This document shows positions 1-40,441 of a stretch of DNA of 40,441 nt, in pieces; position 1 is the first letter of the stretch, and every line of letters starts with the position of its first letter. The position numbers were made by a program, and so were the translations under genes. The DNA is from a virus: IMG/VR virus record IMGVR_UViG_3300021961_000223, positions 1 through 40,441 of that record. One strand, written 5' to 3'. The notes under the pieces are model-generated. The model worked only from the letters and a program-made list of their open reading frames with translations, searched no databases and had not been told where the DNA came from.

Positions 1-959
1 CTGTAGTGGAAGATGACAAACTTACGATCATCATCAAGACCCCATTGTGTCAGCGTCTTGAAGAACTCTTCACGACCAACTTTGGTCTTGTTGACATATG
101 CACCATGCTTAGATGTAATGTGCATAATGTCATAACCTTTGTCGCGCAATTCTTGCATCAAATTGGTCTGCGACAACATATTCCACAGCACACGAGTATT
201 AGGAGCAGCAACTAGAATCTTTGCATCATGATCGCTATCCAAACCCTCGATGATATTCATCAGATTGTATGCATCAACCTCTGCCATATTATGCTTAGTA
301 CGTGCAAACTCAATGCCGCCATCATTGGCATCGAAAGGCATAATCATAGGCGACACGATTGCACCTTGCTCGATTAACTCAGGAGCAGGCACATTGCAAA
401 TAATATTACCCCAAACCTCACCATTATTCATGCCACGCATTGCACTTGTGCCACGACCAATACGAGGAGTTGCAGTAAAGTAAAACTTACGATCTGCAAT
501 CTTCGACATAGCATACACGCCAGCAAAGTGAGCACGACCGCAACCATTGTGTGCTTCATCAAAATAGATCGTATCGATGTTGATGCCACTATCAACAACA
601 CGACCCAAACTGTGATAGGTAGTGAAGATCAAGCACGACTCATTTGCTGCTCGTGCAGTATTGTTGAAGAGTGCAATCTTCTCACTGTTAGTTGTAGAGA
701 AATGCTTTGTTTCGCCGCTATGCACATGCATAACATGTGTCCAAGTAGCAGACACAAACTGCATGAAGTCTTCACACAGTTGATTGGCAAGAAGAATGCG
801 CGGAGCAACAACAACAACTGTTTGCCCTTGTGCAATACGATGCAGACAATCAGCAATCATGATATAAGTCTTGCCGCCGCCAGTAGGTACAATGATCTGT
901 CCAATGTTGTGCTCTTGCATTGCAGCGAAGGCACGTTGTTGGTGGGGACGGAGTTGCAT
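1..959 (-). CDS. Superfamily II DNA/RNA helicase, C-terminus cut by window edge
   Basis: The reading frame opens at the ATG at 959 and stays open to the left edge, so about 319 N-terminal residues are visible. It shows helicase motif I (PTGGGKT, residues 25-31), the DEAH box of motif II (residues 134-137) and motif III TATP (162-165), the order of an ATP-dependent superfamily II helicase. An N-terminal LRPHQQ segment resembles the Q-motif/adenine-binding region. T4 UvsW has an extra N-terminal domain before the helicase core that is missing here, so this is a UvsW-related or other cyanophage-type helicase rather than a clear UvsW orthologue. The likely role is unwinding recombination or replication intermediates. 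A sigma70-like promoter embedded in the upstream terminator probably drives it. Confidence 0.9.
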   Translation of the reverse strand, partial: MQLRPHQQRAFAAMQEHNIGQIIVPTGGGKTYIMIADCLHRIAQGQTVVVVAPRILLANQLCEDFMQFVSATWTHVMHVHSGETKHFSTTNSEKIALFNNTARAANESCLIFTTYHSLGRVVDSGINIDTIYFDEAHNGCGRAHFAGVYAMSKIADRKFYFTATPRIGRGTSAMRGMNNGEVWGNIICNVPAPELIEQGAIVSPMIMPFDANDGGIEFARTKHNMAEVDAYNLMNIIEGLDSDHDAKILVAAPNTRVLWNMLSQTNLMQELRDKGYDIMHITSKHGAYVNKTKVGREEFFKTLTQWGLDDDRKFVIFHY

Positions 960-990
960 CGAGTTGGGTTGCTTTCGTTTGTATGAATAT

Positions 991-1019
991 AATATAACAC
1001 CCCCAGGACCTGAAGTCAA
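991..1019 (-). promoter_or_regulatory. Sigma70-like promoter inside a terminator hairpin
   Basis: On the minus strand, -35 TTGACT (1014-1019) and -10 TATATT (991-996) are separated by exactly 17 bases. The -35 box lies in the loop of the hairpin at 997-1027 and the -10 box directly follows its 3' arm. It would drive the helicase gene starting at 959. Confidence 0.7.
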
Positions 1020-1027
1020 GGGGGTGT
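997..1027 (-). terminator. Hairpin terminator after the 78-aa gene
   Basis: ACACCCCC (minus strand, 1027-1020) pairs perfectly with GGGGGTGT (1004-997) around a 15-base loop and is followed by TTATATTATATT. It lies 8 bases beyond the stop codon at 1035. The uridine run is broken by A residues, so strength is uncertain. Confidence 0.6.
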
Positions 1028-1034
1028 GGACACT

Positions 1035-1271
1035 TCACTTACTGTCACATGGTATAACTTCGTGCCAGTAATCAGGATAAATTAATAGATTAACTTGTTT
1101 CGTTTCTCGCTTACAGTTTGCGCCATCATTGTCTGGGTCGCAATACTCACGGATGCACATGGTAATGTATTCCTTTCCAATGAAATTGACGTAACCAGAG
1201 TGATCCCTCCAGGTGATATATTCACCCTCATTCCAGTCATCAACTGTTTTGCGTTTTTGATGCATTTTCAT
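1035..1271 (-). CDS. Small conserved-type phage protein, unknown function
   Basis: A 78-aa acidic/aromatic soluble protein starting MKMHQ; a second ATG two codons in is equally possible. No known domain is recognised. Three Cys residues (two of them in CIREYC) could bind metal, but this is not supported by a full motif. The start overlaps the end of the upstream 71-aa gene by 32 bases, suggesting translational coupling. The stop is followed immediately by the operon-end motif GTGACAGT...TGTCCAC and the hairpin at 997-1027. Confidence 0.7.
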   Translation of the reverse strand: MKMHQKRKTVDDWNEGEYITWRDHSGYVNFIGKEYITMCIREYCDPDNDGANCKRETKQVNLLIYPDYWHEVIPCDSK

Positions 1272-1455
1272 TCTCCGCGTTGGGGGATTGTGCTGCCGCG
1301 TTGCAAATAGAATTGTTAGTTATTTGCCTTTCTAATTCATACTTGAGCGGAATCAAATGTGAGACCAAATAATGTTCCCATGGGTTGTCAATGATGAGGT
1401 TTGTGATGTTATCAACTTGCTGAAGTGCAAGGATTAATTTAAATTGCTGATTCAT
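1240..1455 (-). CDS. Small protein of unknown function
   Basis: Encodes about 71 aa from the ATG at 1455; a TTG one codon upstream is possible. The central WEHYLVSHLIPLKYELERQ segment is amphipathic and looks like a conserved helical core, followed by a low-complexity Asn/Ala tail. It overlaps the upstream gene by 17 bases and the downstream gene by 32 bases, typical of the tightly packed small-gene array. No function is assigned. Confidence 0.7.
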   Translation of the reverse strand: MNQQFKLILALQQVDNITNLIIDNPWEHYLVSHLIPLKYELERQITNNSICNAAAQSPNAENENASKTQNS

Positions 1456-1729
1456 CAATCAACTCAGGATAGTATTGCGAAACCTCTTCAATCAATTCAT
1501 CACATGTTAAGTTATCCATGTCAGAATCCATGAGGTTGTACAACATGTCCACCATATCATCCATGCTCATGCCTTCCATCACGGCATGAATGTAACGATC
1601 TTGAAGATCATCACGGTCGATCACTTTGCCTGCAGTTTGAGTCATTGGAGTTGCGTCAGTTGATTCCCAGAAGTCTTCCCAATCGTGTGGGGTTGCGTTA
1701 GAAGTTTCCATGTTGCTTTGAAGCATCAT
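1439..1729 (-). CDS. Small acidic protein of unknown function
   Basis: A 96-aa, strongly acidic protein from the ATG at 1729; alternative ATGs at 1726 and 1711 cannot be excluded. Its C-terminal CDELIEEVSQYYP resembles the SYDELVEET segment of the 3362-3595 protein, so the two may be distant paralogues. It lies just downstream of the UUCG-loop hairpin at 1740-1761, and the start codon region repeats part of the hairpin arm sequence (ATGATGC). No enzymatic motif is visible. Confidence 0.7.
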   Translation of the reverse strand: MMLQSNMETSNATPHDWEDFWESTDATPMTQTAGKVIDRDDLQDRYIHAVMEGMSMDDMVDMLYNLMDSDMDNLTCDELIEEVSQYYPELIDESAI

Positions 1730-1739
1730 AAAGGGACAT

Positions 1740-1761
1740 GATGATGCCCGAAGGCATCATC
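1740..1761 (-). terminator. Stem-loop with UUCG tetraloop
   Basis: On the transcribed strand GATGATGCC, loop TTCG, GGCATCATC: a 9-bp perfect stem closed by a stable UUCG tetraloop. It begins within the last bases of the 90-aa gene (stop at 1757). A short CCCTTT follows rather than a long T tract, so it may be a weak terminator or an mRNA 3'-end stabiliser. Confidence 0.6.
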
Positions 1762-2029
1762 CAACACATGCCATGGGCATGTACTCAGAGGAGGGCATTT
1801 TGTCGGTATTGAATGCAGTAACCTCAGCACCGTTAGCAATACGCTCACGGATCTCATTCTTGAAGTCGATGAAACCCACAACGCTGTAGGATTTCATACC
1901 ATTAGCACGGAAAGTAACACGCTTGGTGAAACGCTTAACGACAGTTTTCATGCCTTTGACTTCACATGCCTCAGCAATGAATGCCTCGGGGAAGAAGTCA
2001 ACAATGGTGGCGGAGTTGGTGAGTTGCAT
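1757..2029 (-). CDS. Small protein of unknown function
   Basis: A 90-aa protein from the ATG at 2029. It has an N-terminal hydrophobic/acidic segment, a central basic stretch (VVKRFTKRVTFR) and an acidic C-terminus. No domain is recognised. It is the first gene behind the promoter at 2055-2083, with the UUCG hairpin at its 3' end, so it may be transcribed alone. Confidence 0.7.
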   Translation of the reverse strand: MQLTNSATIVDFFPEAFIAEACEVKGMKTVVKRFTKRVTFRANGMKSYSVVGFIDFKNEIRERIANGAEVTAFNTDKMPSSEYMPMACVG

Positions 2030-2054
2030 TTGGTGCGATTCCTTTGACTCTTAT

Positions 2055-2083
2055 AGTATGGCACCTTTCAAGGTGCTTTGCAA
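2055..2083 (-). promoter_or_regulatory. Sigma70-like promoter TTGCAA-17-CATACT
   Basis: On the minus strand, -35 TTGCAA (2083-2078), 17-base spacer and -10 CATACT (2060-2055). The same boxes and spacing recur at 5445-5473. The spacer contains the perfect inverted repeat GCACCTTTCAAGGTGC (2061-2076). Confidence 0.6.
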
Positions 2084-2090
2084 GTGGGTG

Positions 2091-2114
2091 TGTGCCACTT
2101 AGTTGACTGGCACA
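2091..2114 (-). terminator. Operon-end hairpin with GTGCCA arms
   Basis: TGTGCCA (2114-2108 on the minus strand) pairs with TGGCACA (2097-2091) around a 10-base loop, 4 bases past the stop of the 54-aa gene. It belongs to the recurring GTGTGCCAGT operon-end family and has no T tract. Confidence 0.5.
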
Positions 2115-2117
2115 ATT

Positions 2118-2282
2118 TTACTTTCTAAACTCCGCACAAACGTCATCATAGGATGCACCTACAGGGATAGATTTGCAGAATCGTTGCATCTTTGAATCCT
2201 GCATTTTGTTGACTGAATCAATAGCAGAGACACCAATCATGCCACCGATGACAATAACGAAACCAAGAAGTGCAATTCTCAT
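2118..2282 (-). CDS. 54-aa membrane-anchored small protein
   Basis: Starts at the ATG at 2282, giving MRIALLGFV followed by a continuous hydrophobic span to about residue 20, then a soluble tail with two Cys. A longer upstream reading is unlikely because it would run far into the preceding gene. The hydrophobic N-terminus predicts a single membrane anchor or an uncleaved signal. The start lies about 8 bases after the stop of the 60-aa gene. Function unknown. Confidence 0.65.
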   Translation of the reverse strand: MRIALLGFVIVIGGMIGVSAIDSVNKMQDSKMQRFCKSIPVGASYDDVCAEFRK

Positions 2283-2290
2283 GATGTTAA

Positions 2291-2473
2291 TCAGTAGCGT
2301 GAATCGTTGAGGAAAGGACGATAAACGTCCGCAACTTCTTCCCAATGGTAATCTTTCAGATCACCACACATTGACTCCATATAATCATAAACCTCTGCCC
2401 AAGATGCATTGGTTGACTGTATGAAATCAGGGAGAGATTTGAGTGCAGAGTAAAACATTGAAGGAGTGATCAT
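2291..2473 (-). CDS. Small protein of unknown function
   Basis: A 60-aa soluble protein (starts MITPSMFYS, ends FLNDSRY) rich in acidic and aromatic residues. Its ATG overlaps the TGA of the 20-aa membrane peptide gene as ATGA, indicating translational coupling. No domain recognised. Confidence 0.7.
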   Translation of the reverse strand: MITPSMFYSALKSLPDFIQSTNASWAEVYDYMESMCGDLKDYHWEEVADVYRPFLNDSRY

Positions 2474-2532
2474 TTGTTGAGAGGTGTAAAGAACCAGAGG
2501 ATGATTAGCGATCCGAGTATAACTGTTGTCAT
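2470..2532 (-). CDS. 20-aa putative membrane peptide
   Basis: A tiny frame from the ATG at 2532: M-T-T then a hydrophobic run to about residue 16, ending PLNK. It is predicted to be a single membrane span. The stop overlaps the next ATG (ATGA) and its start lies 4 bases after the preceding stop, which favours a real gene over chance, but it is too short to be certain. Confidence 0.4.
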   Translation of the reverse strand: MTTVILGSLIILWFFTPLNK

Positions 2533-2535
2533 GAA

Positions 2536-2715
2536 TTACATTCCGTTGATGAAGTCAGCAAGTGCCTCTTTATACTCTGCTTCAGTGTTAAAAACTCGAC
2601 CGTGAATCGTGCGAGGATAGGTATCCTTAACACCAGCATTTGCTACCATTTGGCAGTCTGCTTCATCGTAACCCATCTCGACGAGAGTTGCAACGTAAGG
2701 GTTGGAAATGGTCAT
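2536..2715 (-). CDS. 59-aa small protein of unknown function
   Basis: The frame from the ATG at 2715 (MTISNPYV) to TAA at 2536 encodes 59 aa: an N-terminal segment LVEMGYDEADCQMV that resembles a small UBA-like helix pair, then a Tyr/Phe-containing C-terminus. The frame is compact, in the same orientation as its neighbours, and fills the gap between two other small genes. Function not recognised. Confidence 0.65.
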   Translation of the reverse strand: MTISNPYVATLVEMGYDEADCQMVANAGVKDTYPRTIHGRVFNTEAEYKEALADFINGM

Positions 2716-2756
2716 TTGTTTGTGTTAGTTAAAGTGAAAAGATCTGGGGGAGGAGA

Positions 2757-3020
2757 TCACTCTCCTGCTGCTTGAGTATAAACATCGTAGAACATGTCCC
2801 AGGCATAGGTATCAGCAACAAAGGTGCCAATGTCACACTGATCACATACCCAATCGTATGCCATGTCGCTATCTGCGTTAGTATCAGCAACGAAATTGTA
2901 GAGTTGTGCAATAACCTCGCGGAAGCGATCATTCTCTACCAGAGAGATGAAAAACTTACCAGTTTCGGTGTCTTTCATGATGCGGTTGCCAGTGGTAGAG
3001 AATCCAGTGGTGTAGGTCAT
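2757..3020 (-). CDS. Small acidic protein of unknown function
   Basis: The start at the ATG at 3020 (MTYTTGFST) gives 87 aa. The frame is open further upstream, but that extension would cover the promoter-like region and operon-end motif, and reads as low-quality Pro/Arg sequence. The protein is acidic and rich in aromatic residues (WVCDQCDIGTF, YAWDMFYDVY); two Cys are spaced CDQC. No domain recognised. Confidence 0.7.
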   Translation of the reverse strand: MTYTTGFSTTGNRIMKDTETGKFFISLVENDRFREVIAQLYNFVADTNADSDMAYDWVCDQCDIGTFVADTYAWDMFYDVYTQAAGE

Positions 3021-3084
3021 TGGGTTGTGTCGTTTGCTGATGTAATCAGTATAAGGGGTCTGGGGGCGCTTTAGGGGATCTGGT

Positions 3085-3111
3085 GGACACCCTGCCGACT
3101 GGCACACCCCC
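3085..3111 (-). terminator. Operon-end motif (GTGTGCCAGT type)
   Basis: Directly after the stop at 3115 the minus strand reads GTGTGCCAGTCGGCAGG then TGTCCACC. It contains the small inverted repeat TGCC-AGTC-GGCA and the outer GTG/CAC pairing typical of this repeated element. No T tract follows. Confidence 0.4.
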
Positions 3112-3114
3112 TGT

Positions 3115-3399
3115 TTATATAAACAATGCCTCCAAACCTTTGTAGTTTATTTTCATCGCGCTGTATGGTCTTGTGCTCTCTATATCTACTCTTTCTCCAA
3201 CTTGTTTTGAGTTGATTGGTGCATGATAAGTTTGCTCTTTTGGTTTATAGAATCCCCAGACTGATTTAACTTGCTCGGAAGTGTAAGTAAATTGATAGTG
3301 GTTAATAATCCAAATACGGACAAGATTACGACTGGGAGTGTCACATTCATATGAGTAACCTTCAGGTGGTTTGTGTATGAATGACGGGGGCAATTCCAT
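3115..3399 (-). CDS. Small protein of unknown function
   Basis: About 94 aa from the ATG at 3399 (MELPPSF); an ATG two codons upstream is possible. It begins with a Pro-rich segment and contains VRIWIINHYQFTY, a beta-type core. It overlaps the end of the 77-78 aa upstream gene. It is followed by the operon-end motif GTGTGCCAGT at about 3086-3110. Function unknown. Confidence 0.7.
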   Translation of the reverse strand: MELPPSFIHKPPEGYSYECDTPSRNLVRIWIINHYQFTYTSEQVKSVWGFYKPKEQTYHAPINSKQVGERVDIESTRPYSAMKINYKGLEALFI

Positions 3400-3595
3400 A
3401 TGCATCCATGAAGTTTTTCAGGGGAAAGATGTCATCAGTTTGAGTTTCCTCAACCAACTCATCATAGGACAGATCTTTAATTGCGTCACGATATTGTTCT
3501 GGTGTGCAATCTTCTTCTGGATCAAAGTCATCATGACACATCCACTCATACTCTGCCACAAGTGCATCGATTAGTTGTTCTCTAGAGTACATCAT
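3362..3595 (-). CDS. Small acidic protein of unknown function
   Basis: About 77 aa from the ATG at 3595 (MMYSREQLIDALVAEYEW...). An N-terminal helix YSREQLIDALVAEYEWM is followed by an acidic loop and SYDELVEET. The gene overlaps the end of the 64-aa upstream gene, with its ATG inside the upstream final codons. The ELVEE segment resembles the end of the 1439-1729 protein, suggesting a family of small acidic phage proteins. No function known to me. Confidence 0.75.
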   Translation of the reverse strand: MMYSREQLIDALVAEYEWMCHDDFDPEEDCTPEQYRDAIKDLSYDELVEETQTDDIFPLKNFMDAYGIAPVIHTQTT

Positions 3596-3776
3596 AATCA
3601 AGCGAATTGACTAACCAACCAGACACGTCAGAGATGTGATCAACTAGATCATCTTCATCCTCAACAAACCACACAGATTGCAGGATGTTGTTGACTGCTT
3701 CAGTCTTCTTTTCTTCACTGACTTCTTCTACAGAATCAGTGAAATCGAGATCAATAGATGTTACTTTGATACGCAT
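3582..3776 (-). CDS. Small acidic protein of unknown function
   Basis: A 64-aa protein (MRIKVTSIDLDF...) with a beta-type N-terminus and an acidic helical C-terminus. The ATG at 3776 is 2 bases past the stop of the 51-aa gene, and its own end overlaps the next start, so it is coupled on both sides. Confidence 0.7.
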   Translation of the reverse strand: MRIKVTSIDLDFTDSVEEVSEEKKTEAVNNILQSVWFVEDEDDLVDHISDVSGWLVNSLDYDVL

Positions 3777-3778
3777 GA

Positions 3779-3934
3779 TTACCAGTTGATAAGGGTTGCA
3801 ATGTTGCCTAGTTTGTTTTGCTCATCAACAATCTCCATTGCGTGAGCATATGTTTTGACGGTGATGTACCGTGCTTTGCCTTTAGTCTCGGGAAACAATC
3901 CCAGTTTGTCAATGATACGAACTGTGTTGGTCAT
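3779..3934 (-). CDS. 51-aa small basic protein
   Basis: The frame from the ATG at 3934 (MTNTVRIIDKLG) to TAA at 3779 encodes 51 aa with several Lys/Arg. It is spaced 6 bases from the preceding gene and 2 from the next. It has no recognisable domain. Confidence 0.65.
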   Translation of the reverse strand: MTNTVRIIDKLGLFPETKGKARYITVKTYAHAMEIVDEQNKLGNIATLINW

Positions 3935-3940
3935 TGTTAA

Positions 3941-4108
3941 TCAACCTCCAAACATTTCTTCAAAGAGGGGAGTTTCAGCAAATTTTTGCTGATCATACTG
4001 ATCACGAACTAACCAGATCTCTTGCTCAATCCATGCACATTCTGCACGCTTCTTATCAAGTTTCACGCGCAGATCGTAGAGTTTCTGATTGCGTTCGGTG
4101 ATGGTCAT
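3941..4108 (-). CDS. 55-aa coiled-coil small protein
   Basis: The frame from the ATG at 4108 (MTITERNQKLYDLRVKL) to TGA at 3941 encodes 55 aa. Residues 5-42 have the heptad-like, highly charged composition of a coiled coil, ending FEEMFGG. It is the first gene after the -10-like CATACTATA at 4132-4140. Function unknown. Confidence 0.65.
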   Translation of the reverse strand: MTITERNQKLYDLRVKLDKKRAECAWIEQEIWLVRDQYDQQKFAETPLFEEMFGG

Positions 4109-4131
4109 TTGCTTTGCTTTGTTTGATGCTT

Positions 4132-4140
4132 ATAGTATGG
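4132..4140 (-). promoter_or_regulatory. -10 element CATACTATA
   Basis: Minus strand GTGCCATACTATAAG, identical in its core to the -10 regions at 2055 and 5445, about 25 bases before the start at 4108. No TTGCAA or TTGACA is visible 17 bases upstream, so it may need another activator (middle-type promoter) or be weak. Confidence 0.4.
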
Positions 4141-4169
4141 CACAGGATCCACCCCTATGGGGGAAAAGG

Positions 4170-4196
4170 TGGACACCTTGCCAACTGTCACACTAC
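4170..4196 (-). terminator. Operon-end motif overlapping a stop codon
   Basis: Minus strand GTGTGACAGTTGGCA then AGGTGTCCACC; the TGA stop of the 52-aa gene (4190-4188) is part of the motif. It is a degenerate GTGTGCCAGT/TGTCCAC inverted repeat with no T tract. Confidence 0.4.
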
Positions 4197-4346
4197 CAGA
4201 AGCACCTCGACTTCATTAGTACCAAATGGGTAAGATTTCATGAAGTGAGATACATTTTCCTCACCATAGATAATGACTTCTTGCTGTGAGAGTTTGCCTC
4301 CTTTCTTTAGTCGTTTCCATTGAATCTTGTATTTATTCTCAACCAT
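4188..4346 (-). CDS. 52-aa small basic protein
   Basis: The frame from the ATG at 4346 (MVENKYKIQW) to TGA at 4188 encodes 52 aa with a basic N-terminal half (WKRLKKGGK) and a hydrophobic end. Its start overlaps the last codons of the 66-aa upstream gene (GAGCATGGTTGAG carries both the start and the stop). Function unknown. Confidence 0.65.
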   Translation of the reverse strand: MVENKYKIQWKRLKKGGKLSQQEVIIYGEENVSHFMKSYPFGTNEVEVLLVV

Positions 4347-4539
4347 GCTCCAGGGTAAGATTATTCATGAAGGTGAACTCATGGTCCTCATCTTGAGGAT
4401 CTACACCATCAACAACCCACTCTTCATAGACGGAGATGGCATCAAAGTTGCGCCCATCATCAGCGCACGCAACCATAGAATTGAAGAGGGTTTCTGCCAT
4501 GTTGTCAATAGCAGTGTCGCGCTCGAATTTCATGTCCAT
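4339..4539 (-). CDS. Small acidic protein of unknown function
   Basis: A 66-aa protein starting MDMKFERDTAIDNM, with an acidic C-terminal half (DGVDPQDEDHEF). It overlaps the next gene by 8 bases. No domain recognised. Confidence 0.7.
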   Translation of the reverse strand: MDMKFERDTAIDNMAETLFNSMVACADDGRNFDAISVYEEWVVDGVDPQDEDHEFTFMNNLTLEHG

Positions 4540-4561
4540 TGTAGTTAGTTAGTAAGGTGAA

Positions 4562-5008
4562 TCAGCGAAGGTACAGGTAACCGCCTGCCCAGTCAGCACG
4601 ACTATAGCACTCTTCACGGGATTTGTCATCCAAGAGATTGTAGCGCACACCCTTTGCAGGTGCCTTCCATGATGCAGGTTTGAAGACTTCACCAGTCTTC
4701 TTATCTACAAATGCATGGATGGAACGACTACCACCAGCACGAGATTGATGGATCAGTTTAAGATATTTACGACCAGACTCAATATAGAACTCATGATCAA
4801 CACCTTCATTGTTGATCTCAGCAATCTTGCGTTGATGATACTCTGTATCGGGACCATTCTTTTCCAGTGCAGTAGTGTGCCAGAGAAGTTGAGTGCGTTT
4901 GATGTCAAGATAGAGAGCATCACATAGCATCACTGTGTAATGCTCAACCTTAGAGATTTGCTCCTCCATTGCAGGGCGGGCATCAATGTAGTCAGCGAAA
5001 GCAGTCAT
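4562..5008 (-). CDS. 148-aa conserved-type phage protein, unknown function
   Basis: One of the larger proteins in the small-gene array. An N-terminal helical half (residues 1-65, with KRTQLLWHTTALEKNG) leads to a compact basic beta-rich C-terminal half containing GRKYLKLI, SIHAFVDKKTGEVFKPASW and VRYNLLDD. The arrangement VDKKTGEVFKPASWK is common to cyanophage hypothetical proteins that often carry it at the C-terminus. No catalytic motif can be assigned. The ATG overlaps the TGA of the upstream gene. Confidence 0.75.
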   Translation of the reverse strand: MTAFADYIDARPAMEEQISKVEHYTVMLCDALYLDIKRTQLLWHTTALEKNGPDTEYHQRKIAEINNEGVDHEFYIESGRKYLKLIHQSRAGGSRSIHAFVDKKTGEVFKPASWKAPAKGVRYNLLDDKSREECYSRADWAGGYLYLR

Positions 5009-5181
5009 CAGAAGGTAATAACGAAGTGGTCGGGATCAAGAATCTGTGAGTCGTTATCTGTACTGTCCCAACCATAAACAGGGACAAACTCATCATCTCG
5101 GATGGAATATAGCGTGGCAGTTTGATTCAACTGCTCGGGCGATAATTCCAGGAGTTGATGTAACAGTTGGCGGTAAGTCAT
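5008..5181 (-). CDS. 57-aa small acidic protein
   Basis: Start chosen at the ATG at 5181 (MTYRQLLHQLLELSPEQL), which begins a well-formed helix followed by a beta-type acidic tail (TLYSIRDDEFVPVYGW). An upstream ATG at 5226, overlapping the previous stop as TGATG, would add 15 residues of unusual Trp/Arg composition. The order of a short helix and then a single-sheet acidic tail is typical of small cyanophage proteins of unknown role. Confidence 0.7.
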   Translation of the reverse strand: MTYRQLLHQLLELSPEQLNQTATLYSIRDDEFVPVYGWDSTDNDSQILDPDHFVITF

Positions 5182-5225
5182 CTTTCTGTGTTTAAGACGT
5201 GACCAGGGAATAAGACTCCAAGACA

Positions 5226-5420
5226 TCAGAAAGGGTTGGACCAACGGTATGCCTGAGAGTCAGAAACATAACCCTCTTTGTTGAGAGAATCAACAAAATT
5301 ATTCCAGGATTCACGCTTAGCAATCACATCATCTTTCCACTTGGGTTGTTGCTTAGTGAAGACTTTCCAGTTATAACGAAACTGGGAGAGTGCTTCTGCT
5401 TTGGTGATGGTGCGGGTCAT
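5226..5420 (-). CDS. Small basic protein of unknown function
   Basis: A 64-aa protein (MTRTITKAEALSQFRYNW) with many Lys and Trp residues, entirely helical in character. It is the first gene behind the promoter at 5445-5473. Function unknown. Confidence 0.7.
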   Translation of the reverse strand: MTRTITKAEALSQFRYNWKVFTKQQPKWKDDVIAKRESWNNFVDSLNKEGYVSDSQAYRWSNPF

Positions 5421-5444
5421 GTGGTCCCTTTGGTTGATGAATAT

Positions 5445-5473
5445 AGTATGGCATCCCCTGGGGGCATTTGCAA
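5445..5473 (-). promoter_or_regulatory. Sigma70-like promoter TTGCAA-17-CATACT
   Basis: -35 TTGCAA (5473-5468) and -10 CATACT (5450-5445), 17 bases apart, same boxes as at 2055-2083. The spacer carries CCCC-TG-GGGG. It would start transcription about 20 bases before the gene at 5420. Confidence 0.6.
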
Positions 5474-5480
5474 GGGGGGT

Positions 5481-5505
5481 TGTGCCACTATCTCAACTGG
5501 CACAC
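5481..5505 (-). terminator. Operon-end hairpin overlapping stop codon
   Basis: Minus strand GTGTGCCAGTTGAGATAGTGGCACA: TGTGCCA pairs with TGGCACA. The TGA stop of the 53-aa gene (5495-5493) lies in the loop. No T tract; CCCCCC follows and then the next promoter's -35. Confidence 0.5.
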
Positions 5506-5654
5506 TGCCCACGGTAGATCACCCGTAGTACAGACATACCATACATTGCCTCTGCACGATCTGCTGCTTCTTTATCACTATAACAGTCCTCAATCAGGAC
5601 AGTTTTGTTTAATCCATTGCAGCGTTTTAGCAGCACTTCATAGTTACTTGTCAT
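5493..5654 (-). CDS. 53-aa small protein of unknown function
   Basis: The frame from the ATG at 5654 (MTSNYEVLLK) to a TGA inside the operon-end hairpin encodes 53 aa. It has a beta-alpha-beta look (VLLKRCNG, SDKEAADRAEAM, SVLRVIYRG) reminiscent of small SPOR/ACT-like folds, but this is only a resemblance. ATGA overlap with the upstream gene. Confidence 0.65.
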   Translation of the reverse strand: MTSNYEVLLKRCNGLNKTVLIEDCYSDKEAADRAEAMYGMSVLRVIYRGQCAS

Positions 5655-5839
5655 TGCACAATCTCCCAGTCAGGATCATCGGTTGGGTGAATCCACATGT
5701 CAATTCTACCATCAGAAGAGCGAAGATGCCATTGATGTTTCTTGTCATCGACATACATTGTCATGCCATACTTCATCCTGCCATTGTACTTTCGCTTTGC
5801 TTCCATACTGCGTGGTTTAACGGTAACTCTCAGTAGCAT
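5651..5839 (-). CDS. Small basic protein of unknown function
   Basis: A 62-aa beta-rich basic protein (MLLRVTVKPRSM...HPTDDPDWEIVQ). Its TGA overlaps the next ATG, and its own start overlaps the preceding gene end. No domain recognised. Confidence 0.65.
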   Translation of the reverse strand: MLLRVTVKPRSMEAKRKYNGRMKYGMTMYVDDKKHQWHLRSSDGRIDMWIHPTDDPDWEIVQ

Positions 5840-5951
5840 AGTCTTTTACAATCTCATCTTCGGATCCTAGCATATCAGTAATCCAGGAATCTTCTTGCAC
5901 CTGAATCATATCGGTCTTGTCCCATTGGACGTTGAAAGTTTCATCAAACAT
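5817..5951 (-). CDS. 44-aa acidic small protein
   Basis: The frame from the ATG at 5951 (MFDETFNVQWDK) to TAA at 5817 encodes 44 aa, acidic, with no motif. It overlaps both neighbours by a few codons, as is normal in this array. Confidence 0.55.
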   Translation of the reverse strand: MFDETFNVQWDKTDMIQVQEDSWITDMLGSEDEIVKDYATESYR

Positions 5952-6144
5952 CGTGACCAAATCCTCCTTTTTGTGCTTTTTTAGCGAGAGCAAGTACTTC
6001 TTTTAGACGGCGAAGTGACCGCTTCATGAAGATAATCTCCTCCATCTCATAGAGAAAAGGATTCTTATCTGCTGCCTTGATTGCCTTCTTAAGTTGTTTG
6101 AGTTGACCCTCAAGTGAGGATGAGTTGTTAGTTTTAGAGATCAT
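5944..6144 (-). CDS. Small coiled-coil basic protein
   Basis: A 66-aa Lys-rich protein: MISKTNNSSSLEG followed by two predicted helices (residues 13-28 and 32-58) with heptad spacing. It could be a nucleic-acid or protein-binding adaptor, but nothing specific can be recognised. Its ATG overlaps the TGA of the 42-aa membrane protein gene. Confidence 0.65.
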   Translation of the reverse strand: MISKTNNSSSLEGQLKQLKKAIKAADKNPFLYEMEEIIFMKRSLRRLKEVLALAKKAQKGGFGHDV

Positions 6145-6269
6145 TTGCGTAGGGGTGAGTTGTAGTAACGACGGAATGCGGTAACAATAATTATACCAGT
6201 GCTGATAACACCAACCAAACCAAGGAAGGTAACAGTATCACCAGCGAATGAGTAAGTGTCAGGAGTCAT
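6141..6269 (-). CDS. 42-aa single-span membrane protein
   Basis: The frame from the ATG at 6269 encodes MTPDTYSFAG, a hydrophobic span at about residues 12-32, then a short basic tail FRRYYNSPLRK. Positive charges after the span suggest an N-out/C-in orientation. It is coupled by ATGA overlaps on both sides and sits beside a second tiny membrane protein gene. Confidence 0.6.
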   Translation of the reverse strand: MTPDTYSFAGDTVTFLGLVGVISTGIIIVTAFRRYYNSPLRK

Positions 6270-6352
6270 CGGTAAATTGCTTTGAAAAAGAATACGATAC
6301 CAGCAACAGTTAGAATGCCAGTGATGAGAAGTGACGTGTTAGTTACATCCAT
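6266..6352 (-). CDS. 28-aa single-span membrane peptide
   Basis: The frame from the ATG at 6352 encodes a 28-aa peptide, mostly one hydrophobic span (residues 7-25), ending KAIYR. Its stop overlaps the next ATG (ATGA). The in-frame chain of tiny membrane peptides is the main support. Confidence 0.5.
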   Translation of the reverse strand: MDVTNTSLLITGILTVAGIVFFFKAIYR

Positions 6353-6485
6353 TCAGTTTCTCAAACTGTAGGTGGTCATCACAACTATCAGAGTCTTGAA
6401 GATCAAGCATATCAGTATCAACATGCTTGAAGAGTTTGTCGAAGAGATCGTCAACAAACTCTTTGTTTTCTTGAATCTTAATCAT
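6339..6485 (-). CDS. 48-aa acidic small protein
   Basis: The frame from the ATG at 6485 (MIKIQENKEFVDDLFDKLF) to TAA at 6339 encodes 48 aa, acidic, with an amphipathic helix. It is the first gene after the -10-like TATAGT at 6510-6515 and the double-hairpin region at 6545-6608. Confidence 0.6.
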   Translation of the reverse strand: MIKIQENKEFVDDLFDKLFKHVDTDMLDLQDSDSCDDHLQFEKLNGCN

Positions 6486-6513
6486 GGTGTCTGTCGGTTA
6501 CTTTGTAACTATA

Positions 6514-6543
6514 GGGCAGAGAGGGGCAGAGTGGGGGGCAGAG
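6514..6543 (-). repeat. Three short direct repeats GGGCAGAG
   Basis: On the plus strand GGGCAGAG occurs three times in about 30 bases (starting near 6514, 6525 and 6537), between the double hairpin and the -10-like TATAGT of the next operon. On the transcribed strand it is a pyrimidine-rich CTCTGCCC repeat immediately upstream of the -10. It may be a protein or sigma-appropriation binding site. Confidence 0.5.
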
Positions 6544-6544
6544 T

Positions 6545-6608
6545 GGACAGTTTGGAAACTGTCCTTGATGTGTTAAGAATGTTGGATTTATTTAACACAT
6601 CAAGGACA
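6545..6608 (-). promoter_or_regulatory. Two mutually exclusive perfect hairpins
   Basis: A 17-bp perfect inverted repeat (6560-6576 with 6592-6608, 15-base loop) overlaps a 9-bp perfect hairpin (6545-6553 with 6556-6564). The segment 6560-6564 belongs to both, so only one can form fully at a time. It lies 18 bases after the stop at 6626, in the place of the usual operon-end element. It could be a terminator, an attenuator, or a bidirectional block. Confidence 0.6.
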
Positions 6609-6625
6609 ATATGTTAACTGGCACA

Positions 6626-6862
6626 CTATTCAAATGCAGGGCGAATTGGTGGCGATTTTTCCCACTCTCTTCTCACTTCTTTCATAATTGATGCAGGTGT
6701 ACCATAATAACCCATGTGCATCCACACACAATCAATATAGCGAAGATCTTGACGGTCTGCATTTACAGTAAAGTCATCACAGTATCTAACAATATCATAT
6801 GGTACTTTGACCATAGGACGATGGTATTGAGTTGGATCTTCAACAAAGAATGGAATAGTCAT
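6626..6862 (-). CDS. Small protein of unknown function
   Basis: A 78-aa protein (MTIPFFVEDPTQYHRP...) with several Tyr, Trp and His. Its ATG overlaps the TGA of the 49-aa gene. The TAG stop is immediately followed by the operon-end sequence TGTGCCAGT. Function unknown. Confidence 0.7.
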   Translation of the reverse strand: MTIPFFVEDPTQYHRPMVKVPYDIVRYCDDFTVNADRQDLRYIDCVWMHMGYYGTPASIMKEVRREWEKSPPIRPAFE

Positions 6863-7008
6863 AGTGATTCTAACTTTGCTTTTACTGATTCAGGTGTTGC
6901 TTTTACTTGATACGTCACATCATCTCTACGGGACAGTTCTGAGAGAATTTCAGCAGCAATATCCCATAGTTCAGTAGTGTGTCTATGATTGTAGGGCCAA
7001 TTGATCAT
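6859..7008 (-). CDS. 49-aa small protein of unknown function
   Basis: The frame from the ATG at 7008 (MINWPYNHRHTTELWD) to TGA at 6859 encodes 49 aa, largely helical. It overlaps both neighbours as ATGA. No domain recognised. Confidence 0.65.
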   Translation of the reverse strand: MINWPYNHRHTTELWDIAAEILSELSRRDDVTYQVKATPESVKAKLESL

Positions 7009-7250
7009 TTATTCTTCTCACAATAGAGGAAATACTTGTATTCAGCAAGACCGTGCTGATTCCATCTAATTATATCACATTCTTTGTAGGTGCCGACTAC
7101 CTCAGTGGACTGTGATTTATCTGTCTCAGTGTTGCTGCCTGATGCCCAGACGATATAGGAAAGCACTAAACAAAGACCGATAAAAACAATACTAGCACCA
7201 CCAAATCCACGCAGAAACTCTTTCAGAAATTGTTTATCGTCTTGTGTCAT
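7005..7250 (-). CDS. 81-aa membrane-anchored protein
   Basis: An N-terminal soluble basic segment (residues 1-14), a strong membrane span at about 17-36, then a polar domain with two Cys (CDIIRW, YFLYCEK) that may form a disulphide if exported. Overlaps the next gene by ATGA and the previous one by 17 bases. It may modify the host envelope, but this is only inferred from the membrane span. Confidence 0.7.
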   Translation of the reverse strand: MTQDDKQFLKEFLRGFGGASIVFIGLCLVLSYIVWASGSNTETDKSQSTEVVGTYKECDIIRWNQHGLAEYKYFLYCEKNK

Positions 7251-7596
7251 TTTCTTCGTCCCAAGGTGCTTTACGACTTAACAGTTTAGCAAGATTTTCA
7301 TTATACTCTGGTGGTTTATTGATTGCTTCCACAAGAGCATTATATGCTTCTTCCGAAACATAAATTGTATGAACATATGGTTTCGCATCTAATCTCAACT
7401 GACGAACATGTGAGGTAGTAGGATTAAAAGCATCATCATATGGGTAGATATATTCCATATACCAACCTAATGATAGACCTTCCCAAAATTCATCATATCC
7501 CCAAGTATCACCATCATTATAACAATCCAGACAGTTCCAGAAGTTATGGAAACCATCAAGGAAGATTTCAAGTTTTGTTGGATTTTCAAACCTCAC
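7234..7596 (-). CDS. 120-aa protein of unknown function, GTG start
   Basis: The GTG at 7596 overlaps the TGA of the preceding gene (GTGA), which supports this non-ATG start. The protein is acidic and very rich in aromatic residues in its first half (FHNFWNCLDCYNDGDTWGYDEFW...), then has a helical C-terminus. No domain recognised. Confidence 0.7.
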   Translation of the reverse strand: MRFENPTKLEIFLDGFHNFWNCLDCYNDGDTWGYDEFWEGLSLGWYMEYIYPYDDAFNPTTSHVRQLRLDAKPYVHTIYVSEEAYNALVEAINKPPEYNENLAKLLSRKAPWDEENDTRR

Positions 7597-7760
7597 GGTG
7601 TCTCATCTCCAAGTTTTAATTTCTCAGCAGACTCTTGAATAATGTCAGCAAGTTCCATAATTTCATGTTTCATTTCAGAATTATCAGTCTTCGCAACATC
7701 ATCATAAAACACTGTGATTGCTGATAATAAGAGAACATGTTGTCTAAATGTAATATTCAT
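7593..7760 (-). CDS. 55-aa small protein of unknown function
   Basis: The frame from the ATG at 7760 (MNITFRQHVLLLSAITVF) to TGA at 7593 encodes 55 aa: a moderately hydrophobic N-terminal helix and an amphipathic acidic C-terminal helix. Overlaps the preceding stop (TAATG) and the next GTG. Confidence 0.6.
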   Translation of the reverse strand: MNITFRQHVLLLSAITVFYDDVAKTDNSEMKHEIMELADIIQESAEKLKLGDETP

Positions 7761-8152
7761 TATGAGTAATTAAAGTGATAGTGTGTTTCCCAAATGAATC
7801 CTGGTTGGTCCTTTTTATCAAGCATTTTGCTTACATAATCTGGGATTAGATTGGCATACTGGGTGCGAAATACTTCTTCTGTCGGTTCTTCAATGCCAGA
7901 AAAGAAGAATGATTCACCAACAAACTCCTTGAAACTTTCCAATTCATAATCTTTGCCATTATAGGGTTCATAGTTACGACATGCCTTCAACCAGAAAGAC
8001 ATACCCTCACCAGTGGCAAAGTATTCTACAGCAAAGAAACGATAGAATGGTCGTTTGTTTTCTTCTTCTCGTCGTGCTGCTTCCTCAAACATTTCATCGG
8101 GATATGGTAACATATCAAAGGCATCAGAAATGTGTCCGTATTCTTCAGTCAT
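7760..8152 (-). CDS. 130-aa acidic protein of unknown function
   Basis: Acidic and aromatic-rich protein starting MTEEYGHISDAFDM. Its ATG overlaps the TGA of the methyltransferase gene, so it may be co-translated with the restriction-modification pair. Highly acidic, small phage proteins at this position can be DNA mimics, but the charge alone is insufficient to claim that. Confidence 0.7.
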   Translation of the reverse strand: MTEEYGHISDAFDMLPYPDEMFEEAARREEENKRPFYRFFAVEYFATGEGMSFWLKACRNYEPYNGKDYELESFKEFVGESFFFSGIEEPTEEVFRTQYANLIPDYVSKMLDKKDQPGFIWETHYHFNYS

Positions 8153-8994
8153 TCTACTTCAACGAGTGATGTTAACAGGTGTGGTGTTGATTGTTTAGCA
8201 CGAGTCACACACATTTCATGGTAGGTAGGATCAATCTCAAACCCGATAAAGTTTCTACCTTCCTCGATACACATTTGTGCAGTTGTACCTGCACCCATGA
8301 AAGGATCGATGATTAGATCACCTTTGTTGCTCCAGGTTTGAATATGCCCTCGTGCTAATTCCTCAGGCATTGTAGCAGGGTGCTTGTAACTTGCCTTGGA
8401 TGACTGTCCAAACCCACCGCTATTCTTGATCTTCCAAATATTATTTCTCACACCATATTCTCGGATGGCATTACTCTTCTTGCCAGGATCATTGAAGGTG
8501 CCATCCTTCTTCCTGGTGACAGCATTGCCAAATGAGGTATAACCTGCCCACTTATTCTTCTTGTCTTGAATGAGATTGACTGTCTTAGGTTTGCCCTTGG
8601 ATAGTATGAAGCAATACTCAAAGATCTGAGTATAACGTACACTCTTTGGACCAGATGCAAACGCTGTGCCAGTCTTTTCATAGATCATTGTATCATGTAG
8701 ACGCATACCATGAGCGTCCATAAAATGAAGGCACTGCCGAAAACTACTACCAGTTTCGCTCCCATTAATTGTTGCATCGTTGACATTCCACATAATAATA
8801 CCGCCAGGTTTTAACACCCGTGCTAATCCAGCAGCAACATCTTTGAAGACATTGAAGTCCCATTTACTGCTGTCATTATACGTACGAAGATCATCGTATG
8901 GTGGCGATGTGATGCAGAGATCTACACTCTCTGCATCCATGAGTTGCATCCCTTCGACACAACTCATCAGGTGAGTTTGGTTAATTTCAAGCAT
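8149..8994 (-). CDS. DNA methyltransferase, beta-class N4-cytosine/N6-adenine type
   Basis: A 281-aa enzyme expected to transfer a methyl group from S-adenosylmethionine to an exocyclic amino group of DNA. The catalytic motif TSPPY is at residues 29-33 and the SAM-binding motif DPFMGAGTT at 230-238, so catalytic motif IV precedes motif I, the permuted order of the beta class. KPGG (62-65) and HPATMPEELARG (about 205-215) are also typical. The SPPY form is usual in N4-cytosine and some N6-adenine enzymes, so the methylated base is open. The start ATG overlaps the stop of the putative endonuclease gene by 8 bases, suggesting a coupled restriction-modification operon. Confidence 0.92.
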   Translation of the reverse strand: MLEINQTHLMSCVEGMQLMDAESVDLCITSPPYDDLRTYNDSSKWDFNVFKDVAAGLARVLKPGGIIMWNVNDATINGSETGSSFRQCLHFMDAHGMRLHDTMIYEKTGTAFASGPKSVRYTQIFEYCFILSKGKPKTVNLIQDKKNKWAGYTSFGNAVTRKKDGTFNDPGKKSNAIREYGVRNNIWKIKNSGGFGQSSKASYKHPATMPEELARGHIQTWSNKGDLIIDPFMGAGTTAQMCIEEGRNFIGFEIDPTYHEMCVTRAKQSTPHLLTSLVEVE

Positions 8995-9595
8995 CGAGAG
9001 TTTCGTATTCAGAGTGGATATATTTCTTGGCGTTGCGAATGTCGCCGTAGATCACTTCGATTTTATCATAATCTTGGGTGAGAATCTTCAGCGAGGAGAA
9101 TCCGTTGTTATTCTTACCACGAGTCGTCACAGTGTCATCCCAACCGCTACCCTCAGACAGGGCGGGGACATCAATCAGAGCAGCAAAACAGGAGGTGAAG
9201 ATGTTACCCACATTCTGCAACTTCATGACGAAGTGAGTATAATCCTTCACCTTGCTGTGGTTGTTACCAGTAGCGAAGGAATCAGTAGATTCCATCAGGG
9301 ACATTTTGTCCTCGATAGTGAATTGAATCTCAGCACCATCTTCAGTGGTGTTGATGATAGTGTCGTAACCATCTGCATTGACAAACTGATAGTCAATGCC
9401 TAGCGAATCTGCTGCACGTTTGAAGGCAATAGGTTGCACATGTGAGAGAAACTTAGTCTTATCAACTGTGCCACCCATGCCATCAAGATCCTTATCAATT
9501 ACGTTGAGCATTTGAGTGCAAATGCTCGTCATTTCGTTGAGAGCAACAGGAATCAACTGGCGGTAGATGTTGCCGAGAGTTGTAGTCGGTGCCAT
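8987..9595 (-). CDS. Putative type II restriction endonuclease (PD-(D/E)xK-like)
   Basis: A 202-aa protein from the ATG at 9595 (MAPTTTLGN); longer starts lie upstream of the promoter at 9618-9646, so they are rejected. A possible nuclease core is D78 in GYDTII followed by E95-D-K97 in FTIEDK, the spacing of a PD-(D/E)xK site, with a Lys-rich downstream helix SKVKDYTHFVMK. The gene is followed, with an 8-base overlap, by a type II-style DNA methyltransferase. The identification rests on the motif and the neighbour; no specific endonuclease family is recognised. An alternative is a non-nuclease accessory DNA-binding protein. Confidence 0.6.
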   Translation of the reverse strand: MAPTTTLGNIYRQLIPVALNEMTSICTQMLNVIDKDLDGMGGTVDKTKFLSHVQPIAFKRAADSLGIDYQFVNADGYDTIINTTEDGAEIQFTIEDKMSLMESTDSFATGNNHSKVKDYTHFVMKLQNVGNIFTSCFAALIDVPALSEGSGWDDTVTTRGKNNNGFSSLKILTQDYDKIEVIYGDIRNAKKYIHSEYETLDA

Positions 9596-9617
9596 GTCGG
9601 TTGTTTTGTATGCATCT

Positions 9618-9646
9618 AATATAAAGGAAAAAGAGGGGTCTGTCAA
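9618..9646 (-). promoter_or_regulatory. Sigma70 promoter TTGACA-17-TATATT in a terminator
   Basis: -35 TTGACA (9646-9641), exactly 17 bases, -10 TATATT (9623-9618). The -35 is in the loop of the terminator hairpin at 9632-9653. It drives the putative restriction-modification operon; the expected start near 9611 leaves a short leader with little Shine-Dalgarno sequence. Confidence 0.8.
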
Positions 9647-9653
9647 CCCCTCT
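9628..9653 (-). terminator. Rho-independent terminator
   Basis: AGAGGGG pairs perfectly with CCCCTCT on the transcribed strand around an 8-base loop, followed by TTTTT (9632-9628). It ends the DGQHR-protein gene. Confidence 0.8.
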
Positions 9654-9656
9654 AGA

Positions 9657-9678
9657 CCAGTTTGCCAACTGGCACACT
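9657..9678 (-). terminator. Operon-end hairpin CCAGTT/AACTGG
   Basis: CCAGTTTGCCAACTGG (9657-9672) is a perfect 6-bp stem with a 4-base loop inside the recurring GTGTGCCAGT element, directly after the TAG stop at 9677. It stands immediately upstream of the rho-independent hairpin, so the two form a tandem. Confidence 0.5.
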
Positions 9679-10609
9679 ATGCGTTAGGATTCTTAAACCT
9701 AGGATTTCCTCCCGTAGATTTGTTACTCATCTTGTCGATAAGTGCAGGACCAATGTTAGTACTACCCTTCATTTCATTGTGACGCTCGATAGCATCGTGA
9801 AGGATATACATTGGCGACTGAGCATTAGCATAACCTCTTACGATTGCTTTCACTTCACGCTCAGGAAACTTATTCTGAATGTAATTAGTGAAAGAGAGTT
9901 GCTTACCATTAGTCAATGCATTCATAAACTCTTTGATCAAGCAACATGCACGAAGAAGGTAACTATTGCAAGTCTTTTCTTCAGGGAAGAGATCAACCAT
10001 AAGATTGAAACCTTCAAGGATTTTTGACATCCCATCCTGATAATCTTGTGTGCAGAGCAAGTAGAAGTGCGTGAAGACTTCAATCTCCATTGCATCATCT
10101 TTCTCCGACCCAAAGTTATCACAGGTCAGGTTAAGTGTCTCCATTACGTCTAACACTCGCAGTGCTTTCTTATCACCGCTATAGATGCCAGCACGTACTT
10201 CATCCATCTTTGTAGGTTTCTTGCCGAGACTATTCAGGTCATGGAATAGTTGTGCTTCAAACCTAATGCACTCTTCAAGAGTGGTATCTTCTGGGTGCTC
10301 GTAGATACAAACGGGCACATTTCCAGCATAATCACTATGAATAACTCGCAGGCATCGATGTTGCCCATCGACAGCATAATATCCACCATCATCACCAAGA
10401 TCGTCGGGGCGTTTGCACACAACAATCGGAGTCAATTTGCTCAGGTCAAGTGGTCCACCACGCTTAATATATGCAGGGGAAATATGACGCTGATACTGTT
10501 TATCAATCTTGAAGTCTTCGACTGACATTTCTTGGTATTTCAGTAGTTTGCCACTGAAACCTTTTGGCAACTTAAGATCATAGTTGCCCAGAGCATTTTT
10601 AATTTGCAT
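9677..10609 (-). CDS. ParB/DGQHR-domain protein
   Basis: A 310-aa soluble protein. Residues 27-125 look like a ParB N-terminal-type domain: YQR at 39-41, GYYAVDGQHRCLRVI at 77-90 with the signature DGQHR (81-85), then EAQLFHDLNSLGKKPT. ParB-like domains of this kind bind nucleotide or DNA and, in some families, cleave DNA; DGQHR also occurs in DNA-modification proteins such as DndB. The C-terminal 180 residues are helical with no recognised domain. It is a single-gene unit with its own promoter and terminator, next to the restriction-modification pair, which suggests a regulatory or defence link, but that is inference. Confidence 0.75.
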   Translation of the reverse strand: MQIKNALGNYDLKLPKGFSGKLLKYQEMSVEDFKIDKQYQRHISPAYIKRGGPLDLSKLTPIVVCKRPDDLGDDGGYYAVDGQHRCLRVIHSDYAGNVPVCIYEHPEDTTLEECIRFEAQLFHDLNSLGKKPTKMDEVRAGIYSGDKKALRVLDVMETLNLTCDNFGSEKDDAMEIEVFTHFYLLCTQDYQDGMSKILEGFNLMVDLFPEEKTCNSYLLRACCLIKEFMNALTNGKQLSFTNYIQNKFPEREVKAIVRGYANAQSPMYILHDAIERHNEMKGSTNIGPALIDKMSNKSTGGNPRFKNPNA

Positions 10610-10669
10610 GAGTTAATACCTCAGTTTTGTGTTTGGGTAGAGACGCACCTCGTGCAGATCTCTGAGGTA

Positions 10670-10699
10670 TATAGTAGCACAAAAAAAGAGGGGTGTCAA
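10670..10699 (-). promoter_or_regulatory. Sigma70 promoter TTGACA-18-TACTAT in a terminator
   Basis: -35 TTGACA (10699-10694) and -10 TACTAT (10675-10670) with an 18-base spacer that contains the 3' arm and T tract of the terminator. It drives the gene starting at 10609. Confidence 0.75.
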
Positions 10700-10705
10700 C
10701 CCCTC
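10680..10705 (-). terminator. Rho-independent terminator overlapping a stop codon
   Basis: GAGGGG, loop TTGACA, CCCCTC, then eight T on the transcribed strand. The TGA stop of the oxygenase gene (10698-10696) lies in the loop. The loop is also the -35 box of the next promoter. Confidence 0.85.
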
Positions 10706-11307
10706 CAACCATATGGAACCAAATAAAAGTTTGCGCTGAATGTTATCCGTGTCTGTGTGCCTCTGTGAGGCGATACGAGGTGAGGATAGTGTGATGGGAA
10801 GAAGATGATGCTTCCTTGCTTTACAGGGGGCGTATGGTATTGCTCACAAGGTAATACCATTAGGTCTGCCAATCCCTGCATCATGTAGTTACTATGCTCA
10901 GGATCCTTAAACTTAAATTGACAGTTGTCGTCATCATTCAGGCGATGAAAGTATACCATACTAAGATTAGTATTGGGAGTGCAATGATCATGCAACTCTT
11001 GCGAATCCCCTGGGTTGTACTTATTGACCCATGCTTCTTGTGGTAATACTTCTACTGCTTTCGCACGTACAATTGATAGCATGTCATCAACGTATGGGCG
11101 AATGATATCAAGAAACTCTTTCCATTCTGGAGTATCATTCTCCCCTACCTGATAGGATGTTTGCACATTACAATTCCATCCAGGTGGTTGTTTGAAGTTG
11201 TTATCATCCTCGATGTAATCTCGGAAGGTTTGATCAATCGTAGAAATTTCAGTTGTTGTTAAGACCTCGTGGTAATACCAACGAGGATGATAAACTTCAA
11301 TAGACAT
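10696..11307 (-). CDS. 2-oxoglutarate/Fe(II)-dependent oxygenase (2OG-FeII_Oxy_5-like)
   Basis: A 203-aa enzyme from the ATG at 11307, with a GTG codon just before it. Residue numbers here count from the GTG. It carries the cupin-type iron site: H107 and H109 in ELHDHC, a distal H177 in SHYPHLVSP and R188 that would bind 2-oxoglutarate. The run WVNKYNPGD...LHDH...NLSMVYF and the FFPSHYPH segment match the family of putative 2OG-Fe(II) oxygenases known from cyanophages. Substrate unknown: protein, nucleic acid or small-molecule hydroxylation are all possible. The start overlaps the TAG of the upstream gene (TAGTGATG). Confidence 0.85.
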   Translation of the reverse strand: MSIEVYHPRWYYHEVLTTTEISTIDQTFRDYIEDDNNFKQPPGWNCNVQTSYQVGENDTPEWKEFLDIIRPYVDDMLSIVRAKAVEVLPQEAWVNKYNPGDSQELHDHCTPNTNLSMVYFHRLNDDDNCQFKFKDPEHSNYMMQGLADLMVLPCEQYHTPPVKQGSIIFFPSHYPHLVSPHRGTQTRITFSANFYLVPYGWRG

Positions 11308-11309
11308 CA

Positions 11310-11504
11310 CTATGCATAAACATTTTTAAGGTGCAAGACTTCAATAATCTCACTGATTTTCTGCATCTGTGCTTCGTAATCAGATGCGCTAATTGTCTTG
11401 TCTCGATAGTACTTACCCTGTATGTCTTGCACATACATGAAGATACATTCTCTGACGATTTGCTTTTGGTCTGTGTCCAGTAGTGCTGAATGAGGCATGG
11501 TCAT
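11310..11504 (-). CDS. Small protein of unknown function
   Basis: A 64-aa mostly helical protein (MTMPHSALLDTDQKQIV); MPHS two codons in is an alternative start. It overlaps its neighbours by a few bases. No domain recognised. Confidence 0.7.
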   Translation of the reverse strand: MTMPHSALLDTDQKQIVRECIFMYVQDIQGKYYRDKTISASDYEAQMQKISEIIEVLHLKNVYA

Positions 11505-11686
11505 GTGTCTCGACGCAAAGTTTTGAGATAATCAAGGACATACGAGCGAATATACATCAATTCATGATAACACTTTTGATTGTGAGCACATTGCCGAAGT
11601 TTGCTATCGGGTTTAAGAACGGACTCGATGAAAAGATCGAGTCCACGATTAAACTTAATGTCTTCTGATTCGTTATCGAAATCCAT
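11501..11686 (-). CDS. Small protein of unknown function
   Basis: A 61-aa protein from the ATG at 11686 (MDFDNESEDIKFNRGLD); the A of this ATG is the last base of the upstream TGA. A His/Cys cluster (LRQCAHNQKCYHE) could bind zinc, with the pattern C-x5-C and neighbouring His residues; unproven. Coupled to both neighbours. Confidence 0.65.
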   Translation of the reverse strand: MDFDNESEDIKFNRGLDLFIESVLKPDSKLRQCAHNQKCYHELMYIRSYVLDYLKTLRRDT

Positions 11687-11811
11687 CAATATTGCACCGT
11701 ATAGTCCAGGTCGTAGTCTACATCAGTTGAATCATCAAACTCAGTATCTTCATACTGTTTTTCGATTTCATCCAACTCTTCTTTGAGAGTATCAAACATG
11801 TCCTCATCCAT
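11686..11811 (-). CDS. 41-aa highly acidic protein
   Basis: The frame from the ATG at 11811 (MDEDMFDTLKEELDEI) to TGA at 11686 encodes 41 aa with nearly half Asp/Glu. A clear GGAGATGCAAC Shine-Dalgarno-like GGAG lies upstream. It is too short for a family call; acidic mini-proteins can act as inhibitors or chaperones, but that is speculation. Confidence 0.6.
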   Translation of the reverse strand: MDEDMFDTLKEELDEIEKQYEDTEFDDSTDVDYDLDYTVQY

Positions 11812-11822
11812 GTTGCATCTCC

Positions 11823-12017
11823 TTACCATTGATCGTCGTATTCTGACGTTTGATTATATTTAATATTGGATTTGGAAGTTTTACCTTTCGGCGTGTATGA
11901 ATCGTCATAATCATTGATATTGCGATTAGATCCTCCACGTTGACGCTTATCTCGGAGTGATTTACCAGGCGAGTAATACCCTCGCTCGTTACCACCACGT
12001 CGGAAAGTCTTGCCCAT
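11823..12017 (-). CDS. Small basic Arg/Gly-rich protein
   Basis: A 64-aa strongly basic, disordered protein: MGKTFRRGGNERGYYSPGKSL followed by Arg/Asn-rich sequence and an acidic tail. The composition suggests RNA or DNA binding without a folded domain. It is followed after 11 bases by the 41-aa acidic protein gene, an interesting basic/acidic pair. Confidence 0.7.
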   Translation of the reverse strand: MGKTFRRGGNERGYYSPGKSLRDKRQRGGSNRNINDYDDSYTPKGKTSKSNIKYNQTSEYDDQW

Positions 12018-12058
12018 GTTCGTGAATGTGAATAAAAATTAAACTACGTTACTATGTA

Positions 12059-12325
12059 TCAATCTGTATGACGATATTGCCTGTAGTACGATGCAATGGT
12101 CGTCAAATCCTTGTCGGTCATGTCTTCCTGAAGAAATTGTGCAGGGACCTGATCATCACCCTCCAGATCATATGGATGTGAATGAATCTCCAATTCTTCA
12201 AAGACAAATCCTACACCATGCAGGAAGTCTTGGATGCGTGATACAACGTCATCGAGAATGATGCCGTCAAACTCTTTGATTGTAAGCGTGCCATCTTCAT
12301 CACGATGGGTGAGTGTGTAGTGCAT
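12059..12325 (-). CDS. Small acidic protein of unknown function
   Basis: An 88-aa protein from the ATG at 12325 (MHYTLTHRDEDGTLTI). A longer start at 12346 is rejected because it lies upstream of the predicted transcription start near 12342. The beta-type N-terminus and acidic C-terminus carry no known motif. Confidence 0.7.
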   Translation of the reverse strand: MHYTLTHRDEDGTLTIKEFDGIILDDVVSRIQDFLHGVGFVFEELEIHSHPYDLEGDDQVPAQFLQEDMTDKDLTTIASYYRQYRHTD

Positions 12326-12348
12326 TGTCTTTGCTTTAGGACTCACCT

Positions 12349-12377
12349 AGTATAGGGCAGATTCTCCCGCCCGTCAA
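12349..12377 (-). promoter_or_regulatory. Sigma70 promoter TTGACG-17-TATACT
   Basis: -35 TTGACG (12377-12372), 17-base spacer, -10 TATACT (12354-12349). The stop of the preceding gene (12374) overlaps the -35 box. The spacer includes GGGC...GCCC arms. Confidence 0.75.
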
Positions 12378-12697
12378 TACGTTGTGCCACTAGGATAGGT
12401 GTCCTTGATCTTCTTGATCGCCAAATACCATGCAGAGGTATCCTTTCCAGGGATTCTGTCCTCATCCATGTCATGCCAGAGCATATCGAGTTGTTCTGAT
12501 GTTGAGGGATAATTCCTCATGACAGTATAAGGAATCGACCTCTCTGGTGGAGAAGTGAATCTATCTGTAAGAGGATCATATGTAGAGTCTTCCTGAGTAT
12601 CTTCAGGACACATTACAAAATACCAGGGTTGTGCAACATCAAAAGGTTTATCGTAAACTTTGCTTACTTTACCTTCAACAATCAAAGCATACTTCAT
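12374..12697 (-). CDS. Tail/fibre-assembly-type small protein (XkdW-like C-terminus)
   Basis: A 107-aa protein from the ATG at 12697 (MKYALIVEGKVSKV), 2 bases downstream of the Gly-rich fibre stop. A longer in-frame reading into the fibre gene is rejected. The C-terminal half reads YPSTSEQLDMLWHDMDED...AWYLAIKKIKDTYP, the YPS-QLDMLWHD and WY-AIK-IKDKYP pattern of short XkdW-like tail proteins in phages. That suggests a role in assembly or attachment of the adjacent fibre. The family assignment is from pattern only. Confidence 0.7.
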   Translation of the reverse strand: MKYALIVEGKVSKVYDKPFDVAQPWYFVMCPEDTQEDSTYDPLTDRFTSPPERSIPYTVMRNYPSTSEQLDMLWHDMDEDRIPGKDTSAWYLAIKKIKDTYPSGTTY

Positions 12698-12698
12698 A

Positions 12699-13532
12699 TT
12701 AACTATAAGAAAATACCAATACAAATCCAGCGCCACCAGATCTCCAACTTTCGTTTGCAGTTTGAGATCCATAGCAATGACCACCACCAGAACCAAAGCG
12801 ACCTTTTAGACGCTCTCTTCTATCAGCATCAGTGTCACCTTGACCACCACCATTATTGTGACCACCACCAGTTCTGTGCCAGAAAGTTGAACCACCGCCC
12901 ATTTCTACGTCGGAACCATGTGAACCCTCACCACCACCGCCAGGTAAGTTAGCAACATTTCCGCCAGTTGCAATACCACCACGACCACCACCATAGGGGG
13001 ATTCACCACCACCTCTTCCCCCAGTTGCTGAGCAGAATGCACCAAAAGATGATGTACCACCTTGACCCGCTCTACCCATACCTCTAACACCTTGAGATCC
13101 ACTGCCAGTAGTAATACTTACTGTTGGCGCATTGGTTACATCATACCAACCGATTGCAGTAGCACCGCCACCACCTGTCCAACCACGATATGCACTATCG
13201 TTAGAAGATGATCCAGCACCTGCACCCGTGCAATATACTAAAACTCTAGTGCAACCTTCAGGTCTTGTCCAAGTCCATGTACCACCATCACGCATATTTT
13301 CAATGGAAGTATCTGCAGCACCGTTATCGTTTGTATAACCATTTACTGCTAATAATCTACCACTGCTGCTTAATGTAGTTGGTGCCCATGAATTACCATT
13401 CCATATTAAGACTTGACCAGTTGAAGGATTACCACCAATGAGTCCATCAATACTAGCACTGCTAATTACTGTGGAATCTCCAGTAAAAGTTTGTGAGGCA
13501 ACATTTAATGTTCCTACATTTAACTCAGACAT
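12699..13532 (-). CDS. Gly-rich tail-fibre tip/adhesin
   Basis: A 277-aa protein beginning MSELNVGTLNV, the same start style as other fibre proteins in the window. After a short beta region (residues 1-60 with NPSTGQVLIWNGNSWAP) it carries a C-terminal domain (about 95-270) packed with Gly-rich loops (GGGGATAIGW, GGRGGGESPYGGG, GGGGEGSHGSD). Such Gly-rich segments form polyglycine helix-type receptor-binding tips in T4-like gp38 adhesins. It probably binds the cyanobacterial surface. A GATAAATA late motif lies 27-34 bases upstream. Confidence 0.8.
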   Translation of the reverse strand: MSELNVGTLNVASQTFTGDSTVISSASIDGLIGGNPSTGQVLIWNGNSWAPTTLSSSGRLLAVNGYTNDNGAADTSIENMRDGGTWTWTRPEGCTRVLVYCTGAGAGSSSNDSAYRGWTGGGGATAIGWYDVTNAPTVSITTGSGSQGVRGMGRAGQGGTSSFGAFCSATGGRGGGESPYGGGRGGIATGGNVANLPGGGGEGSHGSDVEMGGGSTFWHRTGGGHNNGGGQGDTDADRRERLKGRFGSGGGHCYGSQTANESWRSGGAGFVLVFSYS

Positions 13533-13557
13533 TTATTTGGCGGCAATTTCTCTTTGA

Positions 13558-15282
13558 TTATTTATCTTTCTCAATCACCACAATGTATAGTCCATTCCAC
13601 CAATCATTGCTGTCTTCCAACTCTTCGGTGAGTAATGCACGAGTATAAAGTACAGTTTTATCTTCTATGAATGCTTTGGTGGCATCAACAACTCCATCAA
13701 AGTTTGCATCATCAACCACCAAGATGTAGGAGTCTGCAGCATTCTCATGTAGGATTTTAAGATTGGCAATCATGTTATCCTTGGTGTTATCTGCATCATA
13801 AAAGATAACATTGGGACGATATTCTGGATTGAATGCTACTTCATGAATGGGTTTATCTGTGATGGCAATAGATGCATCAGGATTAAACCATTGCTTTGCA
13901 TACTCTATCAAATTACCCTGAGGATTGTCTACTTTGAATGCATTTGTAGGTACATTCTTCTTTGGTTGCACAACACCATCAGACCAATCATCAATAGCAT
14001 ATGCTTTAATTGAATTGCCCATTGTAGCAGCAAAGAGTGTGCTACCCATGTAACATCCCACGTCTGCATATACAGTATCAGGATCTTTGCATAGGTTATT
14101 AAGGAAATGTCTGACCTTTGTTGATGATAACCCAACAACATCATATCCCTGAGGATTAAAGTTTGAGTTGTCATCTACAGCAGCATCGATAGCACTAATC
14201 ACCCTATTTACAAGAGGATTCAACTGTCTCTTTTGTTTCTTAAGATGAGACTCAATAACTGACTCGCAGTAATTACAATCCCAGCAGTTAAACTTACAGG
14301 TCTTAATCTTGTCACGCCAGATATTGATAGGTGCATCCTTTAGATCAACATCATCCATATACTTTTCAAACTCAGGATATAAAATATCCTCACCATCATT
14401 CCATCTCTGAATGATATCCATCGACTCTTTTAGACGCATTGCAGACTCTCTACCATGCATCTTGAAGACATCAATAACATCTAGCAACTCTTCCCAATCT
14501 GCTCTCCAGGGAGGAAGATTTGCCTTCTTCAATTCATAGGAAGCATCATATGCATCCCAGCGTGAACATGAAACTCTGCTGATCTCTGAATTAAAGTATT
14601 CAGGTTCAGTGCCTTGCCTTGTAGAATTGTACTGATAATGCTCAGGCATGATAGGACAACCACCCCAACAATGCTCATTAGCAAGTAACGATAGTTTGAT
14701 TGGGTTGCCTTTCTTTTCACAGTATTCTTTTGCCTTGAGTATCATTGACAGTGCATCTTGATCGCGCATGATATCACGATCGAGATTGATATAGTTGAAT
14801 CCTGCACTAGCAAGAGATACAATCTCGTTGGGTTTAGTTACCTCACGCAAGATAGTATTCTTGATATAAATGCCAGGAAAGTGACGTTGGATCTGTCCTG
14901 TTGATACCCACGATGTATGTGGCAGAGTGACAATCTTAACACCAACATCCCACAAATATTTGAAGTTATCGATCCACATATCCAGATTACGTTGATCTGG
15001 TCTCACCCACATATTGTTGAATGTGGCAGATAGTGGAATACCTGTCTTCTCTGAAATATACAACGCATTGCGAATAGCACCCTTGCTATCCTTTTCCATA
15101 CGAAATACATCCCCCATTGCATCTTGAGTGAATGGGGGCATTCTTGAAGTAAAGTACAGATCAACAATCAGATCCTTGTGTTTAATAAGAAAGGGAATGA
15201 AGTCGCTTTCAATAAACTCTGGATCAAGTTTTGGGTTTATCGGCAGACTGAAGGAAGCGGTCTGTGATGTTGTTGCTAGCAT
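13558..15282 (-). CDS. U32-like Cys-cluster barrel fused to SAM methyltransferase
   Basis: A 574-aa fusion. Residues 25-240 look like a U32-family barrel: LIVDLYFTSR, GIPLSATFNN, GVKIVTLPH, GFNYINLDRDI, then SLLANEHCWGGCP with C205 and C209, and C239 further on. A second cluster C329-x3-C333-x2-C336-x2-C339 could hold iron-sulphur. Residues 385-574 are a class I SAM methyltransferase: DVGCYMGS (407-414), DDWSD (431), YDADNT (495) and VVDDANFDG (522), as in the Methyltransf_24 type. Known U32 relatives hydroxylate RNA or ubiquinone precursors, so hydroxylation followed by methylation is a possible two-step chemistry; the substrate is unknown. It sits inside the fibre cluster, with no late promoter of its own visible. 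Confidence 0.7.
   Translation of the reverse strand: MLATTSQTASFSLPINPKLDPEFIESDFIPFLIKHKDLIVDLYFTSRMPPFTQDAMGDVFRMEKDSKGAIRNALYISEKTGIPLSATFNNMWVRPDQRNLDMWIDNFKYLWDVGVKIVTLPHTSWVSTGQIQRHFPGIYIKNTILREVTKPNEIVSLASAGFNYINLDRDIMRDQDALSMILKAKEYCEKKGNPIKLSLLANEHCWGGCPIMPEHYQYNSTRQGTEPEYFNSEISRVSCSRWDAYDASYELKKANLPPWRADWEELLDVIDVFKMHGRESAMRLKESMDIIQRWNDGEDILYPEFEKYMDDVDLKDAPINIWRDKIKTCKFNCWDCNYCESVIESHLKKQKRQLNPLVNRVISAIDAAVDDNSNFNPQGYDVVGLSSTKVRHFLNNLCKDPDTVYADVGCYMGSTLFAATMGNSIKAYAIDDWSDGVVQPKKNVPTNAFKVDNPQGNLIEYAKQWFNPDASIAITDKPIHEVAFNPEYRPNVIFYDADNTKDNMIANLKILHENAADSYILVVDDANFDGVVDATKAFIEDKTVLYTRALLTEELEDSNDWWNGLYIVVIEKDK
13559..13566 (-). promoter_or_regulatory. Late promoter motif GATAAATA
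   Basis: Minus-strand GATAAATA, 27-34 bases before the Gly-rich fibre start at 13532. It is a variant of the T4 late -10 element TATAAATA read by phage gp55-type sigma. Confidence 0.55.
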
Positions 15283-16090
15283 AATCTGTTAATACTCCAG
15301 TGGTGTCAAACATTTGAATGGGTTTGCCATCCAGTAGTTTATCTACGCGTTCTTCTGCTGCTTCTTTAATAGCACCGATGCTACGATTGACAGCAGTAGA
15401 ATATGTCAATGCAAGATCTGTTACTGCTGCTTGATCCTCGGGGGACATTTGCAGCATACTTTCTAGGTTACCTGCTTGGATTCTACCAGTAGTTAGAAGA
15501 TCCACAGATGCTTGTTTTGCCATTCTAGCAATCCAATACTTGTGCTCTTCTTGCTCTTTAAGATCTTTATCTTCAATCATATTCATGCAGGTAGTAGGAT
15601 CTTCACCCGTCCTTTCCTTAACAATTTTAACGAAACCTGCGATCTCGTCTTTTGATTGATTGAGTTTGTTGATCCATAGTTGCTTATCACAGAGAAGCAA
15701 CTCCAACTCATATTCTTTATCCTTCTTATAGAATGGATTCTCTTCATTTTCAATCTCCCATTTGACACGCTCAATGTCATTGAGACATCTCTTGTAAGAG
15801 ATTGCAATCTTTTGCATTCCGTTGTATCTCACTTGTATCTCCATCACTGCTTGTTGCAGTTGACGATATGGAGTTACATGAGAATTGACAACGTAGTATC
15901 TATTTTGAAACTCAGATTGCTCAAAGTATTGTCTATCAGACCACTGCATTAGTGCAGTAGTATAATCATCCGTTTCCCAAGGTGCGATGCCTTCTAGATC
16001 TTCTAGAAGACTATCGACATTATATTCAGAAGCGAATTCCTGAGATGACTGCTTCTTTTCTAACGATTCGTCCTGTTCCTTCTTCTTCAT
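15224..16090 (-). CDS. 288-aa coiled-coil virion-region protein
   Basis: An almost entirely charged and helical protein. After a Lys/Gln-rich N-terminus it has the segment DSLLEDLEGIAPWETDDYTTALMQWSDRQYFEQSEFQNRYYVVNS, then coiled-coil-like stretches at about 85-150. It overlaps the upstream gene by 65 bases and the downstream fusion gene by 59 bases; such long overlaps favour co-translation of these three genes. Position suggests a fibre or tail assembly role; no family recognised. Confidence 0.7.
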   Translation of the reverse strand: MKKKEQDESLEKKQSSQEFASEYNVDSLLEDLEGIAPWETDDYTTALMQWSDRQYFEQSEFQNRYYVVNSHVTPYRQLQQAVMEIQVRYNGMQKIAISYKRCLNDIERVKWEIENEENPFYKKDKEYELELLLCDKQLWINKLNQSKDEIAGFVKIVKERTGEDPTTCMNMIEDKDLKEQEEHKYWIARMAKQASVDLLTTGRIQAGNLESMLQMSPEDQAAVTDLALTYSTAVNRSIGAIKEAAEERVDKLLDGKPIQMFDTTGVLTDYASNNITDRFLQSADKPKT

Positions 16091-16778
16091 AACAGCGGTT
16101 ATACTCTAAACATTGTTTACGGGTCATTTCAATACCAAAGTAATCCTCAAGGAATACATTGGCATCACGATTGTTACTACATGCTTTAACTTTGGCAATC
16201 AATTCTTGCTCTTTTGCAGCAAGATCATAGTATTCAATTTTCCACTCATTGTTTTTCGCTACGATCTTAGCAGCAAACTCTCCAAGTGTCAATCCACGTA
16301 CTTCAGCAAGACGGTCAATCAGTTTGACCTCAGTTGCATTATCAGCAAGATATGCTTTTGCTTCTGCTAACTGATCTGCCCAAGTATCCATCTCAAGGTG
16401 AGAGTATTTAGCACGAAGAATAGTCTCTCTTTTTTCAAAGACTTCTTGAATAGCAAGTGTAGTTACTTGCTTCATAACTCTCAAAGAAACATCAAACTTT
16501 GTCTCATCGATTTTCTCTTTGAGTTTATCGGTAGTGCCCTCTTCTGTGGTGCCATATGTAGATCTTTCACCACGGATTTCACCCCAGTAGCGATAACCTA
16601 GATCTGCATCATGAGCATCTAGTCTCAAATAATGGACTTCTCTGGGAATATAACCCCAATACATCTCATCAAGATAGTAAAATTGAAGACCCAATCTAGA
16701 TCCAACATAGGTACCCCATTCCCCCACTTTAGGGAAACGCTCTAGATCTAAAACAATAACGTCGTTAGTATTTGCCAT
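16026..16778 (-). CDS. Tail/fibre assembly-type protein with helical C-terminus
   Basis: A 250-aa protein: an N-terminal domain with WGTYVGSRLGLQFYYLDEMYWGYIPREVHYLRLDAHDADLGYRYWGE, then a helical C-terminal half (about 95-200) with the DUF4376-like pattern DRLAEVRGLTLGEFAAKIVAKNNEW. That pattern is found in phage tail-fibre assembly chaperones. Its ATG overlaps the stop of the preceding fibre gene, supporting a chaperone for that fibre. Confidence 0.65.
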   Translation of the reverse strand: MANTNDVIVLDLERFPKVGEWGTYVGSRLGLQFYYLDEMYWGYIPREVHYLRLDAHDADLGYRYWGEIRGERSTYGTTEEGTTDKLKEKIDETKFDVSLRVMKQVTTLAIQEVFEKRETILRAKYSHLEMDTWADQLAEAKAYLADNATEVKLIDRLAEVRGLTLGEFAAKIVAKNNEWKIEYYDLAAKEQELIAKVKACSNNRDANVFLEDYFGIEMTRKQCLEYNRCYEEEGTGRIVRKEAVISGIRF

Positions 16779-18163
16779 CAGAAGTTAGGAATATTTGTAC
16801 CGTAGTCGTAAGATGCTTGCCCAGATGTAACAGCAGAAGCAGAAGCACAGTGAGCAGAAGACATACCACCGTGACCCTTAGGTTCTGTTGTAGCACCTAA
16901 GTATGTAGCACCATCATTAATGTAGTTTACTTTGAAAGTTTGGTTATTCTGAGATCCATTATAGTTACCAAGACAGTAACCTTTTCTCATACCCATCTGG
17001 AAGTTTTCCTCTCCCATTCTACCAAAGTCGATGCCTCTCACGTTAATACCAGTAATGTCATCGATTCTAGCATTACCATTCTGGTTGTTATTACCAGTGC
17101 CACAATATAAGTGACCTAGCATGGTTGGCAGACATTTCTTCCAACCATCACCACCAGGACCATGCTCCCATGTAACCCAAGATTCAGTTTTCCACTCTAA
17201 ACCTTTTCTTGTACCACCACGTTTGTGCCATCCTTTAAGTCTACCATGACCACCCCATGTGGGGTCATCACCACCATCAGGATAATCATTAGGGAAACCA
17301 GATGTTCTCATGGTTTCTGTCTTCAAGTTGAAAACATCCGTGCGACCATTACCACCACCAGTTAGGTATGAATTGCCGCCAGCAAAAACGTGATCTTGCA
17401 TAGATCCCATCGATGCACGAGATACTGTCATATCCCATTGTGATAGGTGAGCAATACCACTTTCAGATGCCATATTGAAACCAGAGGTATAGTTAGAAGA
17501 TCCTCTGTAGGTATTTTCCATCGAGTGGAACCAGTGCTTAATGTCACTCCAGGATCCAGACATGTATGCACCAGATCTATCTAACTTGTCACCAAGGTTA
17601 GTAGATGTATCGGTAGAGTGTACTGTGCGATTTACATTACTCCAAGGAGAAGAGTTTTGATAACCACCACCAACATATCCGTGAGTCCAGATTCTAGCAG
17701 TTGCCCAACCAGTATCATTCTCACCATCAAATGACCAATATGCTTCAGTGCCGTTAGATCTTAGGATAGCACCTACAGAATACTGCTCACTATATCTATC
17801 TGTAGATTGATCGGGTGTGCCAGCACCAGCGCCAGCAATAGGACCCCATTGAGCAACACCTTCACCCTCATTATATGCATAACCTTCAAAGGTCCTATCT
17901 TCAGTATTATATCTAAAGAGACCTTCTACAGGTGATCCAGGTCTTTCTGCAGTTGTGCCTTTTGGTAAAATAATACCATCTGTACCAGTTAGATGTAACG
18001 TAACACTTGGAGATGCTTGATTGACACCAACTCGGTTGTTTGTCGAATCAACATACAAAGTGCCACTATCAAAGTTGAAGTTACCGCTCGCTTCAAGTTG
18101 AAACTCAGCGGTACCACCTCCACCTGCAAGTGATACAATTTTATCTACATTTAACTGAGACAT
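16778..18163 (-). CDS. Tail fibre protein with Gly/Asn-rich tip
   Basis: 461 aa starting MSQLNVDKIVSLAGGGG. Residues 40-105 carry the shared fibre module LPKGTTAERPGSPVEGLFRYNTEDRTFEGY. The rest is a long beta-rich domain full of Gly, Asn, Trp and His (GGHGRLKGWHKRGG, TGNNNQNGNAR), probably a receptor-binding tip. A CATAAATA late motif is 29-36 bases upstream. Its stop overlaps the start of the putative assembly protein. Confidence 0.8.
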   Translation of the reverse strand: MSQLNVDKIVSLAGGGGTAEFQLEASGNFNFDSGTLYVDSTNNRVGVNQASPSVTLHLTGTDGIILPKGTTAERPGSPVEGLFRYNTEDRTFEGYAYNEGEGVAQWGPIAGAGAGTPDQSTDRYSEQYSVGAILRSNGTEAYWSFDGENDTGWATARIWTHGYVGGGYQNSSPWSNVNRTVHSTDTSTNLGDKLDRSGAYMSGSWSDIKHWFHSMENTYRGSSNYTSGFNMASESGIAHLSQWDMTVSRASMGSMQDHVFAGGNSYLTGGGNGRTDVFNLKTETMRTSGFPNDYPDGGDDPTWGGHGRLKGWHKRGGTRKGLEWKTESWVTWEHGPGGDGWKKCLPTMLGHLYCGTGNNNQNGNARIDDITGINVRGIDFGRMGEENFQMGMRKGYCLGNYNGSQNNQTFKVNYINDGATYLGATTEPKGHGGMSSAHCASASAVTSGQASYDYGTNIPNF

Positions 18164-18191
18164 GTATGACGCCTATGGATTACCCTTTGTT

Positions 18192-18199
18192 TATTTATG
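18192..18199 (-). promoter_or_regulatory. Late promoter motif CATAAATA
   Basis: Minus-strand CATAAATA, 29-36 bases before the fibre start at 18163, overlapping the end of the preceding gene. Confidence 0.6.
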
Positions 18200-19304
18200 C
18201 AGGACGAACTAGCACTACACCTCGCTTGAGATATGTATCTTCGTTTCCAGTATCCTGGTCGGAGTGAATAACAACATGCATCTGATTGCTATAGTTTTGT
18301 CCCAGATCAACAGTGAAGAATGCATCACCATTTAATACGTTGGGACCAGTGCCACCAGCATTATCTCCAGGCAATGTAGTAAAGTTTCTCACATATTCTG
18401 AAGTGTAACTAGATCCAGATCTAGAGAAGCAAGTATATCTATTGCCCATGAATCCACCAGGATTACTACCACTTGCAGTGAAAGTTGGTTGAGTGCCAGC
18501 AACTGATGGGCAAGAGTTGGTATCAGTATTACTAATTGCGGTGTAATAGGTAAAGATGTGCTGAGCATCACCTGCTCCCGCATCATTACGCATGATAGTC
18601 ATACCATCACCAACACCAGATGAAATGCTCAGGAAGTTTCTACCATTCTGACCATCATTGGAGTAGAAGTTGTAAAGATGGAATCTCATCTTTACATACC
18701 GATATGATAAACCTCTGTTATCTACGGTCGCATACTTAAAGTCTGATCCACCAGCATTTCTAAAGTAACCGTATGTGCCATTACTAGCAAAGTTACCTGT
18801 TGTAGTTGATGTACCAACATCATCTAGTTGATTGCCAGAATATGCACTTGCATTATTAAAGAATGCACTGGCAGCACCGCCATAGTTTGCAAACAACACA
18901 TAGAAAGGTTCTGACTGAAGAGGCACAAAGTATCTTCTAGCAACTCCATCGGGTTTCATCCAATATGTGCCATCTGCCCCAACACCAGCATCATACAATT
19001 CTTGTACACTAGCAGCAGCAAGTGCTTCAGTAGATCCATTGTTTCCTGTCTGACCAACTCGCAATAGTTTCAACCAGTCAGTACCAGTATAAACTTCTAC
19101 CTGCTCCAATTCATAATTGAATCGAATCATTCCTGCTTGAGCAGGACTAGGACGCTCGGAAGTATTACCAACAGGCAATCCAAAGTGAGAAAATTGTCTG
19201 AGGAGTAGACTACCCTGAATGTTTAGGTTTTCACCTGCCGCAAACTCAATGCCAAAGTTGCGATCAGATGATCCGTGTATCGTATTTACTGCAATTCTTG
19301 ACAT
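18195..19304 (-). CDS. Tail fibre protein with fibrinogen-like tip
   Basis: 369 aa from the ATG at 19304 (MSRIAVNTIHGS). It shares the fibre module LPVGNTSERPSPAQAGMIRFN...VEVYTGTDW (about residues 42-85). A downstream domain begins SVQELYDAGVGADGTYWMKPDG...YFVPLQSEPFYVLFANYGG, which recalls the start of fibrinogen C-terminal-like lectin domains; two Cys lie in CPSVAGTQ...YTCFSR. A glycan-binding role is likely. No late promoter is obvious just upstream, so it is probably read through from the 20341 fibre. Confidence 0.75.
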   Translation of the reverse strand: MSRIAVNTIHGSSDRNFGIEFAAGENLNIQGSLLLRQFSHFGLPVGNTSERPSPAQAGMIRFNYELEQVEVYTGTDWLKLLRVGQTGNNGSTEALAAASVQELYDAGVGADGTYWMKPDGVARRYFVPLQSEPFYVLFANYGGAASAFFNNASAYSGNQLDDVGTSTTTGNFASNGTYGYFRNAGGSDFKYATVDNRGLSYRYVKMRFHLYNFYSNDGQNGRNFLSISSGVGDGMTIMRNDAGAGDAQHIFTYYTAISNTDTNSCPSVAGTQPTFTASGSNPGGFMGNRYTCFSRSGSSYTSEYVRNFTTLPGDNAGGTGPNVLNGDAFFTVDLGQNYSNQMHVVIHSDQDTGNEDTYLKRGVVLVRPA

Positions 19305-19309
19305 GTCTT

Positions 19310-20341
19310 TTATGCGTAGAAGAATAACCAATACATCCAGTTTTCTGATCCAGGGTTATTAATACCCCAACCGCCATCCCAGTTTGGTTCGGAGAAGTTT
19401 TGCTCAGAATAGTTGGTGTTTTCATTACCAATCCATGCGTGGTGCTCAACGTTACAACCAGAAGAGTAACATCCAAGAGCATTAATCATACTAAAGGAAT
19501 AGTTTTCGCAGTTTGCAGGAGATAAGTGCCACTCATTAGTTGGTTGCAATTCACCAGCACTATTACCTTTATATCTAGCATCAGAAGCAGAAGCACTACC
19601 TTTTAGGAAATTCATTCCCGTAATTCTTGTGCCACCGATATTAGAGTGGTTTGCGAGTGAAATATGAGAAGTAAACATGTTTCTCATGTTTCTACCTCTA
19701 CTGGAGAATACACCATTGATGTATGCAACTTCAGTAGAAGTTGTATATGGTGTACCTGATGTAGACCATCCTTGCATGATAAGGACATCATCTGCAGTAG
19801 CAGTTGAATAGTGACGAGACTTAAAGTCTGCACTCATAAAGTTAGAAGCACTACCAGTTGTTGTAGTATTTGACCAGTTACCAAACCAGAAGTCACTACC
19901 CCCAGTCTGCTGACCATGATTAGTCGTATCAGTGATAGATGCTATAGCATACCAATACTTGCCATTAGTATCTTTGAAGAGATAAGTTTGCTCAGCACCA
20001 GATCCGTCAAAGTTAATGTAATAGAAACCACTGCCAGGATCATTGGAGTTAACGTTAGCCATGGATGTAAATGGAGATCCATTACTTCCATCTTCAGAAG
20101 CAAGTTGCTGCCATATACTACCAGTCCACCACTCTACTGCAGCGTCATCAGTATTCCACCGCATGAATCCAGGATTAGGATTACTAGGTCTTTGTGCAGT
20201 TGTGCCAGTAGGTAATTGTAGAGCACCTGTACCCGTGCAGTAAATATTACCATTTACTTGCAGCGTGTGACCCGTTGGAATAGTTACCTGTCCCAACGTA
20301 GTATTTGTGCCCCCCAATCCTCCAACAGTAAGGTCGCTCAT
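19310..20341 (-). CDS. Tail fibre protein with fibrinogen-like tip
   Basis: 343 aa starting MSDLTVGGLGG. The shared module LPTGTTAQRPSNPNPGFMRWNTDD...WWTGSIWQQL is at about residues 41-80. The tip contains GSGFYYINFDGSG, KYWYAIASITD, and later NYSFSMINALGCYSSGCNVEHHAWIGNENTNYS; the layout resembles the fibrinogen-like tip of its neighbour, indicating a duplicated and diverged pair. An AATAAATA late motif lies 20-26 bases upstream. Confidence 0.75.
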   Translation of the reverse strand: MSDLTVGGLGGTNTTLGQVTIPTGHTLQVNGNIYCTGTGALQLPTGTTAQRPSNPNPGFMRWNTDDAAVEWWTGSIWQQLASEDGSNGSPFTSMANVNSNDPGSGFYYINFDGSGAEQTYLFKDTNGKYWYAIASITDTTNHGQQTGGSDFWFGNWSNTTTTGSASNFMSADFKSRHYSTATADDVLIMQGWSTSGTPYTTSTEVAYINGVFSSRGRNMRNMFTSHISLANHSNIGGTRITGMNFLKGSASASDARYKGNSAGELQPTNEWHLSPANCENYSFSMINALGCYSSGCNVEHHAWIGNENTNYSEQNFSEPNWDGGWGINNPGSENWMYWLFFYA

Positions 20342-20359
20342 CTCGCAATACTTTTCTTC

Positions 20360-20367
20360 TATTTATT
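20360..20367 (-). promoter_or_regulatory. Late promoter motif AATAAATA
   Basis: Minus-strand AATAAATA ahead of the fibre at 20341, overlapping the TAA stop of the oxygenase gene. Confidence 0.55.
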
Positions 20368-20989
20368 GCCCAGGTGTAGGATACTCCTCTACCCAAGCAG
20401 TAACAATGTACTTATCATTATTTAGTGGAGGATTACCCCTATGTGTCCATGCCCAATCACAAGGGAAGATAACAAACTTTCCTGCTTTAGGTTTGACTCG
20501 AAAATGTTGATACAAAAACTCAGTTTCACCACCCTCAAAGTTATCATTGAGGTAAATCATTGTCACCAACTTACGATATGGTGATGATGGTGTGGATTCA
20601 TAATGCCATGCATGATAACCCTCACCAGGAGAAGTTTTCTGTAGTTTGCACAGTGTATGTTGGAATCTTCTACCCATGAGAATATCATACTTATTGGCAT
20701 ACTCACGCAATGCCTGATCAGTTAGATAATTCCAACGTTGATATACTCTACGAGATAGATTGTCATGAAAGTATTCATAAGGCAACTCATGCACATACGC
20801 TTGAGTATCTTTTGCACCCCGCTCAGTATTACGTTTGACTGTCAAACCATTATCGTTAATATAGTGAAAGTAATCAATTATCTCCTGACAATTTAGATTA
20901 GTTTCTATTTCCGTAATAAAATTTGGATTATGAGTTACGTTTGTAATGTATGGTTCGCCGCCATTAACGGTAGCAAATGGACTCATCAT
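20363..20989 (-). CDS. 2-oxoglutarate/Fe(II)-dependent oxygenase (prolyl 4-hydroxylase type)
   Basis: A 208-aa enzyme. The iron ligands are H129-x-E131 in HAWHYES and the distal H183 in THRGN; K193 would hold 2-oxoglutarate. The core LVTMIYLNDNFEGGETEF...VKPKAGKFVIFPCDWAWTHRG is the classic 2OG-FeII_Oxy_3 strand pattern, here with Glu instead of the more common Asp. It is embedded in the fibre genes, so it may hydroxylate a virion or host protein, but this is inferred only from location. It is not closely similar to the oxygenase at 10696-11307. Confidence 0.85.
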   Translation of the reverse strand: MMSPFATVNGGEPYITNVTHNPNFITEIETNLNCQEIIDYFHYINDNGLTVKRNTERGAKDTQAYVHELPYEYFHDNLSRRVYQRWNYLTDQALREYANKYDILMGRRFQHTLCKLQKTSPGEGYHAWHYESTPSSPYRKLVTMIYLNDNFEGGETEFLYQHFRVKPKAGKFVIFPCDWAWTHRGNPPLNNDKYIVTAWVEEYPTPGQ

Positions 20990-20990
20990 G

Positions 20991-21182
20991 TTACCACTTT
21001 CTCAAAGGACAATTAAACACCTCAAATCTTGCTTTGACTGCAAGTACACAACCACATTTGTTGCATATACCCACAGGATTCTTATGCTCGCAGGTATTGC
21101 ATATACTAATTCTTTTTTGATATAAAGTCAAGTCGGGGACATCGCCATCTTCGACGATTAGTTTAGCTCCACCATCTCCCAT
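20991..21182 (-). CDS. Small Cys-rich zinc-ribbon-like protein
   Basis: A 63-aa protein with six Cys: C28-x2-C31, C40-x2-C43-x-C45 and C58, ending CPLRKW. The pattern CNTC...CNKCGCVLAVKAR...CP-KW is repeated in a second protein at 29769-29978, so this phage has a paralogous pair. A zinc-bound ribbon is likely. Its start overlaps the end of the 86-aa fibre-module protein. Confidence 0.75.
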   Translation of the reverse strand: MGDGGAKLIVEDGDVPDLTLYQKRISICNTCEHKNPVGICNKCGCVLAVKARFEVFNCPLRKW

Positions 21183-21423
21183 TATAATAAACCTCCAATT
21201 TTGAAGATCCAGTATTGAATCTTATCATACCATTAGGAGTCCTTCGTGGACTATTTTCTATAAGATCATTGTTGAATTGAGCAGTAGTGCCATATGGCAA
21301 TGGAATATACTGTTTACCACTCAAATTTGAATCATTGAATAGTAGATCTGTCTCTGTTGGTACAGTAACTGTAAAAGTTGGACTCAATCCAGTAATTTGT
21401 GCAACGTATAACTTAGATGCCAT
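21163..21423 (-). CDS. Short fibre-module protein
   Basis: An 86-aa protein that is little more than the fibre module: LPYGTTAQ...SPRRTPNGMIRFNTGSSKLEVYYNGRWW. It could be a truncated fibre, a collar or a baseplate-proximal linker. Starts right at the stop of the 138-aa gene. Confidence 0.7.
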   Translation of the reverse strand: MASKLYVAQITGLSPTFTVTVPTETDLLFNDSNLSGKQYIPLPYGTTAQFNNDLIENSPRRTPNGMIRFNTGSSKLEVYYNGRWWS

Positions 21424-21839
21424 TATCTAATACTCCAAGCACCACCACTTTCAATAGTAACAGTAAAATTAGTATCAATGGTAATAGGACCAGCACTCAT
21501 GCCGTTTGTATATTCTGCACCAGCACTAGGACCAACCGTGATATTTTCCTGAATGATATTGTTGTTTGTGCGAATGATACTGTCCTGACCTAAAGCAGGA
21601 CCACCACCAGAGATTGCTGCCCAACCAGGATTACCTGTGCCATCATCAGACTTATAGATTTCTGCAGCATCGTTGTCAGTATTGAAACGAATCGTGCCAG
21701 GTGATACACCCGCAGGTCTTGATGCGGTGGCACCTGCAGGAATCCTCAGCACCGATGTTGCTTGTGCAAAAGTTAGTGCTGTGATAGTTGCGCTTGTTGC
21801 CGTGTTAATTTGATTACCACGGATTCTTGTTACTGCCAT
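21423..21839 (-). CDS. Short tail-fibre-like protein
   Basis: A 138-aa protein (MAVTRIRGNQINTATSATI) with the module IPAGATASRPAGVSPGTIRFNTDNDAAEIYKSDD and a short beta C-terminus ending VTIESGGAWSIR. Probably a structural fibre component. A TCTAAATA late-like motif is 23-30 bases upstream. Confidence 0.75.
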   Translation of the reverse strand: MAVTRIRGNQINTATSATITALTFAQATSVLRIPAGATASRPAGVSPGTIRFNTDNDAAEIYKSDDGTGNPGWAAISGGGPALGQDSIIRTNNNIIQENITVGPSAGAEYTNGMSAGPITIDTNFTVTIESGGAWSIR

Positions 21840-21861
21840 TTTAGTATGTCTCCTCCTTTAG

Positions 21862-21869
21862 TATTTAGA
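21862..21869 (-). promoter_or_regulatory. Late promoter motif TCTAAATA
   Basis: Minus-strand TCTAAATA with a downstream AAAGGAGG Shine-Dalgarno before the ATG at 21839. Confidence 0.5.
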
Positions 21870-24800
21870 TAGGTAACTCAATAATATGGACTTTATCATT
21901 AGTAAGAGGAGCATCGGTGAATACAACGTTTGCACCATTTACATCAACTGTATAATCAGTGCCTGCGATTTGAGTTACACCATTCAAGTTAACAATGACA
22001 GAATTTTGTGAGTGTTGAATGCCACCTGTGTATGTAGTAAGTGCAAAGGTTAGTGTGCCACCATCACCATCGTAGGTTTTAGTGACATACTTATCAGCAG
22101 CAACAGTACCTCTTCCAGTTGCTACAACGTCACCGTCAATGTAGACACTACCATCGACCGAAACACGGTATCCAGATTGAGGAGCAGTGCCAATACCAAG
22201 ATGTTGAGTGTTATTAAAAGTATCAATATTGATCTCACCAGTATCTGTAAGACCAAATTCTTTCCAATCTCCATTGAAATAAATCCACCCAAGAGACTTG
22301 CCAGGTGTCCAGTTAATGTTATAAACAAGATCACCGTCAGCGGGTGTAGTATATCCTGTAATGTTGCTAAAATCGGGATCTCCGTTTGCATCTTCGGGGG
22401 CTAGTAATGTTTGCTTAATTACTGTGCCGTCCTGGTTGTAATAGGAAATCTTTCTCGCTTGAAGATTATTGGTAAATGTTGTCAGACCTTGGAAGGTGAC
22501 AGGACCAGCAAAGATTGATTCTAATTGGTTAGATGCACCACCGATGACGGTTAGTTTATCGGTAAGCACCAATTCAGAGAATGTTTCAATGGTTGTATTC
22601 TCTTCACCAACAACATTCAACTGAGCGATATCTTCGTTGGTGATTTGACCTGTAACTGGGTTGATAACTTGGTTACCAATAAACAGGTCACCGTTAGAGT
22701 TAAGACCAGAGTAGAATGCAACACCTGCTGCTTCTTTCAGAGACTGCGAGAATTTAACTTGATCAGCACTCAGAGTTTCTACCTGAGTCTGAGGGAATGC
22801 AGTCGAATAGTTACCAGGACCGAAACCAAGGTATTCAAATGTATGGTTACCAGATCTCAGAATCGAGTGTCTGCGTAACTCAACAGGGATAGTTACAGGA
22901 CCATCATTATCCTGCTGAATGTTGATTTTTCTAACCTCTTCATCACCTGCACGAGCAACCAGAGGTACAGTTGACAGTGTTGGAGGTGATGCTGTGGACA
23001 CATATCCAGGAGCAGAGGGCCAACCAGTATCCGTTAATAGTTTGACAATCGCTTCTTTAGTAATCGATCTTTGATCGTCTTTATTAGGTGTTGGGGTTGC
23101 ACCATCAGTAGAGTAAACTAGACCGATAGTTTGGTTGTCAGCGATGGATACCGCAGCAGCAGGGTCACCAACAGGGTTGTCTCTGTCAAACGTAGGATAG
23201 ACTTCGTTGACGTTTTGAGAGAAGCGTTTGTCATTGAAGTTACTTGTGCTAGGTGTAACAGATGCATAAAGGAGGGTAAGATAGTAGATTCCGTCATTGA
23301 CACCTCTCTCGAACTCTTGGACTACTTCAATGTCGTAGATGTAGAATACGCCATTGAGAGCATAATTGGTCGTATCACTATTCAGTGGTTGCATTACATA
23401 ACCACTGAGGGGATCACGAGGCAGGGGATTAGTCTTATCTTTGTCAATTACATAGCGGACGCGATATGTCCTGTCTTGCAAGTCTCTGCTGTCAGGAATA
23501 CGCTTGATAAAGGTGGTTGGTGTAAAGTTAACTGTATTATACTGTGCGTTAGTAGATAATGTAGTGTAGATTGTGTTGCTAGTACCAGATTCTACGGAAA
23601 GATACCAACCACCGACTTGACCAGCAACGCCGCCGATAGTATATGTTGTACTATCAAATTGTAAGGGGGATCCAGCAACACCAGCAGCGAGACCAGATAC
23701 AGCAGGTCCGAAAGGTGCAATGTTTGCTGATTGTACTGAAGCATTGGTAGCACCATTTGGTACTAAGAGACAGTTAATCTTGTCTGCTACAGCATTCTGA
23801 CCGATGCCATCTTGACGAGCACCGACTGTATAACCTTGGACTCTAGTTGTAGGAGGAGATGACTCTGAGGTATAACCATAGAGATACAATCTCGATCCTG
23901 CCAAACCACCAGATCCAGCAAGTGCAGCATTAATTGTCTTTGTGCGCTGAATGTCAATGTTGACCCAGTTAACAGAAACTTCTTCACCAAAGATAACGTT
24001 TCCATTAACAGCGCCAGTATTTGCTGCAGTCAGGGTGATAACATTAGTCGTGGTGTTAACATTGCCAACTGTTGCGCCAGTGCCAATACCACTACCGCTA
24101 ACTGTCATACCTTCGATAACACCTTGGACAGATCCATTAGTAACGAGTGTAATCGTAGATGCACCAGCATTACCTGTTGCAGTTGTAGAAATAACGCTAA
24201 GTGCCTTAGGTGGAATGATATGAGTGATCTCGCCCGCTTTATCTTTAGAGAAAGACTTTGCCTTGAAACCAGCAGATCTTAGAGCAGTATTGCCGAAGTT
24301 GGAGTTAGAGTTGGTGATCGACATGTCAGCACCAGACTCACAAGTAAAGTGAGCACCGTAACCAACAGCGAAAACCGAAACTGCCTGAATGAATGCATCA
24401 TTAGCAGCAACAATGTGCCTATGTTGCCAACCCTTACGATACTCAGCAAAACCATCCAGGTGAGCACCATCACCAGCAGTTGCTATATCATAGTTGCCAG
24501 TTGATTCATTATATCTTACAAATGCACGGTCATCTTTCTGTAGAGATAGACCAGTAAACTGTGCAACAACCATCGATTTGAAACCAGTTGCCTTAGCACC
24601 ATCTGCAAGCATACCATTCATGCCCCAGACACTTCTTAGGGACAAGTTGAATGCATAAGGAGATGCAGAGTCAACAGTATCAATCTCAGTTTTTACCGAG
24701 ATGTTGGATCCAACGGCGTTACCTGTTGGGATTCCTTGCATTTGGTAAGTAAAGATGTTACCAGATGCGGATGTGACTGTGAAAGATCCGTTATAAAGGC

Positions 24801-25815
24801 TTGCATCAAGTTCGGATTGCGGTCCAGTAGATCCAGTAACTCCAGAAATGTTAATGTTAACGCCAACGGAAAATCCGTGGTCCCTGGCAACACCAAACTC
24901 ATCAACAGTTGTCGCCGTAGCTGTCTGTCCATTTCTTGTGATCTGAAAGACGGCGTATTCATCTGAAATAGGACCAACGATACGATTTTCTTCTACCCTT
25001 GCCTGAATCTGGTCAGTTGCAGGATCGCCAGATGTATCAGGAATAGTAGCAAATGCTTTCGATACTTTTTGGTAATAGATCTCCAGGTCTGTCCTTTCTA
25101 GGATGTTGGGGACTGCAGAATAATCACTGTTAGGTACAGTGCCCTGGGTAATCAGATCGGAGAGAGTGTTAACACCATCAGCAAACTCAAAGCAAGTTAG
25201 TTTATGGTGAGAAAACTTAGGTGATAGTGTTTCTACACTATCTGCTTTGAAATATACGCCTTCTTCAGCACCATCAAAGAAAGAGAATTGCCAGAAATAA
25301 GTACCACCAGTTACCTTGAAGATTGCTGTGCGGGATGGTTCGTTATTCTCTGTAATACCTTTTGAAGGAAGAATAGTGGGGTAAGGCACATACTTCGGAA
25401 TGATCTTAGTTCTTCTAAGATCCGTGCCAACAAGAGAGCAACCTCTGGGTACAATTACACCACCTTCAATAGAGTTGTACTTATATAATACGTTATTGGG
25501 AGAAGTTAGATCTAGGTTAGAGTTTTCATCGATAGGTGCTACGTTTGTGTATAGCACATCTCCAGGACGGTTATCGATAATATATTCTGCTGGATACAGC
25601 ATAATCGAGAAGGCGTCAAATTCGTCGTTTGACAGACCTACTCGATACGAAAATCTAGCAACCTCTAGAAATGCCCTTTGAATAGACTTAAAAGGTCGTA
25701 ACGCAGAGTTACCTCTATTGTCAATAGCATCAGAGGCATCAAAGTCATCTGGGTTGACGTAAATGATACGTCCTGTACGGGACGTAATAATGTTCTTAAG
25801 TCTAGTTAGGGCCAT
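21865..25815 (-). CDS. Large virion structural protein, probable tail-fibre/baseplate component
   Basis: 1316 aa starting MALTRLKNIITSRTGRIIYVNPDDFDASDAIDNRGNS. The N-terminal segment with SALRPFKSIQRAFLEVARFSYRVG resembles right-handed beta-helix entry sequences, and the region to about residue 560 has repeated short beta strands. The C-terminal half contains further beta domains and ends DYTVDVNGANVVFTDAPLTNDKVHIIELPI, a pattern common to tail-fibre C-termini. Proteins with this N-terminus are frequent large structural proteins of T4-like cyanophages; the exact place in the virion is not certain. Late motif CATAAATA at 25837-25844. Confidence 0.8.
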   Translation of the reverse strand: MALTRLKNIITSRTGRIIYVNPDDFDASDAIDNRGNSALRPFKSIQRAFLEVARFSYRVGLSNDEFDAFSIMLYPAEYIIDNRPGDVLYTNVAPIDENSNLDLTSPNNVLYKYNSIEGGVIVPRGCSLVGTDLRRTKIIPKYVPYPTILPSKGITENNEPSRTAIFKVTGGTYFWQFSFFDGAEEGVYFKADSVETLSPKFSHHKLTCFEFADGVNTLSDLITQGTVPNSDYSAVPNILERTDLEIYYQKVSKAFATIPDTSGDPATDQIQARVEENRIVGPISDEYAVFQITRNGQTATATTVDEFGVARDHGFSVGVNINISGVTGSTGPQSELDASLYNGSFTVTSASGNIFTYQMQGIPTGNAVGSNISVKTEIDTVDSASPYAFNLSLRSVWGMNGMLADGAKATGFKSMVVAQFTGLSLQKDDRAFVRYNESTGNYDIATAGDGAHLDGFAEYRKGWQHRHIVAANDAFIQAVSVFAVGYGAHFTCESGADMSITNSNSNFGNTALRSAGFKAKSFSKDKAGEITHIIPPKALSVISTTATGNAGASTITLVTNGSVQGVIEGMTVSGSGIGTGATVGNVNTTTNVITLTAANTGAVNGNVIFGEEVSVNWVNIDIQRTKTINAALAGSGGLAGSRLYLYGYTSESSPPTTRVQGYTVGARQDGIGQNAVADKINCLLVPNGATNASVQSANIAPFGPAVSGLAAGVAGSPLQFDSTTYTIGGVAGQVGGWYLSVESGTSNTIYTTLSTNAQYNTVNFTPTTFIKRIPDSRDLQDRTYRVRYVIDKDKTNPLPRDPLSGYVMQPLNSDTTNYALNGVFYIYDIEVVQEFERGVNDGIYYLTLLYASVTPSTSNFNDKRFSQNVNEVYPTFDRDNPVGDPAAAVSIADNQTIGLVYSTDGATPTPNKDDQRSITKEAIVKLLTDTGWPSAPGYVSTASPPTLSTVPLVARAGDEEVRKINIQQDNDGPVTIPVELRRHSILRSGNHTFEYLGFGPGNYSTAFPQTQVETLSADQVKFSQSLKEAAGVAFYSGLNSNGDLFIGNQVINPVTGQITNEDIAQLNVVGEENTTIETFSELVLTDKLTVIGGASNQLESIFAGPVTFQGLTTFTNNLQARKISYYNQDGTVIKQTLLAPEDANGDPDFSNITGYTTPADGDLVYNINWTPGKSLGWIYFNGDWKEFGLTDTGEINIDTFNNTQHLGIGTAPQSGYRVSVDGSVYIDGDVVATGRGTVAADKYVTKTYDGDGGTLTFALTTYTGGIQHSQNSVIVNLNGVTQIAGTDYTVDVNGANVVFTDAPLTNDKVHIIELPI

Positions 25816-25836
25816 TACCTACGTTCTCTTTAGGAT

Positions 25837-25844
25837 TATTTATG
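25837..25844 (-). promoter_or_regulatory. Late promoter motif CATAAATA
   Basis: Minus-strand CATAAATA, 22-29 bases before the ATG at 25815. Confidence 0.6.
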
Positions 25845-25852
25845 AGATGTTA

Positions 25853-27322
25853 TTAACTGCCTGCATTTACAACAGTGCCATAGATACGCTGAGTTAGAGC
25901 AACTGATTGATCTTCAAAACCAATCAAACTAAACACATTATTTGCCGTTGCACTTTCAACAATCAGACGCTGACCAGGACCGACAACCAAAGAAGTAATT
26001 CTATCAACATTGTTAGCACTGTTAGTTTTTCCAATGGTGATATAGTGATGAGATTCAACTGCAGTCACTCCGACATCAACACTATTTACTGTAGCAAATC
26101 CTCTACTAACATCATCACTTATAGGGACATCTTGGAAGACATCAGACGCTGCGAAATCAGCAGAATTACCAGTCTTGATTACTGTAAGAGTTGTGCCACT
26201 GTAGGAGCGGACAAGACCATAAGGACCAGCAACTTGTCCAGTGATGGTGTAAGTAGTGCCGTTAAAGTTGAAGGAATCTACGTTATTGCTAAGAGTGCCA
26301 TACAAATCATAGATGTAGAAATCATTGAATTCGTAATCACTGCTAAGGGAAATATATCTATCACTACCACCAAAATCAGCATTTGCTGCAGTGCCAGTTG
26401 TTGCTTCGTAGATATACAAAGTGTCAACTAACACGTCATTATCGCCAAACGCATATTGAACATATGCACTAGCAGTTCCAGGTGTGCCACTAGAAGTCTT
26501 GTCTTGTGTATATTCTACACCATCATCAGAATCGCCAGCAGTATTATTAGGACCCCACTCGCCATTAACAGTAGTAGACAATGCAATATCTAGACCACTC
26601 ATCGATGAGTCAGATACATCAAAACGATAACTACGGTCCTTGAAAATAGTAAAGGTAGATCCAAGATAAAGGTCATAAGTTGTGCCTCCATCAACAGAGA
26701 AAGCAAACTCATTAGCAGCAGTACCTACACCACCAGTAGAAATAGTGCCAGAAGCAGTAGCAGTGGAAATTGAATCGCCAGCAACAAACTCTGTGCCAGC
26801 ACCATTAATAGTTGAAGGACCAACGTAAACAAGTGTAGCTCCAGATCCTTGGCTAACTGCGTATACGGTTGCGGTTGTATTATCTGGAGCGATACCCTTT
26901 TCAATAGTATCACCAATAGCAAGGGTGCCAGTTACGGACTCTAAGGTTAGTGCTCTAATCGCAACATTGATGACATTGATAGTTGTGAATTGAGGTTTGT
27001 AGAATGTCTCAAATCTAAAATTCTTTTCACCATCATCGGTGGTAATTAGTTGACCGCCACTGAAACCAGCAGCAAGAGTAATAGTTTGGTCAACTTGTAC
27101 TCGGTATGCGCTAATACGATCGCCCTCATGCAATTTGTAGGTTGATGCGTCAAGCGTTAATTTCTGATCGTAATCTTTTACTGCAACATCATAAGCACTA
27201 CCAGTGCCATCGTTTGCAATAGTAAGTACTGTGCTTGCAGATGCGTCAATCGGTGCAGAGTAGAGGACCGTATTGGTAGCACCAGTTGGTTTTGATTGTG
27301 CGAGAATGCCTTGGTCTGCCAT
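25853..27322 (-). CDS. Virion structural protein, beta-rich, unknown place
   Basis: 489 aa starting MADQGILAQSKPTGATNTVLYSAPIDASASTVLTI. It is Gly/Thr/Ser-rich with many short strands and few charges, no Cys, and acidic aromatic patches (YIYDLYGTLS). The start and composition match structural proteins that cyanophages carry next to fibre genes. It ends close to the next gene's late motif. Could be a distal fibre domain or a head/tail decoration protein. Confidence 0.75.
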   Translation of the reverse strand: MADQGILAQSKPTGATNTVLYSAPIDASASTVLTIANDGTGSAYDVAVKDYDQKLTLDASTYKLHEGDRISAYRVQVDQTITLAAGFSGGQLITTDDGEKNFRFETFYKPQFTTINVINVAIRALTLESVTGTLAIGDTIEKGIAPDNTTATVYAVSQGSGATLVYVGPSTINGAGTEFVAGDSISTATASGTISTGGVGTAANEFAFSVDGGTTYDLYLGSTFTIFKDRSYRFDVSDSSMSGLDIALSTTVNGEWGPNNTAGDSDDGVEYTQDKTSSGTPGTASAYVQYAFGDNDVLVDTLYIYEATTGTAANADFGGSDRYISLSSDYEFNDFYIYDLYGTLSNNVDSFNFNGTTYTITGQVAGPYGLVRSYSGTTLTVIKTGNSADFAASDVFQDVPISDDVSRGFATVNSVDVGVTAVESHHYITIGKTNSANNVDRITSLVVGPGQRLIVESATANNVFSLIGFEDQSVALTQRIYGTVVNAGS

Positions 27323-27328
27323 TGTTAA

Positions 27329-28651
27329 TTAGAATCCTGCGTAGAAGAATTGTTGGAGTCGGGTTGTCCCCGTTAAGAAAGCGGCACCGATACCAGCACC
27401 AAAGTTAACATCATCAAGAGTAACGTTTTCAGTAGAGAGCAGAGTAGCATCTGCGTCTGGGAATCTAATTGTTCTAGGACCAGTGATATTATCTGTAGAT
27501 AGAATTACCTGTCCAGAAATATTCCCACTATTTTTAATTGTAGGACTGAAGAGAGTTTTATTGCTCAAGTCCTGAGTTGCCAACTCCGTTACCAGAGTGT
27601 TATTGGCTGTGCCACTATTTAGTGTTCCCGTTTCGGGGAAGTCAAATACCGAGTTAGTTAATACGTTTTGATTAGCAACGCTAAATGTGATCTTCTTAGT
27701 GTTGCTAACAGGATCCTGAAGGATCAGAGTTTCAATAGTTTTGTTTTGGAAGACCTGAGTAGCGTCGGTCAGTGCAAGCGTGCCAGAAAGATCAGGGACA
27801 GTTAGTGTCCTATCAGCAGTGAGAGAGTCAGTATTAAATTGAGCAACTTCAGTGCCAACGTCAGCATTACGAGCAAGTTTGAGATCGACCATCGTTTTAG
27901 ATAGGACGGTCTGCTCTGCTTTAGTGTCAAGAAGTGTCGATGTAGTCGCTGTAGGTTCTAGCGAAGTAACTGCAATACCAGCATCAGGTAAGAAATAAGA
28001 TCTACGTTGACCTTGTGTAATTGGCCAGTTGATTTGGAAGATTGCCTCTTCAGTACCATCAACCAAAACAAAATTATCCTCATCGATGAGGATAGTCTTA
28101 TTTCTTAAGGTTTGCTCAGTATCATCACCAACCAAGATAGTGCCATTACCAGATGTAATAGCAGGTAGAGTCATGATACGGGTGTTTGTGCCAGTACCAA
28201 CGTTACTAACTTCAAATCTTGCTTTAGGACCTTGAGCATCTTCCAAAACAAAAGATCCATCGGACATCAACAATGTACCGATAACTCTAACAGATCCAGC
28301 ACCTTTAGGTGAGAATACTAGGTCAGCATTGACAGCAGTATCATCGACAGCAGTAATGTATAAAGAGCTCGATGTGCTACTGTTTGCGATTCTAGTATAG
28401 TAGAAACCGCCATCACCAAAAGAAACACCTAACTGGTTATATGCATTTTGATATAAACCAGTGTCGCGGTCCAGGTCGAAACAAAGTCCAGGCTCATCTT
28501 TAGTGCCCTGGGCAACTCCTTTGAAGAGTTGATTGATCTTTGCTTTACGGTTAGGAATCAAAGGGTCAGATACGACGACAGGGAGAATTGCTTCTCCCGA
28601 CAGATTCGCATCCGAAATTGTTTCTAACTGAGAAATCTTTCTAGTTCCCAC
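27329..28651 (-). CDS. Tail-fibre-like protein with NKT/PDA repeats
   Basis: 440 aa starting MGTRKISQLETISDANLSGEAILPVVVSD. The second half repeats the signature of marine phage fibres: TLRNKTILIDED, FQNKTIETLILQD, LSNKTLFSPTIKN alternating with RTLTVPDLSGTLALTD and RTIRFPDADATLLSTEN. It ends TRLQQFFYAGF. A tail-fibre role is very likely. A canonical TATAAATA late promoter lies 28-35 bases upstream. Confidence 0.8.
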   Translation of the reverse strand: MGTRKISQLETISDANLSGEAILPVVVSDPLIPNRKAKINQLFKGVAQGTKDEPGLCFDLDRDTGLYQNAYNQLGVSFGDGGFYYTRIANSSTSSSLYITAVDDTAVNADLVFSPKGAGSVRVIGTLLMSDGSFVLEDAQGPKARFEVSNVGTGTNTRIMTLPAITSGNGTILVGDDTEQTLRNKTILIDEDNFVLVDGTEEAIFQINWPITQGQRRSYFLPDAGIAVTSLEPTATTSTLLDTKAEQTVLSKTMVDLKLARNADVGTEVAQFNTDSLTADRTLTVPDLSGTLALTDATQVFQNKTIETLILQDPVSNTKKITFSVANQNVLTNSVFDFPETGTLNSGTANNTLVTELATQDLSNKTLFSPTIKNSGNISGQVILSTDNITGPRTIRFPDADATLLSTENVTLDDVNFGAGIGAAFLTGTTRLQQFFYAGF

Positions 28652-28678
28652 GAATAATCACACTATTGGCTACAGGTT

Positions 28679-28686
28679 TATTTATA
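28679..28686 (-). promoter_or_regulatory. Canonical T4-type late promoter TATAAATA
   Basis: Perfect minus-strand TATAAATA, 28-35 bases before the ATG at 28651. It probably starts the structural transcription unit running leftwards through the fibre genes. Confidence 0.8.
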
Positions 28687-28864
28687 AGGGGTATAATTCA
28701 TTGTACCTAACAAATCGCTTTGCGTTGGGCTCTACTTCAAGAGATGCACACACAGCAAGATATGATTCCCATTCACTCTGCAGATGCGAAGGAATCTGCA
28801 CATGCAATGAGGTCACATTCTCTGTGTCCGAGCATGAGGGATTTGAGTTCGACTGCTTTGTCAT
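28682..28864 (-). CDS. Small protein of unknown function
   Basis: A 60-aa protein whose C-terminal half SEWESYLAVCASLEVEPN looks folded, ending FVRYNELYPL. Its N-terminal third overlaps the end of the 106-aa gene by 92 bases in another frame, so a shorter start is possible. Confidence 0.55.
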   Translation of the reverse strand: MTKQSNSNPSCSDTENVTSLHVQIPSHLQSEWESYLAVCASLEVEPNAKRFVRYNELYPL

Positions 28865-29093
28865 ACTGTTTTTTGTGATAGTTGATTACATCATCGACAC
28901 AAGATAGAATCTCCTCATACGTTCGTCGTGCATCGACTTTCTCATCTTGGAGGTAATCGTCGATACAATCTTGCATACGGTCTTTGCGCTGCCTCGCATA
29001 CTCTTTCTCCCAATAGTCATCTGGTACTTGAATGTCAGGGCGTCCCTCAATAGGAGGTTTTGCAGTCCAATAGTCGTTTATAAGATCAGGCAT
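28773..29093 (-). CDS. 106-aa acidic protein of unknown function
   Basis: Starts MPDLINDYWTAKPPIEGRPDI and has long acidic helices with an ERQRKD-type charged run (residues 25-45), then CVDDVINYHKKQYDKAVELK. Its ATG overlaps the TGA of the 49-aa gene. No domain recognised. Confidence 0.7.
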   Translation of the reverse strand: MPDLINDYWTAKPPIEGRPDIQVPDDYWEKEYARQRKDRMQDCIDDYLQDEKVDARRTYEEILSCVDDVINYHKKQYDKAVELKSLMLGHRECDLIACADSFASAE

Positions 29094-29235
29094 TGGGTTT
29101 GTTGGGGCGATTGAGTTTCAATTCGTTTGCCTTACGAGTATGATCATGAAGGCGTTTGAGTGCTTCAATAGTCTCGGGCGTTTCTTCCCAAGTCCATACA
29201 TCTCCAGTCTTTCCAGTAAATTCTCTGGTGCTCAT
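29086..29235 (-). CDS. 49-aa small basic protein
   Basis: The frame from the ATG at 29235 (MSTREFTGKTGDVWTWEETPETI) to TGA at 29086 encodes 49 aa with a helical, Lys/Arg-rich end. It is coupled to both neighbours. Function unknown. Confidence 0.6.
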   Translation of the reverse strand: MSTREFTGKTGDVWTWEETPETIEALKRLHDHTRKANELKLNRPNKPNA

Positions 29236-29420
29236 GGGCAACTACCTCCTTCTCTGTTGAATAGTTTACGACATTTTTTGAGTTCTTTCAACTCTGCCTT
29301 AATCTGTTGATACGATTCCTCTGGGGTAATCGATCTCCTCATTTCCATAGCGATGATTACATCAACTCTGGTGCCAAAATGCTTTAGTGCTTCTTCAAAA
29401 CAATTTAACTCTTCGTACAT
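29232..29420 (-). CDS. Small helical protein of unknown function
   Basis: 62 aa from the ATG at 29420 (MYEELNCFEEALKHFGTRVDVIIAMEM); an earlier in-frame start would lie deep in the upstream gene and is rejected. The sequence is helical with a charged second half (ITPEESYQQIKAELKELKK). Overlaps the upstream gene by 16 bases. Confidence 0.7.
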   Translation of the reverse strand: MYEELNCFEEALKHFGTRVDVIIAMEMRRSITPEESYQQIKAELKELKKCRKLFNREGGSCP

Positions 29421-29767
29421 AACTGACCCCAAACAAAAGTTATAGTTTGACGTGGATATTCTGCATAATAGCAATCCCATTTTTCGGGATAGACTTCAAT
29501 GGTGCCTGTAAAACAATATGGTTTTACTCTACCATGATTACCATTAGGTAATGCTTTAAAAGAATTCCAAGGGAAATCTTTATTGATTTCATTCTCAGGA
29601 ATCTCTACAAAGTCATGTGTGCCAGTATAATCGATATCCCATAAATTGCCAACAGGGTCTAACCAATATTCCGCCATCATACATTCCATTCCTTTAGTTT
29701 GCAATGTCCTGTTATAAAAACTAGGACCTAAATCATAAGAGCAATGTATGCGGTCAAACATTCCCAT
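29405..29767 (-). CDS. 120-aa protein of unknown function (MGMFDxIxC start)
   Basis: Starts MGMFDRIHCSYDLG, the beginning of a widespread small phage protein of unknown role. The rest is beta-rich with several Trp/Tyr (AEYWLDPVGNLWDIDYTG, TITFVWGQL). No catalytic motif seen. Confidence 0.75.
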   Translation of the reverse strand: MGMFDRIHCSYDLGPSFYNRTLQTKGMECMMAEYWLDPVGNLWDIDYTGTHDFVEIPENEINKDFPWNSFKALPNGNHGRVKPYCFTGTIEVYPEKWDCYYAEYPRQTITFVWGQLCTKS

Positions 29768-29768
29768 T

Positions 29769-29978
29769 TTACCACTTTCCTATAGGACACTTCATGCTAG
29801 GAACTCTTGTTTTCATGGCAAGTACACACCCACAACGAGCGCATCTTCCCCAACGACTATAGAATTGACACGGTTTACAGATTTGCATACGCTGCTCTGA
29901 AAGTGTCGATGTTTCACCCTTAGCAATGCTGACAAATTCGTCAATCTTTGCTTGGAGTTTGTCGTTAAAGTGTTCCAT
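29769..29978 (-). CDS. Small Cys-rich zinc-ribbon-like protein, paralogue
   Basis: 69 aa with a helical N-terminus (residues 1-25) and the Cys pattern C34-x2-C37, C46-x2-C49-x-C51, C64, ending CPIGKW. It parallels the 63-aa protein at 20991-21182 (both end CP--KW and share CGCVLA). Likely zinc binding; role unknown. The 5' side is about 65 bases beyond the tRNA-Asn gene's 3' end. Confidence 0.75.
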   Translation of the reverse strand: MEHFNDKLQAKIDEFVSIAKGETSTLSEQRMQICKPCQFYSRWGRCARCGCVLAMKTRVPSMKCPIGKW

Positions 29979-30044
29979 AACTATCTATAGAGTTTTAGTT
30001 TGGGGGCGCTGTTTCTATTCACAGACCTTTAGGTATTCCCCCGA

Positions 30045-30116
30045 CTCCCCTTCCTGGGATCGAACCAGGGACCAAACGATTAACAGTCGTTCGCTCTACC
30101 GCTGAGCTAAAGAGGA
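30045..30116 (-). tRNA. tRNA-Asn (anticodon GTT)
   Basis: 72 nt. Acceptor TCCTCTT pairs with AAGGGGA (one wobble), D-arm TAGCTCAGCGGTAGAGC, anticodon GTT in CTGTTAA, T-arm CTGGTTCGATCCCAG. Discriminator G. No CCA encoded. Confidence 0.95.
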
Positions 30117-30164
30117 ATGAAGGGTAGCGGCATTCTGGTTTATCTTTCCAGCGCAAACTACCCA

Positions 30165-30237
30165 TGGAGAATAGCGGACTCGAACCGCTGACATCCTGCT
30201 TGCAAAGCAGGCTCTCTACCAACTGAGCTAATTCCCC
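30165..30237 (-). tRNA. tRNA-Ala (anticodon TGC)
   Basis: 73 nt. Acceptor GGGGAAT/ATTCTCC, anticodon TGC flanked by CCTGC/GCAGG, T-arm AGCGGTTCGAGTCCGCT, discriminator A. No CCA encoded. Confidence 0.95.
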
Positions 30238-30243
30238 TGGCGG

Positions 30244-30365
30244 CCCTTTTGTTAAAGGGGTAGAGCCGAACCCCTGTCGGGACTAGAGTTTGGACCCCTC
30301 TTCCCTTACGACCCTACGGACGACACCCGTAGTAGAAGTTGATCTCCTTCTATGCTATCTGCATA
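30244..30365 (-). other. Chain of perfect hairpins in the tRNA spacer
   Basis: Five perfect short hairpins lie end to end: CCCTTT/AAAGGG (30244-30259), AGGGGT/ACCCCT (30256-30275), CTACGG/CCGTAG (30314-30332, 7-base loop), TAGAAG/CTTCTA (30333-30352) and TATGC/GCATA (30351-30365). The first two share AGGG and the last two share two bases, so they are alternatives. I could not build a normal tRNA cloverleaf. It may be a structured RNA like the small RNAs in the T4 tRNA cluster. Confidence 0.45.
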
Positions 30366-30376
30366 ACGAGTATCAA

Positions 30377-30450
30377 AGCCACTCGTCGGACTTGAACCGA
30401 CGACCTACGGTTTACAAAACCGTTGCTCTATCCAGCTGAGCTAGAGTGGC
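30377..30450 (-). tRNA. tRNA-Thr (anticodon TGT)
   Basis: 74 nt. Acceptor GCCACTC/GAGTGGC, D-arm TAGCTCAGCTGGATAGAGC, anticodon TGT, T-arm GTCGGTTCAAGTCCGAC. Discriminator T. Its first 23 nt are also the last codons of the gene ending at 30428. Confidence 0.95.
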
Positions 30451-30637
30451 GTTCTTCTTTATTAAGTTTAAAATACAACTTATAGTATCGTTGTTTGATA
30501 CTATCTATTGCATTCATGTCTTCCTCAAATCCCATATATTTGAGGAGTTGGTAAGATCCTTCTAACTCACTGAGCAATCTTAACACATTGATTGAGTTAG
30601 TGTCAAGTCCACCAAATTTATATTTTGATGAAGTCAT
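30428..30637 (-). CDS. Small basic protein, 3' end inside tRNA-Thr
   Basis: 69 aa, MTSSKYKFGGLDTNSINVLRLL..., with a helical core ending KLNKEERHSSSAG. The last 7 residues and the TAG stop (30430-30428) are read from the 5' half of the tRNA-Thr gene; the stop is in the D-loop. The first 60 residues look like a normal compact protein; the tail is probably a by-product of the overlap. Confidence 0.75.
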   Translation of the reverse strand: MTSSKYKFGGLDTNSINVLRLLSELEGSYQLLKYMGFEEDMNAIDSIKQRYYKLYFKLNKEERHSSSAG

Positions 30638-30650
30638 GAGTTAGAAAGCA

Positions 30651-30735
30651 TAGGACGAGAGAGACTTGAACTCTCACGAGGTTAACCCTCAACAGATTTT
30701 AAGTCTGGTGTGTCTACCGATTCCACCACCGTCCC
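30651..30735 (-). tRNA. tRNA-Leu (anticodon TAA)
   Basis: 85 nt, with a type II long variable arm. Acceptor GGGACGG/TCGTCCT (two wobble pairs), anticodon TAA in ACTTAAAAT, T-arm GAGAGTTCAAGTCTCTC, discriminator A. Its first 54 nt are also the end of the preceding protein gene. Confidence 0.93.
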
Positions 30736-30879
30736 ATAAGTGGGAGGATGAAAAGCACAATACTCGTTGAAGGTGATTTTCATTTCCTTGTTAGTCAGAT
30801 TAGCATGTTGTGCTGCTTTTGGCAAGTTCCACTTTGCACTAAACAACATTTCCATTGACTTACGAGTTTCAGGACGCAA
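30682..30879 (-). CDS. 65-aa protein, TTG start, 3' end inside tRNA-Leu
   Basis: The frame starts at TTG 30879, which has the good Shine-Dalgarno GGAGGA about 6 bases upstream; the first ATG at 30855 would remove the conserved-looking RPETRKSMEM. The core (KAAQHANLTNKEMKITFNEYCA) is a helix-turn-helix-like pair. The final 17 residues and the TAA come from the 5' two thirds of the tRNA-Leu gene. The reading is ended by the anticodon/variable arm region. Confidence 0.7.
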   Translation of the reverse strand: MRPETRKSMEMLFSAKWNLPKAAQHANLTNKEMKITFNEYCAFHPPTYGTVVESVDTPDLKSVEG

Positions 30880-31090
30880 GATTTTCCTCCATGTATTGAC
30901 GTTTGAAATCCTCTACTTGCTTCTGAATCTCATTAGATACAGGTGGAATTTCGTTAACAGGTACCATCATAACAGATTTTCCGTCAGGGCGGGTAATCTT
31001 CCAACAAACACGTTGGTTTTCAGTCAAATCAAGCATGAATTCTAGGTATTCTTCTGCTTGTTTTTCAGTAACTCCAATCGGTCCAATCAT
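30869..31090 (-). CDS. Small protein of unknown function
   Basis: 73 aa (MIGPIGVTEKQAEEYLEFMLD...), helical with a central beta pair KITRPDGKSVMMVPV. First gene behind the perfect-consensus promoter at 31113-31141; its TGA lies 5 bases after the next TTG start. Confidence 0.7.
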   Translation of the reverse strand: MIGPIGVTEKQAEEYLEFMLDLTENQRVCWKITRPDGKSVMMVPVNEIPPVSNEIQKQVEDFKRQYMEENLAS

Positions 31091-31112
31091 TGTTGCCGTC
31101 GCTTACCTTCAT

Positions 31113-31141
31113 ATTATAAGGTATATAGGCACCAGTGTCAA
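31113..31141 (-). promoter_or_regulatory. Perfect-consensus sigma70 promoter TTGACA-17-TATAAT
   Basis: -35 TTGACA (31141-31136), 17-base spacer, -10 TATAAT (31118-31113), all on the minus strand. It would start the small-gene/tRNA unit around 31106, just in front of the ATG at 31090. It is the strongest host-type promoter in the window. Confidence 0.9.
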
Positions 31142-31144
31142 CCG

Positions 31145-33691
31145 TTAGTTGAGATTGATAATTGCTGCCTTAATATCACATGCTGCAGCGGCAGCGATAG
31201 AAACTGCTGCGCCTGCTTTAATGGAAACTGCTGCACCAGCATCAAGAGAGATAGCACCTGCTGCAACTGCAGCAACAAATGCACCAGCAGCAACGGTAAA
31301 TGTTGCTCCACCTGCTGCACAAGTCACTAGGAATGGACCAGGAGTTGTAAATGTGATGGGAGGTGTTGGCACAGTGCCAGGAGTGCAAACCACTGTAAAT
31401 GGACCACCCACAGCATATGTTACCGATGCCAAAGGTGATGGAGAAAGTGTGCCAACGTTGTGTACCTGAGTAACGTTATTGCAAGTAAGGTTACCAGTGT
31501 TAATGAAGAAATCACCACCAGAGAATGTTTTAGATTTGAATGCATCACTCCATGTAGATCCAGCACTCTTCAATTCTCTACAACCAAGCTCCACCTCAAT
31601 GGCATTAACTTTCATGTTTGCGCCAGTGACCATGATGTCAAGGTCAGACCCAAAAGTCATACTGTGCTTCTGGACCTTATCATTCTTAGCCTTATCTTGA
31701 CCCTTATTATCAACTTGCTTAGGAGCACCCTGAGCATTCAAGAAGTAACCACCACCAACTTCAATGTGACAATCACCTGTAATCTTTAGGCGATAATCAC
31801 CATTAATAGTGCGGCAAAGATCACCATCAACTAACTTACAGTCATCACCATGGACCTCACTAGTATAGTTTCCAGGGAAAGACTCGTGATCTGCAACAAA
31901 ATTGCCCTGATCCGCCTTCTGCGTCTCACTACCACTCCCAGTGTTAGTTTGACTTTGTACGTAAGATTGTACTTGTTTCTCTACTTGACTAGGAGTTAAA
32001 GCAGGATTCTGTCTTCTAATCTCTCGCCTTGCTTTATGCTCTGCAAGTGCCTGGTTATTTGCTTTGATAGACATCTTGGTGCGACCAGATGCCTCCTTTG
32101 TGATCGTTGCTTGTCTACCAGGAGTGCCAAGTTGGAGGTTATATGCACCGTTGACAAAAGTCTTAGCAGCAGTAATGTATGGATCTGCTTCAGCAAAGAA
32201 TGAATCAAAGAATCCACTCGCTCCACCGCCACCGCCGCATTGTCCATATTCAGGACCAGCAGGTGTAGCAGCAAGAGCAGCAGGACTACAACCAGTAGTA
32301 CCGAAGAAAGGATACCAACCAACATCATCTTCACCACCAGTTGATTCCCTATCACAACTTAAGAATGACCCCAAAAGGTCAAATAGGAGAGTCAGAAGAC
32401 TAATAAGATTAGTAAAGTTAAAACCATTCTTTGTGATATTCTGAGCATCATCAAATACTTTCCTACCTTCCTTGAAAGTCTTCAGAAGCTCATTTGCTTG
32501 TCCTACACCCGAAATGATTCCTTGGACTGCACTTAAAACACCCTGAATCGTAGAAAGGAGACCATCAACACCACAAATGATACCTTCAATCAGTGCATCA
32601 ACGCCCTGTACTGCTGCCTCTGCCTTACTAAGAGCACCATTAACAATTCCCTCAACAATGTTAGTGATAGTAGCAATAGGAGCCTGAATGAAAGATTTGA
32701 TATTATCGTCCAAATCACAAATTAGAGCAAGAATTGAAGTGATCAAACCTTGAATTGCTGCCATTGTGCCGCCAGGAAGACCCAACTGTGTTGTAATTGC
32801 TGCTGCACTAGACTCCAAAGGCTCCAAAAGGTCACTCAATGCTTGACGCATAGCAGAAACAACCTGTGCAAATACTGCACTCAGGAAGTTTTTCACCTTT
32901 GCCAGCAATTCTCTAGCACTAACTACTTTTCCATTGACAACATCGACAAAATTGCCTTCTCCACCGCCACTAACAAGATTGCTAGCACTGGCAATTAAGT
33001 CTTCCACCAAATAGGTAAGAGATTGCGACAACATCTTCCAGGGACCACCTGTACCTTGTGCAGCAGGAATTGGCGCCGATGGTGCAGTCGGTTTTTGGGT
33101 ATTTGTAGAAGATCCTGATACACCACTAGCATTACCAACGTTGTTAGGTGAGTTGCTATTTGCCGATGGTGATGTTTGCGTTCCTCCAGAGATGGGGACA
33201 CTATTATTACCAGTGCCTCCAGGTGCTTTTTTGCCTGATGTAGTATTTGCCTCACCTGCGGGTAGATTTGATGCATTTGCACCCAATCCCTTAGGGATTG
33301 TCTCACCAGTCATGGTATATTCGTTTTCAGTACCAGTCTGGTTTTTCTCCATACGCAAAACACCCATTACAACGGGCATTTGTGCAGATTCGCCATCCAT
33401 GAAGAAACCCATGACGATAGCGCCAGGTTGTAACTGACCAGAAGATTCCCCCTGACCATCATTACCTGCTTGATCAGTACCTTGCAAAACAGTTGCCCAG
33501 GGAAGATTTTCCGTAGGCAACTTTTGAGCAGATTCACCGTTTGGATTGGTATAGTAATTCAGGATTCTTGCTTTTACACGCCCTAATTCTAGTGGGTCTT
33601 CGTGGTCTTCTACTTCACCAACCCACCAGAAGAATCCGTCCTTTCCTGCAAAATTTGCATTTTGCTCATTTACAATACCATCAACTAACAT
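31145..33691 (-). CDS. Baseplate central spike, gp5-like, no lysozyme domain
   Basis: 848 aa. An N-terminal OB-fold region (about residues 18-110; GFFWWVGEVEDHEDPLELGRV) matches T4 gp5 and related hub spikes. A Ser/Pro/Thr-rich linker follows (about 120-210), then helical segments (240-450) and a long C-terminal beta-helix with VgrG-like repeats (from about 560: HGDDCKLVDGDLCRTINGDYRLKITGD... and AGAAVSIKAGAAVSI). The middle has no GH24 lysozyme, unlike T4 gp5. The likely role is the tail's membrane-piercing spike. Late motif AATAAATA at 33716-33723. Confidence 0.88.
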   Translation of the reverse strand: MLVDGIVNEQNANFAGKDGFFWWVGEVEDHEDPLELGRVKARILNYYTNPNGESAQKLPTENLPWATVLQGTDQAGNDGQGESSGQLQPGAIVMGFFMDGESAQMPVVMGVLRMEKNQTGTENEYTMTGETIPKGLGANASNLPAGEANTTSGKKAPGGTGNNSVPISGGTQTSPSANSNSPNNVGNASGVSGSSTNTQKPTAPSAPIPAAQGTGGPWKMLSQSLTYLVEDLIASASNLVSGGGEGNFVDVVNGKVVSARELLAKVKNFLSAVFAQVVSAMRQALSDLLEPLESSAAAITTQLGLPGGTMAAIQGLITSILALICDLDDNIKSFIQAPIATITNIVEGIVNGALSKAEAAVQGVDALIEGIICGVDGLLSTIQGVLSAVQGIISGVGQANELLKTFKEGRKVFDDAQNITKNGFNFTNLISLLTLLFDLLGSFLSCDRESTGGEDDVGWYPFFGTTGCSPAALAATPAGPEYGQCGGGGGASGFFDSFFAEADPYITAAKTFVNGAYNLQLGTPGRQATITKEASGRTKMSIKANNQALAEHKARREIRRQNPALTPSQVEKQVQSYVQSQTNTGSGSETQKADQGNFVADHESFPGNYTSEVHGDDCKLVDGDLCRTINGDYRLKITGDCHIEVGGGYFLNAQGAPKQVDNKGQDKAKNDKVQKHSMTFGSDLDIMVTGANMKVNAIEVELGCRELKSAGSTWSDAFKSKTFSGGDFFINTGNLTCNNVTQVHNVGTLSPSPLASVTYAVGGPFTVVCTPGTVPTPPITFTTPGPFLVTCAAGGATFTVAAGAFVAAVAAGAISLDAGAAVSIKAGAAVSIAAAAACDIKAAIINLN

Positions 33692-33715
33692 TTACTTAAA
33701 TTAAGGACTGTGATT

Positions 33716-33723
33716 TATTTATT
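33716..33723 (-). promoter_or_regulatory. Late promoter motif AATAAATA
   Basis: Minus-strand AATAAATA, overlapping the stop of the 50-aa gene, 25-32 bases before the spike start at 33691. Confidence 0.55.
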
Positions 33724-33871
33724 CTTGTTTCCTAAGACGCTCCACCAACTCCATTGCTAATGCTTCCATTCGGTCAGGATGCACTGCTCTGATACCCGAT
33801 TGCTCTATTGCAATTTCAATACTTTCTGCTTCTTGTTGAGAAAGTTTTTTGCCGTGTGCTGGGAGGGTCAT
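33719..33871 (-). CDS. 50-aa small protein of unknown function
   Basis: The frame from the ATG at 33871 (MTLPAHGKKLSQQEAESIEI) to TAA at 33719 encodes 50 aa of charged amphipathic helix. The TAA overlaps the late promoter motif of the spike gene. Function unknown. Confidence 0.6.
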   Translation of the reverse strand: MTLPAHGKKLSQQEAESIEIAIEQSGIRAVHPDRMEALAMELVERLRKQE

Positions 33872-33887
33872 TCGCTCTCTAGGTCGT

Positions 33888-33930
33888 TTACCATACTATA
33901 TTATCTGAGATCCAACACATTTCAAGTGAT
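33888..33930 (-). promoter_or_regulatory. Possible sigma70 promoter TTGAAA-16-TAATAT
   Basis: Minus strand -35 TTGAAA near 33925, 16-base spacer, -10 TAATAT near 33900, ahead of the 50-aa gene. One substitution in each box and a spacer one base short; low certainty. Confidence 0.35.
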
Positions 33931-33968
33931 CTTAAGATTGTTTTTATACTTGCGTAAAAAATCTTAAG
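33931..33968 (-). terminator. Long inverted repeat after tRNA-Val
   Basis: CTTAAGATT pairs perfectly with AATCTTAAG, and the stem continues through AAAA/TTTT with one bulged G. It lies about 70 bases 3' of tRNA-Val. It may terminate or help process the CpeT/tRNA transcript. Confidence 0.5.
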
Positions 33969-34041
33969 AGGTCAAAAATTTGCCGCGATTTTTTTCAGGC
34001 GATATGGGAAATCAAAGGTCGTTTTAGGTTGGGGGGGTCTA

Positions 34042-34113
34042 TGGGAAATGTCGGATTCGAACCAACGACCAACTGCGTGTAAAGCAGCTGCGCTACCGCT
34101 GCGCTAATCTCCC
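34042..34113 (-). tRNA. tRNA-Val (anticodon TAC)
   Basis: 72 nt. Acceptor GGGAGAT/ATTTCCC, D-arm TAGCGCAGCGGTAGCGC, anticodon TAC in CTTTACACG, T-arm GTTGGTTCGAATCCGAC. Discriminator A, no CCA. Its first 21 nt also encode the end of the CpeT-like protein. Confidence 0.95.
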
Positions 34114-34563
34114 TCGTTTGAAATGATACATCCCGATTCCACCAAAAACTAGGTTACCATCAGGATCTAAACCTTTATCTTGACTTCTTAAACCCTCTTT
34201 ATCTAGATGTATTTCAGCAATGACTCTTGCATTGCCACGTACAATACATTCATCGCCAATTAATTTGCCATCCCATCCGCTCCCGTTGTATGTGAATATC
34301 ATATCACATTGGGATCGTCTTGTAAAGTCCTTAGTATAGTTTTCCATGATGATCTCTGTATCAGAGACCTCTACCAGTTTATGATACCCTTCTCGATAAG
34401 GTTTGTCTGGTCCTTCGGATCTATACCACTGTTTTGAGTGATAAAAACCATCTTCCGTCTTTTCCCACAAGATAAACACTTGAGGGAAAAGAGTTGGAGA
34501 TGATTGTGCTTGCTTTTTGTTATTATAAAGACCTAAAAGGTAATGATCAAAATCAGTCGTCAT
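34093..34563 (-). CDS. cpeT: CpeT/CpcT-like phycobiliprotein lyase family protein
   Basis: 156 aa. CpeT family proteins fold as a bilin-binding beta-barrel and assist attachment of phycobilin chromophores to phycobiliproteins. The characteristic segment PQVFILWEKTEDGFYHSKQWY (residues 27-47), the later YREGYHKLVEV, and the Cys-containing beta strands (SQCDMIF, GDECIVRGNARV) fit that family as found in marine cyanophages. The last 7 residues (GRLAQR plus stop in the D-loop) run into tRNA-Val. The ATG overlaps the end of the CP12 gene by 11 bases. It likely acts on host light-harvesting during infection. Confidence 0.8.
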   Translation of the reverse strand: MTTDFDHYLLGLYNNKKQAQSSPTLFPQVFILWEKTEDGFYHSKQWYRSEGPDKPYREGYHKLVEVSDTEIIMENYTKDFTRRSQCDMIFTYNGSGWDGKLIGDECIVRGNARVIAEIHLDKEGLRSQDKGLDPDGNLVFGGIGMYHFKRGRLAQR

Positions 34564-34765
34564 AAACTAAACATTCTGGTGCTTCAGGATTGGAATCACA
34601 ATAAAGTTCTAGCGATGTGGGATCATGTGTATCCCCAGGATGATTTTCCTTGTATTGCTCTAATGCAGAGAGCTCTTCCTCAGTATGCCTTCTTGCCTGA
34701 GGCGATGTCTGAGGGTCATCAAGGATTTGTCTGTCTAATTTGATGTGTGCGTCGATGTTTTCCAT
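34553..34765 (-). CDS. cp12: CP12-like Calvin-cycle regulator
   Basis: 70 aa. The C-terminus LELYCDSNPEAPECLVYDD holds the redox pair C56-x8-C65 of CP12, which binds glyceraldehyde-3-phosphate dehydrogenase. The N-terminal Cys pair and AWDxVEEL core of full-length CP12 are missing, as in short cyanophage versions; the helix QARRHTEEELSALEQY stands in their place. In infected cells it would hold back carbon fixation in favour of the pentose phosphate pathway (established for cyanophage CP12). A GATAAATA late motif lies 22-29 bases upstream. Confidence 0.9.
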   Translation of the reverse strand: MENIDAHIKLDRQILDDPQTSPQARRHTEEELSALEQYKENHPGDTHDPTSLELYCDSNPEAPECLVYDD

Positions 34766-34786
34766 TGCTTTGTATTCCTATGATAC

Positions 34787-34794
34787 TATTTATC
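34787..34794 (-). promoter_or_regulatory. Late promoter motif GATAAATA
   Basis: Minus-strand GATAAATA, overlapping the TGA stop of the hub gene, 22-29 bases before the CP12 start. Confidence 0.5.
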
Positions 34795-36196
34795 AAGAAG
34801 TTTTAACACCATCCTTGTACAGTAACAACTCAGTAAATAACACGCTGTCTGTGTATCTATGTTTGACACCAGCGATGCAATACTTACCGCTGTATCTAAG
34901 ATCTTTAGTTACTGTAGACCCAGATGCCTTTGTGTTAGGAATGTTGACTGTAATTCCATACCCAGCATAAAGATCTAAGTTTCCAGGGATGTTGATGATC
35001 AGTCTAGTCGATTTGAAAGAGTTAACTCTTAAATGTTTATAAGCATCTAGGAAAGGTAACTCATCCAGATTCTGAGTGTTAGCAGATTGGGCGCTTGATT
35101 GTCCTTTAGGATCAAACAATCTATTAGGAAGTGGAGTGTACCTGATTCTTCTCTTAGATTTCACAATCTGCTTCACATCATCATCGTATGTTGACACAGG
35201 ACACTGCACATTGTCAAGGTGCTCCATGCTATTCCAGAATTCTTCAATGTCATATACCTGTGGTGTTTGACTTTGCTTATTCTCTACAGACAACTTTGAG
35301 TTACTAAACTTACTAGGATCAAATGCTGTGGAAAATCCAGCATAAGATCCATTTCTCATAATCTGAAGGAAGTTTCTATCTTCTGGATAGGTGATCGAAT
35401 CAATACGATATGAGTCAGAATCTTCATCACCTGCCTTCTTAGGCTGGTATGAATAAGTATACATCCTTGCAGTACCATTTGCAGGATTACTGTCATTGGT
35501 CCCCTGTGCATTGATATCAGCAATAATCTGGTCAATAGATTTAAAGTGATATCCCATTATATTTTCCCAGAAGATAAATCCATTCTGGGATTGAGATCCT
35601 GCAGATGATTGTCTGATAGATCTGTTTGCTAAGAAATAGATTGTATCAAAAGGTCTCCAGTTACAAGCAACAAACTTTTGATCATTCTGGGTTTTCTCTG
35701 CAAACAATCTTTTCTGAGTCATGGCACCACCAGTTGCATTGCCACGCAAGATGTTTTCTACAATCTGATTAGACTTCTGCCCACCAGTAAAGATAACTTC
35801 AGAAGAACCAAAGAGAGATAAGGATTCATTAATCAAAAACTCATAAGATACCAATTGAATGATATATCCTTCAGCAGATCCTTGACGTGCTCTAGATTCG
35901 ATGTTATATGCTCTTAAATTATAAGTGCTTTGAGAAGATTCATTTGTAGATTTAGTACCAGTGTCAAGAGTGATTTGCCACCTTTCAGATCCAGTCAATC
36001 TATTAGCGAGACCAGCAGCGTCCTGCAGAATCAACTCACCAACAATAGTGGGACTATCAATTGCTTCTTCAACAGTGAATGCCATAACAAACTCACCAAG
36101 ATCTGACACACCGTCAGAGTTTTCCCAGACACTACCATTCTTATAGATCTTTACAGTGATCTTAGAGTCAGTTGTATTAGTTCTGTTAATTGCCAT
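34793..36196 (-). CDS. Baseplate hub protein, gp27-like
   Basis: 467 aa. The protein begins AINRTNTTDSKITVKIYKNGS with a strand-rich domain, contains WRPFDTIYFLANRSIRQ and YRIDSITYPEDRNFLQIM, and ends with a beta-rich domain (GKYCIAGVKHRYTDSVLFTELLLYKDG). This layout (tail-tube-like domains plus a C-terminal KHRYT...LYKDG segment) is shared by T4-like gp27 and other phage late-control hub proteins. It lies directly after the two large tail/lysis genes and before the gp5-like spike, as in a hub cluster. It would form the trimeric hub joining tube to spike. Confidence 0.8.
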   Translation of the reverse strand: MAINRTNTTDSKITVKIYKNGSVWENSDGVSDLGEFVMAFTVEEAIDSPTIVGELILQDAAGLANRLTGSERWQITLDTGTKSTNESSQSTYNLRAYNIESRARQGSAEGYIIQLVSYEFLINESLSLFGSSEVIFTGGQKSNQIVENILRGNATGGAMTQKRLFAEKTQNDQKFVACNWRPFDTIYFLANRSIRQSSAGSQSQNGFIFWENIMGYHFKSIDQIIADINAQGTNDSNPANGTARMYTYSYQPKKAGDEDSDSYRIDSITYPEDRNFLQIMRNGSYAGFSTAFDPSKFSNSKLSVENKQSQTPQVYDIEEFWNSMEHLDNVQCPVSTYDDDVKQIVKSKRRIRYTPLPNRLFDPKGQSSAQSANTQNLDELPFLDAYKHLRVNSFKSTRLIINIPGNLDLYAGYGITVNIPNTKASGSTVTKDLRYSGKYCIAGVKHRYTDSVLFTELLLYKDGVKTS

Positions 36197-36200
36197 GGTA

Positions 36201-39101
36201 TTAGAATTGTCTTAGGATATTACCCGCAGGGTTGAGTTGTGCAATCAACGATTTTTTAGTATCGCCGCCGCCAGTTGGTATAAATTGCTCCTTAGGTTTA
36301 GCTTGCTGAGCAACCTTTGTTGCTTGCTGTTGTGCTTGTGCTGCGACCTGTTGAGTCTCAGCATTCTGTACTTCTGTCAGTTGAGCAACTGCTGCTACTG
36401 CTTGGCGAGCAGTAGTTAGTCTATCACTTTTTGCATTAACAGATGCAGTGGTTGCATTTGTCATGATAGAAGAGGATCCAGGAGCACCAGCAAGAGCACC
36501 AGCAGGAGGTGGGATTTGACCCATCACCCTGCCAGCAATATATCTATCCCTTGCAGCGCCCGTCAGACCCTGTGCAGACGCCTCAGACCTTGCTGCCTGC
36601 TGAGTCCTCCACTGAGAGGCAGAGAGGGACTTGTCGGGTCTCTGACCAGCAGCCAGAGCACCAGGAGGTGAGGTTAGATTCGCTGCAGTAGGACTGCTGG
36701 ATGTAGCACCAGAAGGTTGACCAGGAGTTGCCTTCTCCCTACCATCGCCAGGGGAAGGAGCAGATGGTGTATCTGTACTAGTTGCAGTTGCAGCACCTTC
36801 AGTTGCTTTGAAGGGATTCATATCCTCAGTATACTTATCCCCAAGTAAACTCTTAGCAAAACCTGCAAATGCATCTCTTGGGTCCTTAAGTTCCTGAGCA
36901 GTTTGTGTCTCTTCTCCATCGACATTCAGGTCATCACCAGTTTCAGAATCAATATCATCACCAGAGTCTCCAGATCCTTCACCAGTAAATGCAATTCCTA
37001 CTCGCTTACTCTTTCCAGTTTCGATGATGCCTGCTTCATCAGTTCTTCTCCAGTCATTAACACGGTTGTCGTGTTTAGCTAGTGTATTTTTAAAGTATGC
37101 AGCAATCTTGCTATAGTCTTTACTTTTGTTTGCATCTTTGATTAGGTTGACCAGAGTGCTACCAAGACTACCGTAGTTGAATACCTTAGATTCTAACGGT
37201 GCCTTTACATTGTCGGGAAGTTTTTGATACTCTGCTTTACCTACTTCTTTATAAAGTCTTTGTCTGTGCTCATCAATATGTTTAGACTTAATCCAATATG
37301 CTTCTTCTTTAGTAATCTTATCTCCCTTCTTAACTTTTCCAGAAAGACGGAATCCCTTTGGATAGTATGTGGCACCAATACCAATTGTAGGTACTTTCCA
37401 TCCATGGATAGCATCCTTATAGGCATTCTCTCGGATACCTTCATAGTTTGCTAGCAACTTTGCTAGTTTAATACTATAGTTACCACCGCCACCAGTTTTT
37501 GTGCCACTTGTCAATCCTGCAGTGGAATCACCGTTACCTTTAGCAAACGCAAGGTGTAAGTGTGTTGGGTGACCACCGATGGCACCACCTTTGTTAGACT
37601 GACCTGCAAACCATGATCCCCAGGGGTCATGGATAATTTGTGTTGCCTTTAACTTCTTCCTGTTTTTATATATTTGCTCTGCTAATTGTACAGTCCTTCC
37701 TTTCCAGTCTCCACCTCTCCAGTCAGTAACATCAATCGCAAGATTCTTATAGTGAGCAGATCCTCTGGAGTGACCACCAACTCTTTGTCCACCTTCCTTT
37801 ACAAATCCCTTTCCAGTATTAGCACCTTTACCGCTATGACTATTCTTCTTAAAGTTAGGGTGCTCAGCAACTGTAAATCCTTTCTTAAGGATTGCTTTAC
37901 CAGCAGCAATAACAGCAGACTCACCACCACCTGACAATCCAGTGTTAGTGCCTTTCTGAGTTTCTTTTTCTAAGTTTGTATTGTTGGTTGGTTTAACACT
38001 GCCACCCTTAGCATATCCAGGAAGTTTATCAAACATCCCGCCGAGATCATATCCCATGCGACCTGCTTCGCCCACTCTCCTGCCCATAAGACCAGGATTA
38101 TTCCTAGTTGCTGGAGTATCGATGGGGATTACAAAACCACCGTTTGCTTTCTGTGCAACGTATTCTGTACCATGACCAATGAATGCTGTAGATCTACCAC
38201 CATCTAGAGATACAGGATAACCAGACTGAGGACCCCGAATAAATCCACCTCTAGCACGTTGAGGTAATCTACCTCCCTTTTTGAATTCAGGTTCTTTATC
38301 ACCACCTTTATCGCCAAACATCTCGTTTGCTGCCCATGCAGCTGCAGCAATACCTGCCGCAAGCAATCCACCTTTAACAAGTCTACCTTTAAGTGACTTG
38401 CCAGCATCAAATAATGATTTGCTAAGTCCATTAAAAGCACCCTTGAAGTCCTTAAGGATCTTCATGGGATTTTTTAACCATCGGATTGCCAAGAGACCCG
38501 TGCCCAGTGCAACAAATCCTTTGACAAATCCACCAAACTTATCTAACCAACTTGCATCTTCATTACAAAGAAGTTGCCACAGTCCATCAATAGCATGGTA
38601 TGCAACAGTGCCAAAGAAGTCTGTGATCTTACCAAGAATATCGAAAAGTTTTGTTAATGCTTCCTTAGTCTTTTCTCTATTCTCTTTATTACTTAACCAC
38701 TTAACAGCACCTGCTGCTAAGACTCCCATAATGACGCCCTTAATAAGATCAAAGATAGACTCTAACCAACTAGGAGGTACAAGTCTCTTCTGTTCTTTTG
38801 GTTCAGCACCACCACCTTGAGGAGCAGTAGGTAAGTTGAAGACTGGATTGAATCCAGACTTTGTTTGTGCCTCAATGTTTTTAAAGATTGCGTATTGAGT
38901 TTCTCTAAACTGAGTGAATGACTTAGCAATAGAGTTTAGACTAGCACCAAGGTTGTTGATTGCTTTAGTCTGCACCTGAAAGACTTGGATCATGGCAACT
39001 TCTTTAGATGCCTCCTTACCTCCACCTGATGATGCTCTTGGTTTCGGAGCAGCAACAAACTTGTAGAGATCTATTTTAGAGTTTTTCTTTACAGTTGCCA
39101 T
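36201..39101 (-). CDS. Large tail/hub protein with M15-like peptidase and GH24 lysozyme domains
   Basis: 966 aa. N-terminal helical region (1-110) and hydrophobic spans near 118-135 and 242-260, as in tape-measure or gp29-type hub proteins. A Zn-peptidase-like domain at 395-525 shows H450 and D457 (SAHYKNLAIDV) and H514, H516 (HPTHLHLAF), the M15/VanY order. A GH24 lysozyme-like domain at 540-705 has catalytic E554 (YEGIRENAYKD), D563 and T572 (PTIGIG). The C-terminus is Ser/Thr/Pro-rich and holds KDPRDAFAGFAKSL (739-752), similar to a segment in the upstream protein. It probably opens the host wall during injection. The ATG overlaps the preceding TAA. Confidence 0.85.
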   Translation of the reverse strand: MATVKKNSKIDLYKFVAAPKPRASSGGGKEASKEVAMIQVFQVQTKAINNLGASLNSIAKSFTQFRETQYAIFKNIEAQTKSGFNPVFNLPTAPQGGGAEPKEQKRLVPPSWLESIFDLIKGVIMGVLAAGAVKWLSNKENREKTKEALTKLFDILGKITDFFGTVAYHAIDGLWQLLCNEDASWLDKFGGFVKGFVALGTGLLAIRWLKNPMKILKDFKGAFNGLSKSLFDAGKSLKGRLVKGGLLAAGIAAAAWAANEMFGDKGGDKEPEFKKGGRLPQRARGGFIRGPQSGYPVSLDGGRSTAFIGHGTEYVAQKANGGFVIPIDTPATRNNPGLMGRRVGEAGRMGYDLGGMFDKLPGYAKGGSVKPTNNTNLEKETQKGTNTGLSGGGESAVIAAGKAILKKGFTVAEHPNFKKNSHSGKGANTGKGFVKEGGQRVGGHSRGSAHYKNLAIDVTDWRGGDWKGRTVQLAEQIYKNRKKLKATQIIHDPWGSWFAGQSNKGGAIGGHPTHLHLAFAKGNGDSTAGLTSGTKTGGGGNYSIKLAKLLANYEGIRENAYKDAIHGWKVPTIGIGATYYPKGFRLSGKVKKGDKITKEEAYWIKSKHIDEHRQRLYKEVGKAEYQKLPDNVKAPLESKVFNYGSLGSTLVNLIKDANKSKDYSKIAAYFKNTLAKHDNRVNDWRRTDEAGIIETGKSKRVGIAFTGEGSGDSGDDIDSETGDDLNVDGEETQTAQELKDPRDAFAGFAKSLLGDKYTEDMNPFKATEGAATATSTDTPSAPSPGDGREKATPGQPSGATSSSPTAANLTSPPGALAAGQRPDKSLSASQWRTQQAARSEASAQGLTGAARDRYIAGRVMGQIPPPAGALAGAPGSSSIMTNATTASVNAKSDRLTTARQAVAAVAQLTEVQNAETQQVAAQAQQQATKVAQQAKPKEQFIPTGGGDTKKSLIAQLNPAGNILRQF

Positions 39102-40441
39102 TACTTATCTAAGAAGGAAGACTTGCTGCCATAAACAATCTTTGTATCAATATTTATTGGTTGTGTTATAAAGACTGGTGTTGCCTTATCAAATACGATT
39201 GGGAATGGTATGAATTGATCTTGCTGATCCATAGCAAACTGCTGAGAGAAATCATACTTTCCAAGAGTTGCCGTGTCGGAATATGATGGGGTCAGTGTTG
39301 ATGCTGCTGCCTTCTCTTCTGTCTGGAATGCTTTACTTACATCAACACCAGTCAGTTTGGAAGCAAAATCTGCAAATGCTTCTCTCGGATCTTTGAGTGA
39401 TTGAGACTGCACAGAAGTACCACCAGATGTACCTGTGCTATTGGCACCATCATCAGATCCTTCATTGCCTGCAGAGGGGGGAAGTGTGCCCCCAGATCCA
39501 CCTAGTCTAACACCAGCAAACCAACTAGTGCCGCCATAAGAATCCCAGAAAGGTCTGTAATGGAAACCCCTACTTCTGTTGTGATCATATTGATGCTTAG
39601 CACCTTTATCAGCAGCAATACCAACGTGTGTAACAGCACCTTTCAAGATACCTTTTGCTGGATTGATATCTCTGTCTGCTCTCCACAGGAGTAGGTCTCC
39701 TGCTTGCATCTCTGATCTATTGGTAATAACCTTACCCATATCAGTTCCAGCAAAAGATGCTGCAAAGTCGGGTCCATTATATTTGGTGCCTTTGGGAGTG
39801 TCTAGGTCACCAATCTGAGTACGTTTGGCTGCAGCGGGGTGACCTGCTGCTCTCAATGCTGCTCTGGTTGTATTGGCACACATATCACCAGTGCCCTTAC
39901 CCAATCCAATGATGGATTTAGCACCAGCAATAATACCGCCTGCTGCTTTCTCCTGTGCCTTTGGCATCACCAAGTCGCCTAGTTTTGGTAACTTCTTACC
40001 AATCTCTTTCATCTTATTGCCAATCTCTTTGGCACCAGGAATGCCATCGATAATCTTCTCTTCATACTGCTGAATGCCAGGCACTAAATCTCTAGCAAAC
40101 ATGTACGCATCAATGCCCATTGAGATGCCAGGACCAGGGACAAATCCAGCAAGACCAGACAAATCAAAACCAGCAGATAATGCTTCTAAAAGTCCACCGA
40201 AAGGATCGCCATTTGCAAATCGATCATAAGCAAATAGCATATTAACTACGCCACCAATAACAGGTAGAGCAGCACCACCAACCTTCTTAAGAATGTTTCC
40301 AGCATCAGCAATGCCGTTGATACCTTTCTTCTTCAATGCTTCTCCGATCTGTTTGCCAACAGGGGACCCCATCAAGGCATCAGTAATTTTACTACCAATG
40401 CCTTGAATCTTAGATACTAATGGCTCAAATAAAGTTTTGAT
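39101..40441 (-). CDS. Large tail protein with CHAP/NlpC-like domain, N-terminus cut by window edge
   Basis: The frame is open to the right edge, so the true start is outside the window; about 446 codons are visible. It has hydrophobic Gly/Ala-rich segments (VGGAALPVIGGVVNMLFAYDRF; DLSGLAGFVPGPG) typical of tape-measure-like proteins. A Cys-peptidase-like domain follows: Cys at 39880-39878 in DMCANTTRAALRAAG, then AGDLLLWRADRD and the His in THVGIA, the CHAP/NlpC-P60 order. The C-terminal part contains SLKDPREAFADFASKL, shared with the next gene. It likely cleaves peptide bonds in host peptidoglycan. Confidence 0.8.
   Translation of the reverse strand: MKTLFEPLVSKIQGIGSKITDALMGSPVGKQIGEALKKKGINGIADAGNILKKVGGAALPVIGGVVNMLFAYDRFANGDPFGGLLEALSAGFDLSGLAGFVPGPGISMGIDAYMFARDLVPGIQQYEEKIIDGIPGAKEIGNKMKEIGKKLPKLGDLVMPKAQEKAAGGIIAGAKSIIGLGKGTGDMCANTTRAALRAAGHPAAAKRTQIGDLDTPKGTKYNGPDFAASFAGTDMGKVITNRSEMQAGDLLLWRADRDINPAKGILKGAVTHVGIAADKGAKHQYDHNRSRGFHYRPFWDSYGGTSWFAGVRLGGSGGTLPPSAGNEGSDDGANSTGTSGGTSVQSQSLKDPREAFADFASKLTGVDVSKAFQTEEKAAASTLTPSYSDTATLGKYDFSQQFAMDQQDQFIPFPIVFDKATPVFITQPINIDTKIVYGSKSSFLDK
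39151..39158 (-). promoter_or_regulatory. Late promoter motif AATAAATA
   Basis: Minus-strand AATAAATA within the 3' end of the upstream gene, 50-57 bases before the ATG at 39101. A possible internal late promoter for the lysozyme-domain gene. Confidence 0.4.

Follow-up and report, generated by a model that had tools for sequence, protein, structure and literature searches.

The window, meaning here the whole 40,441-nucleotide stretch of viral DNA analysed, carries among its tail-fibre genes a gene for a protein in which a barrel of the U32 family is, with little room for doubt, joined to an O-methyltransferase. The protein may be a two-step U32 hydroxylase/O-methyltransferase acting on a component encoded in its own gene cassette, and this reading as a whole is given a probability of about 0.5. 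Three events are envisaged: (i) the U32 barrel would hydroxylate a carbon of the substrate by means of an Fe–S cluster held by C205, C209 and C239 and possibly H215, (ii) a second cluster at C329–C339 would probably relay electrons, (iii) the fused metal-dependent O-methyltransferase, of the COMT/TrmR type, would then transfer a methyl group from SAM to the hydroxyl so formed. The substrate would most likely be a component of the same cassette (the product of gene 351, 352 or 353, a tail-fibre or adhesin-side protein), made together with the virion parts. By analogy with known enzymes, hydroxylation followed by methylation is the probable chemistry, and that the substrate is a cassette-encoded protein is an even call.

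The coordinates first proposed for the gene, 13558–15282, are correct, and the reading frame, ATG-initiated and 574 codons long, runs on the minus strand; read on the plus strand, the same interval is interrupted by stops throughout. The frame is not a chance one, since it matches the protein family phrog_1458 (1.3e-274; function unannotated) and recurs in 123 of 50,697 phage records and in hundreds of metagenomic viral contigs. Its ATG lies inside the 3′ end of gene 353, with an overlap of 59 bases (window 15224–15282). The starts given in the GenBank records of P-SSM4 and S-RIM14 and in the phrog_1458 model fall ∼50 residues later, which is too late because conserved residues are found from F11 onward; the late starts remove the conserved stretches FSLPINPK and DLYFTxR. 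The sequence features on which the original prediction was built are all present, namely SLLANEHCWGGCP (residues 198–210), the C329/C333/C336/C339 cluster and DVGCYMGS (407–414), and its placement of the gene in the fibre region is also right: the neighbours are a baseplate hub/lysozyme gene, a virion structural protein gene and several tail-fibre genes. Positions of the individual features are collected in Table 1.

Table 1. Window positions of the fusion gene, its domains and motifs, and the other cassette genes.
Feature	Position	Strand	Remarks
Fusion gene, complete	13558..15282	(-)	574 codons + stop; U32-type barrel, 4-Cys motif and O-methyltransferase; equivalent to T4-GC 354 / phrog_1458
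U32-fold TIM-like barrel, residues ~11-296	14395..15252	(-)	AF2 model; best PDB match 5D88; profile match with T-even U32 family (hhalign)
E203-x-C205-x3-C209-x5-H215, part of putative Fe-S cluster 1	14638..14676	(-)	all invariant, 68 aligned homologues
C239, invariant, third Cys proposed for cluster 1	14566..14568	(-)	68/68
K274-x-H-G-R278, counterpart of U32 'KIEGR'	14449..14463	(-)	K, H, G, R invariant
Second Cys motif, C329-x3-C333-x2-C336-x2-C339	14266..14298	(-)	68/68
Class I SAM O-methyltransferase domain, residues 366-574	13561..14187	(-)	VIA-align Z 15-16; Pfam Methyltransf_24 in homologues
Methyltransferase motif I, D407-x-G409-x3-G413-S-T	14038..14064	(-)	G409, G413 49/49
D496, first residue of putative metal triad	13795..13797	(-)	49/49
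D524-D525-A-N527, remainder of putative metal triad	13702..13713	(-)	D524, D525, N527 49/49
Gene 353 (phrog_1409), constant partner, overlaps fusion gene start	15224..16090	(-)	123 records; upstream of 121/125 homologues
Gene 352 (phrog_1604), cassette member	16026..16778	(-)	cassette recurrence
Gene 351 (phrog_1417, 'sericin 1 precursor-like' fibre-type protein), cassette member	16778..18163	(-)	cassette recurrence

For the N-terminal half, an AF2 model of residues 1–352, built on an alignment of 68 homologues, reaches a pLDDT of 87.7 and a pTM of 0.88. This domain was modelled separately because pyruvate kinase chains (∼26 Å rmsd, 8–9% identity) dominated the Foldseek list for the whole protein, matches that were taken to be artificial and to come from superposing both domains together. 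When the separate model was compared with 350,542 PDB chains in Foldseek, the U32 structure 5D88 came first (E 1.5e-6); it is also first in VIA-align, with a Z of 16.9 and an rmsd of 3.2 Å over 228 residues; the next family, MTHFR, follows at Z 13.2, 3.7 lower. At 10% identity, 5D88 is Mk0906 of Methanopyrus kandleri, a U32 protein of uncharacterised function (PMC11574389). What had been recognised by eye as a U32-like barrel is therefore borne out by a separate prediction of the domain whose best match among all PDB chains is a U32 crystal structure, and not, as the original prediction had allowed, some other fold.

The link to the U32 proteins of Escherichia coli runs through the T-even phages and the fold. 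T-even ‘peptidase U32’ proteins align to residues 38–393 at 21–23% identity (tblastn, E ≤ 10), a profile of the cyanophage N-domain matches their family over residues 36–350 (hhalign, E 2.3e-8), and that family matches E. coli UbiU, TrhP, RlhA and UbiV (hhalign, E 8e-7); the scores of the two links, 48 and 59, stand against column-shuffled maxima of 22 and 20; one set of rows in that control (A8 against shuffled A6) gave odd values and is left out of account. The T-even proteins pass the Pfam U32 model (PF01136) with 42 bits at a cut-off of 22.4. The window protein does not reach the gathering score of that model (best E among the 68 homologues 0.15), direct profile comparison of the N-domain with the E. 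coli U32 proteins gives no significance in hhalign, and a direct sequence search of the PDB with the protein and its profiles returns no match for the N-domain. The KxxGR (‘KIEGR’) motif of the U32 family is nonetheless in place: K274, G277 and R278 are invariant, and the stretch aligns with KVSGR in the T-even proteins, which in turn aligns with KIEGR in those of E. coli. Peptidase or collagenase activity was set aside, ‘U32 peptidase’ being a name with no protease evidence to go with it.

The two cysteine clusters originally proposed survive in a corrected form. Across 49 representatives sharing <80% mutual identity and reaching down to ∼42% identity to the window protein, seven cysteines (C205, C209, C239, C329, C333, C336 and C339) are present in every one, so that conservation fails for C188 alone, found in 27 of the 49. 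From the alignment, cluster 1 looks like three cysteines plus perhaps His215: C205 and C209 align to C192 and C203 of the T-even proteins and the invariant H215 to T-even C209, and the T-even C203/C209 pair aligns to the U32 pair C169/C176 (UbiU numbering). UbiU and UbiV each bind a [4Fe-4S] cluster through such cysteines (PMC6747719), a precedent that makes Fe–S clusters in the fusion protein a reasonable but putative assignment. The second motif also has a T-even counterpart, C-x4-C-x3-C-x2-C at the aligned place. A radical SAM reading of C329-x3-C333-x2-C336 was rejected: the radical SAM CX3CX2C follows the first barrel strand, whereas the copy at 329–336 comes after the barrel, its spacing is not conserved (CX4CX3CX2C in the T-even proteins), and SAM binding belongs to the other domain.

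UbiU/UbiV, RlhA and TrhP share with the fusion protein the U32 barrel, the KxxGR motif and a cysteine cluster after a late barrel strand, but they differ from it in several ways. U32 hydroxylases have four conserved cysteines, typically in the pattern CX6CX15CX3/4C (or the UbiU/UbiV variants), in place of which the phage protein has three invariant cysteines and His215, CX3CX5HX23C. The glutamate required in TrhP and RlhA (E162/E161; PMC6599085) is missing from all 68 aligned homologues: S198, which aligns to it and to T-even E185, is Ser in 66 of them and Ala in two. None of these hydroxylases has a fused methyltransferase, the second 4-Cys motif is absent from the published descriptions of them that were consulted, and their substrates are RNA or ubiquinone precursors; a [4Fe-4S] cluster and hydroxylation dependent on prephenate further mark the group. 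The phage protein is thus a member of the U32 fold family that falls outside the RlhA/TrhP/UbiUV hydroxylase group by the two tested features, yet may well work as they do. The same two substitutions, Ser198 for Glu in 66 of 68 homologues and His215 for Cys, would also suit a barrel that has become a binding or assembly scaffold with its essential glutamate lost, leaving the methyltransferase as the one working half, on a cassette protein. This is unlikely given that H122, D168, R169, KxHGRE and E203 are as invariant in the 68 homologues as the cysteines, and that the N-terminal half is the more conserved of the two (mean column identity 77%, against 59% for the methyltransferase half), which speaks for catalysis. 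The original idea of a fused hydroxylate-then-methylate enzyme fits the parts found; its chemistry we infer, with Ser198 standing where TrhP and RlhA have Glu and His215 where they have Cys.

The methyltransferase half of the original prediction is confirmed, and belongs to an O-methyltransferase type that includes TrmR. In the full-length model, the C-domain has the Rossmann methyltransferase fold and matches O-methyltransferases at Z 15–16 in VIA-align, the best matches being tied between MeT1, a CbiT-like protein, SafC, catechol O-methyltransferase and TrmR (5zw3, Z 15.5). Two homologues pass Pfam Methyltransf_24 (L086 with 30.9 bits and L079 with 29.5, cut-off 26.3); the window protein scores below it and has no Pfam match for either domain. 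G409, G413, D431, D496, D524, D525, N527, E556 and W562-N-G are present in 49/49 representatives. On the model, the C-domain is an O-methyltransferase of the COMT/TrmR/MeT1 type with a putative metal triad D496/D524/D525. MeT1, SafC and the catechol O-methyltransferases (6g80, 5log, 8c9s) have the same fold and metal-triad layout, and differ in being stand-alone enzymes that act on sugars or catechols; MeT1 is a sugar O-methyltransferase.

Every one of the 268 full-length homologues has both domains in a single chain, which answers the suggestion that the same fusion be sought in other cyanophages. Incomplete frames are contig ends or split copies (L153, L267), and beyond these no stand-alone copy of either domain was found in cyanophages; nor could a stand-alone gene be traced for phrog_36869 (346 aa), which covers the N-terminal half alone. 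In P-SSM3 (L153:4954-6674), whose record annotates no CDS for it, the gene breaks near codon 445 into two reading frames that overlap. The viruses that carry the fusion come from oceans and lakes and are relatives of the phages of cyanobacteria. A search of genome contigs for relatives in hosts gave two matches, both in metagenome-assembled bins, one of which (L147) is most likely a misbinned phage and carries the phage cassette. Among the control genomes, the phrog_1458 profile also matched Methanocaldococcus jannaschii, where the match could be to a U32 protein or to a methyltransferase.

The fusion gene is inherited as part of a four-gene cassette. Of 50,697 phage records, exactly 123 contain gene 351, and the number is the same for 352, for 353 and for the fusion gene, as is the breakdown by genus (Synechococcus 77, Cyanophage 38, Prochlorococcus 8); these records include many near-identical isolates and are not 123 independent events, and their identity across the genes was checked by name in part. 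The fusion gene and 353 are both present in P-SSM4, P-HM2, Syn33, ACG-2014j and S-RIM14, and both absent from S-PM2, Syn9, P-SSM2 and S-SM1. In the more diverse set of viral contigs, 353 lies ≤4 kb upstream in 121 of 125 distinct copies and abuts or overlaps the fusion gene in 99; of the four copies that depart from this, three belong to S-ShM2/S-RIM14-type phages (L083, L169, L170), and in S-RIM14 the distance to 353 is ∼6 kb. On five contigs of different metagenomic origin (L010, L011, L013, L072, L101), some of them cut by a contig or locus end, two diverged cassettes follow one another, and each includes a copy of the enzyme; the copies are 53–61% identical over the compared stretch, and 54% in L010 and L011. 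Gene 353 has low overall identity and an invariant core of Q80, E84, E149, W186, R189, Q193, G202, G207 and Q220.

It is this one-to-one tie with 351–353, together with the tandem cassette-bound copies, that makes a partner within the cassette a likelier substrate than tRNA or DNA: an enzyme serving either of those would be expected neither to be tied to 351–353 nor to have a second cassette-bound copy. The closest known pairing of a U32 protein with an O-methyltransferase is nevertheless TrhP and TrmR (YrrM) of Bacillus subtilis, which likewise act on one substrate but are separate proteins, and whose substrate is the tRNA wobble uridine. The original prediction had cited this precedent, and trhP1/trhP2 and trmR do share one operon (PMC6599085). 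The fusion protein could accordingly be read as a single-chain equivalent that makes ho5U and then mo5U at the wobble base of host or phage tRNA, or modifies rRNA, and structures of TrmR share the tie for best match to the C-domain. Such a role is improbable: the gene travels only with 351–353, some genomes hold two cassette-bound copies, the glutamate essential in TrhP is missing, and P-SSM4 and P-HM2 carry the enzyme without phage tRNA genes whereas S-PM2, with 25 tRNAs, lacks it (tRNA counts from PMC3037559). Among the substrates first suggested, a virion part, a host glycan or tRNA, the genomic evidence thus favours the cassette-specific, virion-side one over tRNA.

A further reading, of low probability, is that the enzyme works on a glycan or small molecule, either producing a hydroxylated or O-methylated sugar for decoration of the fibre or changing a sugar on the host surface. 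The C-domain is closely related, by structure or by Pfam family, to MeT1, macrocin/TylF-like enzymes and Methyltransf_24, and the fibre-gene neighbourhood would suit such a product, but no sugar gene recurs with the cassette (among the window genes, the set tested) and aromatic or pyrimidine carbons are what the U32 precedents modify (PMC6599085, PMC6747719).

The nearest relative outside the cyanophages is phrog_5757, a ‘peptidase U32’ of RB69-like phages (RB69ORF050c; Mosigvirus and related Straboviridae) that is homologous to the N-domain of the window protein and found in 219 phage records; RB69ORF050c is listed as U32 in a paper on T4-like genomes. It has the same barrel with a C-terminal second Cys motif, but at 386 aa it has no methyltransferase domain, its first motif reads CX10CX5CX23C against CX3CX5HX23C, it keeps E185 where the fusion protein has Ser198, and unlike the fusion gene it sits in a DNA-hypermodification locus. 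In two Straboviridae loci (L085:4917-6077 and L084:4917-6077) it lies between sugar genes or a HAD gene and a thymidylate-synthase-like gene, which resembles the 5-hydroxy-dCMP synthase of arabinosyl-hydroxycytosine phages. Hydroxylation of cytosine at C5 followed by O-methylation, as a step in DNA hypermodification, might be proposed from this relative's place beside thymidylate-synthase-like and sugar genes, from the arabinosylated 5-hydroxycytosine in the DNA of RB69-type phages (PMC13390438) and from the 5-hydroxycytidine made by RlhA (PMC6599085). It is nonetheless a very remote prospect, as five cassette-bearing cyanophages tested have no homologue of the thymidylate-synthase-like enzyme, and the fusion gene lies in the virion and fibre region, away from DNA metabolism.

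Taking the cassette-borne substrate as the preferred reading, an aromatic side chain (for example a near-invariant Tyr or Trp of 353 or 351) would be the natural guess, because the carbons hydroxylated by known U32 enzymes are aromatic or belong to pyrimidines, and the hydroxyls methylated by COMT-type enzymes are of that kind; this is speculation. On a reading held to be somewhat less likely than not, the U32 Fe–S hydroxylase and catechol-type O-methyltransferase could make an O-methylated hydroxy residue on a side chain, aromatic or other, of a tail-fibre-side protein, as a dedicated fibre-maturation enzyme inherited in the fibre cassette. Counted against the main reading are the non-significant direct comparison with E. 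coli U32 proteins, Ser198, the three-cysteine cluster 1, the near-identical isolates, and the absence of any obvious advantage of an O2-independent U32 hydroxylase in an oxygenic host.

U32 hydroxylases, COMT-like enzymes and the cooperation of TrhP with TrmR are already known. The open-access literature yielded no cyanophage fusion of U32 and methyltransferase, nor any single-chain fusion, 3Cys/His cluster 1, second Cys motif with a methyltransferase or tie to a fibre cassette, an absence that weighs little; it likewise yielded no peptide or virion proteomics for 351–353, and the virion proteomics of S-SM1 (PMC3037559) says nothing on the cassette because that phage lacks it. Characterised U32 hydroxylases act on RNA or quinone precursors by a mechanism that is unsettled (PMC11574389), so a substrate among the cassette partners would, if true, be a new job for the family, and a fibre-side protein substrate would be its first post-translational role. 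Hydroxylation and O-methylation in one chain, tied to a few virion-region genes, would make a tractable system for identifying the product. The analysis also offers a likely identity for a widespread marine-phage ‘hypothetical protein’ (phrog_1458, T4-GC 354) and links it to the unexplained U32 gene of the RB69-like DNA-arabinosylation locus.

A fusion enzyme tied in this way to virion-region genes hints that phages finish their fibres chemically by oxidation, in a region shared with 2OG-Fe(II) oxygenases. Two such oxygenase genes flank the fibre genes of the window (10696–11310 and 20363–20989, minus strand), and one lies ≤6 kb from 80 of 125 loci. The corresponding, cassette-free region of S-SM1 has genes annotated as 2OG oxygenase, ‘leprecan’ and ferrochelatase. 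Elsewhere in the window, a gene for an N6/N4-type DNA methylase (8149–8994, minus strand; Pfam 6.7e-40) adjoins a phrog_11812 gene and another that weakly resembles ParB (phrog_2558).
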